Origin: Johnsonella sp.
GTDB taxonomy: Bacteria > Bacillota > Clostridia > Lachnospirales > Lachnospiraceae
Direction: 5' to 3'
Assembly (NCBI GenBank): GCA_030529445.1
Contig: JAUMWW010000006.1
Location: 1-64,000, forward strand
DNA: 64,000 nucleotides
Position numbers and translations under genes: made by a program. This document shows, one piece after another, positions 1 through 64,000 of this stretch (positions are counted from its first letter, which is position 1; the number at the start of each line of letters is the position of its first letter). The notes beneath the pieces are model-generated. The model had not been told where the DNA came from, made no database searches, and saw only the letters and a list, made by a program, of their open reading frames with translations.

Positions 1-2
1 AA

Positions 3-52
3 TACCGACCTCCAATCGTTAGATTTTTTGGTCTAACTTTTGGGGGTCGGTA
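3..52. other. Long interrupted hairpin at window edge
   Basis: An inverted repeat is visible: TACCGACC at the left arm pairs with GGTCGGTA at the right, and an inner GTTAGA/TCTAAC stem closes an A/T-rich loop. It lies beyond the 3' end of ychF and has no clean U-tract on either side, so it may be the terminator of a gene outside the window or a small repeat element. The TACCGACC arm also occurs in the terminator at 10316-10349. Confidence 0.4.
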
Positions 53-125
53 CAAATCGATGTTCAAGCCTTTTCTTTATTGAGTTTTGCAGAGGGCAAA
101 TCCGGTAAACAATAAGAGCCAAAAC

Positions 126-1223
126 TTAGACGTTAAATCTAAATAAGATCACATCTCCGTCCCGCACCACATAATCCTTGCCCTCAAGACGCATCAGACC
201 TTTATCCTTTGCCGCGGAAGCGGAGCCGCAGTCCAAAAGATCCTGATAATTGATGACTTCCGCTTTGATAAAGCCGCGTTCAAAATCGCTGTGGATTTTT
301 CCGGCGGCTTGGGGCGCCTTGGTTCCCTTCTTTATCGTCCATGCTCTCGTTTCGTCCTCTCCGGAGGTAAGGAAGCTTAAAAGACCGAGCAGATCATAGC
401 TTGCCGCAATGAGCTTATCCAGACCGGATTCGCAAATGCCGAGCGCCTCCAGGTAATCCGCCTTCTCCGATTCGTCGAGCTCCGCGATTTCTTCCTCTAT
501 TTTTGCAGATACGACAAAGACCTTTGAAGCGCTTTCCCGGGCAAAGGCTTTCACCTTCTGTACATGGAGGTTTTGCGCTCCCTCATCGGCAAGATCGCTC
601 TCCTCTACATTGGCGGCGAAGATGACGGGCATGAAGGTAATCAGTCCGAGAGATTTGATGAAAGCAAGCTCTTCCTCGTCCTCGCTTTGATAGGAGAGTG
701 CAAGTCTGCCTTCCTCCAGCACCGCCTTCAGCGCGTACAGGATATCCAGCTCTTTTTTAAGCGATTTATCGTTATGGGCGGATTTTGCCGTCTTGGCAAT
801 GCGCCGTTCAAGAATCTCAAGATCCGAAAAAATCAGCTCGAGATTGATCGTTTCGATATCACGCAGGGGATCGACCGCTCCGTCTACATGGATGACATTA
901 TCGTCGTCAAAGCAGCGAACCACATGTACGATGGCATCACATTCCCTGATATTGGAAAGGAACTGGTTGCCGAGCCCCTCTCCCTTGCTTGCTCCCTTCA
1001 CCAGCCCGGCGATATCGACAAAATCGATCACGGCAGGCGTAACCTTTTTGGAATGATAGAGATCTCCCAATGCCTTCAGACGAGGATCGGGAACGGAAAC
1101 GACGCCGACATTGGGATCTATCGTGCAAAAGGGATAATTTGCGGAAGCCGCTCCTGCCTTGGTGAGTGAATTAAAGAGTGTGCTTTTCCCTACATTCGGG
1201 AGTCCTACGATTCCTAATTTCAT
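126..1223 (-). CDS. ychF: Redox-regulated ATPase YchF (Obg-family translation-associated P-loop ATPase)
   Basis: A 365-residue protein, the usual length for YchF/OLA1. The Walker A motif GLPNVGKST lies near residue 7, and the family signature [10 protein letters not shown] follows around residue 30. The G4 position reads NVEE, not NKxD, which in this family gives ATP preference over GTP. The C-terminal third is the TGS domain. YchF is a cytosolic, ribosome-associated ATPase linked to translation and oxidative stress responses. An AAGGAGATG ribosome site precedes the ATG on the minus strand (about 1235-1243). It stands alone, divergent from the DJ-1 gene. Confidence 0.97.
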
Positions 1224-1569
1224 TTATTTTTACATCTCCTTTATCTTCAAGTGTTTCCGGGTTTCGAAAAATCTTTACACCCTTTTTTACGCCCTTAAAA
1301 AACAGAGGGCATAATGATTTTAAGTGGACGAGAGATAGAATAAAAAACCTCGTCCACGGCATACAGATATCCTCAATTATAGGTTGAAGATTTGCGGCGG
1401 TCAAGCGTTTTTGCCGCGAAAAAGCGCTTCCCCGGGAAAACTTGCCGCCTCTGATGGGGGGAGAAAAATTGCTTTTTTGATATTCATGGGCTAAAATGAG
1501 AATAGAAAGCAAATGCTGTTTATCGTAGGAAAATTGTGTAATGATAAAATATATAGAAAGGAATATGGC
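1224..1569. other. Intergenic region between divergent ychF and DJ-1 genes
   Basis: About 346 bases without a convincing gene. It holds the ychF ribosome site near its left end and a candidate promoter for the DJ-1 gene near its right end. Around 1403-1427 an imperfect hairpin (AAGCG, T-run, GCCGCG, A-run, CGCTT) is visible. The open frame running across it on the minus strand has no family resemblance or start context and overlaps the DJ-1 gene in antisense. Confidence 0.6.
1469..1497 (+). promoter_or_regulatory. Candidate sigma-A promoter of the DJ-1 gene
   Basis: TTGCTT (1469-1474) and TAAAAT (1492-1497) are separated by 17 bases, about 73 bases before the start codon. Confidence 0.45.
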
Positions 1570-2151
1570 ATGATGAAGAGAGCAATAATTTTTATCGCAG
1601 AGGGTTTTGAGGAGATTGAGGCGCTTACCATCGCGGATATTCTCAGAAGGGCGGATATCGCAGCGGATCTGTGCAGCATCGGGGAAGAGCTTGAAGTAAG
1701 AGGGGCGCATGATATCAGGATTAAGACGGATATCAGGCTCAAGGATATAAAGGATATCGAAAGCTATACGGCTGCACTTGCGCCGGGAGGAATGCCGGGG
1801 GCTGCCAATTTGAAGGATCATGATGCCGTAATCGATATTTTCAGATCCTTTTATGAGAGAGAGGATAAACTTCTCGCCTGCATCTGCGCGGCGCCGATCA
1901 TTCTTCGCAGAGCGGGAATCTCGGCTCAAATCGCCGGTACCTGTTATCCGGGATTCGAGGATGAGGTCGGATATAAGGAATACAGAAAAGAAGCGGTGGT
2001 AATCGATAAAAACGTTGTGACTTCGATGGGACCTGCAAGCGCATTGCCGCTGGCAATCAAGCTGACGGAATTGCTTGCCGGAAAAGAAAAGGCAAAAGAA
2101 ATTGCCGAAGGAACCTTGTTCAACGATGTTTTGAGAGAATACCGGAAATAA
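1570..2151 (+). CDS. DJ-1/PfpI (ThiJ/YajL-type) family protein
   Basis: A 193-residue single-domain class I glutamine amidotransferase-like protein. The nucleophile-elbow cysteine sits in ACICAAP (Cys106 counted from this start), and the acidic partner lies in EGFEEIEA near residue 11. That combination marks the DJ-1/YajL/ThiJ group, cytosolic stress proteins described as chaperone-like or glyoxalase/deglycase enzymes; the exact activity is disputed and cannot be read here. The start at 1570 is chosen because AAAGGA lies 9 bases upstream; the open frame extends to 1513 without a ribosome site. Confidence 0.9.
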   Translation: MMKRAIIFIAEGFEEIEALTIADILRRADIAADLCSIGEELEVRGAHDIRIKTDIRLKDIKDIESYTAALAPGGMPGAANLKDHDAVIDIFRSFYEREDKLLACICAAPIILRRAGISAQIAGTCYPGFEDEVGYKEYRKEAVVIDKNVVTSMGPASALPLAIKLTELLAGKEKAKEIAEGTLFNDVLREYRK

Positions 2152-2308
2152 AATTCATCCGTTTTACAAGAAAGCTTAAGAAGAGAATTTAAGAAAAGAG
2201 CTCCGCCCCCTCCCCGCCGGATCAAATGTCGCTTCCGAAGCGACCATTTTCTCTTGCCATACTGCTATACTCTGCTTATCAAAGAAAAGAGATGAGGAGG
2301 GAAAGGCG

Positions 2309-2962
2309 ATGAAAAACAATCGGAGCGAATTGGTATTCATACTGGATCGCAGCGGTTCGATGGGAGGTCTGGAATCCGATACGATAGGAGGATTCAATTC
2401 CATGCTGGATAAGCAGAAGAAGCAGGAAGGAGAAGCCCGTATTACGACGGTACTGTTTGATGACAGATATGAAAAGATACATGACAGGTTCCATCTGGAA
2501 TATGTCAAACATATGACCGAGAAAGAGTATTATGTACGCGGAAGCACCGCCTTATTTGATGCGATCGGAAGAAGCATTCGGAGCATGGAGAACCTGCAAA
2601 AACATATGCCTAAGCAGGAGAGGGCAGAGAAAGTGATTTTTACGATTATCACGGACGGTCTGGAAAATTCCAGCCGGGAATACACAAGAGAGAGCGTGGG
2701 AAAGATGATTCGGCACGCGCAGGAGGAATACGGCTGGGAATTTCTTTTTCTGGGTGCGAATATGGATGCGGTCAAGGAGGCGGGAAGCTTCGGTATTGCC
2801 GAGGACAGAGCGGTGAGCTTTATCAATGACAGGAGAGGGGTTCAAAAAAACTATGCCGCCGTAAATGAGGCGGTTTGCAGGATGCGGATGGAAGAGCCGG
2901 GGCAGAGGATGGACGGAAGCTGGAAAGAGGAGATAGAAAAGGATTACCGGAGCAGGAGCTGA
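2309..2962 (+). CDS. VWA domain protein with complete MIDAS motif
   Basis: A 217-residue soluble protein made almost wholly of one von Willebrand factor A domain. The metal-ion-dependent adhesion site DRSGSMGG begins at residue 13, and the later TDG motif (IITDGLENSS) completes the site. No signal peptide or membrane segment is seen, so it is probably cytosolic. Such stand-alone VWA proteins often serve as metal-dependent binding partners of ATPases or phage/tellurite-type clusters, but no such partner lies nearby and the role is unknown. A strong GAGGAGG site precedes the ATG. The gene converges on the deacetylase gene and shares its terminator. Confidence 0.9.
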   Translation: MKNNRSELVFILDRSGSMGGLESDTIGGFNSMLDKQKKQEGEARITTVLFDDRYEKIHDRFHLEYVKHMTEKEYYVRGSTALFDAIGRSIRSMENLQKHMPKQERAEKVIFTIITDGLENSSREYTRESVGKMIRHAQEEYGWEFLFLGANMDAVKEAGSFGIAEDRAVSFINDRRGVQKNYAAVNEAVCRMRMEEPGQRMDGSWKEEIEKDYRSRS

Positions 2963-2994
2963 GAAGAGCCTGCAAGGATAAATCCGTAAAAAGC

Positions 2995-3032
2995 AGGAGG
3001 GAAAAACAAAAATCGCTTTGTTTTTCCCTCCT
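2995..3032. terminator. Bidirectional rho-independent terminator
   Basis: A perfect 16-bp inverted repeat (2995-3010 with 3017-3032, loop of six) has A-rich and T-rich arms, giving a U-tract in both directions. It lies between the convergent VWA and polysaccharide deacetylase genes. Confidence 0.9.
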
Positions 3033-3062
3033 ATTGTTTGGTGAATCGGCGGATTTGAATCT

Positions 3063-4499
3063 TTAGGACTGAATCGGGTTCATTTCCTTCGGTCTGTTGA
3101 AATCATAGATTTCCTTGACATCGAAGAGATCGGAAAGCTTTGCCTTATCCGGCTCGTCCAGATCCCGCTTCATTCTGTATCCGTCGAGATTGCGCCTGCC
3201 CTGCCGCAGATTTGTATCTCCGAACTGCACCCAGGATTCTGCGGAATCCACGGTGCAGAAATAGCGGAAGCCCAGGTCATAGAGATATTTATATCGTTCA
3301 TTTTCAAAAGTATAAGGATGCCAGTCCGCAACATCTGTGCCGAAGGGATAGAGAATGATATCCACAGGTCCGAGGAGTGTTCTTACCTCGCTATCCCATT
3401 TATCACAGTCGTGAGTGAAGCGCTCGAAATCGATACGTCCGAGGTGCAGATGCCCCCAACTGTGGGAAGCAAGCTCCCAGCCGTCGTCCCGAAGTGCCTG
3501 AGCGACTTCCCTGACCTTTTCCTTATCCGCCTCGTAGTTCGGGTTCGTATCGGCATAGCTTGCGGCGGTCCGGTAACCGAATGCGCCCTGATAGCCGGTA
3601 ACCGCAATCACCGCCTTCGCTCCGCGATAAGAAAAATCGGGATGCTCGTCAATGAAGCGGTTGAGAATCGGGATCATATCGTAATCCCCGATTACGGAGG
3701 AGCCGTCTTCCAAATCCATTTCCGTCGTCGGGCGTCCGTCCTCGCCGACCACGAGCCTGCTGGCAAATCCATCTCCCGTCATGTATTCGTAATAGCATAC
3801 ATCATCCTGGGAAAAGACGATGGGCTTTTTATCGGGGGGAAGGAGGATCTCTCCCTTGGTCATCCGGATTTTTCCGCTCTCCTCATCCGTCGTTTCATAT
3901 CCCATATCATGCATCCGAACCAAGACGAAACCGCGCTTATGCATTTCTTCGAGCATTTTTTCGAATTCCTCTATCGTGGTCATCACCTGATTATATCCCA
4001 TCTGATCCTCGTCTCCGTCAAACGCCTTTGAGGTATCGTAGATCAGGGAGTGGAAAAATACATGAGGAACCTTGGTGACGTCTTTCTTTTCAAGCTTGCT
4101 CTTGCTCTCCTCGTATCCTGCGATCGCCGCGACAACTTCCGGAGCCGATGCAAGGCTCGGATCCTGACCGAGCAGTTCGATGGCGGCATCATAATCATAA
4201 CTCAGAGCGAGCCGGTCAGCCTGCGCGATCAATGTCAGCAGCTGCGTTTCCGGGGCAGTTGTTGTTTCCATGCTTTCCGCAGGGCTTTCGGTCATTTCCG
4301 CCGAGGAAGCGGGGGCAAAGGTTTCCGGAGAGGGTGTCGAAAACATTTTGAAGAGGCGATATGCGCCGAATGCGATTGCCGCAATGATAAGCACCAGTAT
4401 AAGATATAAAATCAACAGATTGAGATAGGCACGGCGGCGGCGCCTTTGTCTTTTTTTCATATTGTTGGAATAGTTTCGGTTTTTTTGAAACTCGGACAT
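3063..4499 (-). CDS. Membrane-anchored polysaccharide deacetylase family protein
   Basis: A 478-residue protein with a very basic cytosolic N-terminus (KKRQRRRRR), one membrane segment at about residues 25-47, a Ser/Thr/Glu-rich linker, then a NodB-like deacetylase domain. The metal-binding motifs are visible as FSQDDV (the paired acids) and HSWGHLHLGR (the two histidines). It probably acts outside the membrane on cell-wall or exopolysaccharide N-acetyl groups, but the substrate is not readable. The region between anchor and domain (about 75-180) is not recognised. It is a single gene, divided from the downstream minus-strand mutase gene by a hairpin. Confidence 0.85.
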   Translation of the reverse strand: MSEFQKNRNYSNNMKKRQRRRRRAYLNLLILYLILVLIIAAIAFGAYRLFKMFSTPSPETFAPASSAEMTESPAESMETTTAPETQLLTLIAQADRLALSYDYDAAIELLGQDPSLASAPEVVAAIAGYEESKSKLEKKDVTKVPHVFFHSLIYDTSKAFDGDEDQMGYNQVMTTIEEFEKMLEEMHKRGFVLVRMHDMGYETTDEESGKIRMTKGEILLPPDKKPIVFSQDDVCYYEYMTGDGFASRLVVGEDGRPTTEMDLEDGSSVIGDYDMIPILNRFIDEHPDFSYRGAKAVIAVTGYQGAFGYRTAASYADTNPNYEADKEKVREVAQALRDDGWELASHSWGHLHLGRIDFERFTHDCDKWDSEVRTLLGPVDIILYPFGTDVADWHPYTFENERYKYLYDLGFRYFCTVDSAESWVQFGDTNLRQGRRNLDGYRMKRDLDEPDKAKLSDLFDVKEIYDFNRPKEMNPIQS

Positions 4500-4530
4500 G
4501 TTTATGGTATCCTTTCTTTGCTGAAATAAG

Positions 4531-4562
4531 ATCTGCCCGGAGGCATATGCCTTCGGGCAGAT
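4531..4562 (-). terminator. Hairpin between deacetylase and phosphoglycerate mutase genes
   Basis: A 32-base inverted repeat with arms ATCTGCCCG and CGGGCAGAT and an inner AGGC/GCCT stem. It lies just downstream of the mutase gene on the minus strand, followed by a weak U-rich stretch, so it is probably that gene's terminator. Confidence 0.5.
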
Positions 4563-4577
4563 GGCTTTACTTAAATT

Positions 4578-5798
4578 TTATGGTAATTCCTTCTCTTCGT
4601 CAAGTAAATATCGAATCAAAAGATGCCCGTCCCGAAGATAAATGCCGCTTTTTTTGCAAGAACGCTCGCTGTAAGAATCGGCGCCGGAAAAATAAGCTTT
4701 GCCGGAGCGATAGAGCAGGAAGGGAACCGGATCCGAGGAATGGGTTTTGGTGGAAACCGGAGTCGGATGATCCGGAAGCACGAGAAGCACATAGTCCTCC
4801 CCCGCTTTTTTTAGAGCCTCCAAAAGAGGCCCGACGATGAAATGATCAATGCGCTCGATCGCAAGAATCTTGCACTGCTCATCGCCGTGGTGACCGCATT
4901 CGTCCGGTCCCTCGCAATGAATATAAACATAGTCCATGCCCTTATGCAGCAGGGCATCGATCGCCGCTTCTCCCTTTCCCTTAAAATTGGTATGCACCGT
5001 TCCGGTGGCTCCCTCGACTTCGATCACTTCCATTCCCGCGCAGATTCCCAGACCCTTGATCAGATCGACGGCGGAGATTACCGAAGCCTTAAGCCCGTAT
5101 TTTTCATCGAAGCGCTCCATCTCTGGCTTGGTTCCTTCTCCCCAGAACCATATCGAATTTGCGGGATTCTTTCCCTCGCGCATTCTCTTCCGATTCAGCG
5201 GATGTGAGGATAAAAAATCATATGATTTTTTGATCAGCTCAAGAAGGAAGGGATGCCGGGGAAGGTATGCGCCGATTTTTTGATCGGAGATATCGTGAGG
5301 AGGGGTGAGCTTCAGTGTTTTTTCCCCCTTTTTCCAGATCAGGCAATGCCGGTAGGAAATGCCGGGATAGAGCCGGAAGCTTTCGTCTTTTAAATAATCG
5401 GCAAGATCCCGGATCAGAATTTCGGATTCCTCCGTGCTGATTTCTCCCGCGCTGTAATCGAGCATGATTTTGTCCTCGAAGCATTTTGCATCGGAAAGCG
5501 TTACGGTATTGCAGCGTATCGCAACATCGCTTTCCTCCATCCGGATTCCCATGCTGATCGCCTCCAGGGGAGAACGCCCGCTATAGCTTATTTTCGGGTC
5601 GTAGCCGAATACGGAGAGATTGGCGACATCGCTTCCCGGCTTCATTCCCTCGGGGACATTGCTCACCATGCCGAGCAGAGACTTCGGAGCAAGACTGTCG
5701 ATATGAGGCTTGTCTGCAGCCTCCAGAGGAGTCTTCCCGCCCAGAGATTCCAGCGGGTCATCGGCCATTCCATCGCCGAGCATAATAATATATTTCAT
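4578..5798 (-). CDS. apgM: Cofactor-independent phosphoglycerate mutase, archaeal (ApgM) type
   Basis: A 406-residue member of the alkaline-phosphatase superfamily. Metal-binding GDGMADD stands at residues 8-14 and the catalytic serine lies in GSDVANLSVFGYDP. The conserved THSSDPVPF segment sits near the C-terminus. The family interconverts 3- and 2-phosphoglycerate in glycolysis with Mn2+/Mg2+. Some bacterial relatives of the same fold act as homoserine kinases (ThrB2-type), so that alternative remains open; no threonine genes are adjacent. The gene is monocistronic and divergent from the response regulator gene. Confidence 0.85.
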   Translation of the reverse strand: MKYIIMLGDGMADDPLESLGGKTPLEAADKPHIDSLAPKSLLGMVSNVPEGMKPGSDVANLSVFGYDPKISYSGRSPLEAISMGIRMEESDVAIRCNTVTLSDAKCFEDKIMLDYSAGEISTEESEILIRDLADYLKDESFRLYPGISYRHCLIWKKGEKTLKLTPPHDISDQKIGAYLPRHPFLLELIKKSYDFLSSHPLNRKRMREGKNPANSIWFWGEGTKPEMERFDEKYGLKASVISAVDLIKGLGICAGMEVIEVEGATGTVHTNFKGKGEAAIDALLHKGMDYVYIHCEGPDECGHHGDEQCKILAIERIDHFIVGPLLEALKKAGEDYVLLVLPDHPTPVSTKTHSSDPVPFLLYRSGKAYFSGADSYSERSCKKSGIYLRDGHLLIRYLLDEEKELP

Positions 5799-6005
5799 AG
5801 CATTTTCCTCGTTTATTTTTCTTATAATAAAAAGTATAGCTTAAAAACACATGAAAAACAATAGAATATACTTTTAATTCTTTAAATTAAAAGTAACTAT
5901 TTGAAACCTTTTTATAAAATTAGTGCTTGCATAATCTATGGTTTTTATGGTAGATTTGATATAAAATATGTCAAATTATAAAAATAAATACGGGCGGTTA
6001 ATACA

Positions 6006-6866
6006 ATGAAAATTTATATGGTGGAATGCGTCAGAACCTTGAGTGCAAAATTGAAGACTCTGATCGAGGAAAAAGAGCTCGGAGAGGTTGAGGCGCAGAT
6101 CAGTACATGGGAAGAAGCATTTTTTGACTTGCAGGGGAAGCATGCCGACGTTATTTTCTTTGACATACGGACGGCGAACAGGGAAAATATCAAGAACATT
6201 ACGGCGCTGAAAAAAATCGTGCCGAAGGCCTCTTTATTGGCATTTTCCTCTCTTTTCGATACGGAATCGGTGGAAGGGCTTTATGCTGCGGGAGTGGAAT
6301 ACATTCTTCATAAGCCGGTAAACGATATCGAGGTGGAAAATACGCTCAGGAATTTGGAGATGGCAAGGACGCTGAAAAGACTCCTCAGGATGATACCGCA
6401 GGAATCCGAAAGCATCATCGTCTCCGAAGAGGAAAAGCCTTCCGCTCAAAGCGAAGATGAGGGGCTGGATATCACGATCAAGCGCCTGAAGGCGATTCTG
6501 CGGGAGATCGGGATACTCAACGAGGCGGGAAGCAAGGATATCATCAATATCGTGAGATATTTGCTGGAAAAGGGAATGGATTTCCGGGATATTCCGATGA
6601 GGGATCTGTGCAAGAAAATGGGAGATAATCCCAAAAGCGTCGAACAAAGAATAAGAAGGGCGGCGACGGCGGGGCTTTCTTCTCTTGCTCTGCGCGGAAT
6701 GGATGATTATGCCGATCCGATTTATAATGAATACGGAGACCGATTATACGGATTTGAGCAGATGAAGAGCGAGATGAATTTTATCTGCGGCAAGGGTGAT
6801 AAGCATGGGAATGTAAAAATCAAAAAGTTTCTCGGAGGCCTCCTGGATTGCTGCCTGGAGGGCTGA
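6006..6866 (+). CDS. YcbB/GlnL-like response regulator
   Basis: A 286-residue protein. Residues 1-120 form a receiver domain (phospho-acceptor region VIFFDIR, conserved lysine in HKPVND). The C-terminal part, about 150-280, resembles the YcbB DNA-binding domain of GlnL-type regulators, with the conserved sequence around IRRAATAGLSSLAL and a terminal KIKKFLGGLL. In Bacillus, GlnL with its kinase GlnK controls glutamine use. Here no histidine kinase is adjacent. The gene is followed after 22 bases by a K+/H+ antiporter and probably shares its transcript. The ribosome site is weak (GGGCGG). Confidence 0.75.
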   Translation: MKIYMVECVRTLSAKLKTLIEEKELGEVEAQISTWEEAFFDLQGKHADVIFFDIRTANRENIKNITALKKIVPKASLLAFSSLFDTESVEGLYAAGVEYILHKPVNDIEVENTLRNLEMARTLKRLLRMIPQESESIIVSEEEKPSAQSEDEGLDITIKRLKAILREIGILNEAGSKDIINIVRYLLEKGMDFRDIPMRDLCKKMGDNPKSVEQRIRRAATAGLSSLALRGMDDYADPIYNEYGDRLYGFEQMKSEMNFICGKGDKHGNVKIKKFLGGLLDCCLEG

Positions 6867-6888
6867 TCGGAGTTTTGGGAGGTTTGCG

Positions 6889-8484
6889 TTGAATAGTCTT
6901 TTATTGCTTATTTCCGTGGTTATTCTTTGCTGCATTATATTAAACAGAATTTCAAGCAGGCTGGGGATACCGATGCTTTTGGTATTCATTTTGCTCGGAA
7001 TGTTTTTCGGATCGGACGGGCTGATCAAGATTGATTTTGACAATTATGAGCTTGCGGAAAAATTTGCGACCGTAGCGCTTATTTTTATCATGTTTTACGG
7101 AGGATTCGGCACGAACTGGGAGGAAGCAAGAAGCGTCGCCCTTCCCTCCATGCTCATGTCCAGCTTCGGCGTGATATTGACAACGGTGTTTACGGCGCTT
7201 TTTTGCCGCTTCGTATTAAATATCGCATTTGCCGAGAGCCTCTTAATCGGTTCGGTAATCGGTTCGACCGACGCCGCCTCCGTGTTTTCGATTCTCCGAT
7301 CCAAGAGGCTGAGTCTGAAATATCATACGGCGTCTTTACTCGAGCTGGAGAGCGGAAGCAATGACCCCTTTGCCTATATTCTTACCCTGATTGCGATTTC
7401 CATCATGCAGGGAGAGGCAAATATCAATAATATCTTATTTATGCTTTATACGCAGATCACCTTCGGGGTAGCGGCAGCTTTGCTGATCGCCTTTGCCGGC
7501 AAGGCGGTGCTGCGAAAACTCAGGATAGAGACGGCGGGATTTGAGGCGGCTCTGGTCATGGCGATCGCCCTCCTCTCCTTCAGCCTTCCTCTCATCATAG
7601 GGGGAAACGGTTATCTGAGTGCGTATATCACCGGGATTATTTTGGGAAACAGCGATATCCGCAATAAGAGAGAGCTCGTGCATTTTTTTGACGGAGTTAC
7701 GGGAATCATGCAGATGCTGCTCTTTTTCCTGCTCGGGCTGCTTGCTTTCCCCTCGGTGCTTCCGAGCGTTGCGAGGCAGGCGCTTTTGATCGCCGTATTT
7801 ATTACATTTGCGGCGAGACCTCTTGCGGTTTTTGCCATACTCACTCCTTTAAGAAGCAAGCTCGGACAGAAAATGGTCGTATCCTGGGCGGGGCTGAGAG
7901 GAGCGGCTTCCATTGCATTTGCGGTTATGGCGATGATGCGGATCGAGACAAAAAACGATATTTTTCATATTGCCTTTTTCGTGGTTCTTTTCTCGATACT
8001 GGTTCAGGGTTCCTTGCTTCCTCTGCTTTCCAAAAGCCTGAATATGATCGACAAGAATTTTGACGTCATGAAGACCTTTTCGGATTATAGCGGAGATACG
8101 CCGCTTGAGTTTGTCCGGATCATGATCGAAGCGGGGCATATATGGTGCAATGCGAAGATCAAGGATATCACGATGCCTCCGGATACCCTGGTCGCGGTCG
8201 TGGAAAGGGAGGGGAAGGGAATCGCTCCAAAGGGAGAAACCCTGCTTTGTGAAAACGATGTGCTGACGCTTGCGATTAAATCGGTGCAAAAAAGCGAGAA
8301 AGCCTTTCTGATCGAAAAAAGAGTTGCGGAAGACAGCAAGATGAAGGGAAAGACCCTTGCCGAGGGGATGAAAAATAAGAAAGGACTCGTGGTTTTGATT
8401 ATCAGAAACAAGGAGTTCATTATTCCGAGGGGGGATACGATTATCTTCGAGGATGACGTGCTCGTGCTCAATCATGTCGGCTAA
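6889..8484 (+). CDS. Potassium/proton antiporter, CPA1 (NhaP2/CvrA-like) with two RCK_C domains
   Basis: A 531-residue protein. Residues 1-390 contain about 12 membrane segments of a cation/proton exchanger (signature GSTDAASVFSIL and ESGSNDPFAY). Residues about 400-531 hold two tandem TrkA-C/RCK_C-like domains, each ending in an acidic strand (LLCENDVLTL, IIFEDDVLVL). It exports K+ or Na+ in exchange for H+. RCK_C domains of Gram-positive K+ transporters are known c-di-AMP receptors, and this window encodes the c-di-AMP synthase, so regulation by that nucleotide is a fair inference. Translation starts at TTG 6889, set by GGGAGGT six bases upstream. Confidence 0.88.
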   Translation: MNSLLLLISVVILCCIILNRISSRLGIPMLLVFILLGMFFGSDGLIKIDFDNYELAEKFATVALIFIMFYGGFGTNWEEARSVALPSMLMSSFGVILTTVFTALFCRFVLNIAFAESLLIGSVIGSTDAASVFSILRSKRLSLKYHTASLLELESGSNDPFAYILTLIAISIMQGEANINNILFMLYTQITFGVAAALLIAFAGKAVLRKLRIETAGFEAALVMAIALLSFSLPLIIGGNGYLSAYITGIILGNSDIRNKRELVHFFDGVTGIMQMLLFFLLGLLAFPSVLPSVARQALLIAVFITFAARPLAVFAILTPLRSKLGQKMVVSWAGLRGAASIAFAVMAMMRIETKNDIFHIAFFVVLFSILVQGSLLPLLSKSLNMIDKNFDVMKTFSDYSGDTPLEFVRIMIEAGHIWCNAKIKDITMPPDTLVAVVEREGKGIAPKGETLLCENDVLTLAIKSVQKSEKAFLIEKRVAEDSKMKGKTLAEGMKNKKGLVVLIIRNKEFIIPRGDTIIFEDDVLVLNHVG

Positions 8485-8491
8485 ATGCTTC

Positions 8492-8563
8492 CGGGGCTTA
8501 TGGATGCGAGGTTTTCGCAATCGATAAGCTTCCGGAAGCTTTTTGCTTTGCACTAAAGCCCCG
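8492..8563. other. Compound hairpin between convergent antiporter and selD genes
   Basis: An outer 8-bp stem (CGGGGCTT 8492-8499 with AAGCCCCG 8556-8563) encloses two smaller hairpins, TGCGA/TCGCA at 8504-8518 and the 16-bp palindrome at 8526-8541. Together they would fold as a three-way junction in either transcript. Confidence 0.5.
8526..8544 (+). terminator. Probable terminator of the antiporter transcript
   Basis: The palindrome AAGCTTCCGGAAGCTT is followed directly by TTT, and A-rich sequence precedes it on the other strand. Confidence 0.45.
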
Positions 8564-8565
8564 AT

Positions 8566-9606
8566 TCAGACAATCAGAATGGGCTTTTTGTCTTCTTCGA
8601 CGACCCTGCCGATGATGCTGGCTTCGGGGCATACTTTTTTGATTGCCTCAAAGACTCTCTGCGCATCGTTTTCGGCGACGCTGTAGATCAGTCCTCCGGA
8701 GGTCTGGGGATCAAAAAGAAGATCCGCGACATTAACGGGAAGATGATCGGGAAGGAGCACTTTTTTCATCAGATGCTTTTTATTGGCATAGGTTGCCGCG
8801 GGCACCAGACCGAATGAGGCATAGGAGAGCGCCCCCTCAAGCATGGGCACCTTATTGTATTCGATCGCAATGCTCAGACCGCTTTTATCGCACATCTCGA
8901 AGCTGTGCCCGATCAGTGAAAAACCGGTAACATCCGTGCAGGCGTGGACGGAATCGAAGCTTCGCACCGCATCGGCGGCATATTTATTCAGCTTTGTCAT
9001 CGAAAGAAGGAGCTTTTTATATTGCTCCTCGCTCAGAAGCCCTCCCTTATGCCCATTGATCAGGACTCCCGTGCCGATCGCCTTGGTCAGAATCAGAACA
9101 TCGTTTTTTTGGATGCCGTTATTGCAGAGGACTTTTTTCGGGTGCACCAGTCCGGATACGCAGAGCCCGTATTTCGGAACCTCGTCCTGTATGGTATGCC
9201 CGCCGACTACGATCGCTCCCGCCTCTCTGATCTTGTCATAGCCGCCGCGCAGAATCGCATTGACCGCTTCCGGAGGAAATTTTGCCGGGTACATCAGTAT
9301 ATTCATGCAGAGCTTCGCTTCTCCTCCCATCGCCCAGACATCGGAAAGAGAGTTTGCGGCAGCGATCTGCCCGTATTCATAAGGATCATCTACGGCGGGG
9401 GGAAAGATATCTACAGTCTGTATCAGCGCGAGATCTTCCCTGAGCCGATAAACAGCCGCGTCATCGGCGGTATCAAAACCGACCAGAAGATTCGGGTCGG
9501 AAAAAGAAGGCAGATTGCGCAGAACCTGCGCAAGGTCATCGGGACCTATCTTGGAAGCTCAGCCTCCGCAGCCTCCCGTCATTGTTATCAACTTAATTTT
9601 ATCCAT
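8566..9606 (-). CDS. selD: Selenide, water dikinase SelD, selenocysteine-containing
   Basis: Read with UGA at codon 16 (9561-9559) as selenocysteine, the gene gives 346 residues, the normal SelD length. The N-terminus reads MDKIKLITMTGGCGG-Sec-ASKIGP, placing Sec at the active-site position usually occupied by Cys or Sec, three residues before the essential Lys. There is no other stop up to 8566. Downstream are the expected DPNLLVG, DDAAVY, QTVD, DDPY and GQIAAANSLSD motifs. SelD makes selenophosphate from selenide and ATP for Sec-tRNA and selenouridine. A conventional call would begin at 9330 and lose 92 residues including the active site. GGAGA precedes the ATG. No selA, selB or selC lies in the window. 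Confidence 0.93.
9515..9533 (-). promoter_or_regulatory. Bacterial SECIS hairpin in selD
   Basis: On the coding strand an 8-bp perfect stem TTGCGCAG/CTGCGCAA closes a GTT loop, with a G directly before the loop U's as in bacterial SECIS elements. It begins 25 bases after the in-frame UGA, within the usual distance for SelB-dependent recoding. Confidence 0.75.
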
Positions 9607-9639
9607 GATTTCTGTCTCCGAAATTTCAAAAATATAATT

Positions 9640-9680
9640 TTTATCCTCACAATCATAGCATAGATTACAGAGAGGATAAA
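9640..9680. promoter_or_regulatory. Inverted repeat in the selD promoter region
   Basis: TTTATCCTC (9640-9648) and GAGGATAAA (9672-9680) are perfect complements separated by 23 bases. The minus-strand TATGAT, a possible -10 box of selD, lies between the arms, so the repeat may be an operator or a leader hairpin. Confidence 0.35.
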
Positions 9681-9821
9681 GCGCTTCTTTTTAACCGGAA
9701 GTAAATGGGGATTTAGGGGGCATTCCTCCGGATCCGCCCCGATCTTTCGTATGGACGAGAACCGGGGAGTCTGCTAAGATAATAAAAACTGTTGAACTCA
9801 TCAAGAATAAGGAGAATATAT

Positions 9822-10274
9822 ATGTTGGAAATAGGAAGCAAGGCGCCGGAATTTTCTCTGCCCGATCAGAATAATCATATGGTAAGCCTTTCGGATTTCA
9901 GAGGAAAAAAGGTGATCCTGTATTTTTATCCGAAGGATGATACACCGGGATGTACTGCCCAGGCATGCAATTTTACGGAAAGATTTCCGCAGATTGCGGA
10001 GAAGGGGGCGGTGGTGCTGGGAATCAGCAAAGACAGCGTGGAGTCTCATCGGAAGTTTCACGCGAAGTACGGATTAAGCTTTCCTTTGCTTTCCGATCCG
10101 GAGCTCAAAGTGCTCCAGGCGTATGACGCATGGAAGGAGAAGAAGCTTTACGGAAAAAGCTTTCTCGGGGTCATCAGGTGCACGTATCTGATTGACGAGG
10201 AGGGAGTGATTATCAAGACGATAGCCAAAGCGAAGGCGAAGGAAAATGCGGATCAGATGCTGAAGTATCTCTAA
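9822..10274 (+). CDS. bcp: Thioredoxin-dependent thiol peroxidase (BCP/PrxQ)
   Basis: A 150-residue cytosolic peroxiredoxin. Peroxidatic Cys44 and resolving Cys49 are in TPGCTAQACNF, the PrxQ spacing of four residues between cysteines. It reduces hydroperoxides using thioredoxin. The start at 9822 is set by AAGGAG eight bases upstream; an upstream in-frame start at 9792 has no ribosome site. Monocistronic, ended by the terminator at 10316-10349. Confidence 0.95.
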   Translation: MLEIGSKAPEFSLPDQNNHMVSLSDFRGKKVILYFYPKDDTPGCTAQACNFTERFPQIAEKGAVVLGISKDSVESHRKFHAKYGLSFPLLSDPELKVLQAYDAWKEKKLYGKSFLGVIRCTYLIDEEGVIIKTIAKAKAKENADQMLKYL

Positions 10275-10315
10275 TCCGGATTTGAGAGCTTACGTTTTTC
10301 TTAGCAAATCTTTTC

Positions 10316-10349
10316 AGGTCGGTGCCGTATTTGCATACCGACCTTTTTT
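10316..10349 (+). terminator. Rho-independent terminator of bcp
   Basis: AGGTCGGT (10316-10323) pairs with ACCGACCT (10337-10344), followed by a run of T. The loop contains the -35 box of the next promoter. Confidence 0.88.
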
Positions 10350-10359
10350 ATGCTATACT
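10331..10359 (+). promoter_or_regulatory. Promoter of the cdaA operon, overlapping the bcp terminator
   Basis: TTGCAT (10331-10336) and TATACT (10354-10359) have a 17-base spacer. The -35 box lies in the terminator loop and the spacer contains the terminator's right arm and T-run. Confidence 0.6.
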
Positions 10360-10418
10360 TTGCTAATGAGAAACGGTATTTTTGAACCATAAAAAACAGA
10401 ATTGATAAGAGGTTTTCT

Positions 10419-10838
10419 ATGCTGAATGAGGACAAGATAAAATTGATGGCAGAGCTCTCGATCATGGAGAAAAAATACAATAAAGAAATTTTTTCTATCA
10501 ATGGTTTTTTTAAAGGGGATTATATCTTGAAAAATCTGCTGCAATCATTTTTGGGATTCAGCTTTTGCTATGTTTTGTTTTTGGGGCTTGAGCTGCTTTA
10601 CAGCCTGGAAAAAATCATCAATACGATTAATGTATCCGATGTGCTGGTGATTTTTTACGGTTATCTGCTGCGCTATGTCATCGGTCTGATCATTTTCGAG
10701 ATCATTACATGGTATATCAGCAAAATAAGATATGAGAGCGCGCTCAAGAAAAAAGGTCTCTATATGGCAAAACTCAAGAGGCTTCAAAAAAGATATGATT
10801 TTCAGAATAAGAGCAAAGAGCTTGGAGGAATAAAATAA
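10419..10838 (+). CDS. Unnamed small membrane protein, first gene of the cdaA operon
   Basis: I do not recognise a family. The 139-residue protein has a charged N-terminal helix (1-35), two membrane segments at about 38-62 and 76-100, and a strongly basic C-terminal helix with coiled-coil character (KKKGLYMAKLKRLQKRY). Both ends should face the cytosol. AGAGG precedes the ATG. Its stop overlaps the next start by one base (TAATG), so translation of the two is probably coupled, and both precede the c-di-AMP cyclase gene. A link to c-di-AMP control or to the neighbouring membrane protein is inference from position only. Confidence 0.75.
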   Translation: MLNEDKIKLMAELSIMEKKYNKEIFSINGFFKGDYILKNLLQSFLGFSFCYVLFLGLELLYSLEKIINTINVSDVLVIFYGYLLRYVIGLIIFEIITWYISKIRYESALKKKGLYMAKLKRLQKRYDFQNKSKELGGIK

Positions 10839-11863
10839 TGCTGAGTCTGCTGGTGGCAAGAGAGAAAATAAGGGCATTTTATGCAAAATATGACCTCTTT
10901 ATCAATCCTTTGATTAAATTTATTTTGGTTCTTTCGGTTTTGGTTTTAATCAAGAGCAATATAGGATATGCCGAGGCTCTCAATAATCCGCTGATCAGCG
11001 TAGGACTCGCATTGGTCTGCTCCGTGCTTCCCTTCGGCGGTATTTCTTTCGTCCTTTCTTTATATCTTCTTTTAGACGTATATAAGGCTTCCTATGATAT
11101 GGCGATTATTCTTGCCGTTATGCTGATCTGCATTGCGGTTTTATATTATGGCTTCAAACCGGGCGACAGCTTTCTTTTGATTCTGACGCCGCTGGCGTTT
11201 GCGCTGAAAATACCCTACGCGGTGCCCCTGCTGGTCGGATTGGGAGGGGGGCTGCTCTCGGCGATACCGGTCAGCTTCGGCGTGGTTTTATATTATTTTA
11301 TTATTTTTATCAAATACAATATCGGAACATTAACCAATGCAAGCTCCGTGGAGATTACGCAAAAATACATGATTCTGATCGAGGGGGCTTTTCATAATAA
11401 GACGATGAATTTGATGATGATCAGTTTTATCATCTGTATCGTGGTCGTGTATCTTGTCAGGACGCTTTCCATCAATTATGCATGGCTGGTGGCGATCGTT
11501 TCCGGCATCGTGACGGAGCTGACCCTGATCTTTATCGGAGATCTGGTATACGGTATTAAGCTGCAGCCGGGCGAACTGATCGGGGGAATGGTCTTATCGG
11601 CGCTGATCGCGGCGATCTATCATTTCTTTGTGTTTGCGGTCGATTACAGCCATACGGAATACACGCAGTTTGAAGATGACGATTATTATTACTATGTAAA
11701 GGCGGTACCTAAGATTGTTGTTGCGACGCCGGACAGAAAGGTTCAGAAATTTTCACCTTCAAAGTCGGATAAGAAGCTGCAAAGATGGGGCGTGAGAAAA
11801 GCGAAGTCGGTGCCCTCCGAGCCGAAGGAGAAAAAAATACAGGATATCGACTTAAGCAGATAA
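10838..11863 (+). CDS. Unnamed polytopic membrane protein upstream of cdaA
   Basis: A 341-residue protein with about eight membrane segments between residues 20 and 275, including a glycine-rich GLGGGLLSA segment near 133. A cytosolic tail of about 65 residues starts with an acidic-aromatic patch (FEDDDYYYYVKAV) and continues basic and lysine-rich. No transporter signature or catalytic motif was recognised. It overlaps the preceding gene by one base and is followed after 18 bases by cdaA, so the three are one transcription unit. It may be a membrane partner or effector of the cyclase; that is inferred only from gene order. Confidence 0.8.
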   Translation: MLSLLVAREKIRAFYAKYDLFINPLIKFILVLSVLVLIKSNIGYAEALNNPLISVGLALVCSVLPFGGISFVLSLYLLLDVYKASYDMAIILAVMLICIAVLYYGFKPGDSFLLILTPLAFALKIPYAVPLLVGLGGGLLSAIPVSFGVVLYYFIIFIKYNIGTLTNASSVEITQKYMILIEGAFHNKTMNLMMISFIICIVVVYLVRTLSINYAWLVAIVSGIVTELTLIFIGDLVYGIKLQPGELIGGMVLSALIAAIYHFFVFAVDYSHTEYTQFEDDDYYYYVKAVPKIVVATPDRKVQKFSPSKSDKKLQRWGVRKAKSVPSEPKEKKIQDIDLSR

Positions 11864-11881
11864 AAGTGAAGGTGATAAGGG

Positions 11882-12742
11882 ATGAGATTCATTGACAGAA
11901 TATGGGCGGTGTTTTCCGGATGGCCGAGAATTACATGGTCAAATCTTTTTGAGATTTTCATTATAGCCTATCTGGTATATGAGATACTGCTCTGGATCAA
12001 GAACAGCAGAGCATGGGTGCTTTTGCAGGGGCTTGCGATTATTTTTGTGTTTACCGCGCTTGCGGCATTGTTCAGGTTTGATACGATTCTCTGGATTATC
12101 GGTAAAATCGCGACGATTGCGGTTACCGCCCTGATTATTATTTTTCAGCCGGAATTGCGGCGCGCCCTGGAACAGCTCGGCAGCAGCAATATCTTGTCAT
12201 TCATGTTCGTCAACGACAAGACGGTATACGGATTTTCGGAGGCGACGATAGAGGAGCTGGTAAAGGCGGCGGCGCAGCTCTCCCAGACGAAGACGGGAGC
12301 GCTGATCGTGATCGAGAGGACGGAATCGCTCAGAGAGATCGAGGGAACGGGAATAAAAATAGACGGCAAGGTAAGCAGCCAGCTGCTGATCAATATTTTC
12401 GAGCATAATACTCCGCTGCATGACGGAGCCGTGCTGATCAGGGGAACGAGGATTGTTGCGGCGACCTGCTATTTGCCCTTGAGCGATAATATGAATATCA
12501 GCAAAATATACGGAACCAGACATAGAGCCGCTTTAGGCATCAGCGAGGTGACGGATTCCTGCACCGTCGTTATTTCGGAGGAGACCGGAAGGATATCGGT
12601 GGCGCAAAGAGGTGTTTTGAGCAGATTGAAAAACGAATTGGAACTGAGAATCATCTTAAAAGGGCTTTTGGAGAAGCCGGAGGCGGGCAAGAGAAAATTC
12701 AGATGGAGGAGATGGTTGAGTAATGAAAGAAAAGCTGACTAA
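11882..12742 (+). CDS. cdaA: Diadenylate cyclase CdaA
   Basis: A 286-residue protein with three membrane segments in residues 1-95 and a DAC (DisA_N) catalytic domain at about 100-245. The catalytic motifs are visible: LHDGAVLIRG (DGA) and GTRHRAALGIS (RHR). It condenses two ATP to c-di-AMP, the messenger that governs K+ and osmolyte uptake and wall integrity in Firmicutes. Its last 20 bases overlap cdaR, its membrane regulator. The C-terminus carries a basic tail (RKFRWRRW). GlmM, the usual third partner, is not in the window. Confidence 0.96.
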   Translation: MRFIDRIWAVFSGWPRITWSNLFEIFIIAYLVYEILLWIKNSRAWVLLQGLAIIFVFTALAALFRFDTILWIIGKIATIAVTALIIIFQPELRRALEQLGSSNILSFMFVNDKTVYGFSEATIEELVKAAAQLSQTKTGALIVIERTESLREIEGTGIKIDGKVSSQLLINIFEHNTPLHDGAVLIRGTRIVAATCYLPLSDNMNISKIYGTRHRAALGISEVTDSCTVVISEETGRISVAQRGVLSRLKNELELRIILKGLLEKPEAGKRKFRWRRWLSNERKAD

Positions 12743-14294
12743 GAATCTGGGCTTAAAGGCCGCCTCCCTGGTATTGGCGTTTATCGTATGGCTGATCGTG
12801 GTCAATATCTCGAATCCGGAGGTTACCGGAACCAAGACCGTTCAATTGGAGATTCTCAACGATTATATTATTACGGATGCGGCAAAGACCTATGATATTT
12901 TGGGAAGGCGTACGGTCAGCGTTTCTTACAGCGTGAGAGCATTGGACGCACCGAGGATCAAAGCTTCGGATTTTAATGCAAGCATAGATCTCCAAAAGCT
13001 TTATTCCGTCACCGGTGCCGTGCCGGTCGATATCGAGGTCGTCAATAACAGAGATCTGATCATCGGAAACCCTCAGGCAAAGCCGCAGACGATCAAGGTG
13101 AGCACGGAGGATATCCAGAGAAAGAGCTTCAAGCTTTCGACCCATGCGATCGGAGAGCCGGCGGAGGGGCTTGCAGTAGGAGAAATCAAGCTGGATCCTT
13201 CTTCGATTTATCTGAACGGTCCGGTATCCATGATCGGTCAGATCAGCAGCGTCGGCATCGAAGTCGATGTGGAGGGCGCAAGCGATGATATAACGGGTAC
13301 GGCAAAGCCGATTTTATACGATGCAAACGGAAACCGCCTCAATATCGGCGACAGCAGGCTGGTATTCGATAATGAACAGGTATGGTATACCGCGACCATT
13401 CTCAGGGGAAAGAGCCTTTCCTTGGCATTTAATGTCGGAGGAGAACCGGCTTCGGGCTATCGCTTTACGGGTGCGGAAAGCTCCGTCAAGTCCATACAGG
13501 TGATCGGGCTCTCGACAGCATTGGAGGGAGTGTCCGCAGTTGAAATCCCCCCCTCCGTCCTAAATATTGCCGGTGCGACGGAGAATAAGACGATTGTATT
13601 GGATTTGCAGGAATTTCTTCCGGAGGGAATCAGTCCGGCGGGGAATTCCCAAGTCAGTGTTACCTTAAAAGTAGAAGCGGTAAACAAGAAGAATTTTGAA
13701 CTCCAGCTTTCGGATATGGCGGTGCTGGGCAGCCAGCCCGGCTATGTGTATGAGCTTGTTCCGGAAACGATTACGGTGATTGCCTCCGGACCCTCCGAGG
13801 CGCTCCAAAAAATGAATGCCGGAGATCTCAATGCCAAGCTGAATTTTACGGGACTTAGTGAGGGAAGGCATAGACCGGAACTCGGGGTTACTCCTCCTCA
13901 GGGGATTTATATCGATTCACATACTCCGTTTGAGCTGGTTATTTTCAAAGAGGGGGAGAGAGAATCCGATGAAAGCCGGGAGGGAGTGCAGCAAGAGGAA
14001 GAAGATATCGATACGGAATCGTCAAAGGAAGAAAACAGCACGGAAACGCTGGCTCCGACCAAAAAATCGAATTTGCCCACGGTTCCTTCAAAGCCGGAAG
14101 AGAGTTCGCCGCAGGAGACGGGTGTACAGGGAACAAAGCCTTCCTCTACGGAGCACGGAACGGGAAGGCATCAGACGGAGAGCGGCAGCGCGGCAAAGCC
14201 GAGCGCTTCGGGGAGCAAGACTCCTTCTGTAAATATCAGACCCTCCGGAACCTCGGTACCGGAGACCAATACAACGACCGCTCCTTCCGGATAA
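12723..14294 (+). CDS. cdaR: CdaR (YbbR-repeat) regulator of CdaA
   Basis: A 523-residue protein with one N-terminal membrane segment (about 10-28, AASLVLAFIVWLIVVNI) followed by extracellular YbbR repeats to about residue 420. The last 95 residues form a low-complexity Ser/Thr/Glu/Pro-rich tail that resembles a wall-spanning spacer. CdaR binds CdaA in the membrane and tunes c-di-AMP synthesis. The start overlaps the end of cdaA, which points to coupled translation. Length is in the range of clostridial CdaR proteins with long tails. Confidence 0.93.
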   Translation: MKEKLTKNLGLKAASLVLAFIVWLIVVNISNPEVTGTKTVQLEILNDYIITDAAKTYDILGRRTVSVSYSVRALDAPRIKASDFNASIDLQKLYSVTGAVPVDIEVVNNRDLIIGNPQAKPQTIKVSTEDIQRKSFKLSTHAIGEPAEGLAVGEIKLDPSSIYLNGPVSMIGQISSVGIEVDVEGASDDITGTAKPILYDANGNRLNIGDSRLVFDNEQVWYTATILRGKSLSLAFNVGGEPASGYRFTGAESSVKSIQVIGLSTALEGVSAVEIPPSVLNIAGATENKTIVLDLQEFLPEGISPAGNSQVSVTLKVEAVNKKNFELQLSDMAVLGSQPGYVYELVPETITVIASGPSEALQKMNAGDLNAKLNFTGLSEGRHRPELGVTPPQGIYIDSHTPFELVIFKEGERESDESREGVQQEEEDIDTESSKEENSTETLAPTKKSNLPTVPSKPEESSPQETGVQGTKPSSTEHGTGRHQTESGSAAKPSASGSKTPSVNIRPSGTSVPETNTTTAPSG

Positions 14295-14321
14295 GGATCA
14301 GGCAGGATAAAGGAGAAAGCT

Positions 14322-14591
14322 ATGGTAAGCCAAAAGGTTAAGATCATCAATCCCAGCGGGCTACATTTGAGGCCGGCGGGAAATCTCTGCAAAGAGGCAT
14401 TAAAATATGAATCCAAGATCCAGATTGTTTTCGAAAACACCTATGCCAACGCAAAGAGCGTACTCAGTGTTTTGGGCGCCTGCATTAAATGCGGGAGCGA
14501 GATAGAATATATCTGTGAGGGCAAGGATGAAATAGAGGCGCTGGAAGCCGTAGTGGAATTGACCAAGGCGGGATTCGGAGAAGAAGAATAA
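14322..14591 (+). CDS. ptsH: HPr family phosphocarrier protein
   Basis: An 89-residue HPr. The phospho-acceptor His15 is in SGLHLRPA and the regulatory Ser46 is in ANAKSVLS, so both enzyme I and HPr kinase sites are present. It carries phosphate from enzyme I to sugar-specific EII components. A good AAGGAG site precedes the ATG. It lies 27 bases after cdaR and 13 before ptsI, so the PTS pair may be read through from the c-di-AMP operon. Two extra cysteines (CIKCG) near residue 54 are unusual but outside the active site. Confidence 0.93.
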   Translation: MVSQKVKIINPSGLHLRPAGNLCKEALKYESKIQIVFENTYANAKSVLSVLGACIKCGSEIEYICEGKDEIEALEAVVELTKAGFGEEE

Positions 14592-14604
14592 GGAGGAATG
14601 GATT

Positions 14605-16311
14605 ATGCTCAAAGGTATCGGAGCCTCTTCGGGGATAGGAATAGGAAGGGCTGTGTTGCTAAGAGAAAGCGAGCCTGAGATTATAAAAAGAGAGATCGCA
14701 TATCCGGATCAGGAGGCGGAGCGTTTTTTGAGCGTTTTGGAAGAAACGAAGGAAGAGACGCAGAAGATGGCAGGGGAGCTTGCACAAAGAGTCGGAGAGG
14801 AAGAAGCCGCCATTTTAAACGCCCATGTTATGCTGATGTCGGATCCCTCGCTCGTGGACGAGATCTTAAAAATTATAAAGAATGATAAGCTCTGTGCGGA
14901 ATATGCGATAGAAAGCATCTGTGATCAGTATGCCATGCTCTTTGCCTCTATGGATGACGAGCTGATGCAGCAAAGAGCCGCGGATATGAAGGATATCAAG
15001 ATGAGACTGGTCAAATCCCTGCTCGGCATCAAGGCTCTCGATCTTTCGAGGCTGCCGGAAGAAAGCATATTGGTGGCGGAGGACCTGACTCCTTCGATGA
15101 CGGCAGGCTTAGATCCGAAGAAGGTCAGAGGAATCCTGACAAAGCTCGGAGGCAGGACCTCCCATAGCGCGATTTTATCCAGGGCGCTCGAGATTCCCGC
15201 GGTGGTTGCGGTTCATGATCTGATCGATCAGGTGAAAGAGGGAGATCTGATCTGCTTCGACGGAGAGAGCGCGGAGGTGCATATCAATCCCGAAGCGGCG
15301 AAGCTGGCGGAGTTTGAGGGCAGGAGAGCCGATTTTCTCAAGGAGAAAAAGGAGCTTGAGTTTTACAAGGGAAAGACTACGGTTACGATGGACGGGATGA
15401 GGGTGGAGCTTGCCGCAAACATAGGAAATCCCGAGGATGCGAAAAAAGCTCTGGAATATGATGCAGAGGGAATCGGGCTTTTTAGGACGGAATTTCTGTT
15501 CATGGACAGGAATCATCTGCCGACAGAGGAGGAGCAGTTTCTTGCATACAAGGAGGTTGCCGCTTTGATGCAGGGAAAGCCCGTGATTATCCGCACCTTG
15601 GATATCGGAGGAGATAAGGAAATTCCCTATATGAATATCGAGAAGGATGAAAATCCCTTCCTCGGATACCGGGCGGTGAGGCTCTGTCTCGACAGAAAAG
15701 ATGATCTGTATAAGCCGCAGCTTCGCGCATTGCTTCGTGCAAGCGCATTCGGAGATATCAGAATCATGGTTCCCTTTGTAAGCTGCGTGGAAGAATTCAG
15801 AGCGGTAAAAGCTCTGATCAGGGAGCTGATGAAGGAGCTTGATGCCGCTTCCCTTCCCTATAATAAAGAAACGAAGATCGGAATTATGGTTGAAACCGCA
15901 GCCGCTTCTCTGATTGCGGATCTGCTGGCAAAAGAAGTTGATTTCTTCAGCATAGGAACTAATGACCTGACCCAATATACCATGGCGGTGGACAGGGGCA
16001 ATATTAAGGTTTCCTACCTCTATTCGACCTATCATCCGGCGGTGCTCAGAAGCATCAGAAATATTATATTTGCGGCGAAAGAAGCGGGCATTACGGTCGG
16101 CATGTGCGGCGAAGCCGCTTCCGATCCGAAGATGATTCCCCTCCTCCTTGCATGGGGGTTGGATGAGTTTTCGATGAGCGCATCGGCAATCCTCAGATCC
16201 AGAAAGCAGATTATGGCTTGCCGGAAAGATACGCTCAAAGAAATCGCCGATAAGGCTCTGAGCTTTGCGACGGAAGAGGAGGTCAGGAAATACTTGGAGG
16301 AGGTATGCTAG
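14605..16311 (+). CDS. ptsI: PTS enzyme I (phosphoenolpyruvate-protein phosphotransferase)
   Basis: A 568-residue protein of normal length. The N-terminal phosphohistidine domain has the active His187 in GGRTSHSAIL. The C-terminal PEP-binding barrel shows GLFRTEFLFM, the KIGIMVET segment and the closing MCGEAASD motif. It takes phosphate from PEP and gives it to HPr. AGGAGG lies upstream of ATG 14605. The last seven bases overlap the start of the next gene, a polymerase-like membrane protein. Confidence 0.97.
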   Translation: MLKGIGASSGIGIGRAVLLRESEPEIIKREIAYPDQEAERFLSVLEETKEETQKMAGELAQRVGEEEAAILNAHVMLMSDPSLVDEILKIIKNDKLCAEYAIESICDQYAMLFASMDDELMQQRAADMKDIKMRLVKSLLGIKALDLSRLPEESILVAEDLTPSMTAGLDPKKVRGILTKLGGRTSHSAILSRALEIPAVVAVHDLIDQVKEGDLICFDGESAEVHINPEAAKLAEFEGRRADFLKEKKELEFYKGKTTVTMDGMRVELAANIGNPEDAKKALEYDAEGIGLFRTEFLFMDRNHLPTEEEQFLAYKEVAALMQGKPVIIRTLDIGGDKEIPYMNIEKDENPFLGYRAVRLCLDRKDDLYKPQLRALLRASAFGDIRIMVPFVSCVEEFRAVKALIRELMKELDAASLPYNKETKIGIMVETAAASLIADLLAKEVDFFSIGTNDLTQYTMAVDRGNIKVSYLYSTYHPAVLRSIRNIIFAAKEAGITVGMCGEAASDPKMIPLLLAWGLDEFSMSASAILRSRKQIMACRKDTLKEIADKALSFATEEEVRKYLEEVC

Positions 16312-17585
16312 TTTATCTGATTTCATACTTTGCTTCCTATTTGTTTGCAAAAATCTCCCTCCATGCCTTATCCGGGCTGGTACTCCTCTTTGCCGCAATC
16401 TGCCTTTATTTCGAGGATTATAAGAAAGAGAGAAGACTGATTCATCTGAGGGGGATTTTTGCACTGAGCTTTGTGGGAGGGCAGGCCTTATCCTGCTTTA
16501 AGCTTTCCTATCTGCAAAAGCCCTGGAACGATATTACATGGATGTGCTTTTTTCTGGCATTTTCCGCCGCATGGCTCAGCTATGAATACCTGAGCCGCAT
16601 TATGGGCAGTCCCTATATCAGGATGAGAGGAAGAGGACCGAAGCAGTCCTATAATTCGATATTTTTTGCGATCCCCGTGATCAGCATGCTCTCTTTGACC
16701 GCTTTTGTGATAGAGGTAAGCATATTAAAATATATTCCCTTCTTTGTCAGAGGGGTACCTCATGCGTACTCCTATTTCCATGTCAGCGGGCTGCATTATT
16801 TTACCGTATCCTGCGTGCTCGTCCCCGCGCTCAGCGTGATTTATTATATCAAGAAGAGGTATCTTGAAAATCTGGATATACTGGTTCTGGGGATTTCAAA
16901 CTTTATTGCGCTGAGCATACCGATACTCTGCGTATCAAGATTTCAGTTTATTTTTGCCGTAATGCTTGCCGTTTTTTGTTTTTTTGCCTTGCAAAAATCC
17001 TCCCATATCTGGATCGTATTTCCTGCGTTTTTATGCGTGCTCCTCGTCTATATTATCCTGACGATTGCGAGAAGCCATGATATCGCATATTTAAATGAGA
17101 TTTTCGAGATGCGTTTCAAATTGCCGATTTTTATCAGTCAGCCCTATATTTATATTGCGAATAATTATGATAATTTTAATCATATGACGGAGGTATTGCC
17201 GAGACATTCTTACGGATTAAAGATGCTTTTTCCGCTCTTTGCCTTAAGCGGCTTGAAATTTAAGTATCCCAAGCTTGTGGATTTTCCGATTTATACGACA
17301 AAGACGGAGCTGAGTACTCTGACCTTGTTTTACGATGCGTATTATGATTTCGGAGTAACGGGAGTTATTCTGCTCTCTGTGCTGATCGGAGCGGCAATGT
17401 ATGCTTTCGAGAGATGGATCAGAGAGGAAGAAAATCCGGTCAGCCTCCTCTTTTATGCACAGTTCGGCATTTATTTACTGCTTTCATTTTTTACCACATG
17501 GTTTTCCAACCCGACGACATGGTTTTATTTTGTTCTCACTCTGCTGATCTATCTTGCATACAGAGCGGAGAGAAGGAGAGAATAG
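16305..17585 (+). CDS. Wzy-like oligosaccharide repeat unit polymerase
   Basis: A 426-residue protein with about 12 hydrophobic segments and a larger loop around residues 270-340 that ends near FYDAYYDFG, a layout seen in O-antigen/capsule polymerases of the OTTHIS-type (oligosaccharide repeat unit polymerase) family. It would join lipid-linked sugar repeats outside the membrane. GAGGAGG precedes ATG 16305, and the start overlaps the ptsI stop by seven bases. No glycosyltransferase or flippase gene is nearby, so the polysaccharide it serves must be encoded elsewhere, or it has another role. Confidence 0.72.
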   Translation: MLVYLISYFASYLFAKISLHALSGLVLLFAAICLYFEDYKKERRLIHLRGIFALSFVGGQALSCFKLSYLQKPWNDITWMCFFLAFSAAWLSYEYLSRIMGSPYIRMRGRGPKQSYNSIFFAIPVISMLSLTAFVIEVSILKYIPFFVRGVPHAYSYFHVSGLHYFTVSCVLVPALSVIYYIKKRYLENLDILVLGISNFIALSIPILCVSRFQFIFAVMLAVFCFFALQKSSHIWIVFPAFLCVLLVYIILTIARSHDIAYLNEIFEMRFKLPIFISQPYIYIANNYDNFNHMTEVLPRHSYGLKMLFPLFALSGLKFKYPKLVDFPIYTTKTELSTLTLFYDAYYDFGVTGVILLSVLIGAAMYAFERWIREEENPVSLLFYAQFGIYLLLSFFTTWFSNPTTWFYFVLTLLIYLAYRAERRRE

Positions 17586-17609
17586 AGAAGCTGCCCATAA
17601 GGAGGAATT

Positions 17610-18758
17610 ATGGAGAGAACCAAAAGGCTGCTGGTCATTATGCTTAATATCCTGATCCCGATCATCGGCATGATATCTTTTATCAAGCTTGCTCCTCTTG
17701 TGATTCATTTTTTTTCTCCCTTCATTGTCGCATGGCTGATTGCCTGTGTCGCCAATCCGGTGGTCAGATTTTTGGAAAAAAGAGTCAGGCTGGGAAGAAA
17801 GCACGGCTCCGCCCTGATCATTGTTTTCGTGCTCTTTATTATTTTTCTGCTTCTGTATTTGTTGATTTCCTGGTTTTGGATGCTGCTCGGAAGGATAATA
17901 GAGGTGCTTCCCGGACTTTATGAAAGCATTTTAGAGGAGATTGAGCTGAGAAAGAGCGATTTTAATACGCTTTTGGAAATGCTCTCGCCTCGCAGGAGGG
18001 AGATTTTTCGGGAATATATCGGAGGAATGAATCAAAATATCAAAACCTCGATCGGAAAAATCGCAATGCCTACGGCTCTGCTGGCGGGAGATATCGTAAA
18101 GGCGATTTCTTCGGGCTTTGTCTATCTGATTATTACGATACTGGCGGCGTATTTTTTCACCGTGGAAATGAATAAGATCAGATCCTTCATCAGAAAGCAT
18201 ACGCCGAAATCGCTTGAAAAATACAGAGAGCTGGTCAAGAAAGATCTTTTGCATCTGATCCGGGGCTATTTTGCGGCGCAGCTGAAGATTCTTTTCGTGG
18301 TTGCCTGCATTCTTTCGGTCGGGCTGCTTATTTTGCGGGTTCGCTTTGCTCTTCCTCTTGCGCTTTTAATTTCCCTGCTTGATTTCTTGCCGATTTTCGG
18401 CACGGGTACGGTGATGATCCCCTGGGCATTGCTTAAGCTGGTATCGGGAGAGTATATGTATGCGGGAGGTCTGCTGATTCTCTATATTGCTACACAGGCG
18501 ATCCGGCAGCTCATCCAGCCCAAGCTCGTCGGCGATTCGATGGGGATGCCGGCGCTCTATACTCTGCTCTGTCTTTTCGTCGGCTTTCGTCTTGCCGGAA
18601 TAGGAGGCATGGTAGTGGCGATTCCTCTCGGGATGGCGGTGATGAAGCTCTACGAATATGGCTTCTTTGAAAATATATTCTATCATATCGGGCTTTTGAA
18701 AAAAGAAACGGACGAATTTCTGAAAAAATATAAACAAAGCGAAAAAACGGAAAAATAA
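17610..18758 (+). CDS. AI-2E/PerM family permease (YtvI-like)
   Basis: A 382-residue membrane protein with about eight segments: two near the N-terminus (13-60 region), one around 70-92, and a C-terminal group, with the family motif DFLPIFGTGTVMIPWA near residue 255. The length and layout match the AI-2E transporter family and, within it, the sporulation membrane protein YtvI. Members are linked to signal export or Na+/H+ exchange, but the substrate is not readable here. AAGGAGGA precedes the ATG, 24 bases after the polymerase gene. Confidence 0.82.
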   Translation: MERTKRLLVIMLNILIPIIGMISFIKLAPLVIHFFSPFIVAWLIACVANPVVRFLEKRVRLGRKHGSALIIVFVLFIIFLLLYLLISWFWMLLGRIIEVLPGLYESILEEIELRKSDFNTLLEMLSPRRREIFREYIGGMNQNIKTSIGKIAMPTALLAGDIVKAISSGFVYLIITILAAYFFTVEMNKIRSFIRKHTPKSLEKYRELVKKDLLHLIRGYFAAQLKILFVVACILSVGLLILRVRFALPLALLISLLDFLPIFGTGTVMIPWALLKLVSGEYMYAGGLLILYIATQAIRQLIQPKLVGDSMGMPALYTLLCLFVGFRLAGIGGMVVAIPLGMAVMKLYEYGFFENIFYHIGLLKKETDEFLKKYKQSEKTEK

Positions 18759-18857
18759 TGAAGATAAAGAATGATTAAACCTGTCGGGTTCGGAAGCGGG
18801 ACTTGTCAAGCCCCGCCGAATTTCTGATATGTTTAGCATTCTTTTTTTAAAATATTA

Positions 18858-18887
18858 TTGCCATAAAGAGGCGGGATCTGCTATATT
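18858..18887 (+). promoter_or_regulatory. Candidate promoter of the LacI-type regulator gene
   Basis: TTGCCA (18858-18863) and TATATT (18882-18887) are separated by 18 bases. Confidence 0.5.
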
Positions 18888-18929
18888 AATGACTAAAATG
18901 AACTAAATGTTTAATGATGTTTATCCGAT

Positions 18930-18943
18930 ATCCGATGTCGGAT
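18930..18943. promoter_or_regulatory. Palindrome between promoter and start of the LacI-type gene
   Basis: ATCCGA-TG-TCGGAT is a perfect inverted repeat downstream of the putative transcription start. It could be an autoregulatory operator; its centre lacks the CG step typical of LacI-family sites, so this is tentative. Confidence 0.35.
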
Positions 18944-18956
18944 CGAAAGGGAATAT

Positions 18957-19964
18957 ATGACAATACGAGAGCTTGCAAAATTGATACAGGTTTCTCCTGC
19001 AACCGTATCCTTGGTGTTAAACGGCAGGGAGGGAGTGGGAGCGGAAACGAGAAAAAGGGTTCTGGATGCCGCGAGAGAGCATGGTTATCACCATGCGCCG
19101 AAAAAAGCAAAAAAATCGGGGAGAATTCTTCTCTTAAAATACCATGAGAGCGGTATGCTGGTGGAGGAAAATCAAGGCTTCGTATCCATGATTATCGATG
19201 CCATAGAAAACAGGCTGAATCTGGAGGGCTACCGGATGAATATGACGGCGCTGAAATCCGATTTTGAAAAGGGAATCAAAGCCATCGATTATGAGCGCTA
19301 TATCGGAGCGATCGTGATCGGTTCGGAGCTGAGGGAGGAAATGTATCCCCTTCTCTCGAGGATTCCCCTGCCCTTTGTCGTGGTCGATAATACCGTGCCG
19401 AACTTCCCCTGCAGTTCGGTCTGCATGAATAATCATGAAAATGTTTATCTTGCTCTGGAGCATTGCAAGGAATGCGGGCATAAAAAGATCGGATATTTCA
19501 GGAGCAGGACGGATTTTGAGAATTTCAGGGCGAGAAACAGAGCCTTCAAGATATATGTAAAGGAGCTCGGTCTGGAGTTTGACGAGGAGGATGAATTCAG
19601 ACTCAGCCCGAGTCTGATCGGGGCATATCAGGAGATGAAGGAGATACTCAAAAGCGATCCCAAGCTCTCCCCCTGCTTCTTTGCGGATAACGATACCATT
19701 GCGCTCGGGGCGATAAAGGCATTGAAAGAAAAAGGCTATAAGATTCCTCAGGATATTTCGGTAATCGGATTTGATGATATCGCATATGCCTCCATCAGCT
19801 CCCCTGCGCTGACGACGATAAAAGTGCAGAGAGATCTTGTCGGACGGCAGGCGGTGAGCCAGCTTCTGGCATTGATCGCCAATCCCGAGCTCATGCCCGT
19901 AAAGAGTTATGTGACGGGAAGCGTCATCAAAAGAAAGAGCGTAAAAATCATCAGGGAGGCATAA
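18957..19964 (+). CDS. LacI family transcriptional regulator
   Basis: A 335-residue regulator. The N-terminal helix-turn-helix and hinge helix are visible (IRELAKLIQVSPATVSLVLN, then ETRKRVLDAA). Residues 60-335 are a periplasmic-binding-protein-like sugar sensor domain, ending with FADNDTIALGAIKAL and VIGFDDI. It should bind DNA as a dimer and respond to a small carbohydrate. The downstream dhaK-dhaL genes, in the same direction with their own promoter, are its most likely target. AAAGGGA precedes the ATG. Confidence 0.93.
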   Translation: MTIRELAKLIQVSPATVSLVLNGREGVGAETRKRVLDAAREHGYHHAPKKAKKSGRILLLKYHESGMLVEENQGFVSMIIDAIENRLNLEGYRMNMTALKSDFEKGIKAIDYERYIGAIVIGSELREEMYPLLSRIPLPFVVVDNTVPNFPCSSVCMNNHENVYLALEHCKECGHKKIGYFRSRTDFENFRARNRAFKIYVKELGLEFDEEDEFRLSPSLIGAYQEMKEILKSDPKLSPCFFADNDTIALGAIKALKEKGYKIPQDISVIGFDDIAYASISSPALTTIKVQRDLVGRQAVSQLLALIANPELMPVKSYVTGSVIKRKSVKIIREA

Positions 19965-20036
19965 ATTTCGGATACGGCATTATGCATAAAAAATATCTTC
20001 TATAACTGGTTAAAATGTTGAATTAGAATGAAGTGC

Positions 20037-20065
20037 TTGACGAAAAAGCAGAAGGGATATAAAAT
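20037..20065 (+). promoter_or_regulatory. Promoter of dhaK-dhaL
   Basis: TTGACG (20037-20042) and TAAAAT (20060-20065) have a 17-base spacer. Directly downstream is an A/T-only inverted repeat (ATTTTATT ... AATAAAAT). Confidence 0.65.
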
Positions 20066-20235
20066 TTTATTAAAAAATAAATTAATAAAATAAAAAGTTT
20101 AATAGACAAGGAAAGGAAGAGAATCGGGAAGCCGCCTCATTTAATAAAAAAATTTCATAAAGAAGATAAAATGCGATAATTAAGCATTGAGCTAAAGTAA
20201 AAACAAATCAGAGACAGCTTAGAGAGGAGAAAAGA

Positions 20236-21231
20236 ATGAAGAAGATAATCAATCTGGCGGAAAATTATACTGATGACATGCTTCGGGGGATTTATGCGGC
20301 GCATTCCGATATGGTAAAATACACCGCAGGAGATCTTCGCTGCTATTGCAGAGCGAAAAAAACGGAAGGAAAGGTTGCCATTATTACCGGAGGAGGAACC
20401 GGTCATCTTCCCCTCTTTCTGGGCTATGTAGGAGAAAATCTCCTGGACGGCTGCGGAGTGGGCGGCGTATTCCAGTCTCCCTCCTCGGAGCAGATCTATC
20501 AGGTATCCAAGGAAGTGGAGGCGGGAGCGGGTATTCTCTATCTCTACGGAAATTACACCGGAGATATCATGAATTTTGATATGGCTGCGGAAATGCTGGA
20601 GATGGATGATATTCAGACCAGAAGCATCGTCGGAGCGGATGATGTGCTCTCCCATGCGGATACAAATTCCAGACGAGGAGTGGCGGGAATCTTTTTCATG
20701 TATAAATGTGCGGGTGCAAAGGCTGCGCAGATGGGAAATCTCGAGGAAGTGCTTGCGGCGGCGCAAAAAGCCAAGGACAATACGAGAACGGTGGGCTTTG
20801 CCTTGACTCCCTGTATCATCCCCGAGCTGGGACGCAGCAATTTCTCTCTTTCGGAAAATGAGATGGCATTCGGCATGGGTATCCACGGAGAGCCGGGGGT
20901 ATGGAACGGAAAGATCAAGACTGCAAAAGAACTTGCCGAGGAATCTCTGGATGAGATCCTGAAGGATATGCCTTCGGCGGAGGGCGAAGAGGTCTGTGTG
21001 CTGATCAACGGGCTGGGAGCGACGAGTCTGGAGGAGCTCTATATTCTTTCGGGCGAGGTGCATAAAATACTCGAAGAGAAGGGGATTAAGATATACAGAA
21101 CCTTTGTCGGGGAGCATGCGACGAGCATGGAAATGGCAGGAGCCTCGATCTCGATCTGCAAAATGGCGGATCGGGAGATGAAGGACTGGATCGATATGCC
21201 GGTGCATACGCCGTTTTATACGCAGGTATAA
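20236..21231 (+). CDS. dhaK: Dihydroxyacetone kinase subunit DhaK
   Basis: A 331-residue DhaK, the substrate-binding subunit. The conserved GGGTGHLP (His57) and the substrate-linking histidine in GMGIHGEPG (His217) are present. It binds dihydroxyacetone or a similar short ketose by a covalent hemiaminal; in related clostridial and actinobacterial pairs the substrate can be erythrulose, so the sugar is uncertain. GAGGAG precedes the ATG. DhaL follows after 83 bases, but no DhaM phosphoryl donor is seen. The LacI gene upstream is the likely regulator. Confidence 0.9.
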   Translation: MKKIINLAENYTDDMLRGIYAAHSDMVKYTAGDLRCYCRAKKTEGKVAIITGGGTGHLPLFLGYVGENLLDGCGVGGVFQSPSSEQIYQVSKEVEAGAGILYLYGNYTGDIMNFDMAAEMLEMDDIQTRSIVGADDVLSHADTNSRRGVAGIFFMYKCAGAKAAQMGNLEEVLAAAQKAKDNTRTVGFALTPCIIPELGRSNFSLSENEMAFGMGIHGEPGVWNGKIKTAKELAEESLDEILKDMPSAEGEEVCVLINGLGATSLEELYILSGEVHKILEEKGIKIYRTFVGEHATSMEMAGASISICKMADREMKDWIDMPVHTPFYTQV

Positions 21232-21314
21232 ACAGAGGAAAAGACCAGAGGATCAGGAGTGGATAAGGCGAAGCTGCGATTTATAGAAAAGGGGAAAGGG
21301 ATGGAGAGTTAATC

Positions 21315-21950
21315 ATGGAGGTGTTTGAACACAAGGATCTTCCCGGGCTTTTTCAGGGAGTGGCGGATATATTTGAGGAAAAAAAAGACGAGCTTTGTGA
21401 AATGGATGCAAATATGGGGGACGGAGATCTCGGGCTGACAATGCAGAAGGGGTTTTCGGCGTTTCCCCGGCTTTTATCGGAAAATGCGGAGCCGGAGGAT
21501 ATCGGCAAAACCTTGTTTAAGGCTGGGATGAAGATGGCGGGTCTTGTTCCCTCTACAATGGGTACGCTCATGGCAAGCGGAATCATGGAGGGGGGAAAAC
21601 TCCTAAAGGGGAAGAGTCGCATCGAAGTGGCGGAATTTGCCGGATTTTTAAAGGCCTTTGCCGAGGGAGTACAAAAGAGAGGAAAATGTCAGGCGGGAGA
21701 GAGGACGATTCTGGATGCTCTGCTTAAGGGCGCCGAGCGCGCAGAAGAAAGCGCAGGCGCGGGAGGCAGTCTTGAAGATCTGATGCAGGCGGCATGCGAG
21801 GGAGCCAAAGAGGGCGTGGAAGCTACAAAGGATATGGTGCCCAAGCACGGCAAGGCAGCCGTTTTTGCGGCGAAGGCAAAAGGCGTTCCGGATCAGGGCG
21901 CGATGGCGGGTCTTTACCTGTTGGAGGGGATGAGAAGGTTTTTTTGTTAA
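21315..21950 (+). CDS. dhaL: Dihydroxyacetone kinase subunit DhaL
   Basis: A 211-residue nucleotide-binding subunit. The Mg-coordinating aspartates lie in DANMGDGDLG (Asp31, Asp36, Asp38), and the later GERTILDAL motif matches the conserved G-x-K/R-T-x-x-D of the family. In PTS-dependent enzymes DhaL keeps ADP bound as a cofactor and is rephosphorylated by DhaM; in ATP-dependent enzymes it exchanges nucleotide. Which applies here is not decided by the sequence. The unit ends at the strong terminator at 22012-22047. Confidence 0.9.
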   Translation: MEVFEHKDLPGLFQGVADIFEEKKDELCEMDANMGDGDLGLTMQKGFSAFPRLLSENAEPEDIGKTLFKAGMKMAGLVPSTMGTLMASGIMEGGKLLKGKSRIEVAEFAGFLKAFAEGVQKRGKCQAGERTILDALLKGAERAEESAGAGGSLEDLMQAACEGAKEGVEATKDMVPKHGKAAVFAAKAKGVPDQGAMAGLYLLEGMRRFFC

Positions 21951-22011
21951 AACATCGTATTTGATATAGGAGAGAAATAAAGGAGATGATATAAAAGCGA
22001 GAGTGATGGAA

Positions 22012-22047
22012 CCCTCGCCCGGAAAACAAGCCGGGCGGGGGTTTTTT
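22012..22047 (+). terminator. Terminator of the dhaKL unit
   Basis: CCCTCGCCCGG (22012-22022) pairs with CCGGGCGGGGG (22031-22041), followed by six T. Confidence 0.92.
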
Positions 22048-22181
22048 GTTTGCCCGGAAAGCCGCATTCAAATCAAAGAAGGTAATTTATAAAAAGAATA
22101 CATCATGTTGCACTTGTTTTTGCACTCGGATTTGATAAAATATAAATGCAGAGCTTATACGGTATCCTTGGAAAGGATGCC

Positions 22182-22844
22182 ATGAAAAACTATTTATACG
22201 GATCTTTCTGCCTGCTTTTGTTCTTATTTTCCCTGCTCGGCGCATGCAGTAAAGGGATCAGGATAGAGAAAGAGGAGAGTTCTTCTTTTTCGGAGAAGAG
22301 TGCCTCTCCGGGGCACGCGCTTTCCTCAGCCGAAGAAAACGAGGAAAGCAGCGGGGAACAAAAACCGCCCGGATCGAGCTCTTCGGAAGAGGTGCTCTTT
22401 ATTCATGTCTGCGGCAGCGTGCAGCAGCCTGGAGTATATGAGCTTGCAAGCGGAGCAAGGGCGATCGATGCGGTAAAAAGAGCGGGGGGCTTTAGGGAGG
22501 ATGCGGCGGAATCCGCATTGAATCTGGCAAGAGAACTCAAAGACGGAGAAAAGCTCTATATACCGAATGAGGAGGAAGCGCTCCTTATGCGGGAAAGCGA
22601 GGTTTTCTGCCCGGAGGAGACGGGGAGCGAGGATTCCTCGAAGGAAGAGGAGAGAGTAAATCTCAATACCGCTTCCAAGGAGGAGCTCATGCGTCTGCCC
22701 GGTATAGGAGAGGCGAAGGCGGATGCGATCATAAGCTATAGGGAGAGCGGCGGAGGATTTGAAAACATTGAAGAAATTATGCAGATTTCCGGAATCAAAT
22801 CGGCTGCTTTTGAAAAGATAAAGGATAGGATAGAAGTAAGATAG
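22182..22844 (+). CDS. comEA: ComEA family DNA-binding lipoprotein
   Basis: A 220-residue protein. The N-terminus is a lipoprotein signal with lipobox LLGAC, followed by a Ser/Glu-rich linker (about 28-65). An SLBB domain (HVCGSVQQPGVYEL, about 72-130) and a C-terminal helix-hairpin-helix pair (VNLNTASKEELMRLPGIGEA) complete the ComEA layout. ComEA binds incoming double-stranded DNA during transformation. Most ComEA proteins use a transmembrane anchor, so lipid anchoring is a variant. The start at 22182 has GGAAAGGA upstream; the in-frame ATG at 22146 lacks one. No comEC lies near. Confidence 0.88.
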   Translation: MKNYLYGSFCLLLFLFSLLGACSKGIRIEKEESSSFSEKSASPGHALSSAEENEESSGEQKPPGSSSSEEVLFIHVCGSVQQPGVYELASGARAIDAVKRAGGFREDAAESALNLARELKDGEKLYIPNEEEALLMRESEVFCPEETGSEDSSKEEERVNLNTASKEELMRLPGIGEAKADAIISYRESGGGFENIEEIMQISGIKSAAFEKIKDRIEVR

Positions 22845-22891
22845 GGAAAGGATTTCCATTTTGCAAAGCGCAAAGATAAGGGAGGTAAAGC

Positions 22892-23593
22892 ATGGCAAGT
22901 GCACTTGTGGTAGATGATGAGAAATTGATTGTGAAGGGAATTAAATTCAGCCTGCAACAGGACGGCTTCGAGGTGGATGTCGCTTATGACGGAGAAGAGG
23001 CGCTCAAGCTGGCGAAGCAAAAGGAATACGATATCGTGCTTCTTGATGTAATGCTTCCTAAGCAGGACGGTTTTGAAGTATGCAGAGCAATCAGGGAGTT
23101 TTCTCAGATGCCGATCATCATGCTTACGGCAAAGGGGAGCGATATGGACAAAATCCTCGGTCTTGAATACGGGGCGGATGACTATATCACGAAGCCTTTT
23201 AATATTCTCGAGGTCAAGGCGAGAATCAAAGCCATTATGAGGCGCAATATCAGACCATCCTCCCATAGCGAGACGGATCCGAATATCATCAAGGCGGGAG
23301 ATATGCAGATCGATGTAGAGAGCAGAAGGGTCAGCATAGGAGAAAAGGAGATCAATCTCACGGCAAAGGAATTTGATATCCTCGAGCTTTTGGTGAAGCA
23401 TCCGAATAAGGTGTACAGCAGGGAGAATCTTTTAAACATCGTCTGGGGAGGAAAATCCGGAGAATCGGGAGACGTAAGGACGGTGGATGTGCATGTCAGA
23501 AGGTTGAGAGAGAAGATCGAGCCCTCTCCCAGCGATCCGAAATATGTGCAGACAAAATGGGGGCTCGGATATTATTTCCGGGCAAAATCTTAA
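22892..23593 (+). CDS. OmpR/PhoB family response regulator
   Basis: A 233-residue two-domain regulator. The receiver domain (1-118) has the acidic pocket VDDE, the phospho-acceptor Asp in LLDVMLP, and Lys in ITKPF. The winged-helix DNA-binding domain (about 130-230) shows LTAKEFDILELLVKHP and TVDVHVRRLREKIE. No histidine kinase gene is adjacent, which is unusual for this family. GGGAGG precedes the ATG. It is followed after 31 bases by rlmH. Confidence 0.95.
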   Translation: MASALVVDDEKLIVKGIKFSLQQDGFEVDVAYDGEEALKLAKQKEYDIVLLDVMLPKQDGFEVCRAIREFSQMPIIMLTAKGSDMDKILGLEYGADDYITKPFNILEVKARIKAIMRRNIRPSSHSETDPNIIKAGDMQIDVESRRVSIGEKEINLTAKEFDILELLVKHPNKVYSRENLLNIVWGGKSGESGDVRTVDVHVRRLREKIEPSPSDPKYVQTKWGLGYYFRAKS

Positions 23594-23624
23594 AAAACGG
23601 ATTTGAAGGCGGTCAAATCGGAGA

Positions 23625-24104
23625 ATGAATGTCAGATTTTTAACGGTAGGAGGGCTGAAGGAAGGCTTTTACCGGGAAGCGATCGAGGAATACCGGAAAA
23701 GATTGAGCAGATATGTGAAGCTTGAAATCATAGAGGTAAGAGACGAGAAGACTCCGGACAAGAGCTCTCCCCTCGAGGAGGAAAAGATCAAGGAGAAGGA
23801 AGCGGAGAGACTGCTTTCTCATATTAAAGAAAGGGAGCTTGTCATCGCGCTTGCGATAGAGGGGAAGAAGCTTTCTTCCACCGGATTTGCACAGGCGCTT
23901 TCCTCATGGGAGAGAAGGAGCAGGGGAAATCTGGTTTTTCTGATCGGAGGCTCTCTGGGGCTGGGAAGGAAGGTGCTCGACCGGGCGGACGAGATGCTGA
24001 GTTTTTCGGATATGACCTTTCCCCATCAGCTGATGCGGGTGATACTTGCGGAGCAGCTCTATAGAGCGTATCGAATCAAACATGGCGAGCCTTATCATAA
24101 ATAG
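23625..24104 (+). CDS. rlmH: 23S rRNA (pseudouridine1915-N3)-methyltransferase RlmH
   Basis: A 159-residue SPOUT-class methyltransferase of standard length. The C-terminal knot motifs LVFLIGGSLGLG and the closing LAEQLYRAYRIKHGEPYHK are typical. It methylates pseudouridine 1915 in helix 69 of 23S rRNA using SAM. The upstream ribosome site is modest (CGGAGAA). It probably shares a transcript with the response regulator gene. Confidence 0.97.
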   Translation: MNVRFLTVGGLKEGFYREAIEEYRKRLSRYVKLEIIEVRDEKTPDKSSPLEEEKIKEKEAERLLSHIKERELVIALAIEGKKLSSTGFAQALSSWERRSRGNLVFLIGGSLGLGRKVLDRADEMLSFSDMTFPHQLMRVILAEQLYRAYRIKHGEPYHK

Positions 24105-24155
24105 GCGGAGAGAAAATGAGGAGGGGCGGGAATATTTTCCGCATATTCTCAATAC

Positions 24156-24184
24156 TAGGCAAAAATGCTTTGATCTGTTATAAT
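24156..24184 (+). promoter_or_regulatory. Candidate promoter of the Asp23 gene
   Basis: A consensus TATAAT (24179-24184) lies 17 bases after a weak TAGGCA (24156-24161). Confidence 0.5.
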
Positions 24185-24246
24185 ATTCTGGTTAAGAGCA
24201 GGGAATAGAATCAGATTATATCAGATCAGGGATATCGGAGGTGTTT

Positions 24247-24624
24247 ATGAACCAAGCAGATGAAAAGAACACTCAGTTAGCATATGAGAATGAAAGCTTC
24301 GGGGAGGTTAAGATTGCGGATGAAGTCGTAGCGATCATTGCGGGGCTTGCCGCGACGGAGGTCGAGGGCGTCAGCTCGATGGCAGGCAATATCAGCAATG
24401 AAGTGGTTGGCAAGCTCGGAGTGAAGAATCTTTCCAAAGGAGTGAAGGTAGAAGTCAATAAGGAATATGTTGTAGTCGATCTTTCCTTAAATGTGGAGTA
24501 TAATGTCAGCATCCCGGAAGTGAGTGCAAAGGTGCAGGATAGAGTGAAAAATGCGATAGAAAATATGACGGGGCTGAATGTGATCGAGGTCAATGTAAAG
24601 ATAGCCGGAGTAAATACAAAGTAA
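24247..24624 (+). CDS. Asp23/Gls24 family envelope stress response protein
   Basis: A 125-residue soluble protein with the family core: EVVAIIAGLAATEVEGVSSM near residue 25 and VNVKIAGVN at the end. Asp23/Gls24 proteins associate with the inner face of the membrane and respond to alkaline or envelope stress; a variant of the family (YqhY/YloU) is tied to fatty acid and fosfomycin-like cell envelope control. The start at ATG 24247 is preferred over GTG 24241 because GGAGGTG would overlap the earlier codon. Confidence 0.92.
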   Translation: MNQADEKNTQLAYENESFGEVKIADEVVAIIAGLAATEVEGVSSMAGNISNEVVGKLGVKNLSKGVKVEVNKEYVVVDLSLNVEYNVSIPEVSAKVQDRVKNAIENMTGLNVIEVNVKIAGVNTK

Positions 24625-24634
24625 GCTTTTTATG

Positions 24635-24683
24635 AAAAGGGAGAAATGCAGCCGATCAATCCATCTGCTTTTTCCCTTTGCCT
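24635..24683 (+). terminator. Terminator of the Asp23 gene
   Basis: AAAAGGGAGAAATGCAG (24635-24651) pairs, with one bulge and one mismatch, with CTGCTTTTTCCCTTT (24665-24679), followed by T-rich sequence. It lies before the real start of the next gene. Confidence 0.5.
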
Positions 24684-24705
24684 TTTGTTCCTAAAAGGAG
24701 GAGTG

Positions 24706-25227
24706 TTGAAAAGCAGGGAATATGTAAAAAACATAGCATTATATGGAATGCTGGTCGCTTTGGCGATGATTTTCAGTTATATAGAGGCGATGATCCCCTT
24801 TCATTTCGGTATTCAGGGCGTCAAGTTAGGTCTTGCAAACCTTGTGATCATTATCTGCCTCTATTTGCTCGGAATCAAGGGTGCATTCAGCGTTTCCATG
24901 ATAAGAATCGTATTGATTGCCTTCACATTTGCCAATCTTTCGACCATGATGTTTTCCCTTGCGGGGGGAGGCTTCAGTCTTCTTTGTATGATTGGGGCAA
25001 AGAAGAGCCGGAGGCTGAGCATGACGGCGGTGAGCATCATAGGGGGAATTACCCATAATATCGCTCAATTGGTTTTAGCCGTCTTTATTGTGGATACGGC
25101 AGGGGTTCTTTCCTATCTGCCGGTGCTTTTGATTGCCGGGACGATATCCGGTTTTTTTATCGGCATGCTGGCGGCGGCGGCAATCGAGAAGCTCTCCGGA
25201 GCCGCCCTCGGAAGAGAAAACTCCTGA
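24706..25227 (+). CDS. Gx transporter family protein (heptaprenyl diphosphate synthase component I-like)
   Basis: A 173-residue membrane protein with about five segments and the family features YIEAMIPFHFGIQGVKLGLAN and GGITHNIAQL. The family resembles small S-component-like transporters and was named after heptaprenyl diphosphate synthase subunit I, though a transport role is now thought more likely; the substrate is unknown. I choose TTG 24706, because AGGAGGA lies four bases upstream and the product then begins MKSREYVKNIALYG as in relatives; a longer ATG start at 24646 would lie inside the preceding terminator hairpin. Confidence 0.82.
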   Translation: MKSREYVKNIALYGMLVALAMIFSYIEAMIPFHFGIQGVKLGLANLVIIICLYLLGIKGAFSVSMIRIVLIAFTFANLSTMMFSLAGGGFSLLCMIGAKKSRRLSMTAVSIIGGITHNIAQLVLAVFIVDTAGVLSYLPVLLIAGTISGFFIGMLAAAAIEKLSGAALGRENS

Positions 25228-25304
25228 GCACTTTTGAAATGTAGCCGACCGGAGTGAGATCCGAAAATAAAAATGAATGAAAAAAGACTAAATGAGGTGA
25301 AAGA

Positions 25305-26408
25305 ATGTTAAAGACAAAAGTAGATATTGTTTCGGGCTTTTTGGGAGCGGGAAAAACGACCTTTATCAAAAAGATTTTGGAAGAGGGAATAAAGAAGGAG
25401 CAGACCGTACTGATCGAGAATGAATTCGGAGAGATAGGAATCGACGGCGGATTTTTGAAAAACTCCGGAATTGAAATCAGAGAGATGAATTCGGGCTGTA
25501 TTTGCTGTTCCCTCGTCGGAGATTTTTCCGAGAATCTGAAGGAGATTTTAAAAAGCTACCATCCCGAAAGAATCATTATTGAGCCGAGCGGAGTCGGAAA
25601 GCTTTCGGATGTCATCAATGCGGTGGGCAATGTGGAGGCGGATTTCGGATTGAAAAACAATGCGGCGGTAACCATAGTGGATGCCAAGAAAATCAAGATG
25701 TATGCCAAGAATTTCGGGGAGTTTTTCAATAATCAGATCGAAAACGCAAAACTCATCGTGCTGAGCCGGACGGATATTATGGATGGGGAAAAGATTGCCG
25801 AAGCCGTGGAATCGGTTAAAAAGATCAACCCGAATGCAAAGATTATCGATACTCCGATTGCCGAGCTTTCCGGAGAGAAGCTTTTGGACCTGATGGAAAA
25901 CGAGGGAAATCTTGAGAGCAGGCTTTTGGAAGAGGCGAAGCAGTACCTTAAATCGGGCGCTCATCATCATGAGCACGAGCATGGAGAAGAATGTGCCTGC
26001 GGATGCAGCCATGATCACCATCACGAGCAAGGGGAGGACTGCGGCTGCCATGAGCATGATCATCACCACGAGCACGGAGAGGAATGTGCCTGCGGATGCA
26101 GCCATGATCATCACCACCATGCGGATGAGATTTTTGAAAGCTGGGGAGCGGAGCAGCTTCCCCCGATCAGAAAGGAGAAATTGGAAGAGCTGCTGGAGGA
26201 GTTTGCGGAGGGCAGTGATTTCGGTATAGTGCTCAGAGCAAAAGGCATGCTCAGGGAAGAGGGATCGGATAAATGGCTCTACTTTGATCTTGTGCCGGGC
26301 GAGGTTCTGATTAGAGAGGGAGAGCCGGAGTATACCGGCAAGGTCTGTGTCATCGGCACGAATCTGAGGAAAGAAGAGCTGAAGCATTCCTTCCTTGCGC
26401 TTTCATAA
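25305..26408 (+). CDS. CobW/COG0523 GTPase with His/Cys-rich metal-binding insert
   Basis: A 367-residue G3E-family GTPase. The Walker A is GFLGAGKTT (residues 10-18), the ENEFGEIGID switch follows, and the family metal motif SGCICCS is at about 66. Between the G domain and the C-terminal CobW_C domain lies a metal-binding insert of about 55 residues built from two copies of EHGEECACGCSHDHHH. Such proteins insert or deliver Zn, Ni or Co into client proteins. The metal is not readable; zinc is most common in this clade. GAGGTG precedes the ATG. A second CobW-like gene follows 111 bases later. Confidence 0.92.
   Translation: MLKTKVDIVSGFLGAGKTTFIKKILEEGIKKEQTVLIENEFGEIGIDGGFLKNSGIEIREMNSGCICCSLVGDFSENLKEILKSYHPERIIIEPSGVGKLSDVINAVGNVEADFGLKNNAAVTIVDAKKIKMYAKNFGEFFNNQIENAKLIVLSRTDIMDGEKIAEAVESVKKINPNAKIIDTPIAELSGEKLLDLMENEGNLESRLLEEAKQYLKSGAHHHEHEHGEECACGCSHDHHHEQGEDCGCHEHDHHHEHGEECACGCSHDHHHHADEIFESWGAEQLPPIRKEKLEELLEEFAEGSDFGIVLRAKGMLREEGSDKWLYFDLVPGEVLIREGEPEYTGKVCVIGTNLRKEELKHSFLALS
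25977..26117 (+). repeat. Duplicated 48-bp coding repeat in the CobW gene
   Basis: Two near-identical 48-base units at 25977-26024 and 26070-26117 encode the EHGEECACGCSHDHHH metal-binding block; the bases between them encode a degenerate third block (EQGEDCGCHEHDHHH). This looks like recent expansion of a metal-binding loop. Confidence 0.85.
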
Positions 26409-26519
26409 GCTCCCTCCCCAGGATTGGAGAGATTGGGAAAGCGCCTTCCTAAGCATAGAGAGTAAGAAGAAAGCACGAAAGGACAGGGGGTATCGTCAGG
26501 AGATATCGTATAAAGGAGA

Positions 26520-27470
26520 ATGAAGAATAATTCGAAGGAAAGAATTCCCTTATTTTTGATTAACGGCTTTTTGGAAGCCGGAAAAACACAGTTTATCAAG
26601 TTTACGATGCAGCAGGAATATTTCCAAACAAGCGGGAAAACTCTGCTGATCGTTTGCGAAGAAGGCGAGGAAGAGTATGAAGAGAGCCTTCTTGCTGCCC
26701 ATAATACGGAGGCGCTCTATATCGAAAGCCGGGAGGAGATCGGTCCGAAGGCTTTGGAGGAGCTTTGCAGAAAACATGAGCCGGAAAGGATCATTATAGA
26801 ATGGAACGGAATGTGGATGCAGGACGAGCTTAAACTGCCCTACTGCATTTTTCTGAACCAGACGATCACGATCTTTGATACCTCGACGATGGAGCTTTAT
26901 TTAAACAATATGAAGCCCTTTATGGGTCCCATGCTCAAAAACGCAGAGTTGATTATCTGCAACAGGGCGGATGATATCGGGGAGGAGATTCTCGGGAAAC
27001 ATTATCTTGCCCTGAAAGCGATGGCGGGAGAGGCGGAAATTGTATTTGAAGGGGAAGAAGGGGAGATCAGAGGAGATTTTTGCATTCAGACCCCATATGA
27101 TTTGAACGAGGAAAAAATCAGACTGGAAGCGAAAGATTTCGGGATCTTTTATGTGGATTCGATGGACAGACCGGATCGCTACGAAGGCAAGGAAATCGAG
27201 TTTACGGCTCAGATCCTGCGTCCGCCGGGTATTCCTGCCGATTGTATGGTGCCGGGCAGAAGGGTGATGACCTGCTGTGAGGACGATGTGCAGTTTTTAG
27301 GTTTTATTTGCTTCTATAAAGGCGCTTCGAGATTTAAAAACGGAGACTGGCTCAAGATCAAAGCAAAGATAAAGAGCGAGGAAAATAAACAGTACGGCAG
27401 GAAGGGACCGGTGCTTTATGCATATGAAGCCGCTCTTACGGGGGCGATCAAAGAGATTGTACGTTTCTAG
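26520..27470 (+). CDS. CobW-like P-loop GTPase fused to a TIGR03943/YcgQ-like C-terminal domain
   Basis: A 316-residue protein. Residues 1-180 form a G3E-type GTPase domain with Walker A NGFLEAGKTQ and the NRAD nucleotide motif; the usual CxCC metal motif is absent (EWNGMWM occupies that place). Residues 195-316 resemble the C-terminal domain of TIGR03943/YcgQ proteins: a beta-rich fold with VPGRRVMTCCEDDVQFLGF and NGDWLKIKAKI, carrying a CC pair. In other genomes TIGR03943 proteins are encoded near CobW GTPases and YraQ/DUF318 permeases; here the two halves appear joined. Role in metal handling is inferred. The ribosome site is unusually close to the ATG. Confidence 0.75.
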   Translation: MKNNSKERIPLFLINGFLEAGKTQFIKFTMQQEYFQTSGKTLLIVCEEGEEEYEESLLAAHNTEALYIESREEIGPKALEELCRKHEPERIIIEWNGMWMQDELKLPYCIFLNQTITIFDTSTMELYLNNMKPFMGPMLKNAELIICNRADDIGEEILGKHYLALKAMAGEAEIVFEGEEGEIRGDFCIQTPYDLNEEKIRLEAKDFGIFYVDSMDRPDRYEGKEIEFTAQILRPPGIPADCMVPGRRVMTCCEDDVQFLGFICFYKGASRFKNGDWLKIKAKIKSEENKQYGRKGPVLYAYEAALTGAIKEIVRF

Positions 27471-27504
27471 CAAAGAAGATAAGGAAAAACACAGCATTTA
27501 AAAC

Positions 27505-29061
27505 ATGAAGACAGATTTTGCCGAGATATTTAAAAAACTGATTTTGCCCTTGCTGATCCTTTTTACCTCTTTATTGCTTCTTTTGCTTTTGGAGCCCTTG
27601 TTCAGGATAGAGAGGGGAAGAAAGGGAGAGCCCGCACAAAGCTCGGTAGAGGAAACCTCTAGCAAAGAGAGCGGAAAGAAAGAGAGCCGGGACCCGGCGG
27701 CAAGCGCCAGTTCGGCATCCGAACCGGAAAGGGAGAGGATGGAGGAAAGCAAGGCGGAGCATAAAAGAGGGGGGATGACAGAGAGCCCCCCTTCTTTTGA
27801 TGGAGAAAAAAAAGAAGAGGAAAGCCGGCAGCCGGTTGATGAGCATAGAATTTATCTGATCACGGACGGGCATTATTTTTCTCCCGATCTCACGGACTAT
27901 CAGGAAGCTTATCAAGAGGCGATGGGAAGAGATGACGGAAAAAATATCGAGGATATCAGAGAAATCACTCAGATTTGGGTGGATGAGGTGTTTGAGAGCA
28001 GACCCAAAGCCGTCATCCTCAGCGGAGACATCACCTTGGACGGAGAAAAGCAGTCTCATCTGGAGCTGGAGAGCCTGCTCAGACCGATTTACGATGCGGG
28101 CATCCTTGTTTTGGTCGTTCCCGGAAACCACGATATCAATAACCACCGTGCGGGAAGATTTGAGGGAGAAAAGAAGCTTCCGACGGATACCGTCAGCCCG
28201 GAGGAATTTCTCGAAATTTATTATGATTTCGGTTATAGTAAGGCATATGCAAGGGATGAACATTCTCTGAGCTATATTTATCAGCTGGATGAAACCCGAT
28301 TTCTGTTGATGCTGGATTCCTCCGTATATATCCCGGAAAACAAGGTATACGGAACGATTAAAGAAGAGACCCTGCAATGGCTGGAAAACGAGCTTCCCGG
28401 GATCATAGCAAAGGATGCCTATATCATCAGTGTGGCGCATCATAATCTTCTGCCCCAGTCGAGATTTTATACGGATGAAGTGACTCTGACGAATTATCGG
28501 GAGCTTGTCGCGCTCCATGAAAAATTCGGGATCGGCATCTGGCTTTCCGGGCATTTGCATTTGCAGAGAATCAAATCCTATAAAAATGAGCCGGGAGATC
28601 TTGCAGAGAGGGAAAGAACGACGGAGCTCGTAACGGGACCTTTTGCGACCTATCCCTATCCCTATGCGGATATCTACTGGGATGAGGACTGCTTTATCTA
28701 TACCAGGAAAGAGACGAAAGCAGGGGAAGAGCTCAGGCAAAGAGGGCTGGAGATTTTTGCGGGGATTATCGGAAAGCAGATCGACGATATCACAAGAGGG
28801 CTTCCGGAGGATATCGAAAAGGAAATATCGGATCAGTATGTGAGGCTTTTAGCGGAATATATATCGGGGAACGCCGTTGATGAAAAGGAATTTAAAACGA
28901 GCACGGGATATTTCTATATCGATAAATATATGAGCAATACTCAGGTGATGGAAGATATTGAGAAGATGCTTGCAGACTGCAAAGAGGATCATCATTATTT
29001 TTATCACAGAAGAAAACGCGGGGAAGAAAGAGAGGGCATTTCGCAAGCGCTTTCGGAATAA
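27505..29061 (+). CDS. Membrane-anchored calcineurin-like metallophosphoesterase
   Basis: A 518-residue protein with one N-terminal membrane segment (about 13-32), a Ser/Glu-rich linker to about 115, then a metallophosphoesterase domain. All family blocks are present: ITDGHYF, LSGDITLDGEK, VPGNHDIN, VAHHNL and SGHLHLQ. The C-terminal 110 residues are not recognised. The catalytic domain should lie outside the membrane. The substrate is unknown. It follows the CobW-like gene by 34 bases and a weak ribosome site. Confidence 0.87.
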   Translation: MKTDFAEIFKKLILPLLILFTSLLLLLLLEPLFRIERGRKGEPAQSSVEETSSKESGKKESRDPAASASSASEPERERMEESKAEHKRGGMTESPPSFDGEKKEEESRQPVDEHRIYLITDGHYFSPDLTDYQEAYQEAMGRDDGKNIEDIREITQIWVDEVFESRPKAVILSGDITLDGEKQSHLELESLLRPIYDAGILVLVVPGNHDINNHRAGRFEGEKKLPTDTVSPEEFLEIYYDFGYSKAYARDEHSLSYIYQLDETRFLLMLDSSVYIPENKVYGTIKEETLQWLENELPGIIAKDAYIISVAHHNLLPQSRFYTDEVTLTNYRELVALHEKFGIGIWLSGHLHLQRIKSYKNEPGDLAERERTTELVTGPFATYPYPYADIYWDEDCFIYTRKETKAGEELRQRGLEIFAGIIGKQIDDITRGLPEDIEKEISDQYVRLLAEYISGNAVDEKEFKTSTGYFYIDKYMSNTQVMEDIEKMLADCKEDHHYFYHRRKRGEEREGISQALSE

Positions 29062-29104
29062 GATAAAAAATAAGGAATATCATGCTTAAAAAAGCTTGAA
29101 GGAG

Positions 29105-29136
29105 AGGGCTGCCGAATTTCGGCGGCTCTTATTTTA
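29105..29136 (+). terminator. Terminator of the metallophosphoesterase gene
   Basis: GCTGCCG (29108-29114) pairs with CGGCGGC (29120-29126), one wobble, followed by CTTATTTTAT. Confidence 0.65.
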
Positions 29137-29155
29137 TCTAAAAAGAAAAATATTG

Positions 29156-29184
29156 TTGACAAGGATAAAAACATATGTTACAGT
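29156..29184 (+). promoter_or_regulatory. Promoter of hsp20
   Basis: Consensus TTGACA (29156-29161), 17-base spacer, TACAGT (29179-29184). About 100 bases of leader follow. No CIRCE element was seen. Confidence 0.6.
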
Positions 29185-29292
29185 ACATATAGAACATATA
29201 AAGCAAACAAAACAAGATAAAAAGCTTTATATGGATTCTTTAAACATAGATATTCATGCATCGGAGGATGCGAAAGAGGAAAGGAGATTAAG

Positions 29293-29724
29293 ATGTTGAT
29301 GCCCAGTATTTTCGGAGAGAATTTTATGGATGATTTTTTCAGAATGCCGGAGAGGTTTTACGCAAAGTCTTATCATCAGAATGCGCTTATGCAGACCGAT
29401 GTGGAAGAAAATGAAAAAGGATATGAGTTGACGATGAATCTTCCCGGAGTGAAGAAGGAAGATATTAAAGGAGAACTCAAGGACGGTTATCTGATCCTGA
29501 GTGCAAGCAGCGAGAGCAGCAAAGAGGAAAAGGATAAGGAAGGAAAATTTATCCGGAGAGAGCGTTACTGCGGAAGCTGCAGCAGAAGCTTTTATGTCGG
29601 AGAGGGAATCGGCCGGGAAGATATCAAGGCAAAGTTTGAAAACGGAGTGTTGAAGCTGAGCATTCCGAAAAAAGAAGAAAAACCGGCAATCGAAGAGAGC
29701 AAGTATATTGCGATAGAAGGATGA
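29293..29724 (+). CDS. Hsp20/alpha-crystallin family small heat shock protein
   Basis: A 143-residue small chaperone. The alpha-crystallin domain runs from about 35 to 130 with GYELTMNLPGVKKEDIKGEL, the SRSFYVGEG strand and FENGVLKLSIPK (the closing GVL motif). It holds unfolding proteins until ATP-dependent chaperones act. A CGSC pair in the domain (about residue 97) is a possible redox or metal site. AAAGGAG precedes the ATG. Confidence 0.95.
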   Translation: MLMPSIFGENFMDDFFRMPERFYAKSYHQNALMQTDVEENEKGYELTMNLPGVKKEDIKGELKDGYLILSASSESSKEEKDKEGKFIRRERYCGSCSRSFYVGEGIGREDIKAKFENGVLKLSIPKKEEKPAIEESKYIAIEG

Positions 29725-29750
29725 AAAAGCCGATAAGAAGAAGTAACGCT

Positions 29751-29791
29751 AAAAAGGAGCTGCTTAAGAGTTTTCTCAGGCAGCTCCTTTT
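29751..29791. terminator. Bidirectional terminator between hsp20 and ridA
   Basis: AAAAAGGAGCTGC (29751-29763) pairs with GCAGCTCCTTTT (29780-29791); A- and T-rich arms serve both convergent genes. Confidence 0.88.
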
Positions 29792-29813
29792 CGGAATCGG
29801 TGAAGTCGAATCC

Positions 29814-30197
29814 TTAATCGCCGATATAGCAGATCGCTTCGATCTCCAAAAGAACATCTTTGGGCAGTCTTGCAACCTCGACGCAGGAACGGGAGGGATA
29901 GGGTGCCGTAAAGAAACGGCTGTATACCTCGTTGATCTTTGCAAAATCATTCATGTTTTTAATAAAAACCGTTGTCTTTATGATATTGGACATCGAAGAG
30001 CCGCCCGCCTCCACCAATGCCTTAAGGGAGGTAAATGCCTGCTCCGCCTGAGCCTCTACGCTTTCGGGGATTTCTCCGGTCTCCGGATTCACGGGGATGA
30101 CGCCCGAGGTAAGGATCAGGTTGCCGAATTTGGTCGCCTGCGAATAGGGTCCGATTGCTGCCGGGGCTTTCTCGGTAGTGATAATTTCTTTTTTCAT
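29814..30197 (-). CDS. ridA: RidA family reactive imine deaminase
   Basis: A 127-residue protein of standard length. Conserved features include KAPAAIGPYSQA at the N-terminus, LTSGVIPVNPETGE, and the active-site arginine in PSRSCVEVARLP. RidA hydrolyses enamine/imine intermediates released by PLP enzymes such as serine/threonine dehydratase, protecting branched-chain and other pathways. The start at 30197 has AAAGGAGTG upstream; the longer frame to 30260 does not. Confidence 0.96.
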   Translation of the reverse strand: MKKEIITTEKAPAAIGPYSQATKFGNLILTSGVIPVNPETGEIPESVEAQAEQAFTSLKALVEAGGSSMSNIIKTTVFIKNMNDFAKINEVYSRFFTAPYPSRSCVEVARLPKDVLLEIEAICYIGD

Positions 30198-30231
30198 GAA
30201 AACACTCCTTTCGTAAATATGATTTGCTCTA

Positions 30232-30260
30232 ATGTTAGCACGAAAAAAAAGCGATATCAA
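30232..30260 (-). promoter_or_regulatory. Candidate ridA promoter
   Basis: On the minus strand TTGATA (30260-30255), a 17-base spacer and TAACAT (30237-30232). Confidence 0.45.
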
Positions 30261-30280
30261 GTAAAATAAGAGAAGGGGAA

Positions 30281-30331
30281 AAGGAAAAAGCTTCCGAAAA
30301 ACGAAAAAACGGTTTTCGGAAGCAAAATTTT
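30281..30331. terminator. Terminator hairpin beyond the activase gene
   Basis: GCTTCCGAAAAACG (30290-30303) pairs with CGGTTTTCGGAAGC (30310-30323). T-rich tracts flank both sides, so it can end the minus-strand activase transcript and block read-through the other way. Confidence 0.75.
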
Positions 30332-30352
30332 TTGTAAAAACGAAAATCCCGC

Positions 30353-33300
30353 TTAAATAGTGGTTGCGGCAGGATTTTTAGCCCTCGCCAGAGAAGAGCT
30401 GTTTGCCTTGCTCGGCTTTGAGCCGAGGTTTTTTTGAGCGGTCGCCAGCATTAATTTAATCCGGTTAAGCTGGTTTACCTCGGAGGCTCCCGGATCATAA
30501 TCCACCGCAATAATATTGGCTTCGGGATGAGCGCGCCTCAGTTCCTTGATCACGCCCTTTCCTACGATATGATTGGGCAGGCAGCCGAAGGGCTGGGTGC
30601 AGACGATATTGGGCGTACCCGTTTCGATCAGCTCCAGCATCTCACCGGTCAGGAACCATCCTTCTCCGGTCTGGTTGCCCAGGGAGACGTAATTCTTTGC
30701 CATATCGGCGAGATGATTGATTCTTGAAGGGGGAATGAAATTCTTGCTTGCGGCAAGCGCATTCCTTGCATCTTTTCGGAAGCCCTCGAGAATCTGTATC
30801 CCAAGATTGCTCAGAAAAGCCGTCTTTTTGGAAAAGCCGAGATTTTCCGCCCTGAAATTATTATTATAAAAACAGTAGAGCAGGAAATCGAGAAGATCGG
30901 GCATCACCGCCTCCGCCCCCTCTTTTTCCAGCAGCTCGACGATGCGGTTATTGGCAAGCGGGGAGAATTTAACCAGAATCTCGCCGACGATGCCTACCCT
31001 CGGCTTTTTGATATTCTTCCTCGGAAGCTCATCGAAATCGCGAACGATGGCTTCGATCAGTTTTTTAAATTCTCCGAAAGCCGGAGAGCGGCTGCTGAGC
31101 GCTTCTTTGCAGCGGAGCTTCCATTTTTCGTGAAGCTCGTTTGCCGAACCGGGAATTTCCTCATACGGCCTTGTCGCATAGAGGACTCTCATAAAGACAT
31201 CTCCGTAGATGAGCGCCTGCATGGACTTAATGATCAGAGGAAGCGTAAAGCGAAAGCCCGGGTTGGTCTCCATTCCGTTTGCATTGACCGAAATGACCGG
31301 GATCTGCGGCATATTGGCTTTTTCCAATGCCCGCCGCAAGAAGCCGATATAATTGCTTGCGCGGCATCCTCCTCCGGTCTGGCTCATAAATACCGCCGTT
31401 TTGTGCAGATCGTATTTGCCCGAGAGAAGAGCCTCCATAACCTGACCGATAACGATCAGAGAAGGATAGCATGCATCATTGTTTACATATTTCAGCCCCA
31501 TATCGATTGCGGAGCGATTATCATTTTGAAGCACCTCCACCTTATAGCCGAAGGCATTGAGGGCGGGTTCGAGGAGTTCGAAATGGATGGGCGACATCTG
31601 AGGACAGAGTATCGTATAATCCTTTTTCATCTCCTTGGTAAAGGTCTTGCGGTGGTAAGCCGCAGACTTGATCTGCCGCGTATAATGCTTCGCATTTCTG
31701 ACCCGGAGCGCGGCGATCAGCGAGCGGATCCGTATTCTTGCGGATCCGAGATTATTCACCTCGTCAATCTTAAGCACGGTATAGATTTTGCCGGATCCGG
31801 TCAAAATATCCGCGACCTGATCGGTGGTTACCGCATCCAGCCCGCAGCCGAAGGAATTGAGCTGAACCAGATCGAGCTGCTCGCATTGCTTCACGAAGGT
31901 AGCGGCGGCATAGAGCCTGGAATGGTACATCCACTGGTCGCTGACCACGACGGGGCGCTCCACCTTCGCCAGATGAGATACGGAATCCTCCGTCAATACG
32001 GCAAGACCGAAAGAGGTAATCATATCCGGTATGCCGTGATGGATCTCGGGGTCCACATGATAAGGCCTGCCGGCAAGCACTATGCCGTGCTTGCCCTCGG
32101 ATTGGAGCCATTTTATCGTCTCCTCCCCCTTCTTTTCGATATCCGTCTTTGCCTGCAAAAGCTCTTTCCACGCATTTTTTGCGGCAGACCGGATTTCCGG
32201 AGCGGGGATGGAAAAATCTTCTCCGATCACCTTGACCAGTTGTTTGGTAAGGATTTCTTCATTGGTAAATGCCATAAAGGGGTTGAGGAAGCGTACATTG
32301 TATTCGGCGATCTCTTCCACGTTATTTTTGATGTTTTCCGCATAGGAAGTTACAATCGGGCAGTTGAAATGATTTCCGGAATCGGGCATCTCATTTCTTT
32401 CGTAAGGCACGCAGGGATAGAAAATGGTTTTTATGCCGTTTCTGATCAGCCAGCTGATATGCCCGTGCACGATCTTTGCGGGGTAACATTCCGACTCGCT
32501 GGGAATCGACTCGATGCCCATTTCATAAATCTTTTTGGTCGACATCGGAGAGAGCACGGTCTTAAAGCCGAGCTCCCGGAAAAATACAGCCCAGAAAGGA
32601 TAGTCTTCATACATATTGAGGACTCTGGGGATTCCGATCACCCCTCTATATGCTTCTTCCGGGGAAAGAGAGGGGTAGTCAAATATTCTGTGGTATTTAT
32701 AATCATAGAGGTTGGGAATATTGTTCTTTGCTTTTTCCTTGCCCAGCCCCCTTTCACAGCGGTTGCCGGAAATAAATTTTCTGTTTTGATCGAATTTATT
32801 GATCGTGAGCACGCAGTTATTATTGCAGATACGGCATCTTCCCATCGAGGTTTCAAAGGTGAGGGAGATGATCTCATCCAAAGAGAGCATGCCCGTTTTT
32901 TTGCCTTCTCCCCTTTCTCTGGCGATCAAAGCGGCACCGAATGCGCCCATAATGCCTGCGATATCGGGGCGGGTCACCTCGCAGCCCGCAATTTTTTCAA
33001 AAGCACGAAGAACGGCGTCATTATAAAATGTTCCGCCCTGTGCGACGATATGCTTGCCCAGATCTGCGGCATCCGTAATTTTGATTACCTTAAATAAGGC
33101 GTTTTTGATCACGGAGTAGGCAAGACCGGAAGAAATATCGGCAACGCTTGCTCCTTCTTTTTGTGCCTGTTTTACGTTGGAGTTCATAAATACCGTACAT
33201 CTGGTGCCGAGATCCACGGGATGCGCCGCAAACAATGCCTCTCTCGCAAAATCCTGCACGGTATAATTAAGCGATTTGGCGAAGGTTTCGATAAAGGATC

Positions 33301-34660
33301 CGCAGCCTGCGGAGCATGCCTCGTTGAGCTGGACGGAATCAACCGTGGAATCCTTGATGCGGATGCATTTCATATCCTGACCGCCGATATCCAAAATACA
33401 GTCTACCGAGGGTTCGAAAAATGCGGCGGCATAATAATGCGCAATGGTCTCCACCTCTCCCTCATCCAGCATGAATGCGGACTTAAAGAGGGCTTCTCCG
33501 TATCCCGTGGAGCAGGAATAGGCGATTTCAACTTCGGCGGGAAGAACTTCCTTCAGTTCTTTGACCGCGGAAATCGCGGTTTTGAGAGGAGAGCCGTTAT
33601 TTCCGGAGTAAAATTTCCAAAGCAGGCTCCCGTCCTCTCCGACCAAAGCCATTTTTGTCGTGGTGGAGCCGGCATCGATGCCGAGGAAAGCCTTGCCCCG
33701 GTAGCTCGAAAGCTCTGCGGTATCGACACAGCTGTCCATATGGCGCAGCTGGAATTCGGCATACTCCTCTTCGTTTTCGAATAAGGGAGAGACTCTGGCG
33801 ATCTCATGCGACATAGAGACGCCGTCCCGCAGCTTTGCGATCAGCTCCTTTAAGCCGATCTGCCTGCTGAGCTCGTCGCAGCTCATTGCCGCCCCGATGG
33901 CGGCAAAAAGATGAGAATTTTCCGGAGCGATAATGTATTCATCCGTAAGATTCAAGGTTCGGATAAAGGCATTTCGCAGCTCCGAGAGGAAATGAAGCGG
34001 TCCGCCGAGAAAAGCCACATGACCTCTGATCGGCTTTCCGCATGCGAGCCCGGAAATGGTCTGATTGACCACCGCCTGAAAGATGGACGCGGAAAGATCC
34101 TCTCTGGTCGCCCCTTCGTTGATGAGGGGCTGAATATCCGATTTGGCAAAAACGCCGCAGCGTGCCGCAATCGGATAGAGCGCCTTATAATTTTTGGCAT
34201 ACTCGTTTAAGCCGGATGCATCGGTCTGCAGGAGGGCAGCCATCTGATCGATGAAGGAGCCCGTACCTCCCGCGCAGATTCCGTTCATTCTCTGATCCAC
34301 GCCGCCCGTAAAATAGATGATTTTCGCATCTTCTCCGCCGAGCTCTATTGCCACATCCGTTTTCGGGGCATAGTATTTCAATGCGGTAGCGACGGAAACC
34401 ACCTCCTGTGCAAAAGAGGCTCCGAGATGTTTGGACAAAGTCAAACCTCCGGAGCCCGTGATCATCATGATAATGTCTATCGCTCCAAATTGAGTATATG
34501 CCTGATCCAGAATATCAGCCAAAGTTCCTTGGATATTGGCAAAGTGCCTGCGATAATCAGAAAAGACAAGCTCATTGTTCTGAGCCAATAATGCAGTCTT
34601 TACCGTCGTAGATCCTATATCGATACCGAGGATATAGGCATTCTTATTCGCATTTATCAT
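30353..34660 (-). CDS. Giant acyl-CoA dehydratase activase-related protein (two BadF/HgdC ATPase domains plus DUF2229 region)
   Basis: A 1435-residue protein. Two ASKHA ATPase domains stand in tandem: the first begins [14 protein letters not shown] (about residue 12), the second [14 protein letters not shown] (about 328). Both carry the cluster-cysteine motifs of 2-hydroxyacyl-CoA dehydratase activators ([22 protein letters not shown]). The rest, about 640-1400, is the DUF2229/CoA-substrate-specific region with many conserved cysteines ([23 protein letters not shown]). Activators of this class pass one electron to a partner enzyme at low potential with ATP hydrolysis. No dehydratase subunit is adjacent, and the reaction is unknown. 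AAGAGG precedes the ATG. Confidence 0.88.
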
Positions 34661-34823
34661 ATTGCAATCAACCTCTTGATCGATTCCTCCCTTTTATGCC
34701 TCATAGCGAAAAAGGCTTTCAAGACTCTGTCCTTAGAAGGAAGGTTACACTCTTAAAAGCCGGAAAAAAACATAAAACATAAAACGGAGAAAAGATAAAA
34801 TTCAGTATATTTTTTCTATTTTG

Positions 34824-34852
34824 GTAATAGATACTGATTTTGTTTTTGACAA
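34824..34852 (-). promoter_or_regulatory. Candidate activase promoter
   Basis: Minus strand TTGTCA (34852-34847), 17-base spacer, TATTAC (34829-34824). Confidence 0.45.
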
Positions 34853-34936
34853 TCGAATTTTACCACAGGAAGCTAAATAAATCAAATACTTAAAGGAGGA
34901 ATCGGGCAGGGGAAAGGGAAGGGGAGGCGGTTTGGT

Positions 34937-34965
34937 TTGACAAAAAATAAGGGTAAATATATAAT
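34937..34965 (+). promoter_or_regulatory. Perfect-consensus sigma-A promoter of the rhomboid-like gene
   Basis: TTGACA (34937-34942), exactly 17 bases, TATAAT (34960-34965). Confidence 0.85.
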
Positions 34966-35042
34966 ATGGCTTGTCGATGGAATGCTTTTTATAGGATAAA
35001 TGCCTTAAAATATAATTTGGATTCGGATAGGAAAGGAAGCAT

Positions 35043-35876
35043 ATGAATTTTTTCAATCAACTGGAAAGAAAATTCGGCAGATTTGCCATAAAAAATCTGA
35101 TGATGTATCTGGTTATTCTTAATATTGCGGGCTTTGTGCTCAATATTATTGCACCGGATATGTATTATGAATATCTTTGCCTGGATATCGGGAGGATCCT
35201 GCAGGGAGAGGTCTGGCGGCTCCTGACCTGGATGCTTTATACGGACAATACGATGCCGCTGGTGGCATTGATTTTTATCTATATTGAATATATGATAGGA
35301 AGAAGCTTAAGCCTGCAATGGGGAGCGTTCAAGTTTAACGTATTTATTTTTACCGGTCTGCTCTTTCATATTCTTGCGGCATTCATGGTATATATTATTT
35401 CGAAGGATATGCCGGAGATTCAGTATTATGACATACTGATCACTCCCTCCAATCTCTATACCTCCATATTTCTCGCCTTTGCGATCTCCTTTCCGGATAT
35501 GCAGTTCTACCTGTATTTCGTGATTCCGATCAAGGCAAAGATTTTGGGAGGAATATATGCGATCGTGGAGCTCTATTATTTTCTGGTCGGCAATACAGCG
35601 AATAGGATCACGATCATACTTTGCTTTTTAAATGTGATTATCTTCTTTTTCCTGACGCGAAAGCTCAAGCGCATGCTGCCCTCGGAGGTAAAAAGGATGA
35701 AGGAGTTTAAATTTTCATCCAAGATCACCCCGCTGAGCAGAACGATTCATAAATGTGCGGTCTGCGGAAGAACGGAAAAAGACGATGAGGATCTGGAGTT
35801 TCGATATTGTTCAAAGTGCAAGGGGAATTATGAGTATTGCAGTGAGCATATTTTTACCCATAAACATGTGGAGTAG
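35043..35876 (+). CDS. Rhomboid-like membrane protein with C-terminal zinc-ribbon
   Basis: A 277-residue protein with about six membrane segments from 18 to 205. The layout and the run [11 protein letters not shown] after the first segment resemble rhomboid proteases. The GxSG catalytic motif expected before segment 4 is missing ([11 protein letters not shown] in that place), so it is probably an inactive rhomboid. Residues about 238-270 form a cytosolic cysteine cluster, [10 protein letters not shown] and [12 protein letters not shown] plus histidines, likely to bind one or two zinc ions. Function unknown. It has a perfect sigma-A promoter and an AAAGGAAG ribosome site. Confidence 0.72.
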
Positions 35877-35950
35877 GAAAAAACAGGATAATCAATGCCT
35901 TCGGCATTAAAATCATATTGCTATTATTATTTTACGGAAGGGGAAATATA

Positions 35951-36604
35951 ATGAAATTTTTTATTGATACGGCAAACGTGGAGGATATTCGAAGAGCCAA
36001 TGATATGGGGGTGATTTGCGGAGTAACGACAAATCCTTCTTTGATCGCCAAAGAGGGAAGAGATTTTAACGAAGTAATCAAGGAGATTACTTCCATCGTA
36101 GACGGACCGATCAGCGGAGAGGTAAAGGCGACGACGACGGATGCAAAAGGAATGATCGAGGAGGGAAGAGAAATCGCAAAGATTCACCCGAATATGATTG
36201 TTAAGATTCCGATGACGGAAGAGGGGCTGAAGGCGACAAAGGTGCTTAGCAGCGAGAGAATCAGATGCAATGTGACGCTGATTTTCACCGCCGCACAGGC
36301 ATTGCTTGCGGCAAGAGCCGGAGCGGCTTATGTTTCTCCCTTTATGGGAAGGCTGGACGATATTTCCACACCGGGTATCGACCTGATTGAGAGCATTGTG
36401 GAAATCTTCGAGGTGCACGGGATTGAAAGCGAGATCATCGCGGCAAGCGTGAGAAATCCGATTCATGTTATCGATTGTGCGAGGGCAGGTGCGGATATCG
36501 CTACGGTTCCGGCTTCCGTACTCGTACAGATGATCAATCATCCGCTGACGACACAGGGCATAGAAAAATTCAAAAAGGACTATGAGGCTGTATTCGGAAA
36601 ATAA
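35951..36604 (+). CDS. tal: Transaldolase-like protein, TalC/FSA family
   Basis: A 217-residue class I aldolase. The Schiff-base lysine is in [11 protein letters not shown], and the N-terminus [12 protein letters not shown] is typical. At the position of the fructose-6-phosphate aldolase tyrosine the sequence reads [11 protein letters not shown], that is Phe, as in the transaldolases; true transaldolase activity in the pentose phosphate pathway is therefore more likely. The start at 35951 has GGAAGGGG upstream; the longer frame to 35918 lacks one. Pyruvate kinase follows after 18 bases. Confidence 0.92.
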
Positions 36605-36622
36605 GGGGAAAGTTGATAGAAA

Positions 36623-38059
36623 ATGAAAAAAACCAAGATAATATGCACAATGGGACCAAATACAAACGATAAGGAATTGATGCGTTCCCTTGCGCTGAAC
36701 GGAATGAATATCGCGAGATTTAATTTCTCTCACGGAGATCATCAGGAGCATCTTTCAAGATATGAGCTGCTCAAGGAAATCCGGGAGGAGACCGGTATAG
36801 AGATCGCCGCTCTCCTGGATACCAAGGGACCGGAAATCAGAACGGGGATTTTAAAAGACGGAAAGAAAGTCATTTTAATGGCGGGATCCGGCTATACGCT
36901 GACCACGAAGCAGATCATAGGAGACGAGACCAGGGGAAGCATTAATTATGCGGGTCTGGTTGAGGATATTGCTCCGGGGCACCGCATACTGATCGACGAC
37001 GGCATTATAGAGCTTGCGGTGGAAGAAGTTTCGGGAGAGGAGATTTTTTGCAAGGTCATTACCGGGGGAGAGCTCGGCGAGAAAAAAGGCGTAAATGTGC
37101 CCGGCGTTGCGGTAAAACTCCCTCCGCTGACGGATAAGGATAAGGAAGATATCGGATTTGCGATCGAGCAGGGCTTTGATTTTATTGCCGCAAGCTTTGT
37201 AAGAAATGCGCATTGCATACAGCAGATCAGGAAGATGCTTGAAGAGAAGAATTCCGATATCATGATTATCGCAAAGATAGAAAACGGAGAAGGAATCAAA
37301 AACATCGATGAGATCATAGAGGCAGCGGACGGAATCATGATCGCAAGAGGAGATATGGGCGTTGAAATTCCGGCGGAGGAAGTGCCCTTCATCCAGAAAA
37401 CCATCATCAAAAAATGCAATATTGCATGTAAGCCCGTGATTACGGCGACACAGATGCTCGATTCGATGATCAGAAATCCGAGACCGACGAGGGCGGAGAC
37501 GACGGACGTCGCCAACGCCATTTATGACGGAACCGATGCCATCATGCTCTCCGGAGAAACGGCGATGGGAAAATATCCTCTCGAGGCATTGCAGATGATG
37601 CACAGGATTGCCTTGGAGAGCGAGAAGCATTTGGACCATAAGGCATACAGAACAAGGAGGATTTCCGCGCTGAACGGAAAGAATATCTCCAACCAGGTGG
37701 GTTATGCGGCGGTTTCGACGGCGGATGCTCTGGGAGCCGCGGCGATTTTGGCTCCCTCCATTTCGGGATTTACGACGAGAATGCTTTCGAAATGGAGACC
37801 GGTAATTACGGTATACGGGATGTCGCCGAGCCTGTCCTCGGTCAGAAAGATGCAGCTTTACTGGGGCGTGGTTCCGATTGTGGCAAAGCGTGCGGAGTCT
37901 ACGGATGACCTGATTTCGGCTTCCATGGAAATCGTCAAATCCAAGGGATATGTAAAGCATGGAGATTTGGTCGTGATTACGGCGGGAATCATCTCCAAAC
38001 GTCAGGAGAGAAGACCGGCTTCCCATACCAATATCATGCAGATTGAATCGATTGTCTAG
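36623..38059 (+). CDS. pyk: Pyruvate kinase
   Basis: A 478-residue enzyme of normal length, without the extra C-terminal PEP-utiliser domain found in Bacillus. Conserved features are KIICTMGPNTND at the N-terminus, ARFNFSHGDH, DTKGPEIRTG, and the catalytic-lysine region IMIIAKIENGEG. It transfers phosphate from PEP to ADP in the last step of glycolysis. It sits between transaldolase and a lysA-like gene in one direction, probably one transcript. Confidence 0.97.
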   Translation: MKKTKIICTMGPNTNDKELMRSLALNGMNIARFNFSHGDHQEHLSRYELLKEIREETGIEIAALLDTKGPEIRTGILKDGKKVILMAGSGYTLTTKQIIGDETRGSINYAGLVEDIAPGHRILIDDGIIELAVEEVSGEEIFCKVITGGELGEKKGVNVPGVAVKLPPLTDKDKEDIGFAIEQGFDFIAASFVRNAHCIQQIRKMLEEKNSDIMIIAKIENGEGIKNIDEIIEAADGIMIARGDMGVEIPAEEVPFIQKTIIKKCNIACKPVITATQMLDSMIRNPRPTRAETTDVANAIYDGTDAIMLSGETAMGKYPLEALQMMHRIALESEKHLDHKAYRTRRISALNGKNISNQVGYAAVSTADALGAAAILAPSISGFTTRMLSKWRPVITVYGMSPSLSSVRKMQLYWGVVPIVAKRAESTDDLISASMEIVKSKGYVKHGDLVVITAGIISKRQERRPASHTNIMQIESIV

Positions 38060-38074
38060 GAGAGATCCTTCTTA

Positions 38075-39367
38075 ATGGAAAGGTTGCAGCTTATGACGAA
38101 AAAAATGCCCTTTATCAGCCTGGAAGAAGCACAGGAGATTGCAAAAACCTATCCTACGCCGTGGTATATCTATGATGAGCAGGGAATCATCGAAAATGCG
38201 CATAAGCTAAGAGAGGCATTTTCATGGAATAAGGGATTTAAGGAGTATTTTGCGGTAAAGGCGACTCCGAATCCCTTTATCCTCAAGATTCTGAAAGAAT
38301 GCGGCTGCGGAGTGGATTGTGCTTCGGCTGCCGAGCTGAGGATGGCGGAGGCATGCGGATTTGAAGCAGGAGAAATCATGTTTTCCTCAAATAATACACC
38401 GAGCGAGGAATTCGGATTGGCAAAGAGCCTGGGAGGCATTATCAATTTGGATGATATTACGCATATTGATACGGTGGAGCTTGCCTGCGACGAATTTCCC
38501 GAGATCATGAGCTGCAGATATAATCCGGGGGGAATATTTACCCTAAGCAACGGCATTATGGATCATCCGGGAGAGGCAAAATACGGGATGACCCCGCAGC
38601 AGATCAGAGAAGCCTTTTTGATCATGCAAAAAAAAGGTGTAAAGCAATTCGGAATGCATGCTTTTTTGGCAAGCAATACTCTGGGAAACGATTATTATCC
38701 GAAATTGGCGGAAATACTCTTTCGGGAGGCGCTTGCGATCAGGGAGGAGACGGGAATCTCGCTGAGCTTCATCAATCTTTCCGGAGGAATCGGAATTCCC
38801 TACAGACCGGATGAGGAAGCCAATGATATCCTGATAATCGGAGAAGAAGTAAGAAAGGCGTATGAGAGAATTCTGGTCGAAAACGGAATGGAAGAGGTGA
38901 GCATTTATACCGAGCTGGGAAGATTCATGCTCGGACCCTACGGAGCTTTGGTCACCAAAGCCGTTCATGAAAAGCATATCTTCAAGGAATATATCGGTGT
39001 AGACGCCTCGGCGGTTAATCTCATGCGTCCGGCGATGTACGGCGCTTACCATCATATTACGGTGCTCGGAAAAGAGGAAGAAAAAAAGGATCATCGATAC
39101 GATGTGGTCGGCTCTCTCTGTGAAAACAATGATAAGTTTGCGATAGACAGGGAGCTTCCCCGCATAGAAAGAGGAGATTATCTCTTTATTCATGACGCGG
39201 GCGCCCACGGCTATGCGATGGGATATAATTATAACGGAAAGCTAAAATCCGCGGAGCTTCTGCTCAGGAAGGACAGGAGCGTGGAAATGATACGGCGCGC
39301 GGAGAGAGAAAGCGATTATTTTGCGACATTTGATTTCTGCGATATTATGAAGAAAGATCAGAAATAA
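38075..39367 (+). CDS. lysA: Diaminopimelate decarboxylase family PLP enzyme
   Basis: A 430-residue alanine-racemase-fold decarboxylase. The PLP lysine is in YFAVKATPNP, the phosphate-binding glycines in LSGGIGIPY, and the other-subunit cysteine loop in GSLCENNDKFA. Family members convert meso-diaminopimelate to lysine; this longer clostridial group could include other substrates, so LysA is the leading call. Two starts are possible: ATG 38075 (AGGAGAG ten bases upstream, used here) or ATG 38093 (GGAAAGG nine bases upstream). The gene ends at a strong terminator. Confidence 0.85.
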   Translation: MERLQLMTKKMPFISLEEAQEIAKTYPTPWYIYDEQGIIENAHKLREAFSWNKGFKEYFAVKATPNPFILKILKECGCGVDCASAAELRMAEACGFEAGEIMFSSNNTPSEEFGLAKSLGGIINLDDITHIDTVELACDEFPEIMSCRYNPGGIFTLSNGIMDHPGEAKYGMTPQQIREAFLIMQKKGVKQFGMHAFLASNTLGNDYYPKLAEILFREALAIREETGISLSFINLSGGIGIPYRPDEEANDILIIGEEVRKAYERILVENGMEEVSIYTELGRFMLGPYGALVTKAVHEKHIFKEYIGVDASAVNLMRPAMYGAYHHITVLGKEEEKKDHRYDVVGSLCENNDKFAIDRELPRIERGDYLFIHDAGAHGYAMGYNYNGKLKSAELLLRKDRSVEMIRRAERESDYFATFDFCDIMKKDQK

Positions 39368-39376
39368 TACAAATAA

Positions 39377-39412
39377 TAAAAGCCCCTGAGGATGAGATAA
39401 GGGGCTTTTAAT
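39377..39412 (+). terminator. Terminator of the tal-pyk-lysA unit
   Basis: TAAAAGCCCCT (39377-39387) pairs with AGGGGCTTTTA (39400-39410). The symmetric A/T arms would also work on the other strand. Confidence 0.88.
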
Positions 39413-39702
39413 CATTAGGAATTTATAAAAATGGGGTTACAGAGAATTACTTCATTTATTATGCTGAGTTCAGTATAGCATAAGAGCAGATAAAACAAAT
39501 GAATACTTTTTAAATATATTCTGAAGTAAATATTAAATAAGTTTCTGAAGTTTTTGCTGGAAGAAGCTTCCTTTTTATGCTAAAATTAAGTACGGACTTA
39601 AAAAGAAATCTCTATAAAAATACGGAAGTTTTCGTATAAATCTTGATTTTCGGGCTTTCTGCCAAGCGATATTTTCCGGAAAAGAAAAAGAAATTTTGAT
39701 AT
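39413..39702. other. AT-rich region upstream of recA
   Basis: A gene-free stretch of about 290 bases. It shows a 7-bp inverted repeat TTATGCT/AGCATAA (39459-39483), two direct copies of TTCTGAAGT (around 39520 and 39543), a small terminator-like hairpin (39559-39576) and the palindrome TTTTCCGGAAAA near 39675. A short untranslated RNA ending at the hairpin is possible but no clear promoter for it was found. Confidence 0.45.
39559..39576 (+). terminator. Small terminator-like hairpin upstream of recA
   Basis: GGAAG-AAG-CTTCC followed by TTTTT. It lies about 130 bases before the recA promoter. Confidence 0.4.
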
Positions 39703-39730
39703 TGACAAGAAAACAGAATAATATTATAGT
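39703..39730 (+). promoter_or_regulatory. recA promoter
   Basis: TTGACA (39703-39708), 16-base spacer, TATAGT (39725-39730). Confidence 0.75.
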
Positions 39731-39742
39731 ATAGCTTAATAA

Positions 39743-39754
39743 GAACATATGTTC
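39743..39754. promoter_or_regulatory. LexA (SOS) box of recA
   Basis: GAACATATGTTC is a perfect palindrome that fits the Gram-positive GAAC-N4-GTTC consensus. It lies about 13 bases after the -10 box, where bound LexA would block early transcription. Confidence 0.88.
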
Positions 39755-39768
39755 ACATGGAGGACGAG

Positions 39769-40926
39769 ATGAATAACGATGATAAGAAACGTGCATTAAG
39801 CGATGCTCTTGCCCAGATAGAAAAAGCATACGGCAAGGGCTCTATTATGAAGCTCGGTGATTCTGCCGCGGCGATGAATATTGAAACCGTACCGACGGGC
39901 TCCCTGAGTCTGGATATTGCTCTCGGGCTGGGAGGAATTCCCAAGGGAAGAGTGATCGAGATTTTCGGACCGGAATCTTCCGGTAAGACCACGGTTGCGC
40001 TTCATATGGTTGCGGAGGTGCAAAAAAGAGGAGGCATCGCGGGGTTTATTGATGCGGAGCATGCGCTCGATCCGGTATATGCAAAGAATATCGGAGTGGA
40101 TATCGATAATCTCTATATCTCTCAGCCGGATAACGGAGAACAGGCATTGGAGATTACGGATACGATGGTAAGATCGGGAGCGGTCGATATCATCATCGTC
40201 GATTCCGTGGCTGCACTCGTTCCCAAATCCGAGATAGACGGAGATATGGGAGATTCTCATATGGGATTGCAGGCAAGGCTGATGAGCCAAGGCTTGAGAA
40301 AGCTTACCGGAATTATGAGCAAAGGAAACTGCACCGTGATTTTCATCAATCAGCTCAGAGATAAGATCGGCGTGATGTTCGGCAATCCGGAGACGACGAC
40401 GGGAGGAAAGGCGCTGAAGTTTTATGCCTCCGTGAGACTGGATGTCAGAAAGGGAGACGCGATCAAGGTAAACGGAGAACAGATCGGCTCCCAGACCAAG
40501 GTAAAGGTAATCAAGAACAAGATAGCCCCGCCTTTTAAATCGGCTTCCTTTGATATCATATTCGGAAAGGGAATCGTCAAGGAGGGGGATATTCTCGATC
40601 TTGCGGTTGCCGCGGATATTGTCGAGAAAAGCGGTTCATGGTATGCATACGGAGGAAATAAGATCGGTCAGGGAAGAGATAATGCAAAGCTCTATCTGCA
40701 GGAAAATCCGGCGGTATGCGCGGAGATTGAGAAAAAAATAAGGGTTCTGCACGGGCTTCCGGTTCAGGAAGAGGTCTTGAGGGAGGAGGCGCAGGAGGAA
40801 GTCCTGAAGACCTCAGCCAAGAAGAGCTCTTCAAGAAGGAGCGCGAAAGCCGAGAGCAGAGAGGAAGAATTAATCAATACGGAGCCGGACAGGGATGAGA
40901 ATCAGGGAAATATCGACGATCAATAA
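39769..40926 (+). CDS. recA: Recombinase RecA
   Basis: A 385-residue RecA. Walker A is GPESSGKTT, and the signature [16 protein letters not shown] and the KNKIAPPFK motif are present. The C-terminal 55 residues are low-complexity Glu/Ser/Arg-rich. RecA forms filaments on single-stranded DNA, drives strand exchange and triggers LexA self-cleavage. ATG 39769 is chosen because GGAGG lies six bases upstream; an in-frame ATG at 39757 overlaps that site. recX overlaps its 3' end. Confidence 0.98.
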
Positions 40927-41500
40927 AAAAAAGAGCAAAGTCCTCACGGAAGAGGGCTTTGCTTTTTCTCTATATCAAAGCGAGCTTCTTGCTTACGGAA
41001 TTGCCGAGGATGCCGAACTGGAGGAGGAAAGATATCTTGAATGCATCCGTCCCCTGCTTTTAAGACGTGCGAAGGAAAGACTGCTTTATCTTTTAAAGGA
41101 GAGGGAAAGGACGGAATGGGAGCTCAGGAATAAGCTGAAAGAAGGAGTTTATCCGGAGGATATCGCCGAGGAGGCGATAGAGTGGGCAAAGGCGCATCGC
41201 TATGCGGATGACAGAAGATATGTACAGTTTTATATCGAGATCAATAAGGAAAAGAGAAGCAGAATGGATATCCTGATAAGGCTGCTCAAAAAAGGGATCG
41301 ATAAGGAGCTGGCGGAAGAGGAACTGGAAAAGGAAGCGATTCCGGAAGAAGATTTGATCCGGAAAGAATTAAGAAAAAAATCCTATACCGGGAAGGCAAA
41401 GAGCATGAAAGAAAAGCAGTCCTTATATCGTTATCTTTCGGGAAAGGGATTTTCTTTCGAAGCGATAAGAAATGTAATGGGAGAAGAGGAAGAATTTTAA
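40895..41500 (+). CDS. recX: Regulatory protein RecX
   Basis: A 201-residue, highly charged, all-helical protein with three-helix RecX repeats; the core [19 protein letters not shown] and the paired motif [12 protein letters not shown] are typical. RecX binds the RecA filament and limits its activity. The start lies 32 bases inside the 3' end of recA in another frame, so expression is coupled to recA and thereby to the SOS response. Confidence 0.93.
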
Positions 41501-41524
41501 ATCGAAGTCTTTCTTGAGTTTTAG

Positions 41525-41553
41525 TTGCAATAATATAAATTTTCTGTTAAAAT
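41525..41553 (+). promoter_or_regulatory. Candidate rny promoter
   Basis: TTGCAA (41525-41530), 17-base spacer, TAAAAT (41548-41553), giving a leader of about 115 bases. Confidence 0.5.
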
Positions 41554-41574
41554 TCAAATGTTGTATAAATGCAG

Positions 41575-41634
41575 ACTGGGTGAGAATCGGTACGGAAGCC
41601 GTGATAAATAAATATCAAGGTTCTCCGTTGCAGT
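41575..41634 (+). ncRNA. Structured 5' leader of rny
   Basis: Nested complementary segments are visible: ACTG (41575-41578) with CAGT (41631-41634), GAGAATC (41582-41588) with GGTTCTC (41619-41625), and the hairpin ACGG-AAG-CCGT (41592-41602). I do not match it to a named RNA family. Confidence 0.45.
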
Positions 41635-41662
41635 ATGGTATATGTACAATGAAAACACAATA

Positions 41663-41675
41663 AGGAGGTGCTCCT
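41663..41675 (+). promoter_or_regulatory. Hairpin that would bury the rny ribosome site
   Basis: AGGAG-GTG-CTCCT is a perfect inverted repeat that contains the Shine-Dalgarno sequence and ends one base before the GTG start codon, so folding would hide it from ribosomes. Confidence 0.5.
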
Positions 41676-43226
41676 GTGTCACAATATATATTTATTGCAG
41701 TAGCTGCGGTAGTGATTGTGGCGCCTCTGACTTGGATATCGGCGATTGCCTATAGAAAGAAATCATATGAAGATAAGATAGGAACCGCAGAAGCAAAATC
41801 CAGAGAAATTATAGAGGAAGCCTTAAAGACTGCTGAAACAAAGAAGCGTGAAGCGCTCCTTGAAGCGAAGGAAGAATCGCTTAAGACAAAGAATGAGCTC
41901 GAAAAAGAAGTAAAGGAAAGAAGAGCCGAACTGCAGAAATATGAAAAACGCGTACTGAGTAAAGAAGAGAACATTGACAAGAAGCAGGAAATTTTAGAAA
42001 AAAAAGAAAACGCAATACTGGTAAAAGAAGAGAAACTGTCGGAAAGAAGCAAAGAAGTCGAGTCCCTCTACGAGCAGGGCATGGCGGAACTGGAAAAGAT
42101 ATCCGGTCTGACGAGCGATCAGGCAAAGGAGATTCTGCTCCAATCGGTTGAAGAGGATATCAAGCATGATACCGCAAAGCTGATTAAGGATTTGGAAAAT
42201 CAGGCAAAGGAAGAGGCGGAAAAAAAGGCGAAAGATTATATCGTTACCGCTATCCAAAGATGTGCTGCAGATCAGGTGATGGAGACCACCGTATCTGTCG
42301 TTCCCTTACCCAGTGAGGAGATGAAGGGAAGAATTATCGGCAGAGAAGGGCGCAATATCAGAACCTTGGAACAGCTTACCGGAGTCGAGCTGATCATCGA
42401 CGATACTCCGGAGGCGGTGGTATTGTCGGGTTTTGATCCCGTCAGAAGAGAGATCGCCAGACGTTCCCTGGAAAAGCTCATTGTGGACGGAAGAATTCAT
42501 CCGGCGAGAATCGAAGAGACGGTCGAGAAGGCGCAGAAGGAAGTCGATGTCATGATGAAGGAAGCCGGAGAGGCGGCGACGCTCGAAGCGGGCGTGCACG
42601 GAATTCATCCGGAACTGGTCAAGATGCTGGGAAGGATGCGCTTCAGAACGAGCTACGGTCAAAATGCATTGAAGCATTCCGTCGAAGTTGCGATACTGAC
42701 CGGGCTGCTGGCTTCGGAAGTCGGCGGCATAGATGTCCGTCTGGCAAGAAGAGCCGGGCTTTTGCATGATATCGGAAAAGCCATCGATCACGAGGTCGAG
42801 GGATCCCATGTGCAGATCGGCTCAGATCTGTGCAGGAAGTATAAGGAGTCTCATGTCGTGATCAATGCGGTCGAATCCCATCACGGGGATGTTGAGCCCG
42901 ATAATCTTATTTCCTGTCTGGTACAGGCTGCGGATACGATATCGGCGGCAAGACCGGGTGCAAGAAGAGAGACGCTTGAAACCTATGTGAGCAGATTAAA
43001 GCAGCTTGAAGAAATCACGACCTCTTTTGCGGGAGTGGATAAGTCCTTTGCGATTCAAGCGGGAAGAGAAGTCAGAATCATGGTTGTACCGGAGAAGGTC
43101 AGCGATGACGATATGGTTATTCTGGCAAGAGATATTGCAAAGCGCATAGAAGAAGAGATGCAGTATCCGGGACAGATCAAGATCAATCTGATCCGTGAGT
43201 CCAGAATTTCGGATCTGGCAAAGTAA
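41676..43226 (+). CDS. rny: Ribonuclease Y
   Basis: A 516-residue endoribonuclease of standard length. One N-terminal membrane segment (about 3-23), a long Glu/Lys-rich coiled coil to about 200, a KH domain with [19 protein letters not shown], and an HD domain with the metal-binding pair in [12 protein letters not shown]. It starts bulk mRNA decay at the membrane. The GTG start at 41676 follows AAGGAGG. The preceding leader and the hairpin over the ribosome site suggest translational control, perhaps by its own activity. Confidence 0.98.
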
Positions 43227-43257
43227 TGATAATCTCCCTTCGGAGAAATGATAAAAA

Positions 43258-43287
43258 GGTCTTACATTGAATTGTAAGGCTTTTTTA
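43258..43287 (+). terminator. rny terminator
   Basis: GTCTTACA pairs with TGTAAGGC (one wobble) and is followed by six T. Confidence 0.85.
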
Positions 43288-43368
43288 ATTGACTATTGAT
43301 TGGAAATGTTTTAGATTATAAACGAAAAAACCCGTATTTTCGTATAAAGAAAAGGAGTCGGACAATAG

Positions 43369-44355
43369 ATGAAATTGAATATGAGATTGAAATACAGGGC
43401 GCTCTGCGGAATATTCGCCCTGCTCGTTCTGATATCGGGAATGAGCATGAGTGCATTCGCATCAACGAAGAAAAAGAAAAAAATCAAATCGGTTACCTTT
43501 AAGATCAGCGGCAATATCGAAGCGGATACGAAACCCGGACAGGAAAATCTTGAGATTTCGACAAATGACAGCAAGTATACGGTGGATTCTTACGAGATTC
43601 TCAATACCACATTCCGGTGGCAGCCGGAGGATGTGCCCCAGATTAAGATTTTGCTTGAAGCCGGCGAGGATTTTTATTTTGATATTTCTCAGGCATCTCA
43701 GGTCAATATCGCCGGAGGAAGCTTTGTCAGCGCGACCAGAAGCAACGGAGCGACCACGCTTGAGGTGACGGTAAAGCTGCCTCCGCTCAGGGAGCAGCTC
43801 TTTCCGATCGAGAAGGCGGAGTTTTTTGAAGACGGAACCTGTACCTGGGATAAGTCCGAGAATGTGGGCAGCTATGAGGTGAAGTTTTACAGGAACCGAA
43901 GCGCATTGGGACAGTCCTATTATACGATGCTGAATACGATTAATTTCCGCGATTTGATGACGAAGGAAGGAAATTATTATTTCAAGGTAAGACCCATCAG
44001 CATCAGCAATCCCGAAATTGTCGGAGACTGGACGGAATCTTCGTCTATCTTTATTCCGAAGCAGACGGCTCAGGCGATTTTAAAAGAGAAGTCCGACAGA
44101 GAGAGTGCCGGCACATGGCAGCAGGACGAGATCGGTTACTGGTTTGTGCTTCCGGACGGAAGCTATCCCCGGACTCAGTGGAGAAAGATCCATAATTCAT
44201 GGTATTATTTTTTGGACAGCGGATATATGGCTACGGGATGGCAGTATATTAACGGATCCTGGTATTATCTGGATTTGGAAAACGGAAATCTTTGGGTCAA
44301 TGCGACAACACCGGACGGATATCAGGTGAGCCTGACGGGAGAATTGATCGAATAG
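43369..44355 (+). CDS. Secreted protein with C-terminal choline-binding-type wall repeats
   Basis: A 328-residue exported protein. The signal peptide (about 1-31) ends at SAFAS, followed by a lysine run (KKKKKIK). Residues 35-240 are beta-rich and hold a fibronectin-like stretch (CTWDKSENVGSYEVKFY) but no family I can name. The C-terminal 75 residues form aromatic Trp/Tyr repeats (GYWFVLPDGSYP, SWYYFLDSGYMATGWQ, SWYYLD) typical of cell-wall-binding modules. The role is probably structural or adhesive; no catalytic domain is seen. It has its own terminator. Confidence 0.85.
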   Translation: MKLNMRLKYRALCGIFALLVLISGMSMSAFASTKKKKKIKSVTFKISGNIEADTKPGQENLEISTNDSKYTVDSYEILNTTFRWQPEDVPQIKILLEAGEDFYFDISQASQVNIAGGSFVSATRSNGATTLEVTVKLPPLREQLFPIEKAEFFEDGTCTWDKSENVGSYEVKFYRNRSALGQSYYTMLNTINFRDLMTKEGNYYFKVRPISISNPEIVGDWTESSSIFIPKQTAQAILKEKSDRESAGTWQQDEIGYWFVLPDGSYPRTQWRKIHNSWYYFLDSGYMATGWQYINGSWYYLDLENGNLWVNATTPDGYQVSLTGELIE

Positions 44356-44392
44356 CCTTCGGCAAAAAGAGCGGACAGGAAAACTTTTACGG

Positions 44393-44417
44393 AAAAGAGC
44401 AGGTCTGCTCTTTTTTT
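44393..44417 (+). terminator. Terminator of the wall-binding protein gene
   Basis: AAAAGAGCAG-GT-CTGCTC followed by seven T. Confidence 0.85.
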
Positions 44418-44484
44418 GTATCATTTTTTTTGTATAATATAGGTAATGAAAAAATATCAGATATAAAAAAAATCATATCTTCGG

Positions 44485-44540
44485 ATTCATCATAGCCGCC
44501 AACTTGGTTGAAAAATAAGCGTTTATGCATTATGATGAAT
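44485..44540 (+). promoter_or_regulatory. Structured leader before ilvD
   Basis: ATTCATCAT (44485-44493) and ATGATGAAT (44532-44540) are perfect complements, enclosing a small CAAC/GTTG hairpin. A TATAAT box lies just upstream (44433-44438) though its -35 is poor. No T-box signature or leader peptide rich in branched-chain codons is visible. Confidence 0.35.
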
Positions 44541-44584
44541 GGTAAAACTTATCGGAAAATCAGAAGAAAAAGAAGAGGAAACGG

Positions 44585-46252
44585 ATGAGAAGCGATAATA
44601 TAAAGAAAGGCATGCAGCAGGCTCCGAGCAGATCCTTGCTGAATGCCTTGGGAATGACGAGAGAAGAGATGGATAAGCCGCTGATCGGAATTGTAAGCTC
44701 ATACAATGAGGTCGTGCCCGGGCATATGAATTTGGATAAAATCGTGGAGGCGGTGAGGCTCGGTATTGCCGAAGCGGGAGGAATGCCGGTCGTATTTCCG
44801 GCGATTGCCGTTTGCGACGGCATAGCGATGGGGCATATCGGGATGAAATACTCTCTTGTAACGAGGGATTTGATTGCGGATTCGACCGAATGCATGGCGC
44901 TTGCCCATCAGTTTGACGCTCTTGTCATGGTTCCGAACTGTGATAAGAATGTGCCGGGGCTTTTGATGGCGGCTGCCAGAGTCAATATTCCCACCGTATT
45001 TATCAGCGGAGGTCCGATGCTAGCGGGAAGGATAAGAGGAAAGAAAAAATCGCTTTCCGGGATTTTTGAGGCGGTAGGCGCATATGCCGCCGGCAGCATG
45101 AGTGAAGATGAGGTAAGGGAATATGAACGGAAGGTATGCCCGACCTGCGGTTCCTGTTCCGGCATGTATACCGCCAATTCGATGAATTGCCTGACCGAAG
45201 TGCTCGGAATGGGACTGGAGGGCAACGGAACGATTCCGGCGGTATATTCGGAGAGGCTCAGACTCGCCAAAAAAGCGGGATATGCGGTGATGGAGCTTTT
45301 AAAAAGAGATATCAGACCGAGAGATATTATGAGCAGAGAGGCATTTATCAATGCATTGACAATGGATATGGCTCTGGGCTGTTCGACCAATTCGATGCTT
45401 CATCTTCCGGCGATAGCCTATGAGGCGGGTGTTTGTCTGGATGTGAATCTCGCAAATGAGATCAGCGAGAGAACGCCGAATTTATGCCATCTGGCTCCGG
45501 CAGGAGAGAGTCATATGGAAGATCTGTATGAAGCGGGAGGAATTTATGCGGTGATGAAGGAGCTTTCGAAAAAGAATCTTCTTTATCTGGACTGCATTAC
45601 GGCAACGACGAAAACAGTGGGAGAAAATATCCGGAATGCATATAATCTCGATCCGGATACGATACGTCCGATAGAGAATCCCTATTCAAAAACCGGAGGA
45701 ATTGCCGTCTTAAAGGGCAATATCGCACCGGAATCCTGCGTGGTGAAACAGAGCGCGGTGGTTGAAGCCATGCTTAGGCATAGCGGACCGGCGAGGGTTT
45801 TTGACAGCGAGGAGGACGCGATTGGGGCGATTAAATCCGGGAAAATCGTTCCGGGAGATGTCGTGGTGATCCGCTATGAAGGACCCAAAGGCGGTCCCGG
45901 AATGAGGGAAATGCTCAATCCCACTTCCGCGATTGCGGGTATGGGACTGGGAGAGAGCGTCGCTCTGATTACGGACGGAAGATTTTCGGGAGCAAGCCGA
46001 GGCGCTTCGATCGGTCATGTCGCCCCGGAGGCTTATGCGGGAGGTCCCATAGGGCTTTTACAGGACGGGGATATCATAGATATCGATATTCCGGCAAGGA
46101 GCATCAATGCGAGACTGGATGAGGCGGAATTGGAGAGAAGAAGAAAAAACTGGAAACCGAGAATCAATGAAGCGAGCGGCTATTTGAAGCGCTACCGCAA
46201 GCTGGTCGGTTCGGCTCCCGGGGGAGCGATTTTAAGCGCAAAAGATATTTAG
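44585..46252 (+). CDS. ilvD: Dihydroxy-acid dehydratase IlvD
   Basis: A 555-residue Fe-S dehydratase of standard length. The cluster cysteines are in [10 protein letters not shown] and [18 protein letters not shown], and the active-site region near the C-terminus reads TDGRFSGAS. It dehydrates dihydroxy-isovalerate and its methyl homologue in valine and isoleucine synthesis. GAGGAAACGG precedes the ATG. ilvB follows after 62 bases; ilvC and the regulatory subunit gene ilvN are not in the window. Confidence 0.97.
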
Positions 46253-46314
46253 GATCGGAAAGAATGTGAAGGAGAACGGCGGGCAATCAATAAAGAGGAA
46301 AGGTTGGTAGGACT

Positions 46315-48006
46315 ATGGCGTTATTAAAGGGTGCGGAAATAGTAATGGAATGCTTAAAGGAACAGGGCGTGGATACGGTATTCGGCTATCCGGGAGGCTC
46401 GATTTTAAATATTTACGATGCGCTTTATCAGCATCGGGACGAGATCAGGCATATTTTAACCGCGCATGAGCAGGCTGCCTCCCATGCGGCGGACGGATAT
46501 GCGAGAGCCACGGGAAAGGTGGGCGTATGCTTTGCAACAAGCGGCCCCGGAGCGACAAATCTGGTGACGGGAATCGCCACCGCTCATATGGATTCCGTTC
46601 CCCTGGTTGCAATCACCTGTAATGTGAGCAATGCGCTTTTAGGCAAGGATTCTTTTCAGGAGGTCGATATTGCCGGCGTTACCATGCCGATCACCAAGTA
46701 CAGCTATATCGTAAGAGACGGAAATAAGCTTGCAGCCACGATCAGGAGAGCATTTGAGATTGCAAGGAGCGATAGACCGGGTCCGGTGCTTGTCGATATT
46801 ACAAAGGATGTTACCGCGGAGAGTTTCGAATACGAAGCGGCGGTGATCAAAACGGAAGAAAAGCGCAGCTTTGTGATCAGGCAGGAAGAAATGGAGAAGG
46901 CGATCAATCTGATCAAGGCATCGAGCCGACCCTATATTCTTTTGGGTGGCGGTGTGCTCTGCGCGGAGGCTTCCGCGGAGGTGAGAACATTTGCACATAA
47001 GATCCACGCTCCGGTTGCGGATACATTGATGGCAAAGGGAGCATTTGATAATGAGGATGCCTTATATACGGGAATGGTCGGCATGCACGGAACCAAGACC
47101 AGCAACCTCGGAATTACGGAGGCGGATCTGCTGATTGCGATCGGAGTGAGGTTTTCCGACAGAGTGATCGGAAATGCGAAGAAATTTGCCAAAAATGCGA
47201 AGCTGATCCATATCGATATCGATGCGGCGGAAATCAATAAAAATGTAAAAGCCCATCTGAGCCTGGTGGGAGATGCAAAGACGGTGCTGAGAAGATTGAA
47301 TGCGAGACTGGATGTGCTCAATCATGACGAGTGGGTCAATCATATCGAGATGATGAAGGAGATGTATCCGCTCAGCTATGATAAGACGAGGTTTACCGGT
47401 CCCCAGATCATAGAAGCTCTCGACAGGCTTACTCCGGACGATGCGATTATCGTCACCGAGGTGGGGCAGCATCAGATGTGGGCGGCGCAGTTTTATCGCT
47501 TTAAAGAGCCGAGGACATTTTTGAGCTCCGGAGGCTTGGGAACGATGGGATACGGGCTCGGAGCCGCTCTCGGAGCAAAACTCGGCAAGAAGGAGAGGGT
47601 CGTGGTCAATATAGCCGGAGACGGATGCTTCAGAATGAATATCAATGAAATCGCCACGGCGGCAAGATATCGGATCCCGATCATTCAGGTGGTACTCAAT
47701 AACGGCGTGCTGGGAATGGTAAGGCAGTGGCAGAATCTCTATTACGGAAAAAGATTTTCACATACGACATTTGATGATAAGGTTGATTTTGTAAAGATTG
47801 CGGAGGGAATGGGCGCAAAGGCATATGCCGCAGAGACGAAGGAGCAGTTCGAGGAGGTGTTTCAGGAGGCTCTCTTGCTGAATGAGCCGGTTGTGATCGA
47901 CTGCCGCATTCACGAGGACGATAAGGTGTTTCCTATGGTTTCACCAGGAGCCTCCATTCAGGAGGTATTTGACGAGAAAGACCTGGAGATCAGAAAGAAC
48001 AGATAG
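46315..48006 (+). CDS. ilvB: Acetolactate synthase large (catalytic) subunit IlvB
   Basis: A 563-residue ThDP enzyme. The N-terminal Glu of the ThDP site is in LTAHEQAASHAADGYARATG, and the C-terminal ThDP/Mg motif is GDGCFRMNINEIATAA followed by NN. It makes acetolactate or acetohydroxybutyrate, the step before IlvC and IlvD. Catabolic acetolactate synthases share this fold, but placement next to ilvD supports the biosynthetic type. The regulatory small subunit is not encoded alongside. AAAGG upstream is a modest ribosome site. Confidence 0.95.
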   Translation: MALLKGAEIVMECLKEQGVDTVFGYPGGSILNIYDALYQHRDEIRHILTAHEQAASHAADGYARATGKVGVCFATSGPGATNLVTGIATAHMDSVPLVAITCNVSNALLGKDSFQEVDIAGVTMPITKYSYIVRDGNKLAATIRRAFEIARSDRPGPVLVDITKDVTAESFEYEAAVIKTEEKRSFVIRQEEMEKAINLIKASSRPYILLGGGVLCAEASAEVRTFAHKIHAPVADTLMAKGAFDNEDALYTGMVGMHGTKTSNLGITEADLLIAIGVRFSDRVIGNAKKFAKNAKLIHIDIDAAEINKNVKAHLSLVGDAKTVLRRLNARLDVLNHDEWVNHIEMMKEMYPLSYDKTRFTGPQIIEALDRLTPDDAIIVTEVGQHQMWAAQFYRFKEPRTFLSSGGLGTMGYGLGAALGAKLGKKERVVVNIAGDGCFRMNINEIATAARYRIPIIQVVLNNGVLGMVRQWQNLYYGKRFSHTTFDDKVDFVKIAEGMGAKAYAAETKEQFEEVFQEALLLNEPVVIDCRIHEDDKVFPMVSPGASIQEVFDEKDLEIRKNR

Positions 48007-48033
48007 CATCCGGATAGAGAGGAGGATTGGAGT

Positions 48034-49113
48034 ATGAAAAAAATATATAATTTCAGTGCGGGTCCGTCCATGCTGCCGCAGGAGGTACTTCGGGAAGCGG
48101 GAGAGGAAATGCTCAATTATAAGGGAAGCGGCATGTCCGTCATGGAGATCAGCCACCGTTCAAGGCTTTTTGAGGATATTTTGCATGAGGCAAAGGAGGA
48201 TTTAAGAAAGCTTGCCTCCATTCCCGATGATTATGAGATTCTTTTCCTCCAAGGAGGAGCGCATCAGCAGTTTGCGATGGTGCCGATGAATCTGAGCAAA
48301 AATAAAAAGGCGGAGTATATTATTACGGGGCAATGGGCAAAACGGGCATATCAGGAAGCTTTGCGCTATACGGATGCAAAAGCCCTCGCCTCCGGAGAGG
48401 AGATGCTGTTTTCCTATATCCCGGACTGCAGCGATTTGGAGATCAGAGAAGACGCGGATTATGTACATATCTGTGAAAACAATACGATTTACGGCACGAA
48501 ATTTAAGAGCCTGCCGAATACCAAGGGAAAACCTCTGGTGGCGGATCTTTCTTCCTGTTTTTTATCCGAGCCGATAGAGATCCGACAATATGCCCTCATC
48601 TATGCGGGGGCGCAGAAGAATTTCGGTCCCGCGGGAGTGACGGCGGTGATCATCAGAAAGGACCTGATTCGCGAGGAGGTGCCGGAATATACCCCGACGA
48701 TGCTTCGTTATAAAACCCATGCCGACGCGGGATCGCTTTATAATACTCCGCCCTGCTACGGGATTTATATCTGCGGAAAAGTATTTCGCTGGATTCTGAG
48801 AGAGGGAGGGCTTGAAGAAATGAAGCGCAGAAATGAGAAAAAAGCCTCTCTTTTATATGAGTATTTGGATCAAAGCAGCATGTTTGAAGGTACGGTAAGG
48901 AAATGCGATCGCTCTCTGATGAATATTCCCTTTGTCAGCAAGGATGAGGAGAGGGACAGAGATTTTATTCAGGCGGCAAAGGAAGCGGGCTTTCTCAACC
49001 TCAAGGGGCATAGAAGTGTCGGAGGAATGAGGGCGAGCATTTATAATGCGATGCCCTTTGAAGGAGTAAAGAGCCTGACCGAGTTTATGAGCAGCTATGA
49101 GAAATCGCATTAG
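48034..49113 (+). CDS. serC: Phosphoserine aminotransferase SerC
   Basis: A 359-residue class V aminotransferase. The family opening NFSAGPSMLP, the PLP lysine in YAGAQKNFGPAG, and the C-terminal GGMRASIYNAMP are clear. It converts 3-phosphohydroxypyruvate to phosphoserine. GAGGAGG precedes the ATG. It is 28 bases after ilvB and 71 before serA, the enzyme that makes its substrate, so all four amino acid genes may be one operon. Confidence 0.97.
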   Translation: MKKIYNFSAGPSMLPQEVLREAGEEMLNYKGSGMSVMEISHRSRLFEDILHEAKEDLRKLASIPDDYEILFLQGGAHQQFAMVPMNLSKNKKAEYIITGQWAKRAYQEALRYTDAKALASGEEMLFSYIPDCSDLEIREDADYVHICENNTIYGTKFKSLPNTKGKPLVADLSSCFLSEPIEIRQYALIYAGAQKNFGPAGVTAVIIRKDLIREEVPEYTPTMLRYKTHADAGSLYNTPPCYGIYICGKVFRWILREGGLEEMKRRNEKKASLLYEYLDQSSMFEGTVRKCDRSLMNIPFVSKDEERDRDFIQAAKEAGFLNLKGHRSVGGMRASIYNAMPFEGVKSLTEFMSSYEKSH

Positions 49114-49183
49114 TCGGAAAAATCGTGCCCGAAGAGGGATAATAAGCCGATAGAGGAAAGAATAATCTTGGGAGGACAGGAAG

Positions 49184-50347
49184 ATGAAAATGCTGCATTG
49201 TTTGAATTCTATAGCCAGGGAAGGAAGAGAGGTTTTCGGCGAAGGATATGCTTTCGGCGAGCGGATGGAAGAGGCGCAGGGCTTATTGCTGCGATCCGCT
49301 TCTTTGCATGAGCAAAGCTTTTCCGAAAATCTGCTGGCAATCGCAAGAGCCGGAGCAGGAGTCAACAATATTCCCATAGAGAGATGTTCGGAAGGCGGAA
49401 TCGTTGTATTCAATACACCGGGAGCCAATGCCAATTCCGTAAAAGAACTGGTAATCTGTGCGATGCTTTTGGTGGCAAGAGATGTAATCGGAGGAATCCA
49501 GTGGCTTAAAAGCCTTAGAGTGGCTGAAGATATTGCAAAAGAGGTCGAAAAGGGAAAGAAAGCATTTGCAGGGCATGAAATCAAGGATAAGAGGCTTGGC
49601 GTGATCGGACTTGGCGCAATCGGAGCGGAGGTCGCCAATGCGGCGGTATCTTTGGGGATGGAAGTCTACGGATATGATCCCTATCTCTCCGTCAATGCGG
49701 CATGGAGGCTCTCGCGGAGGATCATCCATATCAACGAACTGCATAAAATCTATGAGGAATGCGATTATATCAGCCTGCATGCGCCCTTGACCAAGGAAAG
49801 CGAGACGATGATCGATCGGGCGGCGATTCAAAAGATCAAGGAGGGAGCCGTGGTTTTAAACTTTTCAAGAGATCGCCTCGTGGATGATGAGGCAATGGCT
49901 GAGGCATTGGAAAGCGGAAAAATCAGAAAATATATTACGGATTTCCCCAACGAAAAATCCATGGGAATGAAAAACTGTATTGCGATTCCCCATCTGGGCG
50001 CTTCAACGGAGGAAAGCGAGATAAACTGTGCGATGATGGCGGCAAGACAGATGAAGGATTATCTGGAAAACGGAAACATACAAAATTCCGTCAATTTTGC
50101 CGACTGCGATATGGGAATCTGCAAGTCTGCCTGTAGAATAGGGCTCCTGCATCTGAACATACCAAATATGCTCGGACAGATCACCGCGATTCTTGCACAG
50201 CATAAATTGAATATCACCGATATGACCAATAAGAGCAGGGATAAGTATGCCTATACGCTTCTGGATTTGGACAGTGAAATCGGCGATGAGCTTTTGGAGC
50301 TCCTGGAGGGGATAGAGGGAATGAAAAAAGTCAGGAAAATATGCTGA
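49184..50347 (+). CDS. serA: Phosphoglycerate dehydrogenase SerA-like with ACT domain
   Basis: A 387-residue NAD-dependent 2-hydroxyacid dehydrogenase. The Rossmann glycines are in GLGAIGAEVANAA, the substrate arginine segment is in LNFSRDRLVDDEA, and the catalytic His region is IPHLGASTEES. Residues about 315-387 form an ACT domain, a likely serine-sensing feedback module. It oxidises 3-phosphoglycerate in the first step of serine synthesis. GGAGG lies eight bases before ATG 49184. Confidence 0.93.
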   Translation: MKMLHCLNSIAREGREVFGEGYAFGERMEEAQGLLLRSASLHEQSFSENLLAIARAGAGVNNIPIERCSEGGIVVFNTPGANANSVKELVICAMLLVARDVIGGIQWLKSLRVAEDIAKEVEKGKKAFAGHEIKDKRLGVIGLGAIGAEVANAAVSLGMEVYGYDPYLSVNAAWRLSRRIIHINELHKIYEECDYISLHAPLTKESETMIDRAAIQKIKEGAVVLNFSRDRLVDDEAMAEALESGKIRKYITDFPNEKSMGMKNCIAIPHLGASTEESEINCAMMAARQMKDYLENGNIQNSVNFADCDMGICKSACRIGLLHLNIPNMLGQITAILAQHKLNITDMTNKSRDKYAYTLLDLDSEIGDELLELLEGIEGMKKVRKIC

Positions 50348-50425
50348 GAGTGAGAGGAAGGCTGTTTTGCGCCGAGAAAAAGAGCTAAAATCTGATAAGG
50401 AAAAAATGAATCAGAAGGAGGGATT

Positions 50426-50944
50426 ATGAACAAAAATGAGTTTCTGGAGGGGCTGGTCAAGGCATTGTCCTCTACAGGCTCACGGAGTCTGGTCAATGAA
50501 AATATAAAGTATTACTCCTCTTATATAGAGGAAGAAATCAGGAAGGGAAGAAGAGAAGAAGAGGTGATGGAAGAGCTGGGAGATCCGAGGCTGATCGCCA
50601 ATTCCATCAAGGAAGCAAAGGGAATCGAGGATGAGTTTTCCGTTCTCGGATCCGAGGATCAGAAAAGTTACGAAAGATTTACAAATCAAAGAAGGAGCGG
50701 GGAGGAAGACCGGCAGGAGCATTCCGGGCAAAAAGCCTCCAAAGGCTTTAAGATGTATTCCTTCGGCAATGCTTCGGGAAAGATGGCGCTTTACGGGGTG
50801 CTGGCATTTTTCCTTCTGCTTTTTGTTCTCCTTGCCCTGATTGTAGTCGGACTCTTCAAGCTGCTTTCTCCGGTTCTGCTTCCGATTCTCATGATTCTGA
50901 TGATTATGTATTTTATCCGTTTTTTCAGGAACGGAAGGGAATAG
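50426..50944 (+). CDS. HAAS (DUF1700) domain membrane protein
   Basis: A 172-residue protein. Residues 1-65 form the HAAS helical domain (NKNEFLEGLVKAL ... EEVMEELGDPRLIANSI), then a charged linker and two closely spaced membrane segments at about 117-165. Genes of this type usually sit beside a PadR repressor and a DUF4097 adhesin-like gene and act in envelope stress control; neither partner is present here. GGAGG precedes the ATG. Confidence 0.85.
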   Translation: MNKNEFLEGLVKALSSTGSRSLVNENIKYYSSYIEEEIRKGRREEEVMEELGDPRLIANSIKEAKGIEDEFSVLGSEDQKSYERFTNQRRSGEEDRQEHSGQKASKGFKMYSFGNASGKMALYGVLAFFLLLFVLLALIVVGLFKLLSPVLLPILMILMIMYFIRFFRNGRE

Positions 50945-50988
50945 AAGAGGTTTTTATACTTTTTTAATATTTTTCGGGGATAATATGC

Positions 50989-51017
50989 TTGACATATTAT
51001 CGTAAAACATATATACT
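50989..51017 (+). promoter_or_regulatory. Promoter of the NlpC/P60 gene
   Basis: Consensus TTGACA (50989-50994), 17 bases, TATACT (51012-51017). The resulting leader is about 218 bases long. Confidence 0.82.
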
Positions 51018-51058
51018 TCTCCCGTAACATTTGCTTAACATTTCGAATAAAGTTAGTA

Positions 51059-51154
51059 ACAAATTGCCGAAGCGCTCTTGCAGGAGCAGGCAAGATCCTT
51101 ACTCCAGAGTGAGGAAATCAGAGTGAAATCATCATACCGGAAATTCGAATTTGT
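51059..51154 (+). ncRNA. Structured leader element, candidate cis-regulatory RNA
   Basis: ACAAATT (51059-51065) pairs perfectly with AATTTGT (51148-51154). Inside lie the hairpins CTTGC/GCAAG (51077-51094) and CCTTAC/GTGAGG (51097-51114, one wobble), and a GCCGAAGC segment directly after the outer stem. The size, position and target gene fit a riboswitch such as the c-di-AMP class, but the conserved core of that class is not convincing here. Confidence 0.45.
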
Positions 51155-51173
51155 CGGGCGGATTGTTTAATGA

Positions 51174-51211
51174 TTAAGCAGAACCGGGTTGATCGGACAA
51201 ATGCTGCTTAA
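51174..51211 (+). promoter_or_regulatory. Second leader hairpin near the NlpC/P60 ribosome site
   Basis: TTAAGCAG (51174-51181) pairs with CTGCTTAA (51204-51211). The same TTAAGCA could instead pair with TGCTTAA at 51032-51038, giving two exclusive folds. Confidence 0.45.
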
Positions 51212-51241
51212 AAATTGAAGATCGAGAGGAGTTATTTACAA

Positions 51242-52054
51242 ATGAGAAAATCAGGAAAGGCGGCAGTCCTTTTGCTGTCTGCGTTTTGCATATCGTCCGT
51301 GTTTACGTTTTCCGCAAATGCGGATGTGGTTGAGGGAGAGAATGCTTCGATTAAAAAAGTTACGGTAGTCAATATGAGCGGAGAAGGAAGTGCGCAGGAG
51401 TCCGGCTCGGGGGAGAGCAAAGAGGAAACTTCCGTCGAAGAAAATCCCGACAGCTATGTTATAGAGGTAAAGGCGGAAAGCGTAAACATCAATAAGAGCA
51501 GCGATTCCGAAGAGGTGCTGACGGAAGCCAAAAAAGGAGAGGAATATCGATTTGTCGAGGATCTGGGCAACGGCTGGGCGGAAATTTCGGTCAACGGAAC
51601 GGAGGCATATATTCCGCTCAATGATAACGCAAGTATAGTCAAGAAGGATTCCGAGGAGGAAGCAAAGGCGGCGGTGAGCGCGACGGAGGCAAAGAAAAAG
51701 AGAGAATCCGTTGTAAAGTATGCGCTCTCCATGGTCGGCGGAAGATATATTTACGGAGGAAGCTCTCCGGCAGGATTTGACTGTTCGGGTTTTACCCAGT
51801 ATGTATTGAGAAATTCGGTAGGCGTATTTGTTCCCAGAAGTTCCTCTTCGCAGGCAACGGTCGGTGTTGCAATAGATGCGGCAAAGATGCAGCCGGGCGA
51901 TCTCGTATTTTACGGAAGAGGCAGGGGAGTGAACCATGTGGGCATTTATATCGGAAACGGCAATGTGGTACATGCCTCGAACGCAGCGACCGGCATCAAG
52001 GTTTCGCCTTGGAATTACAGAGCACCGGTGAGAATTGCAAACGTGATAGGATAG
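51242..52054 (+). CDS. Secreted NlpC/P60 cell-wall hydrolase with SH3-like domain
   Basis: A 270-residue exported protein. The signal peptide ends near FSANA (about residue 27). An SH3b-like domain (about 70-125, SVNINKSSDSEEVL and NGWAEISVNG) binds the wall. The NlpC/P60 domain (about 155-270) has the catalytic Cys in GFDCSGF and His in VNHVGIYIGNG, with a further His in VVHASN. It should cut peptidoglycan stem peptides. The ATG at 51242 follows GAGGAG; a TTG at 51215 would place extra residues before a good signal peptide. The long leader suggests mRNA-level control. Confidence 0.93.
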   Translation: MRKSGKAAVLLLSAFCISSVFTFSANADVVEGENASIKKVTVVNMSGEGSAQESGSGESKEETSVEENPDSYVIEVKAESVNINKSSDSEEVLTEAKKGEEYRFVEDLGNGWAEISVNGTEAYIPLNDNASIVKKDSEEEAKAAVSATEAKKKRESVVKYALSMVGGRYIYGGSSPAGFDCSGFTQYVLRNSVGVFVPRSSSSQATVGVAIDAAKMQPGDLVFYGRGRGVNHVGIYIGNGNVVHASNAATGIKVSPWNYRAPVRIANVIG

Positions 52055-52070
52055 ATGATCAAAAGCTTCG

Positions 52071-52110
52071 ATACCGTTTTTTGCAAGTATTGCGAGAAAC
52101 GGTATTTTAT
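52071..52110 (+). terminator. Terminator of the NlpC/P60 gene
   Basis: ATACCGTTT (52071-52079) pairs with AAACGGTAT (52097-52105), then T-rich sequence. Confidence 0.78.
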
Positions 52111-52177
52111 TGTATTATATTTTAAGGCTCTTTTTCCGGAAAAAGCTTCAAAAGCCCTGTATACGGCGTTTTACGGG

Positions 52178-52227
52178 ATGAAGCTTCGAGAGGAATATTG
52201 GGCGGAATGAAGCTTAGAGAAGAAAAT
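52178..52227 (+). repeat. Near-tandem 21-bp repeat carrying two start codons
   Basis: Units at 52178-52198 and 52207-52227 match at 18 of 21 positions (ATGAAGCTT-start). The first encodes a ten-codon frame, MKLREEYWAE, whose stop overlaps the ATG of the second unit. Confidence 0.7.
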
Positions 52228-52242
52228 GCATGGAGAAAAAAG

Positions 52243-52788
52243 ATGAAATATATGTTTGCCTCGGATATACACGGTTCGGCATATTATGCGAACCTGGTTG
52301 CCGAAAAGTTTGAAGAAAGCAAAGCGAAAAAGCTGATTCTTCTGGGAGATCTTTTATATCACGGACCGAGAAACGATCTTCCCAGGGATTATGCCCCGAA
52401 GAGGGTGATAGAGATACTGAATCGGTACAAGGATTTTATATTTGCGGTGAGAGGGAACTGCGATTCCGAGGTCGATCAGATGGTGCTGAATTTTCCGTTG
52501 ATGGCGGATTATGCATTTTTTTCTCTTAACGATGCGGATATTTATGCAAGCCACGGTCATGTATACAGCCCGGAAAACCTCCTGCCCATGCAGCCCGGCT
52601 CCAGCTTTATTTTCGGGCATATTCACCTTCCCATCGCAGAGAAGAGAGGGGAGTATTTTATCTTAAATCCGGGATCGGCGGCTCTTCCCAAGGGAGGCAA
52701 TCCCCCTTCCTATGCGATTTTGGAAGGGAAGCGCTTTCAGATTCTGACCTTTGAGGGTGAGATCATCAAGGAGACGGACATTGGCTAG
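52243..52788 (+). CDS. yfcE: YfcE/MJ0936 family phosphodiesterase
   Basis: A 181-residue metallophosphoesterase. Metal-binding blocks are FASDIHGS, LLGDLLYHGPR, VRGNCDSE, YASHGHV and FGHIHLPI. E. coli YfcE cleaves phosphodiesters with Mn2+; the physiological substrate is unknown. ATG 52243 is used because GGAG lies seven bases upstream; in-frame ATG 52207 gives a 12-residue extension within a repeated sequence. The stop overlaps the start of the following methyltransferase gene. Confidence 0.9.
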   Translation: MKYMFASDIHGSAYYANLVAEKFEESKAKKLILLGDLLYHGPRNDLPRDYAPKRVIEILNRYKDFIFAVRGNCDSEVDQMVLNFPLMADYAFFSLNDADIYASHGHVYSPENLLPMQPGSSFIFGHIHLPIAEKRGEYFILNPGSAALPKGGNPPSYAILEGKRFQILTFEGEIIKETDIG

Positions 52789-53941
52789 AGTATATGAATT
52801 GTACGCGCCCTGCCATTTCGGCATGGAGGCGGTGCTCAAAAAGGAAATTTTGGATATCGGATATGAAATCAGCAGAACGATGGACGGCAGAGTTTATTTT
52901 ATCGGAGACGACGAGGCGATTGTACGCTCCAATCTTTGGCTGAGGACGGCGGAGAGGGTGATGATTCATGTTGCGGAATTTGAAGCCCTTTCTTATGATG
53001 CGCTTTTTGAAGCGGTAAAGGCGATAGAATGGGAAAGCTATTTGCCGAAAAATGCGAAGTTTTGGGTGAGCAAGGTGACCTCGGTAAAGAGTGCGCTCTT
53101 TTCGCCCTCGGATATTCAGTCCATCGTAAAGAAGGCGATTGTCGAGAGGCTGAAATCCGTCTATCGTATTTCATGGTTCGAAGAGGACGGAGAGAGCTAT
53201 CCTCTCAGGGTCAGCCTGATAAAAGACAGGGTAACGATAGGACTGGATACGAGCGGAGAATCGCTTCACCGCAGGGGATATCGAAAGCTGGCGGCTAAGG
53301 CACCGATTACGGAGACCTTGGCGGCAGCGCTGATCATGCTGACGCCTTGGAAGAGGGACAGGATCCTGATCGATCCTTTTTGCGGAAGCGGGACCTTTGT
53401 CATCGAGGCTGCCATGATGGCGATGAATATGGCTCCGGGCTTGAACAGAGAGTTTCTTTCTCAGCATTGGAGCAATCTGATTCCGAAGAAGCTCTGGTAT
53501 GAAAGCATGGATGAGGCGGCTGAAGAGATGGACAAAGAGATAGAGCTTGATATACAGGGATTTGATATAGATCCTATCGTATTAAGAGCTGCCAGACAGA
53601 ATGCAAAGGATGCCGGCGTGCTCGACAAGATTCATTTGCAGGAGAGAGCGGTGTCGGAGCTTTCGCATCCTAAAAAATACGGCTTCATTATCAGCAATCC
53701 TCCCTATGGGGAGAGATTGGAGGAAAAGAAGAATCTGCCTGCGATTTACAAGGCGCTGGGAGAGCGCTACAGAGCATTGGAGGATTGGTCGATGTACATT
53801 ATTTCCTCATGGGAAGAAGCGGAAAAATATATCGGAAAAACGGCGGATAAGAACAGGAAGATCTATAACGGAATGATCAAAACCTATTATTATCAGTATA
53901 TGGGCGCAAAGCCTCCGAAAAGAGGGGATAAGAGCAGATGA
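52781..53941 (+). CDS. THUMP-domain class I SAM-dependent RNA methyltransferase (RlmL/YpsC-like)
   Basis: A 386-residue protein. Residues about 1-155 hold the ferredoxin-like and THUMP RNA-binding modules, and 170-386 the methyltransferase domain with DPFCGSGTFVIEAA and the catalytic SNPPYGERL. It probably makes N2-methylguanosine in 23S rRNA, like the N-terminal half of RlmL. TTG 52781 is chosen because AAGGAG lies seven bases upstream; it overlaps the yfcE stop by eight bases. The 3' end overlaps rdgB by four bases (ATGA). Confidence 0.9.
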   Translation: MARVYELYAPCHFGMEAVLKKEILDIGYEISRTMDGRVYFIGDDEAIVRSNLWLRTAERVMIHVAEFEALSYDALFEAVKAIEWESYLPKNAKFWVSKVTSVKSALFSPSDIQSIVKKAIVERLKSVYRISWFEEDGESYPLRVSLIKDRVTIGLDTSGESLHRRGYRKLAAKAPITETLAAALIMLTPWKRDRILIDPFCGSGTFVIEAAMMAMNMAPGLNREFLSQHWSNLIPKKLWYESMDEAAEEMDKEIELDIQGFDIDPIVLRAARQNAKDAGVLDKIHLQERAVSELSHPKKYGFIISNPPYGERLEEKKNLPAIYKALGERYRALEDWSMYIISSWEEAEKYIGKTADKNRKIYNGMIKTYYYQYMGAKPPKRGDKSR

Positions 53942-54543
53942 AAAGAATTGTGTTTGCAAGTGAAAATCAGGGAAAGATCAAAGAGGTGAAGGAAATTCTC
54001 GCAGCCGAGGGATATGAGGTTCTTGCGATGTCGGAGGCGGGAATCCGTGTGGATATAGAGGAAAACGGAGAGAGCTTCCGGGAGAATGCCTATATCAAAG
54101 CCAAGGCGGTTTGGGATCTTTGCAAAGGCATCGTGATGGCGGATGATTCGGGGCTGATGATAGATTATCTGAACGGAGAGCCGGGAGTGTATTCCGCAAG
54201 ATATTTGGGAAAAGACAGCTCCTATGCATTTAAGAACCGTGAAATCATCCGGTTGATGGAAGGTGCGGATAAAGAGGAGCGCAGTGCCCGTTTTCGTGCC
54301 GATATCTGCTGTATTCTTGAAGACGGAAGCGTGCTTCATACAACGGCGGATATGGAAGGGCTGATTGCGAAGGAACCCGCGGGAGAGGGAGGCTTCGGCT
54401 ATGATCCCATATTGTATTTGCCGGAGCTTGGAAAAACCAGTGCGGAGCTTTCCGCAGAGCAGAAAAACGAGATCAGCCATAGGGGGAAAGCCTTGAGGCT
54501 GATGCGGGAGGAATTGAGAAAGAGCGGGGAGCAAAAGAAATGA
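53938..54543 (+). CDS. rdgB: Non-canonical purine NTP pyrophosphatase (RdgB/HAM1)
   Basis: A 201-residue enzyme of standard length. Motifs include FASENQGKIKEVKEIL at the N-terminus, MADDSGLMIDYLNGEPGVYSAR and GEGGFGYDPILY. It hydrolyses ITP, dITP and XTP to clear damaged purines from the pool. Four-base overlaps at both ends tie it tightly to the methyltransferase and the second phosphodiesterase gene. Confidence 0.97.
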   Translation: MKRIVFASENQGKIKEVKEILAAEGYEVLAMSEAGIRVDIEENGESFRENAYIKAKAVWDLCKGIVMADDSGLMIDYLNGEPGVYSARYLGKDSSYAFKNREIIRLMEGADKEERSARFRADICCILEDGSVLHTTADMEGLIAKEPAGEGGFGYDPILYLPELGKTSAELSAEQKNEISHRGKALRLMREELRKSGEQKK

Positions 54544-55031
54544 TGAAGATTCTGATAGTCAGTGATACACATAGACGGGATGATATATTGGAGGAAACGA
54601 TACGCAAGGAAAAGCCCTTTGATCTGCTGATTCACCTCGGGGATTCCGAGGGCAGCGAGTTGAAAATATCAAATATGCTCGATTTAGGCTCTTCTCTTGC
54701 CATCGTGCAGGGAAATAATGATTTTTTTTCAAGGCTGGAGAAGGAAATAGAGCTGAAAATAGGAAAGTACAGAGCTCTGCTTACGCACGGGCATCTTCAC
54801 GGCGTTTCCCTCGGTGTGGAACAGTTAAGGAGAGAGGCTGTATCCAGAGAATTTACGATGGCGATGTTCGGGCATACCCATAAGCCGTATTATGAAGAGA
54901 AGGACGGAATCATACTTCTGAACCCGGGCAGCCTATGTTATCCGAGGCAGGAAGGAAGAAGGGGATCCTATATGGTTATGGAGGTAGATAAAGATGGAGA
55001 AATCAAGGTTGATCTCTATTTTCGAGAATAA
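54540..55031 (+). CDS. YfcE-like metallophosphoesterase, second copy
   Basis: A 163-residue protein of the same family as the gene at 52243, but shorter and clearly diverged. Its metal motifs are IVSDTHRRDD, HLGDSEG, QGNNDFF, LTHGHLHG and FGHTHKPY. It overlaps rdgB by four bases and closes the operon. Pairing of rdgB with this phosphoesterase (YsnB type) is common in Firmicutes. The substrate is unknown. Confidence 0.92.
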   Translation: MMKILIVSDTHRRDDILEETIRKEKPFDLLIHLGDSEGSELKISNMLDLGSSLAIVQGNNDFFSRLEKEIELKIGKYRALLTHGHLHGVSLGVEQLRREAVSREFTMAMFGHTHKPYYEEKDGIILLNPGSLCYPRQEGRRGSYMVMEVDKDGEIKVDLYFRE

Positions 55032-55098
55032 TTACTATTATTATTTTACAAAATAAAAAGCTTGGAAAAAAGAATTTCTGTGAAAAAGGCTGAAAGTA

Positions 55099-55117
55099 TG
55101 CAAAATTCGATTTTGCA
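55099..55117. promoter_or_regulatory. Palindrome upstream of dps
   Basis: TGCAAAAT-TCG-ATTTTGCA is a perfect inverted repeat, 13 bases before the -35 box of dps. It may be an operator or a weak terminator hairpin for the preceding operon. Confidence 0.45.
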
Positions 55118-55129
55118 AAATCATATTGC

Positions 55130-55157
55130 TTGACTTTTGCTTTCGATATGGTATGAT
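55130..55157 (+). promoter_or_regulatory. dps promoter
   Basis: TTGACT (55130-55135), 16-base spacer, TATGAT (55152-55157). Confidence 0.7.
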
Positions 55158-55212
55158 AATCTCAGAGTTAAAATTAATTCATCAATACAAGAGATAAACG
55201 GAGGCAAATAGA

Positions 55213-55653
55213 ATGAGTAAAAAATTACATGAGAAATTAAATGAGTATTTGGCAAACCAGCAGGTAATGTATATAAAGCTTCATAATCTTCACTGGTATG
55301 TGAGCGGATCTTCTTTCTTCACACTGCATGCAAAGCTGGAGGAGCTTTATGATCAGACAGCGGAGATTATCGATGAGCTTGCGGAGAGAATGCTTGCAAT
55401 CGGTGCTTCTCCCGTAGGAAGCATGAAGAAGGCGCTTTCTCTGACCAAGGTAAAGGAGCTGGACGATAAGATAATCTCCGGAGAGGATACCGTAAGAGCG
55501 CTGCAAAATGACGTGGAGTACTGGATCAAGGACAGCAAGGAGATCGTAAAGCTTGCCGAGGATGCAGAGGATAATGTAACGGCGGATCTCTTTAACGAGT
55601 ATCTTGCGGAATATGAGAAGCTTGCATGGATGCTTAAGGCATATCTGCAGTAA
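55213..55653 (+). CDS. dps: Dps family ferritin-like protein
   Basis: A 146-residue four-helix protein. The inter-subunit ferroxidase residues are visible: His in LHNLHWYVSG, the DQTAEIIDELAERM helix with Asp and Glu, and the preceding FFTLHAKLEELYD. Dps forms a 12-mer that stores iron and shields DNA from peroxide. ACGGAGG precedes the ATG. It is monocistronic, with a palindrome near its promoter that may carry stress control. Confidence 0.93.
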   Translation: MSKKLHEKLNEYLANQQVMYIKLHNLHWYVSGSSFFTLHAKLEELYDQTAEIIDELAERMLAIGASPVGSMKKALSLTKVKELDDKIISGEDTVRALQNDVEYWIKDSKEIVKLAEDAEDNVTADLFNEYLAEYEKLAWMLKAYLQ

Positions 55654-55710
55654 GCCGGAGGAGCGGGCTTTTAGCGCGATTTCCCGACCGGAAAATCAAA
55701 AACAAATATT

Positions 55711-55752
55711 AAAAACAGACCATATCTTTGCATGAGATACGGTCTGTTTTTT
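55711..55752. terminator. Bidirectional terminator between dps and the V-ATPase operon
   Basis: AAAAACAGACC (55711-55721) pairs with GGTCTGTTTTTT (55741-55752), with a further inner TATC/GATA stem. Confidence 0.9.
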
Positions 55753-55765
55753 CGTGAGATCATTT

Positions 55766-56386
55766 TCAGGTGGACTGCTTTTGTTTCTTGATTACCTTCA
55801 GCCTCGTAAACTCCTCTCTCTCCTTCTCCTCCAAGGCGGATCCTATGTTTTGAATCAGCATCTCATAATGAGGAATCGTAATGTTTTTCAAGGCATTGGC
55901 GCGTTTTTGCGTCTTCTTGATATTGGAAGCGAGGCGGTAGGCGGAGTTTTCAATCATTGCAAGGCGGATGCAAAGATCCTTGACCTTGGTAAAATGCATC
56001 CGGGCGATATCCAGAGATTCTCGGTTTGCATAATAGCTGTATGGGGGGCTCGGCGCATCTTTTTGATATTCCACCAAAGGGATGTCCGTTCCCATGACGG
56101 AGCGGCTCTTAATCCTTACGCTGTTTTCTACGGGAAGGGAATCTGCAATATCCTTTACATATTCTATTCCCAGTTCGATATTTGCCTTCTGAAGAGCGGC
56201 ATATGCCATGGTAAAGGTCGAATCGATCTCGGTCTGCACCTCTTTTGCCTGATCGATCAGATTCATCAGCTCCCGAAAAAGAATATTCCTTTTTTTATCC
56301 ATCAGACCGTATCCCTGCTTGGCAAGGCTGAGCGAATTTTTCGCCGCAATATAATTGCCCTTTGTGGGAAAAGCGTTGGTATTCAT
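55766..56386 (-). CDS. atpD: V-type ATP synthase subunit D
   Basis: A 206-residue central-stalk subunit. The long helical hairpin is clear: N-terminal PTKGNYIAAKNSLSLAKQGYGLMDKKRN and the C-terminal helix RTQKRANALKN-type segment (KKTQKRANALKNITIP). It turns inside the A3B3 head and, with F, couples it to the rotor. It is the last gene of the operon, 12 bases after subunit B. Confidence 0.95.
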   Translation of the reverse strand: MNTNAFPTKGNYIAAKNSLSLAKQGYGLMDKKRNILFRELMNLIDQAKEVQTEIDSTFTMAYAALQKANIELGIEYVKDIADSLPVENSVRIKSRSVMGTDIPLVEYQKDAPSPPYSYYANRESLDIARMHFTKVKDLCIRLAMIENSAYRLASNIKKTQKRANALKNITIPHYEMLIQNIGSALEEKEREEFTRLKVIKKQKQST

Positions 56387-56398
56387 GGCTCTCCTTTG

Positions 56399-57820
56399 CT
56401 AGTGCTTTGCGCCCGTATCGAATGCATCCTCGGCGCAGGGAGCGTAATAGGTATCAAGTATTTTTGTATCGACTCGGTCAAGTTCGGATTTCGGCATCAG
56501 ACCGAGCAGCCTCCAGCCGAGATCGAGGGTTTCCTGAATGCTCCTGTTTTCTTCCCTGCCCTGTGCGATGAAAAACTTCTCAAATGCATTGCCGAAGCGG
56601 ATATAAGCCTTATCGATATCGGAGAGCTCGTCCTCTCCGATGACGGAGGCGAGGGCTCTTGCCTCCTGTACCTTGGCATAGGAGGAAAAAAGCTGATTTG
56701 CAAGCGCCTGATGGTCGCTCCTGGTATAGCCCTCTCCGATGCCGTCCTTCATCAGCCTGGAGAGAGAGGGAAGGACGCTGATCGGAGGATAGAGGTTTGC
56801 TCCGAAGAGCTTCCTGTCGAGTACGATCTGTCCCTCGGTAATATATCCGGTAAGATCCGGGATGGGATGGGTGATATCATCTCCGGGCATCGTAAGGATG
56901 GGAATCTGTGTTACGGAGCCTTCTGCATCCTTTACGATTCCGGCACGCTCATAGATGGAAGCGAGCTCGGAATAGAGGTATCCCGGAAAGCCTTTTCGTG
57001 AGGGAATCTCTCCCTTGGAGGAGGAGACCTCGCGCATCGCTTCCGCAAATGAGGTCATATCGGTCAAAATCACGAGGATATGCATGTTTTTTTCAAAGGC
57101 GAGATATTCCGCCAGCGTGAGCGCCGCCTTCGGGGTAATCAATCGCTCCACCACGGGATCGTTTGCGAGATTGATAAATGCGGCCACATGGGAGCTGACT
57201 CCGCTTTCTTCGAAGGTGCGCCTGAAAAATTCGGCAACATCATGCTTGACGCCCATTGCGGCAAAGACGATGGCAAAGTCCTCTCTGTTTTTTGGCTGCG
57301 CCTCATCTCCCAAAGAAGCCTGCTTTACCAGCTGTGCGGCGAGAAGATCATGCGGAAGCCCGCTGCCCGAAAAGATCGGAAGCTTTTGTCCCCGGATCAG
57401 CGTGCTCAGCCCGTCGATAGCGGAAATGCCGGTTCTGATATAATTTCTGGGGTACTGCCTGCTCACGGGATTAAGAGGCTTGCCGTTGATATCGAGATGT
57501 TTTTCGTAGGGAATCGGTCCGAGATCGTCGATCGGCATACCAAGTCCGTTAAAGCTGCGTCCGAGCATCTGTGAAGAAACGCCGATTTCCATCGGCTTGC
57601 CGGTAAAGCGGGTATAGGTGTTTTGCAGAGCCATACCCTCGGTGCCCTTAAAGACCTGTATAACGGCTTTATCGGAATGGATCTCTATGATGCGTCCGAG
57701 GCGCTTATCCTCATTGGAAAGCCGTATTTCAACGATTTCCTCATATGCGGCATCTTTTACCCCCTCTAAGACGACGAGCGGCCCGTTGATATTGCTCAGA
57801 CCAAGATATTCTATGGACAT
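56399..57820 (-). CDS. atpB: V-type ATP synthase subunit B
   Basis: A 473-residue non-catalytic head subunit. Features include YPRNYIRTGISAIDGL, the degenerate P-loop position FSGSGLPHD (no Walker lysine), and PILTMPGDDITHPIPDLTGY. It alternates with subunit A in the hexameric head and forms part of each nucleotide site. Normal length. AGGAGGAC-type ribosome site overlaps the end of the atpA intergenic gap (14 bases). Confidence 0.97.
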   Translation of the reverse strand: MSIEYLGLSNINGPLVVLEGVKDAAYEEIVEIRLSNEDKRLGRIIEIHSDKAVIQVFKGTEGMALQNTYTRFTGKPMEIGVSSQMLGRSFNGLGMPIDDLGPIPYEKHLDINGKPLNPVSRQYPRNYIRTGISAIDGLSTLIRGQKLPIFSGSGLPHDLLAAQLVKQASLGDEAQPKNREDFAIVFAAMGVKHDVAEFFRRTFEESGVSSHVAAFINLANDPVVERLITPKAALTLAEYLAFEKNMHILVILTDMTSFAEAMREVSSSKGEIPSRKGFPGYLYSELASIYERAGIVKDAEGSVTQIPILTMPGDDITHPIPDLTGYITEGQIVLDRKLFGANLYPPISVLPSLSRLMKDGIGEGYTRSDHQALANQLFSSYAKVQEARALASVIGEDELSDIDKAYIRFGNAFEKFFIAQGREENRSIQETLDLGWRLLGLMPKSELDRVDTKILDTYYAPCAEDAFDTGAKH

Positions 57821-57834
57821 CGAATCTGTCCTCC

Positions 57835-59601
57835 TTATGCGTTTTTGTCAAGCACCGCCCGATAAAAGCGGTCTATATCTTTTTTATATTCCTCAAAGAG
57901 TTCCGGTTTATCATTCGGAATATCGTATTTCATTGCAATCAGCTTTTCCCATATCCCATCCTGCTTCAGTACGGAGACCGGCATGGCGCGCCGGAGAAGC
58001 TCCTTTGATTTTTGATAAAGATAGAGAATGAGCTCCATCATCTTATACTGCTTTTCCAAAGGCACGCAGGTATCTTCCTTGTGAAAGGCATTTTGCTGGA
58101 GGAAGCCGACCCGTATAACTCTGGCAATATCAAGAATCAGCTTTTGGTCATCCGGCAATACATCCGCGCCGATGAGCTTTACAATTTCCATCAGGGAAGC
58201 TTCCCTGCCCAGGAGGGAGATGATTTCATTCCTGCACTTGATAAAATCCGCTTCTACGTTTGCTTCATACCAGGGAGCAAGCTCGAAGCTGTATTCCGAA
58301 TAACTGTTCAGCCACTGAATCGCGGGGAAATGCCTTGCATAGGCGAGGCTTTTGTCAAGTCCCCAGAAGCAGCGCACGAAGCGCTTCGTGTTTTGTGTGA
58401 CCGGCTCCGAAAAATCTCCTCCCTGAGGAGATACGGCGCCGATAATCGATACGGAGCCCATGCTTTTGTTCAGGTTTTTTACCATGCCCGCTCTTTCGTA
58501 GAAGCCGGAAAGCCTTGAAGCAAGATATGCGGGAAATCCTTCTTCGGCGGGCATTTCCTCCAGTCTGCCGGAGATCTCGCGCAGAGCCTCTGCCCATCTT
58601 GAGGTGGAGTCCGCCATGATGGCAACATCATATCCCATATCCCGATAATATTCGGCAAGCGTCAGACCGGAATACAGGCTTGCCTCTCGTGCAGCCACAG
58701 GCATATTGGAAGTGTTTGCGATCAAGGTGGTCCTGTCCATCAGAGGGCGATTCGTCTTCGGGTCGATCAGCTCGGAGAATTCCTCCAATACCTGCGTCAT
58801 TTCGTTGCCGCGCTCTCCGCAGCCGATATAGATGATGATGTCGGCATTCGCCCATTTTGCAATCTGATGCTGCGTCATCGTCTTTCCCGTTCCGAATCCG
58901 CCGGGGATTGCCGCCGTTCCTCCCTTTGCCAAAGGAAAGAGTGTATCCAGTATTCTTTGTCCGGTAATCAGGGGGAGGGAGCAGGGGAGCTTTCCGGCAC
59001 TCGGTCTGGGTATGCGTATCGGCCATTTTTGCAGCATCGTAAGGGGAAGCCTGCTTTTATCCTTTTGCTCCAGAATAAGCAGAGTATCCTGAATCGTATA
59101 GCTTCCGCCTTCAACGACTTCGATCACTCGTCCCTCAAGATGGGGAGGAAGCATAACCTTATGGAGGATGGCGGGAGTTTCCTGAACCTGCGCGATCACG
59201 GCTCCTCCATAGAGATAATCGCCGGGCTTTACCGTGATCGCCGTATCCCAAAGTTTTTTCGTATCCAGAGAGTCTACATGCAGACCTCTGGGAATATAGA
59301 TTTTATCCTCTTTTCGGATTTCCTGCAGAGGTCTTTCGATGCCGTCGAAGATATTTCCCAGTATGCCGGGGGCAAGAGAAACATAGAGGGGAGTCCCGCT
59401 TCCCTGTACGAGATCTCCGGGCTTGATGCCGCCGGTCTCCTCATAAACCTGAATCGTACTCGCCTTTGCATCCAAAGCGATGACTTCACCGACCAGCCTC
59501 TCCTTTCCCACATAAACCATTTCATGCATTGTAAATCCGCAATTGCCGGAGCTTTTGACGATGGAGCCGTTGATTGCGAATATCGTTTCGGTATTATTCA
59601 T
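57835..59601 (-). CDS. atpA: V-type ATP synthase catalytic subunit A
   Basis: A 588-residue catalytic subunit. Walker A reads PGGFGTGKTMTQ, followed by the catalytic Glu region IYIGCGERGNEM and the NTSNMPVAAREASLY motif; the extra non-homologous region of A subunits is present between about 110 and 200. It hydrolyses or makes ATP. It overlaps subunit E by eight bases. Confidence 0.98.
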   Translation of the reverse strand: MNNTETIFAINGSIVKSSGNCGFTMHEMVYVGKERLVGEVIALDAKASTIQVYEETGGIKPGDLVQGSGTPLYVSLAPGILGNIFDGIERPLQEIRKEDKIYIPRGLHVDSLDTKKLWDTAITVKPGDYLYGGAVIAQVQETPAILHKVMLPPHLEGRVIEVVEGGSYTIQDTLLILEQKDKSRLPLTMLQKWPIRIPRPSAGKLPCSLPLITGQRILDTLFPLAKGGTAAIPGGFGTGKTMTQHQIAKWANADIIIYIGCGERGNEMTQVLEEFSELIDPKTNRPLMDRTTLIANTSNMPVAAREASLYSGLTLAEYYRDMGYDVAIMADSTSRWAEALREISGRLEEMPAEEGFPAYLASRLSGFYERAGMVKNLNKSMGSVSIIGAVSPQGGDFSEPVTQNTKRFVRCFWGLDKSLAYARHFPAIQWLNSYSEYSFELAPWYEANVEADFIKCRNEIISLLGREASLMEIVKLIGADVLPDDQKLILDIARVIRVGFLQQNAFHKEDTCVPLEKQYKMMELILYLYQKSKELLRRAMPVSVLKQDGIWEKLIAMKYDIPNDKPELFEEYKKDIDRFYRAVLDKNA

Positions 59602-60184
59602 TTCTTTCTCCTAACAGTTCAAACTGGAATTCCTCTTTTGCATCGGAAAGCTTTTTTTCAAAAGATTGATCGATCAGAATATTTCTTCCGGGGATCATTG
59701 TTTTGATGCCGCCTCCGAAGGAAAGCTCGCTCAAAATGATTTTGACCTCGAACTTTTTGCAGAGTTCCTCCCGGAGAGCTTCATCGGAAGGATCAAGATA
59801 AATCAGGGCTTCCTCTCCGGAAGCAAAGAGGAGAGAGGCTGCGATTTCTTCCTCCAGGAGTTTTTTATATGCTTCGGTTTTTCGAAAGCCTGCGATTTTC
59901 TGCTGCAGGAGATCAAAAAAATGCTCCTTTAATTCCTCTTTTTTTCTGCCGAGAGATCTTTTGAGATCGAGCTGAGCAAGAGAAAGCTTGATATTGAATT
60001 CTTTTTTGATTTTTTCACTTTCTGTTTGGAGGCGAAGCCCGGCAGCCCGCGCTTCTTTCCTCCGATATTCTTCCTCTGCGCCTTCATTTCTTTCCTGATG
60101 CTCTCGGAGAATGCGCTCTGCCGATTGTCTGGCATCTTCGAGACAGAAGCGGCTGAAATGTTCGAGTTTTTCTTCTATGGTCAA
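59594..60184 (-). CDS. atpE: V-type ATP synthase subunit E
   Basis: A 196-residue peripheral-stalk subunit: a long charged N-terminal helix (ERILREHQERNEGAEEEYRRKEARA) and a C-terminal globular part with GGIKTMIPGRNILIDQSFE. It holds the head still against the membrane part. TTG 60184 is used because AAGGTGG lies six bases upstream; the frame extends to another TTG at 60208 without a ribosome site. No separate subunit G/H partner is seen in the operon. Confidence 0.88.
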   Translation of the reverse strand: MTIEEKLEHFSRFCLEDARQSAERILREHQERNEGAEEEYRRKEARAAGLRLQTESEKIKKEFNIKLSLAQLDLKRSLGRKKEELKEHFFDLLQQKIAGFRKTEAYKKLLEEEIAASLLFASGEEALIYLDPSDEALREELCKKFEVKIILSELSFGGGIKTMIPGRNILIDQSFEKKLSDAKEEFQFELLGERNE

Positions 60185-60218
60185 AAGAATCCACCTTCTT
60201 TCTTTCAAATCATCATGA

Positions 60219-60527
60219 TTAAAGCTTTAATCCTATCGCCCGATTGACGTAATCGGTGATAAAATCGGGAGATCGTCCGGTGCCGTGTCTGTCCGGAATA
60301 TCGATGAAAAGCATATGTTTTTGCTCGAGCTTGATTTTATTGACCTCATCGGGAAAATCTCTCGAAAACTTTTCGGTCAGCAGGATGATTCCGATTTCGG
60401 GATCGGAAAGAGCGTTCCCGAGCGCAGTGCAAAGCTCCGCTTTGGTATGCACGATACAGCCCTCTATTCCCGCCAGACGAATCCCCGTGAGAGTATCAAT
60501 ATTATCGCTGATAAGATATAATTTCAT
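60219..60527 (-). CDS. atpF: V-type ATP synthase subunit F
   Basis: A 102-residue Rossmann-like subunit of the central stalk. The opening KLYLISDNIDTLTGIRLAGIEG and the centre IGIILLTEKF are typical. It binds subunit D and modulates ATPase activity. It lies 35 bases before atpE and 10 after atpK. Confidence 0.93.
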   Translation of the reverse strand: MKLYLISDNIDTLTGIRLAGIEGCIVHTKAELCTALGNALSDPEIGIILLTEKFSRDFPDEVNKIKLEQKHMLFIDIPDRHGTGRSPDFITDYVNRAIGLKL

Positions 60528-60537
60528 TTCTTTTTTC

Positions 60538-60966
60538 CTATAATTTTCCCAGTATCATTACGGCAATAATCAATCCGTAGAGGCAGACACCCTCCGCAAG
60601 CCCGACGAAGATCAGAGATTTTCCGAGAATGCTCTCATCCTCGCTGATTGCACCGAGTGCGGCGGAGGCTGCGGCGGATACGGCAATTCCGCCACCGAGG
60701 CAGGAAAGCCCTACTGCAAGCGCGGCGCCGATATATCCGAGCCCGGATGCGGGAGAAGAAGCGGCGCTTTCCGATGCTGCCATTGCGGTTTGCGAAAAGA
60801 TCAGCAGGGAGGAAAAAATCATGGAAAAAAGAAAGAGAATCAGATTTGCAGCAAGCGCTCTTTTATAGCGCCTTCTGCTTTTTTCTCCGATCGCATAAGC
60901 GCCGAAGGGAATGAGAATGCTAAGTGTAATTGCTGCTGTCAATAAAAGTTTTACCGTTATACTCAT
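60538..60966 (-). CDS. atpK: V-type ATP synthase subunit K (proteolipid)
   Basis: A 142-residue membrane rotor subunit with four predicted segments (about 6-26, 38-60, 76-102, 117-140). The ion-binding glutamate is in the last one (FVGLAEGVCLYG). The third segment reads GLSCLGGGIAVSAAASAA; at the position of the Na+-ligand Gln110 of Enterococcus hirae NtpK (GIAQ) this protein has Val (GIAV). The first helical hairpin is short and has no clear ion site. Proton coupling is therefore possible, but this is an inference from alignment by eye. Confidence 0.9.
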   Translation of the reverse strand: MSITVKLLLTAAITLSILIPFGAYAIGEKSRRRYKRALAANLILFLFSMIFSSLLIFSQTAMAASESAASSPASGLGYIGAALAVGLSCLGGGIAVSAAASAALGAISEDESILGKSLIFVGLAEGVCLYGLIIAVMILGKL

Positions 60967-61018
60967 TTTTTATGTTCTCCTAACTGGAATATTTATTTAT
61001 CTGTTTTTTATTGAATTT

Positions 61019-62932
61019 TTATTTTCCGTATGGCTTAAAGGCTCTGCCGCTGCCGAGGTAGAATCTCGAAAAAAGCTCATAATACTCGAGCCTGAGTACC
61101 TGTATTCCGACGATGAGCCCCTCGATCAGGCAGACAAAGAGATTGCCCAGAGCGAGCACCCAAATATTGATTTTGCCGCTTTGTGCACCCGCAAGCATTA
61201 AAACCACTTCCATAATTGCGGCATGGCTGACGGCGAAGGCTCCGACCCTTACGAAGGAAAGCGTGTTGGAAAAATAGCTTAAAAGGATTTCGAAGAGTTC
61301 GAAAAATCCCTGAACGATAAACATTGCTTTATGCTCCGGGAAAATCTCCTTCTTTTTTGCCAGAAGATTGCCAAGAGGCTCCTTAAGAAAGATTGCCGCG
61401 AGCGGAAGGATAAAGAAAATAACGATGATTCCCGGAAGCTTCTGCCCTCTGATCATCAGGAATATGCTCAATACGCAGAGCAGATAGAAGAAGAGTCCGG
61501 CAACTCCGTTGGTTTCAAACAATGCTTCCGGCGTTTCTTTTTTCCGGATTCTGCTTGCGGTATTGAGCAGCATGGAAAGAATGATGATCCCTGCACCGAA
61601 TAAGATGGAGATGACGAATATCGTATTGATGCTTCCGATCAGGGGAAGCCTCATCATCGATTTTGCGGGACGCAGCCATAGGGGTTCTATAATATCTTCA
61701 AAGCCGAATATGCTTCCGAAGAGGAAACCGCAAAGCATTGAAAAAAGACCGCAGCGGGAAATAATTGCCGCAAGCTTTGATTTTTTCATAAGTGCAAATA
61801 GTCCGCCGAAAAGAGCCAGCAAAAATCCCTGCCCAACATCGGCAAACATAATGCCGAAGAGCATGCAGTAAGAAAGAGCGACCAGCATCGTGGGATCAAA
61901 TTCCTTCGTGTCGGGAAGACCGTACATTTCGACAAAGAGCTCGAAAGGACGGAATAAAAAAGAATTTTTCAGCCTTGTGGGCGGTTTATTCGTGATATTG
62001 GAATGGTCGTTTTCGACGATGCAGTAAACCGCTTTGTCTGTTTCGATATCCTTGAGAAAGCGCTGTGTATCTTTTTCACTCATCCATCCGCAGACGATAT
62101 AAAAGATAAGATCGGATTTTTTGGTGCAGGCGGCAAGCTTTCGAATCCCGAAATGTTTGGTATAGAATTTGAGCTTACGATAAGCCGCAAAGAAAGCTTC
62201 CTGCTCCTTTCCGATCGCTGCGCCGATTTCTTCGTTTATTTTTGAGATCTCTTCTCTTTTTTTCGCAATCTTTTCCCGAAGCGAGGAGCTTGCCTGTTTC
62301 GGGGTGCCTTCATAGCCTTCCGGGAGGTAGAAACGCTCAAAATGCATGGAAGCATAGATTGCATCCACCTTATTGCGTATGCTCTCCGGAACGAAATACA
62401 CTCCCCAGACATACCCGTCTATTTCCCGACACTTATAGAAAATCGAGTCGATTCCTTCATATACGAAATCGATAAATTTCTGATAATATTCCATAGAGAT
62501 TCTGCCGAAACGGAAGGTGATAAACTTAAAATGCAGCAGGCTTTCGATATCATAATCCAAGCCGATGAACTGCTCTACCTTGCAAAGCTTATCCTGATAT
62601 TCTTCTTCCTCTTTTTTGGCAAGCGCAAGCTTTTGCCGGAGAATTTCGATATCCGAATAAATGCGCTTGATGAGCTCGTCCGCCTCTTTCGTGCCGATTG
62701 CGGGATTTTGCTCCTCTTTGCCCGAGGGAAAATACGGTCTTAATTCTTCCGCCTTTTGCAGGCTCTCCAGATAAGGATTGTTTTCCGTATAAGGATACAG
62801 ATTTTTGACATTCTTAAGCTCAGAGAGAGTGTTTTCAATTTGAATATCATATTTTGAAATATATTTTTCGATCACGCGGTCCAAATCGGATTTTAATCCG
62901 GTGATGCTTAAAAATTTCATTTTTTCTATCAT
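61019..62932 (-). CDS. atpI: V-type ATP synthase subunit I (a-type stator)
   Basis: A 637-residue subunit. Residues 1-335 are a cytosolic, coiled-coil-rich arm; 345-637 hold about seven or eight membrane segments, starting at FDPTMLVALSYCMLFGIMFADVGQG. The ion-channel arginine is expected in the helix near LSYFSNTLSFVRVGAFAVSHAA, which is present. It forms the half-channels facing the K ring. Its start overlaps the stop of subunit C by four bases. Confidence 0.96.
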   Translation of the reverse strand: MIEKMKFLSITGLKSDLDRVIEKYISKYDIQIENTLSELKNVKNLYPYTENNPYLESLQKAEELRPYFPSGKEEQNPAIGTKEADELIKRIYSDIEILRQKLALAKKEEEEYQDKLCKVEQFIGLDYDIESLLHFKFITFRFGRISMEYYQKFIDFVYEGIDSIFYKCREIDGYVWGVYFVPESIRNKVDAIYASMHFERFYLPEGYEGTPKQASSSLREKIAKKREEISKINEEIGAAIGKEQEAFFAAYRKLKFYTKHFGIRKLAACTKKSDLIFYIVCGWMSEKDTQRFLKDIETDKAVYCIVENDHSNITNKPPTRLKNSFLFRPFELFVEMYGLPDTKEFDPTMLVALSYCMLFGIMFADVGQGFLLALFGGLFALMKKSKLAAIISRCGLFSMLCGFLFGSIFGFEDIIEPLWLRPAKSMMRLPLIGSINTIFVISILFGAGIIILSMLLNTASRIRKKETPEALFETNGVAGLFFYLLCVLSIFLMIRGQKLPGIIVIFFILPLAAIFLKEPLGNLLAKKKEIFPEHKAMFIVQGFFELFEILLSYFSNTLSFVRVGAFAVSHAAIMEVVLMLAGAQSGKINIWVLALGNLFVCLIEGLIVGIQVLRLEYYELFSRFYLGSGRAFKPYGK

Positions 62933-63990
62933 GCGGGTCCCTCCTCGATGTTGAGAATATCCTTTATAATCTGTTCGGGAGGCAGAGAATAACGGATGGA
63001 TTCTATCGTATTGATAATGCTTTCCACCTCCCTGTCCTTCATCAGCAGGTACAGATTTAAGGAGGCAAGAGAATACGGATTCTTTTTTGCGTTTCCGAGA
63101 TAAATTTTATAGATGAGCTTCTGATGCAGCCTTTCTATATTCGGTATTTGCTCAAAGATGCGTCCGGAAAGTTTTCCGTAATAAGTAGAGGAAAAAGCAG
63201 CCTCAAATTCCTCCATGCTTGCGGCTTGCACCAATTCCTTGACTTCGTTTTTTTTCAACCTATGGTAGGTCGGAATGAGCAGAGAAAACAATGCGGAATC
63301 CGGCAGACTGTAGTATTTTTTAGATCGGTATATCCACTGAAGATTGAGAAGATCCAATTCCGTGCCGAAGCTCGAGGCAAGCAGTTCTCTTTCTTTTTTT
63401 GAAACAAACTTATCTTTTTTATGCCAGATTGTTTTAAAATAGAAAAGATTCATCCGGAGCTCGTATTCGAACAAAGCGGTATTGCCTTTTTTATAAAGAG
63501 AATCCAAAAGAGGATAATACATGCTCTGCTTTAAACTCTCGACAAAGGATTGCGGGGAGTTTGCCTCAAGCAGTTCCTCAAAATGGAGCTTGGAATGCTT
63601 TTGAAAGAAATCCGCATATTCCTTCAGGTCGAAATCCGGAGCCTGCATTTTCATGCTTCGTCTCAGGCAGCGCTGCAGAAGGGCAAGCTCATATTTCATA
63701 AAGTAAAATTTTAAAAACGCCCTCTGCTTCGAATAACAGAAGCGGTAGAGCCGGGTAAAATCCCGGAATTTTGCGAGATTAAGAATTTTTTCCAGATCTC
63801 TTCGGTGCAAGTCCTCCGTATCATATGCGCTCAGAATTTCTTGATATCCCGGAAATTCCCGCAGCTTTTGAATCGCAGAGCTAAGATCGGGAGATTCGGC
63901 AAGATGCTTCAAATCGGAGGGAGAGAGGAGAGCTTTTTTCATTGCCCTGATTTTGGTTGTAAGGGAAATATAAGATGAGGAGCCTATCAT
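62929..63990 (-). CDS. atpC: V-type ATP synthase subunit C (AC39-type)
   Basis: A 353-residue, all-helical socket subunit that links the rotor ring to the central stalk. The family opening SYISLTTKIRAMKKALLS and the internal repeats around ELRMNLFYFKTIWHK and YKIYLGNAKKNPYSLASLNLYLLMKDREV are visible. AGGTG at the very end of the window precedes the ATG on the minus strand, so the gene is complete, but operon genes could lie further upstream beyond the window. Confidence 0.9.
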   Translation of the reverse strand: MIGSSSYISLTTKIRAMKKALLSPSDLKHLAESPDLSSAIQKLREFPGYQEILSAYDTEDLHRRDLEKILNLAKFRDFTRLYRFCYSKQRAFLKFYFMKYELALLQRCLRRSMKMQAPDFDLKEYADFFQKHSKLHFEELLEANSPQSFVESLKQSMYYPLLDSLYKKGNTALFEYELRMNLFYFKTIWHKKDKFVSKKERELLASSFGTELDLLNLQWIYRSKKYYSLPDSALFSLLIPTYHRLKKNEVKELVQAASMEEFEAAFSSTYYGKLSGRIFEQIPNIERLHQKLIYKIYLGNAKKNPYSLASLNLYLLMKDREVESIINTIESIRYSLPPEQIIKDILNIEEGPA

Positions 63991-64000
63991 AGATTCACCT

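Follow-up and report, generated by a model that had tools for sequence, protein, structure and literature searches.

The selD gene at 8566-9606 almost certainly encodes a selenocysteine-containing SelD, in which the UGA at codon 16 is read as selenocysteine (Sec), and the evidence that this recoded TGA specifies the active-site Sec of the enzyme is strong. The sequence establishes the reading frame, the protein family, the Sec/Cys site, the Sec machinery of the genome, its other UGA-containing genes and a hairpin that is both conserved and covarying. The features of the locus, in the coordinates of the window (the whole 64-kb stretch of DNA that was analysed), are as follows:

8566-9606, minus strand: selD, selenide water dikinase (selenophosphate synthetase), predicted to have 346 aa with Sec16; stop TGA at 8568-8566
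9559-9561, minus strand: in-frame TGA, codon 16, most probably read as Sec, at the active-site position of Cys17 in E. coli SelD
9615-9619, minus strand: likely ribosome-binding site GGAGA, 8 nt 5' of ATG 9606 (by inspection)
8566-9330, minus strand: truncated 254-aa ORF expected from a standard gene caller (table 11 ORF list)
9515-9533, minus strand: putative bacterial SECIS apical hairpin TTGCGCAG-GTT-CTGCGCAA, 8 bp, loop GUU (comparative counts and folding)
9534-9546, minus strand: GGUC-CCGAU-GACC, a small side hairpin that adjoins the SECIS stem on its 5' side and is possibly part of the SECIS region

The selD reading frame

Translation of 8566-9606 on the minus strand yields MDKIKLITMTGGCGG-U16-ASKIGPDDLAQVL..., a product of 346 residues with one TGA in frame ahead of the terminal TGA. 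It is matched by the NCBIfam selD profile TIGR00476 with 365.9 bits (cut-off 125) over residues 11-314, as a full-length family member, and the in-frame UGA is flanked on both sides by conserved homology, as in a selenoprotein gene. The initial annotation had described a frame running unbroken from ATG 9606 through one TGA into the SelD body, with which both the translation and the family score agree. Its placing of Sec at the active-site position of SelD is likewise borne out, as U16 aligns with Cys17 of E. coli SelD (PDB 3u0o) and the codon found in relatives is either TGA or TGC/TGT. Both residues stand three positions ahead of the conserved N-terminal Lys, the stretch U16-A-S-K19 corresponding to Cys17/Lys20 of the E. 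coli protein. Cys17 is the established catalytic residue of the E. coli enzyme.

Under translation table 11 the longest ORF in this frame has 254 aa and starts at ATG 9330, so that standard callers would truncate selD to 254 residues, as had been anticipated. This shorter ORF is mechanically valid, and it could be proposed that its 254-aa protein is the real product, the upstream frame being a leader or a regulatory readthrough. Such a protein would however be deprived of Sec16, of Lys19 and of the first ~92 residues of a conserved fold that matches E. coli and Aquifex SelD, and we regard this alternative as very improbable.

The gene stands alone, having a divergent bcp-like peroxiredoxin gene (9792-10274, plus strand) on one side and a convergent antiporter-like gene (6889-8484, plus strand) on the other, both named by inspection. 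It lies near the end of contig C38, while selC-selA-selB lie near the end of contig C8; as selD is within about 20 kb of selC in many relatives, the two contigs may be neighbours.

Selenocysteine machinery and other selenoprotein genes

Targeted searches were made in the genome, an assembly of 2.06 Mb in 40 contigs at 94.8% completeness. A tRNA-Sec with anticodon UCA is found at C8:72260-72352 (58.7 bits, above the Rfam cut-off), directly followed on the same contig by selA (586 bits) and selB (359 bits). The initial annotation had named the absence of selB/selC as what would refute a Sec reading; selA, selB and selC are all present, in one cluster, as expected where a selenoprotein gene is decoded. 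A glycine-reductase cluster is located upstream of these genes, and its grdA, with a TGA at codon 44 (U44), matches NF040748 with 264.6 bits through the TGA. Elsewhere, GrdB (TIGR01917, 721.5 bits) and two further GrdB-type genes (L054, L055 and L056, on contigs C5, C4 and C8) have their TGA at the known Sec site, within STUGTCTRCGA, and prdB (L057, contig C11; PrdB, TIGR04483, 416.7 bits) has one within AGUGTCHRS, also a known Sec site. The expectation that the organism decodes Sec and holds more UGA-containing genes is borne out by these at least five cases (GrdA, three GrdB-type proteins and PrdB).

A near-identical hairpin, CGTTGCGGYGCAACG, follows the TGA in all three GrdB-type genes. In the glycine-reductase locus (L008, 2789-5926, contig C8), grdA is followed by a single ORF of 849 aa matching both GrdC (component C beta) and GrdD (component C alpha), apparently a GrdC-GrdD fusion.

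The genome also has yqeB (C2:63220-63978, L074; 359.8 bits), which suggests a selenium-dependent molybdenum hydroxylase route, another user of selenophosphate. At the thresholds used, formate dehydrogenase (TIGR01591) and tRNA selenouridine synthase (TIGR03167) are absent from the genome. According to Zhang et al. 2006 (PMC1794560), Sec-decoding organisms devoid of FdhA all have a Sec-containing SelD, a pattern which this genome fits.

When the window was scanned for UGA-containing genes, 48 mechanical candidates were obtained, among which only selD was recognisable by eye as true. This bears on the possibility that the organism generally assigns UGA to some other amino acid, such as Trp, codon 16 then being an ordinary one. 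Nothing was found in favour of this reassignment, against which stand the termination of the selD frame itself at a TGA (8568-8566), the lack of any other recognisable in-frame TGA in the window, and the identity of the UCA tRNA as tRNA-Sec, adjoined by SelA and SelB; its probability is, in our assessment, practically negligible.

Conservation of the UGA codon across the family

A survey of 200 genomes of the same family returned 67 SelD matches, full-length or nearly so, of which 28 have one in-frame TGA and 39 have none. The active-site codon was read out for 53 SelDs, comprising members from the family and seven from named records: it is TGA in 30 (this selD and two named Tissierellales records included) and TGC/TGT in 23, nothing else being found. 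Where read, it is TGA throughout the group with an in-frame TGA and Cys in the group with no stop. A strong tRNA-Sec is present in 26 of the 28 genomes with a TGA SelD, versus 2 of the 39 whose SelD has no TGA (Fisher p 5e-14), although the relatives are not independent and shared descent inflates this and the other comparative p-values, overstating the number of events. For the two TGA genomes with no strong tRNA-Sec match (G015 and G124), selC was likely missed or unassembled, because selB sits on the selD contig in both.

Other combinations were also observed. Two genomes (G103 and G136; loci L067 and L068) have a Cys-type SelD together with tRNA-Sec and SelB, being Sec-decoding with a Cys SelD. 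One genome of 4.1 Mb in 3 contigs (G104) has a strong tRNA-Sec (L081, contig C1, 2719-2816; 67.9 bits, UCA) despite yielding no SelB (E<=1e-60) and no SelD above cut-off; this is either an orphan selC or a relic, and a glycyl-radical-activating-enzyme-like ORF lies close to it.

A conserved hairpin downstream of the UGA

Exactly 25 nt separate the selD TGA from the hairpin at 9533-9515, where we located the perfect 8-bp hairpin with a GTT loop that had been reported 25 bases 3' of the TGA. Perfect hairpins of at least 8 bp with a 3-nt loop occur only three times in the 64-kb window, and the chance of finding one in a 25-position target is ~0.1%, rising to 0.5% when loops of 3-6 are admitted. 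The folding energy, determined on the single sequence, is unexceptional (z = -1.4, with 15% of synonymous recodings folding equally well); not being significant, it was dropped as a proof of SECIS on its own and comparative counts were used instead. A search of the 64-kb window against Rfam, which may hold no bacterial SECIS model, gave no match at gathering thresholds.

The comparative data are the decisive evidence for the hairpin. In the register of its 8 pairs, 28 of the 30 TGA genes have 7-8 formed, whereas all 23 Cys genes have only 2-6 (p 7e-10); the element is kept with the UGA and absent with a Cys codon, as in selenoprotein genes. Over the TGA genes, 227 of 240 hairpin cells are paired, against a mean of 209 and a maximum of 219 upon shuffling, and 26-122 upon sliding the 3' arm. 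Selection on RNA pairing predicts that a synonymous site should track an amino-acid change ten bases away. Indeed, the third base of an Ala codon changes in step with the base that opens the opposing codon, in the combinations GCC-GGY (Gly), GCT-AGY (Ser) and GCG-CGC (Arg, as in this selD), with two G-U intermediates; this covariation is the best single sign of pairing within the hairpin. Two TGA SelDs (L030 and L041, of G019 and G063; SAAGUAAKLGPGVLTEILENLP), whose genomes both have tRNA-Sec, are devoid of the conserved 8-bp hairpin, and their SECIS must therefore differ.

These results also bear on whether the TGA could have arisen by an error in sequencing or assembly, or could mark a pseudogene with a nonsense mutation of the active-site Cys codon. 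A single substitution converts TGC or TGT to TGA, and an assembly of 40 contigs with 94.8% completeness speaks in the same direction; yet TGA occupies the same codon in 30 of 53 SelDs, the two named Tissierellales records included, the downstream frame and family score are intact, the Sec machinery is present and the hairpin is conserved only alongside TGA. By the comparative data this explanation is refuted in practice, and we hold it to be exceedingly improbable.

Most TGA genes have the side hairpin GGUC/GACC in front of the stem, and Cys genes have it in a less complete form (p 4e-8), a pattern that could partly reflect the conserved IGP motif, within whose codons the 5' arm lies. In this selD the side hairpin is kept via a one-base shift, Asp-Asp replacing the usual Glu-Thr. 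Among the 30 TGA genes, the motif Cys13-Gly-Gly-Sec16 (CGGU, with Cys three residues ahead of Sec) is confined to this selD and that of the nearest relative (G117). It is conceivable, albeit unlikely, that the selD SECIS of the family is a two-hairpin element (GGUC/GACC stacked on a bulge-free stem of 8-9 bp with a GUU-type loop) read by the local SelB unlike E. coli SelB, and that Cys13/Sec16 is a CxxU redox pair in the genus and its nearest relative.

Proposed mechanism and significance

With UGA 16 read as Sec, ribosomes initiating at ATG 9606 would reach the UGA, and SelB carrying Sec-tRNA(Sec) would bind the hairpin 25 nt downstream and deliver Sec, resulting in a 346-aa SelD with Sec16 as its predicted active-site nucleophile. 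This enzyme would make selenophosphate, used by SelA to form Sec-tRNA(Sec), so that SelD would be needed for its own synthesis. It would also supply the genome's selenoproteins of glycine/betaine-type reductases and of D-proline reductase and, probably, the selenium-dependent molybdenum hydroxylase route indicated by yqeB. We infer Sec insertion, Sec16 catalysis and self-dependence in this organism, the biochemical steps following the known pathway (PMC9312934).

Standard calling leaves a 254-aa fragment of a key enzyme of the selenium pathway, and the correctly read selD identifies the genome as a Sec-decoding one, with a selenoproteome of glycine/betaine/proline (Stickland-type) reductases. 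In the mixture of Sec and Cys SelDs within the family, nature provides a clean example of Sec/Cys exchange that goes along with the gain or loss of a SECIS.

Comparison with known systems

Sec-containing SelD is a textbook selenoprotein, Clostridia included, which is common in Sec-using bacteria and has been known for decades. The present selD is another case of this widespread enzyme, which merits correct annotation and is not a discovery. The literature treats it as general knowledge that SelD is frequently a selenoprotein in its own right (PMC4561486, PMC1794560); it is one of the five selenoproteins most widespread in bacteria (PMC9312934), and Clostridium difficile is listed with a SelD selenoprotein (PMC1794560). 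Like these bacterial Sec-SelDs (PMC1794560, PMC4561486), the protein belongs to the same family and has its UGA at the homologous active-site position, a SECIS just downstream and Sec/Cys interchange between relatives; it differs from those Sec-SelDs by C13-G-G-U16, shared with one other of the 30 TGA genes. E. coli SelD (PDB 3u0o) is of the same family by sequence (E 1e-63), with Cys17 in the place of Sec16.

In respect to the RNA element, selD and the SECIS of the E. coli fdhF type have in common a hairpin shortly after the UGA and a GU-containing loop on an apical stem. The fdhF-type element has a bulged U in the upper stem, whereas the 8-bp stem of selD is perfect, with no bulged U, and is directly preceded on its 5' side by the small GGUC/GACC hairpin.
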